Origin: Clostridia bacterium
GTDB lineage: Bacteria > Bacillota_A > Clostridia > Christensenellales > CAG-138
DNA length: 5,990 nt
NCBI GenBank assembly: GCA_017553815.1
Contig: JAFZJT010000267.1
Location: forward strand, 1 to 5,990
Direction: 5' to 3'
The position numbers and the translations under genes were made by a program. How positions within the stretch are numbered: position 1 is the stretch's first letter; every line of letters begins with the position of its first letter. A model generated the notes under the pieces. It saw nothing but the letters and a program-made list of their open reading frames with translations. It ran no database searches and was not told the origin of the DNA. Shown here piece by piece: positions 1 to 5,990 of this stretch.

Positions 1-215
1 AGATACTTTAAAAAAGTATAAGAACGAGATCCTCAATTACTTTCGTTCGCATATAACCAATGCGATCTGCGAAGGGATCAACAGTATGATCCAAGCCGCA
101 AAAAGGAAAGCAAGAGGATATCGCACCTTTGAGGGCTTCTCCTCTATGATCTACCTTGTTGCAGGCAAACTGAAGCTCGCTTGTCTGAATCCGTTACGAT
201 AATGGGAGTAGAGCC
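1..215 (+). mobile_element. Right end of an ISL3-family insertion sequence (left part outside the window)
   Basis: The transposase stop codon is followed at 204-215 by GGGAGTAGAGCC. Read inward from the outside this is GGCTCTACTCCC, which fits the GG-starting terminal inverted repeats of ISL3-type elements, so I place the element end at about 215. ISL3 elements usually duplicate 8 bp of target; the matching candidate here is TATTTAAT (216-223). The left end is not in the window, so neither the inverted repeat partner nor the duplication can be confirmed. The family assignment rests on the protein; the exact boundary is inference. Confidence 0.6.
2..202 (+). CDS. ISL3-family transposase, C-terminal 66 residues (partial)
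   Basis: Only the end of the gene is present; it enters from the left edge in the frame starting at base 2 and stops with TAA at 200-202. The peptide contains NYFRSHITNAICEGINS followed by MIQAAKRKARGYRTFEGF, the conserved C-terminal block of ISL3 (DDE_Tnp_ISL3) transposases. The glutamate of EGINS (residue 24 of the fragment) is expected to be the third acid of the DDE catalytic triad, and the basic KRKARGYR stretch follows it as in family members. The gene cuts and joins DNA at the IS ends. The stop lies only about 13 bp from the probable IS end, a compact arrangement. Whether the full gene is intact cannot be judged from this window. Confidence 0.9.
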   Translation, partial: DTLKKYKNEILNYFRSHITNAICEGINSMIQAAKRKARGYRTFEGFSSMIYLVAGKLKLACLNPLR

Positions 216-231
216 TATTTAATATAGAGCG

Positions 232-260
232 TTGACAAAGCTGTAAACAACGGTTATACT
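232..260 (+). promoter_or_regulatory. Strong SigA-type promoter for the exported repeat protein
   Basis: TTGACA (232-237, perfect -35) and TATACT (255-260, 5 of 6 at -10) are separated by exactly 17 bp. Transcription would start near 267, about 29 bases ahead of the GTG start at 296. The promoter begins about 17 bp outside the inferred IS end, so it appears to belong to the resident DNA and not to the insertion sequence. Confidence 0.85.
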
Positions 261-295
261 AATGGTAAAATATTGTTTCGGAGGTGGATTTTATT

Positions 296-811
296 GTGAA
301 AAGGCTTCGTTTGCTTATGCTTGCGGGAATTAGCTCCATATTATCTTTTCTGATATTATCATACGCTGCGAATCAAGGTGTGTTTTCGGGCGAGCAAGAC
401 GGCTCGGATGGAATGAACGCATTGCAGCGTGATATAAGCCGGGAATATCCGGGGCTGAGAAGGGTTGATGCAAGCAAGCTCGATCCCACGCTTCCCGTTA
501 TAAGCGTTAACAGCCTCGATGAGCTGCATTCCTTGATGAGCGGCTTGAACGGCTCGGATATGTTTAAGAGGCAGCCGGTGCAGCCGAGGCGCCCCCGGTC
601 GCATATATACGGCGAACCGTCTGCTTTGAGCAAGTATCCGGGATTGAAGCAAGTTGCTCCCGATTTGCTCGATCCTTCCCTTCCGATTATCGAACTCGAA
701 AATCAGGATGAGCTTGATAATTTTATGAAGGGATTAAGCTCGGCGGAATTATACGGGAAAGAAGCGGAAAAGGGCTCAGCTTATGGTGGCAGCGCCTTAT
801 CTGAAGAATAA
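296..811 (+). CDS. Small exported or membrane-anchored protein with two tandem 42-residue repeats, function unknown
   Basis: The product is 171 residues from GTG at 296. I prefer this start to an in-frame GTG at 284 because the SD sequence GGAGGTGG (280-287) overlaps the earlier codon and sits 8 bases before the later one. After a basic MKRLR start comes a hydrophobic stretch (residues 6-25) ending SYAANQ, which can be a signal peptide cleaved near A24/A25 or an uncleaved anchor. Two ungapped repeats follow, residues 49-90 and 112-153, identical at 17 of 42 positions: YPGL(R/K)xV, LDP(T/S)LP(V/I)I, DEL, MxGL. They are linked by a proline/arginine-rich segment (about 91-108). The tail is polar. 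I do not recognise the family. It is probably monocistronic, between its own promoter and a terminator at 901. Confidence 0.85.
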   Translation: MKRLRLLMLAGISSILSFLILSYAANQGVFSGEQDGSDGMNALQRDISREYPGLRRVDASKLDPTLPVISVNSLDELHSLMSGLNGSDMFKRQPVQPRRPRSHIYGEPSALSKYPGLKQVAPDLLDPSLPIIELENQDELDNFMKGLSSAELYGKEAEKGSAYGGSALSEE

Positions 812-825
812 CTCGCAGCGGTAAA

Positions 826-862
826 CTGTTTCTGCGAAGTGCTTTGCGGTAAAGCGAAACAG
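826..862. repeat. Inverted repeat downstream of the repeat-protein gene
   Basis: CTGTTTC (826-832) and GAAACAG (856-862) are perfect inverted arms around 23 bases; a further GC/GC pair can extend them with one bulged base, and CTTT/AAAG pair inside. It lies 15 bases after the stop at 811 and ahead of the terminator at 901. No U-run follows, so it is more likely a 3' UTR structure than a terminator. Confidence 0.45.
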
Positions 863-900
863 GAATCGGCATTGTATTAAGAATTGCAGATCTGCATATC

Positions 901-935
901 AAGCGGAACCGTCTTTGGGCGGCTCCGCTTTTATG
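901..935 (+). terminator. Rho-independent terminator of the exported repeat-protein gene
   Basis: AAGCGGA-A-CCG (901-911) pairs with CGG-C-TCCGCTT (920-930) with a single A/C mismatch, leaving an 8-base loop TCTTTGGG, and is followed by a short T-rich tail (TTTTAT). It lies 90 bases after the stop at 811. The T-run is short, so termination may be incomplete. Confidence 0.7.
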
Positions 936-936
936 C

Positions 937-965
937 TTGACGAAAAGCGCTGCAAGTGCTAAATT
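937..965 (+). promoter_or_regulatory. Candidate promoter for the 972-1259 gene, placing its transcription start at the ATG
   Basis: TTGACG (937-942, 5 of 6) and TAAATT (960-965, 4 of 6) are separated by 17 bp. A start 7 bases past the -10 element falls on base 972, the A of the ATG. The -10 match is moderate, so the call rests on spacing and position. Confidence 0.5.
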
Positions 966-971
966 ATCGGC

Positions 972-1259
972 ATGAAGAACGCTACAGCATTCGTTTGTAT
1001 TCTTGAATATGCTCCGTTTGAACCGGAGCGCTATGCGGAGCTTTACACGCCGCTGCGCCGGGTGGGGCTTGAGGGCATCACAAGTCCCGCTTTGCGTGTG
1101 CAGAGCGCGGCGGCGGAGCTTCCGACGAACGAATGTATCAAGGTCATAGAGGATTTCTATAGGGACTCCGACCTCGTGGAGCACCCCGATTCCCAAGCTG
1201 TTTATAAGGCGCTTACGGAAAGACTCGGAGCAGGGCATTTGAAAATGAATTGCCAATAA
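972..1259 (+). CDS. Conserved-looking small hypothetical protein (95 aa), possibly leaderless
   Basis: The frame is closed by a TAA at 960-962, so ATG 972 is the first possible start; no Shine-Dalgarno sequence lies in the preceding bases. The codon choice, with G/C-rich third positions in the middle of the gene, resembles real genes nearby, which argues against a random frame. The protein is soluble, with no signal peptide. A strand (residues 4-13, TAFVCILEYAP), a helix rich in Arg/Tyr (17-31), a strand-like segment (33-43), a helix (about 77-86) and a final HLKMNCQ strand suggest a small alpha/beta, possibly ferredoxin-like, fold; this is inference from residue pattern only. It has its own candidate promoter and a downstream hairpin and so is probably transcribed alone. 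No function is proposed. Confidence 0.7.
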   Translation: MKNATAFVCILEYAPFEPERYAELYTPLRRVGLEGITSPALRVQSAAAELPTNECIKVIEDFYRDSDLVEHPDSQAVYKALTERLGAGHLKMNCQ

Positions 1260-1263
1260 TTTT

Positions 1264-1318
1264 AAGCCACCTGTTGAAATATCCTCGTGCGGATATGCTC
1301 AACGGGTGGCTTCGGTTT
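1264..1318 (+). terminator. Long terminator-like hairpin after the 95-residue gene
   Basis: AAGCCACC (1264-1271), then GTTGA (1273-1277), then ATATCC (1279-1284) pair with GGATAT (1291-1296), TCAAC (1299-1303) and GGTGGCTT (1305-1312). The loop is TCGTGC. T1272 faces G1304, a G-U pair only if the + strand is transcribed, which favours this orientation. The U-run after it is interrupted (TTCGGTTTAT), so it is not a textbook terminator. The hairpin starts 4 bases after the stop codon. Confidence 0.6.
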
Positions 1319-1370
1319 ATGCGGCCTTTTCGGAAGCTTTTGGCAGCGGCGCATCTGTATTTATCATAGC

Positions 1371-1401
1371 AAAAAACGGCATCCCGATTGGACACCGTTT
1401 T
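1371..1401 (-). terminator. Rho-independent terminator of the recombinase gene
   Basis: Read on the minus strand, AAAACGG (1401-1395) pairs with CCGTTTT (1379-1373), with a partial TCC/GGGA pairing inside, and the stem runs into six T residues. It begins 32 bases after the recombinase stop at 1434, the expected position for its transcript end. Confidence 0.6.
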
Positions 1402-1433
1402 CTGTGGTACTCGACCAAGCAGGGCGGGCGAAC

Positions 1434-3062
1434 TCAGAAAAAATCGTGGTTTTCAGCAGCTTCTTCATCCTCGAGCATACTTTTGAGCATTATGCGAAGT
1501 TGCTCTTCTTGCTCCGGTGTATGTTCGGAGAATAAGCCTTTGTCGAATATTTCAAATATCCGCTTCCTGTTTGCAAGCATTTCAGACATCTCTTCTATGC
1601 GGATTTCACGGGGATCGGATGTGAACTTGAACAGCAGAACTATCTTGTTGTTGTAGATCACTACGCGGTCTATCAGATCCCATTTATACGCTTTTTTATC
1701 AACGATTGAATCAAAGTATTTCAGGATCGTTCCGAACTCAGGGCCGCTTTCACGCCTTGCTTGCTCCGCTGCGATTGCCTCGCTCTGCTGCTGTATCTGC
1801 GCTTCAAGCTCACGAATCCTATCCGATAGCGTTGAAGTATACCCGCCGTTCTCAATTGCTCTCATAATGTTCTGGAGCTTTCTGCGGCAGGTTTCACGCT
1901 CAGCCTCAAGTGATGCAATATAAGCGTCGTTGCCTGCGTATTGCTCCCTGCATTGATTGTAGCAGTACAGGGACACAGCTATGCGATACTCTGATTTTTG
2001 AAGCAGCTCATTGTAAGCTTCATTGACGATCTCCTCAAGCAGCTCTTTGCGTTTTGGTTTCAGCTCGCAATGCTTATGATGCTTGCGGGATTTGCAGACG
2101 TAATAGTAATAAATTGCGCCGGTTTTACTTGTGCCGCTCTTGCCATGCACCGTGCTTCCGCAATACCCGCAATAGGCGTGTTCGGACAGCTCAAAGTCGG
2201 CAATCGGCAGATCGGGACAAAGCTTTTTTCTCACGCCGGAGCCGCCAAGCGCATTACGCCGTGTTCGTTCCTGTGTTTTTGCGAACAGCTCGTCGTCGAT
2301 TATTCGGGGTATGCCACCCGGGATAACATAGGAGCCCCATTTATATTCGCCTATATACGCACGGTTTGTAAGAATATGAGAAACGGAAGAAATAGAAAAC
2401 GGCTTTCCTGTGATGTAACGAAGTCCGGCGCTGTTCAGATCATCGATTATTTGGCGCTTCGGCTTTCCTGCGGCATATTCCTCAAATATGCGTTTAACAA
2501 CCGGTGCGGTAGCTTCGTCAATGCAGTATGGCTGCTTCACTTTCCCTATTAGCCCGTAAATCGGAGAACCGTTGTAAAGCCCGTTCTCGGCTCTGTGGTT
2601 CATTCCCCTGCGAACATTCTCGGCGAGCTGCATTACATACAACTGTGCGCTTATACCCGCCATACCGGTTAGGTACATATCGACCATCATGTTGCCGGTG
2701 CTCGGCTCGGTGATACTGATAACCTGTGTTCCGTGACGGCGCAGCCAGTCAAGCGCACGGGTAAGCTCGGCATTATCACGCGAAAGCCTGTCGAGCTTCC
2801 ACACGATGATGTATGCGGGGCGGAGCATATCCACGTCGTACAGCATTGCGCGGTACGCCGGGCGCTCATCGTTGGTGCCGCTGATGCCCTCGTCACGGTA
2901 TATATGCCTATCATCCAGCTTGTAGCCGTGAGCTTCTGCATACTCGCGGCACATCTTTATCTGTTGATTTATCGAGGTATCCTGTTTGTCCGTTGAGCAG
3001 CGACAGTAGGCAAAGGCCATACTGCCTATATTCTGTTTGAATTCATACTTGCTTAATGACAT
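1434..3062 (-). CDS. Large serine recombinase (542 aa), site-specific integrase/transposase
   Basis: The enzyme cuts and rejoins DNA at attachment sites through a phosphoserine intermediate. The N-terminal resolvase domain (about residues 15-150) carries YCRCSTDKQ, with catalytic Ser23 and Arg21, and the KLDRLSRD motif (89-96) holding further active-site arginines. A Recombinase domain follows (about 165-270, with SSVSHILTNRAYIGEY). Then comes a zinc ribbon, CGYC (298-301) with C323 and C332, and a charged coiled coil (about 380-404 and 412-435), as in large serine recombinases of ICEs, Tn4451-type transposons and phages. The usual zinc-ribbon lead-in is FELSEHAYCGYC here. ATG 3062 is preceded by GGAG with an 8-base gap. 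The length and all motifs indicate an intact protein. It has its own promoter and terminator. Its att sites are not identifiable; the palindromic block just upstream is one possible site of action. Confidence 0.95.
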   Translation of the reverse strand: MSLSKYEFKQNIGSMAFAYCRCSTDKQDTSINQQIKMCREYAEAHGYKLDDRHIYRDEGISGTNDERPAYRAMLYDVDMLRPAYIIVWKLDRLSRDNAELTRALDWLRRHGTQVISITEPSTGNMMVDMYLTGMAGISAQLYVMQLAENVRRGMNHRAENGLYNGSPIYGLIGKVKQPYCIDEATAPVVKRIFEEYAAGKPKRQIIDDLNSAGLRYITGKPFSISSVSHILTNRAYIGEYKWGSYVIPGGIPRIIDDELFAKTQERTRRNALGGSGVRKKLCPDLPIADFELSEHAYCGYCGSTVHGKSGTSKTGAIYYYYVCKSRKHHKHCELKPKRKELLEEIVNEAYNELLQKSEYRIAVSLYCYNQCREQYAGNDAYIASLEAERETCRRKLQNIMRAIENGGYTSTLSDRIRELEAQIQQQSEAIAAEQARRESGPEFGTILKYFDSIVDKKAYKWDLIDRVVIYNNKIVLLFKFTSDPREIRIEEMSEMLANRKRIFEIFDKGLFSEHTPEQEEQLRIMLKSMLEDEEAAENHDFF

Positions 3063-3096
3063 CTATCATACTCCGTTCTTTGCGCTGTTTTCTTCA

Positions 3097-3125
3097 ATTG
3101 TATCAAAGTCAAACGGGGATTGCAA
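3097..3125 (-). promoter_or_regulatory. Recombinase promoter
   Basis: On the minus strand, TTGCAA (3125-3120, 4 of 6 at -35) and TACAAT (3102-3097, 5 of 6 at -10) are spaced 17 bp apart. Transcription would begin near 3090, about 28 bases before the ATG, with the GGAG ribosome site at 3074-3071 in between. Confidence 0.65.
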
Positions 3126-3162
3126 AAATGTGGCGTATATATTTTCTTGCGATGAAAGAGTA

Positions 3163-3378
3163 GCTTGAAAGCGAAGCGACAAGCCAAGCGAACGACGAGA
3201 TTGTTTTTTAGCAGCGTGAGCGCAGTAAGCGCCCGCAGACAGCCGAGAGGCTGTCAAGGGTGACGCCGACAAACGCTCCGGTGGAGCGTTTGAAAGGCGT
3301 CAGTCCTGCCCGATAGGGCCGCAAATGTGCCGAAGGTGCATTTGCGTCAGGACCGCTTATGCTCTTTTTGTTTTTTCG
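3163..3378 (+). ncRNA. Candidate structured RNA or structured DNA: cluster of GC-rich hairpins ending in a U-rich tract
   Basis: No credible gene lies here. In order: a weak stem GCTTG/CAAGC (3163-3184); GCGC/GCGC (3220-3232); a perfect 7-bp stem GACAGCC/GGCTGTC with a GAGA (GNRA-type) loop (3238-3255); and a two-part hairpin TGACGCC/GGCGTCA enclosing CAAACGCTCC/GGAGCGTTTG with loop GGT (3261-3302). Last is a three-way junction closed by GTCCTG/CAGGAC (3303-3308/3348-3353), holding CCC/GGG (3309-3318) and CGCAAATG/CATTTGCG (3320-3346). The inner arm extends only through U3328-G3338 and G3329-U3337, wobbles that exist on the + strand transcript and would be A/C mismatches on the other. A U-rich tract (3365-3376) follows. 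No clear + strand promoter was found. An RNA role is inference; an origin or recombination site remains possible. Confidence 0.45.
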
Positions 3379-3413
3379 ATCATTTGCGCTTTATTTGCGC
3401 AAATTCGAAAAAA
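3371..3413. repeat. 17-bp-stem palindrome containing TTTGCGCAAA units
   Basis: TTTTTTCGA (3371-3379) and ATTTGCGC (3382-3389) pair with GCGCAAAT (3397-3404) and TCGAAAAAA (3405-3413); two bases (3380-3381) are bulged and the loop is TTTATTT. ATTTGCGCAAAT at 3393-3404 is itself a perfect 12-bp palindrome, so two alternative foldings compete. Confidence 0.7.
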
Positions 3414-3417
3414 CCAA

Positions 3418-3666
3418 GGCGGCGTATAGGAAAATAATTTGCGCAAAATCGGGTGTTTCTGCGCTAATTCGATTTTGGCTGCGCAAATTGTTTGAAAAAA
3501 AGCCCTGTTTATAAGGATTTATTTTGCGCAAATGCGTGGTGCGTTTTGACGCATTTTGTGCAAAATATTGTATTGATGTGGTAATGATAACATCATGATA
3601 AGATCATTACCTTATCATGATAACATCAATACTGATTTTTATAAACAGGGTGGGATTCACGCCGCC
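3418..3666. other. Nested, multi-branched inverted-repeat element (candidate origin, recombination site or large RNA)
   Basis: Outer arms GGCGGCGT (3418-3425) and ACGCCGCC (3659-3666) enclose second arms CCCTGTTTATAA (3503-3514) and TTATAAACAGGG (3639-3650), 12 bp and perfect. Between the left arms lies a 16-bp hairpin: AATTTGCGC+AAAATCG (3436-3451) against CGATTTT (3470-3476) and GCGCAAATT (3481-3489), with a 4-base bulge. Inside the second arms are a hairpin of about 17 bp (TATTTTGC at 3520-3527 with GCAAAATA at 3560-3567, extended to CGCATTTTG) and the large palindrome at 3570-3632. All arms nest without conflict, giving one closed multi-branched fold. The motif TTTGCGCAAA recurs through it. 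No coding frame is convincing. It sits between the amidotransferase gene and the recombinase. Structure is seen directly; function is not known. Confidence 0.6.
3570..3632. repeat. 63-bp AT-rich palindrome with competing inner arms
   Basis: GTATTGATGT (3570-3579) and ACATCAATAC (3623-3632) are perfect 10-bp arms. Inside, GGTAATGAT (3580-3588) pairs with ATCATTACC (3603-3611), or CATGATAAG (3594-3602) pairs with CTTATCATG (3611-3619); the two inner pairings cannot fully coexist. ATGATAACATCA is also a direct repeat (3584-3595 and 3617-3628). Confidence 0.8.
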
Positions 3667-3672
3667 GATAAG

Positions 3673-3693
3673 AAAAAAAACCGTTTACGGGTT
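3673..3693 (-). terminator. Weak terminator candidate for the amidoligase operon
   Basis: On the minus strand a short AACC/GGTT stem (7-base loop CGTAAAC) runs directly into eight T residues. It lies about 160 bases after the amidotransferase stop at 3855. The long T-run is right, but a 4-bp stem is poor, so this is tentative. Confidence 0.3.
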
Positions 3694-3720
3694 AATTTTG
3701 GACGCGGCCGCATCCTTTGG

Positions 3721-3771
3721 CTCGAAGCCATTTCGAGCACTTATTGCGCTCCCTTGGTGATGGCAATAAGT
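3721..3771. repeat. Two hairpins in the spacer downstream of the amidotransferase gene
   Basis: CTCGAA/TTCGAG (3721-3726/3732-3737, 5-base loop) is followed at once by perfect 9-bp arms ACTTATTGC (3739-3747) and GCAATAAGT (3763-3771) around 15 bases. A longer-range pair GCCGGTG (3823-3829) and CACCGGC (3860-3866) flanks the stop codon of the amidotransferase gene. No gene is visible between 3667 and 3854. Confidence 0.55.
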
Positions 3772-3854
3772 AACGCGTTCAGGTTGTTCCGGTTCGCGCC
3801 TATAACCCAACAAGAATTATCCGCCGGTGTTGGTTTATGCGCCTAACACGATTA

Positions 3855-4745
3855 TTAAGCACCGGCAGACAGCAGCAGTTCCTCTATCTCATCAAGCGAA
3901 AAGTTGAGTTCAAGCAGCCTATCCACTGTGCCCTCGTCAAGACCGGCGAAAACGGCATAGTCCTTCAGCAGCTCGATGTACTCGTTTCTTTCGCTCGTGT
4001 ATGCGCCGAGGCCAAAGCTCGCATACGGATCGAAACGCAGGTGCTCTGCATCTCCGTTTGCGGATATTCCGATAATATCGCCGCAGTGCAGCTCAACGGG
4101 CAGGTTCCAAGTTGAGTTCAGAATCCCGCTTGCATTGAGAGCCGCATCAAGCACGGCCTCAGTAGAAGCATAAACAAGACAGCCGCTTTTAGGAAGCAGC
4201 CGTACCTCAAGCGGATTATCGCCCTTTATAAAGAATAATCGGTCTTTATCATCGAGCAGCGTAAAGCAGAAGCTTCCATCGATAGCTTCCGCCATTTTTT
4301 GAAGCCTGTCGAGCGAAAGCCCGCCGTAATGCTCGATTAGCTGAACTGCGATATAGCTGTCGGTCTCGATATTCGTATTCGGAAGGCGGAGCTTGCGCCG
4401 CAGCGCTCTGTCGTTCACTATAGCGCCGTTATGCGCCAATGCAAATCGGGTGTTCCCCACAGCACCGATAAAAGGATGATTATTGCGATTATGCTTCTCC
4501 GATCCCTGCGTTGTCATTCGAGTATGTCCCATCACACAGCGAACGCCGTCGGGTATGCGCGCTCTTAAAAGATGCCCCGGCAGCGGCTTTTTCAATATGC
4601 GGAGCCTGTCGCCCGTGTTGTACGCTATACCGGCGGCATCCGTTCCGCGCGCCTCCGCAGCTTTTAAAAGCGCGCGGATAAGCCTTGTTTTCTCCTTGCC
4701 GCTCAAAGCAAGGTGGGGATCTATAATGCCGAATAAGCAGCACAT
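3855..4745 (-). CDS. Class II glutamine amidotransferase (296 aa), partner of the amidoligase
   Basis: The protein should hydrolyse glutamine to glutamate and ammonia with an N-terminal cysteine nucleophile. I place the start at ATG 4745, not at an upstream in-frame ATG (4868), because only this gives MCCLFGI with Cys at residue 2, required after Met removal; SD GAGGTGA (4759-4753) sits 7 bases ahead. Family motifs in order: RGTDAAG (33-39), GHTRMTTQG (73-81), NNHPF (88-92), HNG (105-107), TDS (128-130), matching the GlmS/PurF-type glutaminase domain (GATase_6). No isomerase or phosphoribosyltransferase domain follows, so it is neither GlmS nor PurF. The last 45 residues (VDRLLELNFSLDEIEELLLS) look like a small helical bundle. 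Residue 3 is Cys where Gly is usual. It overlaps the upstream amidoligase by one base, implying coupled expression; cytosolic. Confidence 0.9.
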   Translation of the reverse strand: MCCLFGIIDPHLALSGKEKTRLIRALLKAAEARGTDAAGIAYNTGDRLRILKKPLPGHLLRARIPDGVRCVMGHTRMTTQGSEKHNRNNHPFIGAVGNTRFALAHNGAIVNDRALRRKLRLPNTNIETDSYIAVQLIEHYGGLSLDRLQKMAEAIDGSFCFTLLDDKDRLFFIKGDNPLEVRLLPKSGCLVYASTEAVLDAALNASGILNSTWNLPVELHCGDIIGISANGDAEHLRFDPYASFGLGAYTSERNEYIELLKDYAVFAGLDEGTVDRLLELNFSLDEIEELLLSAGA

Positions 4746-4759
4746 TAGTCCGTCACCTC
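4743..4759 (-). promoter_or_regulatory. Translational coupling junction (TAATG) with internal SD
   Basis: The amidoligase stop TAA (4747-4745) shares its last base with the amidotransferase ATG (4745-4743). The SD GAGGTGA (4759-4753) lies within the last codons of the amidoligase, 7 bases before the ATG. This geometry favours reinitiation and a balanced output of the two proteins. Confidence 0.8.
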
Positions 4760-5818
4760 GCTTACAAGCCCGCGCTCTATAAGATAGCCTTTCTGTTCGC
4801 TCTTTTCTATCGAATGGGCAAAGCTCTGCCATGAAAGCGACTTTATGCTTCGATCGCTCGTTCTGCACACAAGGTCTATCAAGCTGTCCGCAAGCTGAAG
4901 CGCCGCCAGCAGCGTGTTCAGCTTCAGCGTACCGCGAAATATCCGCAGCTCCACCGTGTTAGCATTCACAAGATTCACGGCGGCATATCTTTCGCCGCGC
5001 CCTTTCGCGCTCTCAAGCAGCTCGCTTGGGTGCTCCGTAAGCCCATAACGCTGAGCCCATTGCTCAAGCTGTTCCTCGGTTCTGCGTGAAAACACCAGCA
5101 GCTCTCTCCAATTCTTTTCGAAGAACCATAAAAGGCGCGCTATCGCCGCATCCTGCTCCGCTTCGCTTTCTCCGAAGGCTGCTCTGCTTATATGGATGTG
5201 CAGCCCGCAGGTATCTGCATCATGGCTTGTATAGCCCATCGAATCCGCAGCAAGCAGCAGCCCCGCCCACGGCATCACCGTTTCGTGATAGGCAAGGCTC
5301 ATCGGGTGAGTTACAAGCTCGAAACCGCAGGCAAGGCTGCCTTCGTGCTTGCAATACAGGTTTTCCGCTTCCGCATTTGCGATTTCAAGCAGCGCTTTCG
5401 CATTTGATCCGCTCTCGCCGCCGCCGTCTATCTCAAGCTCAACTCCGAAGAACCTCGGCCCCTCACCGTGAAACACGGGCATTGGCTTATAGCCGTATTC
5501 GTGTATCGCGGGCTCGTATTGCTCCACCGTGCAGCAGCTTTCGCAGATGTACGGTTTGCTTCCGAGCGCATTTTCGCGCTCGATCCATCTGCCGCAGCAG
5601 CTACAGCGAACGAGCCGCCTTTCGGCGCAGCTTTCACAGTAGGCATTATCGTTCGCATACTCAAGATCGCCCGTCCATTCGCGCGAGCCGCATTCCGCGC
5701 ATACGGCGGTTTCAAGCTCAAGGCAATCGGGGCAGAACGAAGCATTGCAAAAATGCGTTATCTCGTTGCTTGCAAACTCTCTTTCGCAGCCGAAGCATAT
5801 TGCGCTTTCTCTTTCCAT
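4745..5818 (-). CDS. Amidoligase (glutamine-synthetase-fold, Amidoligase_2) with N-terminal zinc-binding cysteine array, 357 aa
   Basis: Predicted ATP-dependent COOH-NH2 ligase. I choose ATG 5818 because AGGGAG (5831-5826) lies 7 bases ahead; ATG 5824 is too close to it and a GTG at 5854 lies in a hairpin. Residues 8-96 hold six CxxC-type pairs (8/11, 29/32, 40/43, 61/64, 72/75, 92/95) plus C24, a run of zinc knuckles or ribbons. The catalytic domain starts at FFGVELEI (123-130, E127 and E129 expected to bind metal-ATP) and continues with GFELVTHPMS (165-174), GLHIHISR (205-212) and VNL..NTVELRIFRGTL (281-298, with R292 and R295). These are the conserved blocks of Amidoligase_2, a family known to neighbour glutamine amidotransferases, exactly as here. 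The substrate is unknown: peptide, cell-wall or small-molecule carboxylate are all possible. No signal peptide, so cytosolic. The operon may start upstream of the window edge. Confidence 0.88.
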   Translation of the reverse strand: MERESAICFGCEREFASNEITHFCNASFCPDCLELETAVCAECGSREWTGDLEYANDNAYCESCAERRLVRCSCCGRWIERENALGSKPYICESCCTVEQYEPAIHEYGYKPMPVFHGEGPRFFGVELEIDGGGESGSNAKALLEIANAEAENLYCKHEGSLACGFELVTHPMSLAYHETVMPWAGLLLAADSMGYTSHDADTCGLHIHISRAAFGESEAEQDAAIARLLWFFEKNWRELLVFSRRTEEQLEQWAQRYGLTEHPSELLESAKGRGERYAAVNLVNANTVELRIFRGTLKLNTLLAALQLADSLIDLVCRTSDRSIKSLSWQSFAHSIEKSEQKGYLIERGLVSEVTD

Positions 5819-5850
5819 TGTCATGCTCCCTGTTTTTTCAGTAAAACCCG

Positions 5851-5868
5851 ACACCGCGTTAGCGGTGT
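5851..5868 (-). promoter_or_regulatory. Leader hairpin upstream of the amidoligase
   Basis: ACACCGC (5851-5857) and GCGGTGT (5862-5868) form a perfect 7-bp stem with a 4-base loop. On the minus strand it is followed by CGGGTTTTAC, giving an attenuator-like look, and it ends about 20 bases before the SD at 5831. It could act as an attenuator, an mRNA-stabilising 5' element or the terminator of a gene beyond the right edge. The minus strand between it and 5972 is pyrimidine-rich with no convincing promoter. Confidence 0.5.
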
Positions 5869-5972
5869 TCCGCAGGGGAGCGCTAAAAAAGGGAGAGTAT
5901 TAGAAAAGAGAGATTGATAAAAAGACAGTTGAAAGCGGCAAGCAGAGTAAAGGATTAAAAGCGAATACCCCC

Positions 5973-5990
5973 GTTACCGCTTGTGGTAAC
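5973..5990. repeat. Short inverted repeat at the right window edge
   Basis: GTTACC (5973-5978) and GGTAAC (5985-5990) pair around GCTTGT. The arms may continue past the edge, so size and role cannot be given. Confidence 0.5.

What the first reader, a model, noticed from the sequence alone, without database searches (positions are those of the whole stretch)
3163..3666. 500-base noncoding block almost wholly made of nested hairpins
From 3163 to 3666 nearly every segment can be placed in a stem: small GC-rich hairpins, a three-way junction, then long AT-rich palindromes enclosed by two further pairs of perfect arms (12 bp and 8 bp) about 120-230 bases apart. The arms nest consistently, which chance would rarely give. 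It has the look of a large ornate RNA, or of a replication/transfer origin of a mobile element. I do not recognise it as a known class.
Basis: partly seen in the sequence, partly recalled or inferred. Interest (0 to 1): 0.82.

Follow-up and report, generated by a model that had tools for sequence, protein, structure and literature searches.

The report
Palindrome nest beside recombinase gene
A 530-base stretch between two genes on a probably mobile piece of a gut bacterium's genome really is folded almost end to end, but it looks like a patchwork of small mirror-image DNA modules, one of which recurs behind transfer-RNA genes of related bacteria, rather than one new conserved RNA.

Summary
3150-3680 folds at -231 kcal/mol (z -13.9, 0 of 100 shuffles as good), the 12-bp and 8-bp arms exist, and a second assembly (MAG RUG13931, 94% identical there) has the block at the same place. 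One ornate RNA or an origin is not supported: no Rfam, plasmid or phage match, and no second copy among 103 family and 396 order genomes, where few candidates per genome were scored. No Rep or relaxase was recognised in the proteins tested.

The block is composite. Its GC-rich half holds a 21-base hairpin that recurs, loop free, at 17 places in 10 other family genomes (scrambled control 0 of 103). Its AT-rich half repeats TTTGCGCAAA (3 exact copies, against 3 in 400 kb of the sister genome). Its tip palindrome is rearranged and weaker in the sister. I read it as a palindrome-module nest upstream of a large serine recombinase gene.

The hairpin led to a bigger find: a covarying foldback element of about 125 nt whose model matches in 75 of 103 family genomes; 42 of 55 hits examined follow a tRNA whose T-arm they copy. 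The block is not a member.

The parts
1434..3062 (-). large serine recombinase gene (542 aa); the block lies upstream of its start codon
   Evidence: Pfam Resolvase 2e-32, Recombinase 1.1e-21, Zn_ribbon_recom 4.5e-9; best NCBIfam models CcrB, CcrC, XisF, all far below their cut-offs; nearest relatives 99% (1 contig), 65%, 63%, then about 41%
3097..3125 (-). promoter-like site of the recombinase gene, between the block and the gene
   Evidence: consensus scan TTGCAA-17-TACAAT with TG before the second hexamer; 5 sites found in 3000-3900 where shuffles give 1.8, so a lead only
3150..3366 (+). D1: GC-rich multibranched half closed by AAAGAG/CTCTTT (3155-3160/3362-3367) and followed by a T run
   Evidence: MFE fold; no substitution between the two strains from 3162 to 3394
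3238..3255 (+). 7-bp hairpin with GAGA loop
3270..3292 (.). dispersed hairpin module AAACGCTCC-GGT-GGAGCGTTT (core 3271-3291), inside arms 3261-3267/3296-3302
   Evidence: pattern with free loop at 18 places in 11 of 103 family genomes, scrambled palindrome 0 of 103; R1 model hit 22.3 bits
3320..3346 (+). 12-pair hairpin with two G-T pairs, GAA loop
   Evidence: not dispersed: loosened pattern found in 2 of 103 genomes, one being the sister
3367..3417 (+). hairpin with T-run and A-run arms (12 of 13 pairs) around ATTTGCGC/GCGCAAAT
3418..3666 (+). D2: AT-rich half closed by GGCGGCGT/ACGCCGCC (3418-3425/3659-3666)
3432..3493 (+). hairpin with 14-nt arms (one G-T pair) and inner 8-bp arms 3444-3451/3470-3477
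3503..3650 (+). 12-bp perfect arms CCCTGTTTATAA/TTATAAACAGGG enclosing two hairpins
   Evidence: I9; 11 bp remain in the sister
3520..3567 (+). hairpin with 13-nt arms (one G-T pair); one pair longer in the sister through an inserted A
3570..3632 (.). tip palindrome (30-nt arms, 80% complementary) made of GTAATGAT/ATCATTAC words; 11 nt longer and rearranged in the sister, which keeps 11-nt outer arms (91%) and a 9-bp inner palindrome but folds less well
3394..3564 (.). TTTGCGCAAA words at 3394-3403, 3438-3447, 3523-3532 (exact) and 3555-3564 (1 mismatch); half sites at 3383, 3481 and, in the recombinase leader, 3079
   Evidence: only 3 exact copies in 400 kb of the sister genome
3855..4745 (-). 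class II glutamine amidotransferase-domain gene, same direction as the recombinase, ends next to the block (start chosen by analogy with the 296-aa ORF of the sister)
   Evidence: Pfam GATase_6 4e-16; sister ORF
4745..5854 (-). Amidoligase_2 gene
   Evidence: Pfam PF12224 7e-7; a 96% relative on 2 contigs, the longest 298 kb, then about 52%

Best explanation
The block is a nest of independent palindromic modules in the 500-base upstream region of a large serine recombinase gene on a probably mobile stretch of an uncultured clostridial genome; it is not one conserved large RNA.

Shown: it is real and extreme; it exists in two strains; one hairpin (3270-3292) is a dispersed module of this bacterial family; the AT-rich half repeats one palindromic word; the tip palindrome has turned over between the strains; substitutions elsewhere avoid breaking pairs.

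Inferred: modules are copied in and rebuilt at the DNA level (hairpin exchange or template switching at folded strands). They are kept because the folded region insulates the recombinase gene from read-through of the GATase-amidoligase genes that run towards it, with the repeated word possibly a regulator's binding site.
For: The hairpin core (18 fixed bases, free 3-base loop) recurs at 18 places in 11 of 103 family genomes, 15 of 18 identical through the loop, against 0 of 103 for a scrambled palindrome of the same make-up and 0 for the tool's backward control. It sits in several settings: tRNA tails, a tandem array at 68-base spacing (L003/L199), L195/L196, and this block. D2 is built on TTTGCGCAAA: 3 exact copies in 139 nt against 3 in 400 kb of the sister genome. 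The tip differs by 11 inserted bases and, as aligned, 9 substitutions in 3590-3616, and the sister keeps only 11-nt outer arms and short inner palindromes. Other regions of the same genome, among them both sides of another recombinase-like gene (L185:2701-4065), reach similar z. No conserved homologue was found. Substitutions avoid pairs: 0 of 6 breaks in 3150-3569 (expected 3.0, P 0.009) and 3 of 13 in 3150-3680 (expected 7.2, P 0.012); 9 of 22 substitutions, in the unalignable tip, were left out. The three genes 5854-4745, 4745-3855 and 3062-1434 run in one direction. Two terminator-like sites on the - strand lie in D2 (3464-3441, 3622-3591; three sites in all in 3000-3900 against 1.4 expected, sd 1.2).
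Against: Only one of the block's hairpins is shown to be dispersed; the 3320-3346 hairpin is not (2 of 103 genomes, one the sister). The sister's tip folds much less well (-9.2, z -2.2, against -14.8, z -4.3, as DNA), so that palindrome was not simply rebuilt as a palindrome. No enzyme that would move or copy the modules was identified: Y1 transposase domains occur in 7 of 11 genomes with the hairpin and 6 of 11 chosen without it. Insulation was not measured. D1's closing helix followed by a T run would also suit a discrete RNA.
Confidence: 0.45

Rival explanations
1. A discrete structured non-coding RNA on the + strand, about 220 nt (D1, ending at the T run 3363-3376) or about 530 nt (D1+D2), made by the mobile element and acting in its regulation.
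For: + strand folds better than - strand (-231 against -200, z -13.9 against -12.5). In helices common to both strand folds the four wobble positions are all G-T on the + strand and none A-C. D1 is closed by its own ends and followed by CTCTTTTTGTTTTTT. A T-G to C-G change at 3161 keeps the closing helix. No substitution falls in 3162-3394.
Against: The only + strand promoter-like site upstream in 3000-3900 is 3042-3069, some 80 nt before D1, in a scan that finds 5 sites where shuffles give 1.8. Each whole-strand fold also finds its own wobbles (16 G-T on +, 7 on -), so the asymmetry is weak. Other stretches are as free of change: 249 nt inside the recombinase gene and 305 nt (2805-3110) mostly in it. 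No relative outside one MAG, no Rfam match, and the tip is rearranged.
Confidence: 0.25
2. A DNA operator or iteron array: D2's TTTGCGCAAA copies bind a regulator of the recombinase (or the recombinase itself), and hairpin folding is a by-product of a repeated palindromic word.
For: 3 exact, 1 one-mismatch and two half sites (3383, 3481) within 3383-3564 plus one half site in the recombinase leader at 3079; rare in the genome (3 in 400 kb). Spacing of seven sites picked by eye fits a helical repeat (P 0.011 with the period scanned 10.2-11.0, P 0.064 at 10.5).
Against: Explains D2 only. The arms extend well past the word (12-bp CCCTGTTTATAA arms, 8-bp GGCGGCGT arms). One exact copy is lost in the sister (3395 T to C). 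Phasing is suggestive at best and sites were chosen after seeing them.
Confidence: 0.17
3. Replication or transfer origin of a mobile element (rolling-circle dso/sso, oriT, or theta iterons).
For: Nested AT-rich palindromes and repeated words next to a recombinase; DNA that differs in left neighbourhood between strains.
Against: No Rep, relaxase or conjugation domain in the six window ORFs tested or in five further proteins of the 17-kb sister contig, four of the eleven without any Pfam match; no plasmid match to the block; of 349 plasmid records with a recombinase match 0 cover 80% of the protein.
Confidence: 0.06
4. The block is a diverged or broken member of the tRNA-tail foldback family described below, left behind by insertion.
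For: Shares that family's inner hairpin exactly and a similar layout of two adjacent nested hairpins (compared by eye).
Against: The family model matches only the 23-nt hairpin in the block (22.3 bits, E 0.005), while the 13 units that built it score 63-117 bits; no tRNA in the window.
Confidence: 0.07

Closest known systems
REP / BIME elements (repetitive extragenic palindromes, GTAG- and CGTC-tagged; PMC3733652, outline and abstract seen)
   Same: 20-40 bp dispersed palindromes in intergenic space, able to combine into larger structures, often downstream of genes
   Different: The dispersed hairpin has no GTAG or CGTC next to it here, has 18 copies over 103 genomes rather than many in one genome, and shows no link to Y1 transposases
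Large ornate bacterial RNAs (OLE, GOLLD, ROOL, HEARO; names recalled, not from a call)
   Same: Hundreds of bases almost fully paired, in Firmicutes or on mobile elements (recalled)
   Different: No Rfam 15 match at E up to 1; no conserved homologue found; tip rearranged between strains
Upstream regions and attachment sites of large serine recombinases (Ccr/TnpX/phage integrase type)
   Same: A recombinase with Resolvase, Recombinase and zinc-ribbon domains beside palindromic DNA; its 3' end faces the place where homology between the two strains stops
   Different: Known att sites are about 50 bp (recalled); a 530-nt nested block is not part of the recalled description. Of 45 recombinase loci with an upstream flank, 4 have an upstream window at z -8 or lower; the sister of ours is the most extreme at -15.2 from 10 shuffles
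Integron attC sites (recalled)
   Same: Cassette-like folded palindromes whose arms carry the recombination sequence resemble the tRNA-tail elements found here
   Different: No integron integrase sought; the arms here are tRNA T-arm copies; not tested

Membership tests
Any Rfam 15 family | score at or near the curated threshold | tested here: not met
   0 matches at E up to 1 in the window
REP elements | unpaired GTAG or CGTC tag at one end of a 20-40 bp palindrome | tested here: not met
   sequence beside 3270-3292 is GCCGA / AAAGG; definition from the abstract of PMC3733652
REP elements | high copy number in the host genome | tested here: not met
   one copy in G001, at most 3 in any of 103 genomes
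REP elements | associated RAYT (Y1 transposase) gene | tested here: inconclusive
   PF01797 in 7 of 11 genomes with the hairpin, 6 of 11 chosen without (12 of the 13 over the cut-off)
tRNA-tail foldback family (R1, found here) | full-length match to the covariance model | tested here: not met
   only model positions 24-46 match in the block
tRNA-tail foldback family (R1, found here) | outer arm complementary to the T-arm 3' strand of an adjacent tRNA | tested here: not met
   no tRNA in the window; 13 of 55 model hits also lack one within 900 nt
Conserved large structured RNA | pairs kept through compensatory changes in homologues | tested here: inconclusive
   only one 94% relative; 0 of 6 substitutions break pairs in 3150-3569 but no double change
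Conserved large structured RNA | a transcript with defined ends | not testable with these tools
   no expression data
Replication or transfer origin | Rep or relaxase gene in the same element | tested here: not met
   Pfam scans of six window ORFs and five sister-contig proteins; four of these eleven match no Pfam family, and the element's far end is not known
Large serine recombinase element | recombinase with catalytic, Recombinase and zinc-ribbon domains | tested here: met
Large serine recombinase element | both ends (attL, attR) and an empty site | tested here: inconclusive
   left border near window 1216-1260 where the two strains' homology stops; right end and empty site not found

The most novel reading that the evidence does not exclude
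This bacterial family has a system of travelling hairpin modules. The block beside the recombinase, the 68-base-spaced array in G080 and the tRNA-tail foldback elements (model matches in 75 of 103 genomes, outer arms copying their own tRNA's T-arm in the hits examined, only tRNAs reported by Rfam in the loci scanned) exchange the same hairpins, probably through folded single strands. The block would be the mobile element's own assembly of these modules, possibly picked up from or delivered to tRNA tails.
Probability: 0.25. Interest if true: 0.8.

Novelty: new variant of a known kind. Interest (0 to 1): 0.5.

Why it matters
By itself the block is a caution. Extreme, consistent nesting with no Rfam match can come from a patchwork of palindromic modules and a repeated palindromic word rather than from one conserved RNA. 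Through its one dispersed hairpin it leads to a strongly covarying element behind tRNA genes whose arms track the neighbouring tRNA and which I could not find in Rfam or in five paper searches. That makes two things testable: how tRNA loci gain such tails, and whether hairpin modules move between tRNA tails and mobile elements.

Tried and rejected
Rfam at E up to 1: nothing. blastn against plasmids and phages: nothing. Viral contigs with the recombinase (two stretches matched a pattern, none a relative) and with one block pattern: nothing. An alignment of recombinases found 117 relatives there, 80 kept, at most 43% identity over a short segment; not used further. Second hairpin as a dispersed module: rejected, 2 of 103 genomes. 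REP/RAYT link: no association. Block as a member of the tRNA-tail family: rejected. Covariance model of D1 (3236-3356 in the window, built from two near-identical sequences, so close to a single-sequence model): over 86 sources, 661 kb, only the two source copies score high (157 bits); the rest lie at or below 28.7 bits (L199) and cover or centre on the shared hairpin. D1 as unusually conserved: 234 nt without change looked striking, but 249 and 305 nt stretches occur in and beside the recombinase gene, so dropped. Assembly artefact: rejected by the second assembly. Wobble asymmetry: 4 to 0 in shared helices but 16 against 7 over the whole folds, so kept as weak. Tip palindrome kept as a palindrome in the sister: rejected in that strong form; only outer 11-nt arms and short inner palindromes remain. 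Paper searches on tRNA-tail palindromes and recombinase-linked RNAs (listings with the starts of abstracts, plus the outline and abstract of PMC3733652) showed nothing matching; five searches of one open library do not show absence from print.

Full report
WHAT IS THERE. The window carries, right to left on the - strand, an Amidoligase_2 gene (5854-4745), a class II glutamine amidotransferase-domain gene (4745-3855), the block, and a 542-aa large serine recombinase gene (3062-1434); a fragment of an ISL3-type transposase lies at 2-202. ARAGORN finds no tRNA and Rfam no match even at E 1.

THE OBSERVATION. The block folds far better than shuffled sequence on both strands (z -13.9 and -12.5), and the two 250-nt windows in it are the two most extreme of 29 along the window. 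It falls into a GC-rich half D1 (3150-3366), a bridging hairpin (3367-3417) and an AT-rich half D2 (3418-3666) that holds a tip palindrome (3570-3632).

A SECOND COPY. An exact 21-base pattern from D1, searched in the genome contigs, hit one record: MAG RUG13931, an uncultured Clostridiales bacterium (that RUG genomes come from the rumen is recalled). It shares window 1216-5990 at 96.4% identity, with the block at 94% and present once in that genome. To the left of about 1216 the two strains have different genes, so the shared stretch behaves like mobile DNA with one border there; the right border is beyond the window. Over the shared stretch there are 154 substitutions; the recombinase has 24 in 1629 bases. 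D1 has none from 3162 to 3394, but 249 and 305 nt clean stretches occur in and beside the recombinase gene, so this is not proof of constraint. Substitutions avoid breaking pairs of the + strand fold: 0 of 6 in 3150-3569 (expected 3.0, P 0.009) and 3 of 13 in 3150-3680 (expected 7.2, P 0.012). Nine of the 22 substitutions, all in 3590-3616 where the alignment is arbitrary, were left out. The tip has 11 extra bases in the sister. It keeps 11-nt outer arms (91% complementary) and a 9-bp inner palindrome but loses the 30-nt arms, and as DNA it folds at -9.2 (z -2.2) against -14.8 (z -4.3) in the window. So the tip turns over fast. Template switching at palindromes could drive this (general knowledge), but the sister's weaker fold gives no sign that a strong tip is needed.

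IS THE BLOCK UNIQUE IN ITS GENOME? No, though it is the most extreme 500-nt stretch among those tested. In 3288 windows of 250 nt from 20 contig ends of the sister genome plus its 17-kb contig, four other places reach shuffle z below -8 (60 windows were shuffle-tested). Two of these lie on either side of another recombinase-like gene, L185:2701-4065, whose N-terminal domain match starts at profile position 71; one of them is a tRNA-tail element. In 1640 windows of 500 nt the block has the lowest z (-9.7) of 20 tested, just ahead of another intergenic region on the same contig (-9.3). Around 51 large serine recombinase loci of the order (the sister's included), 4 of 45 upstream flanks and 3 of 48 downstream flanks reach z -8 (10 shuffles each).

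THE DISPERSED HAIRPIN. blastn of the block over the 103 genomes of the sister's family gave, outside the sister, five matches of 27-46 bases in four genomes. Four of the five are its hairpin AAACGCTCC-GGT-GGAGCGTTT; the fifth (G055) is a 27-base piece of D2. The hairpin pattern with a free loop occurs at 18 places in 11 of 103 genomes; a scrambled palindrome of the same composition occurs in 0 of 103, and the tool's own backward control is 0. Fifteen of the 18 are identical through the loop. ARAGORN finds a tRNA in 8 of the 14 hairpin loci scanned (the sister's own locus was not among them). Ten of the 18 places lie in those 8 loci; the other eight are three in a tandem array in G080, two in G052, one each in G051 and G054, and this block. 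The neighbouring hairpin 3320-3346 is not dispersed.

THE AT-RICH HALF. Three exact TTTGCGCAAA and one single-mismatch copy lie in 3394-3564, with a half site in the recombinase leader; the exact word occurs 3 times in 400 kb of the sister genome. Because the word is palindromic, many of the arms reported by the repeat finder are copies of it pairing with each other. Seven sites picked by eye are roughly in helical phase (P 0.011 with the period scanned, 0.064 at 10.5); suggestive only.

WHAT IT MOST LIKELY IS. A composite of palindromic modules in the upstream region of the recombinase gene, gained and altered at the DNA level and tolerated or kept because a folded spacer separates the recombinase gene from the genes transcribed towards it; the repeated word may be a binding site. 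The module nature of one hairpin, the second copy and the pair-keeping are shown; the copying mechanism and the insulating role are inferred. The terminator scan finds two - strand sites in D2 (3464-3441, 3622-3591) and one + strand site, three in all against 1.4 expected, which is weak support. A discrete + strand RNA remains the main rival (0.25): D1's ends pair and a T run follows, and in helices common to both strand folds the wobbles are all G-T on the + strand (4 to 0), though over whole folds the counts are 16 and 7. The one + strand promoter-like site upstream (3042-3069) is in a scan with an excess of chance-like sites. An operator array (0.17), a broken tRNA-tail element (0.07) and an origin (0.06) are less likely. 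On checking, the tip result weakened the copying inference and the terminator sites strengthened the insulating one; I left the odds as they were.

WHERE THE HAIRPIN LED. Ten of the hairpin's 18 places are inside a unit that follows a tRNA gene and its terminator. The unit runs: an arm complementary to the tRNA's T-arm 3' strand, a hairpin pair (GCCGC / inner hairpin / GCGGC), CGG, a second long hairpin, and then a copy of the tRNA's T-arm 3' strand and acceptor end, sometimes in tandem. A covariance model from 13 units (R1; 17 of 26 pairs with a change on both sides) matches in 75 of 103 family genomes, up to 22 per genome, at E 1e-3 (at most 34 candidates per genome scored), and in 38 of 396 genomes of an order draw that partly overlaps the family, at E 1e-6 (8 scored). 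On 55 hits from 35 chosen loci, 91.7% of cells pair against 71.7% shuffled and at most 49.3% when slid, with covariation score 0.492 against 0.138 (the alignment was fitted to the model, and the 13 building units are among the 55). A same-strand tRNA lies within 900 nt upstream in 42 of 55; 13 have none. For those 42, the complement of the unit's first 11 bases matches the last 32 bases of its own tRNA over 9.3 bases on average, against 5.5 for tRNAs dealt at random (0 of 500 shuffles as high; repeated units of one tRNA are counted separately). Of 20 regions that I picked from the hit list before knowing their tRNAs, 15 hold one. In 14 loci scanned at gathering thresholds, 10 of them with such units, Rfam reports only tRNAs. 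R1 matches only the 23-base hairpin in our block, so the block is not a member.

VERDICT. Observation confirmed; interpretation as one ornate RNA or an origin not supported; ordinary enough in parts, unusual as a whole, and valuable mainly for the module family it exposes.

Noticed in passing
L193:1429-1557, L200:1479-1605, L201:1479-1606, L203:1139-1412, L206:1271-1844, L185:4319-4450 and others: A roughly 125-nt foldback element behind tRNA genes (Val, Ser, Arg, Leu, Gly, Ala, Tyr in the hits examined), often in tandem, whose 5' arm is complementary to the T-arm of its own tRNA and which ends in a copy of that tRNA's 3' end; strong covariation, model matches in 75 of 103 family genomes, only tRNAs reported by Rfam in the loci scanned. 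13 of 55 hits have no tRNA close upstream. Looks like a new element family.
   Followed up: partly
L017:1165-1375, L024:1160-1360, L076:1187-1375, L019:1225-1400, L080:1175-1360: A conserved structured region of about 180-210 nt downstream of the 3' end of a large serine recombinase gene, followed in four of the five loci (all but L019) by a tRNA gene; 48 predicted pairs, 15 with a change on both sides in 5 sequences. Rfam reports no other family in these loci.
   Followed up: partly
L068:11001-11400 (mostly beyond the window's right end): A second strongly folded intergenic region on the same stretch, between the amidoligase gene and a leucine-rich-repeat/dockerin gene, made of serial hairpins including a long one around GCGAATACCCCCGTTACC (z -10.6).
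   Followed up: no
L003/L199 (G080:C35): A tandem array at 68-base spacing of hairpins carrying the same AAACGCTCC palindrome (some copies with a changed base), no tRNA found in the locus.
   Followed up: no
L195, L196, L204 (G051, G052): The same hairpin set into a GC-rich stretch near contig starts or ends, alike in G051 and G052, with no Rfam match; the tRNA-tail model matches L196 and L204 in part (32 bits).
   Followed up: no
L185:2701-4065: A second recombinase-like gene in the sister genome (454 aa; Recombinase and zinc-ribbon domains, N-terminal part of the Resolvase domain not matched) with strongly folded DNA on both sides.
   Followed up: partly
window 2-202: C-terminal fragment of an ISL3-family transposase at the window's left edge.
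   Followed up: no
window 3799-3815 against L001: A run of A in the MAG replaces an otherwise conserved stretch downstream of the GATase gene; possibly an assembly blemish.
   Followed up: no
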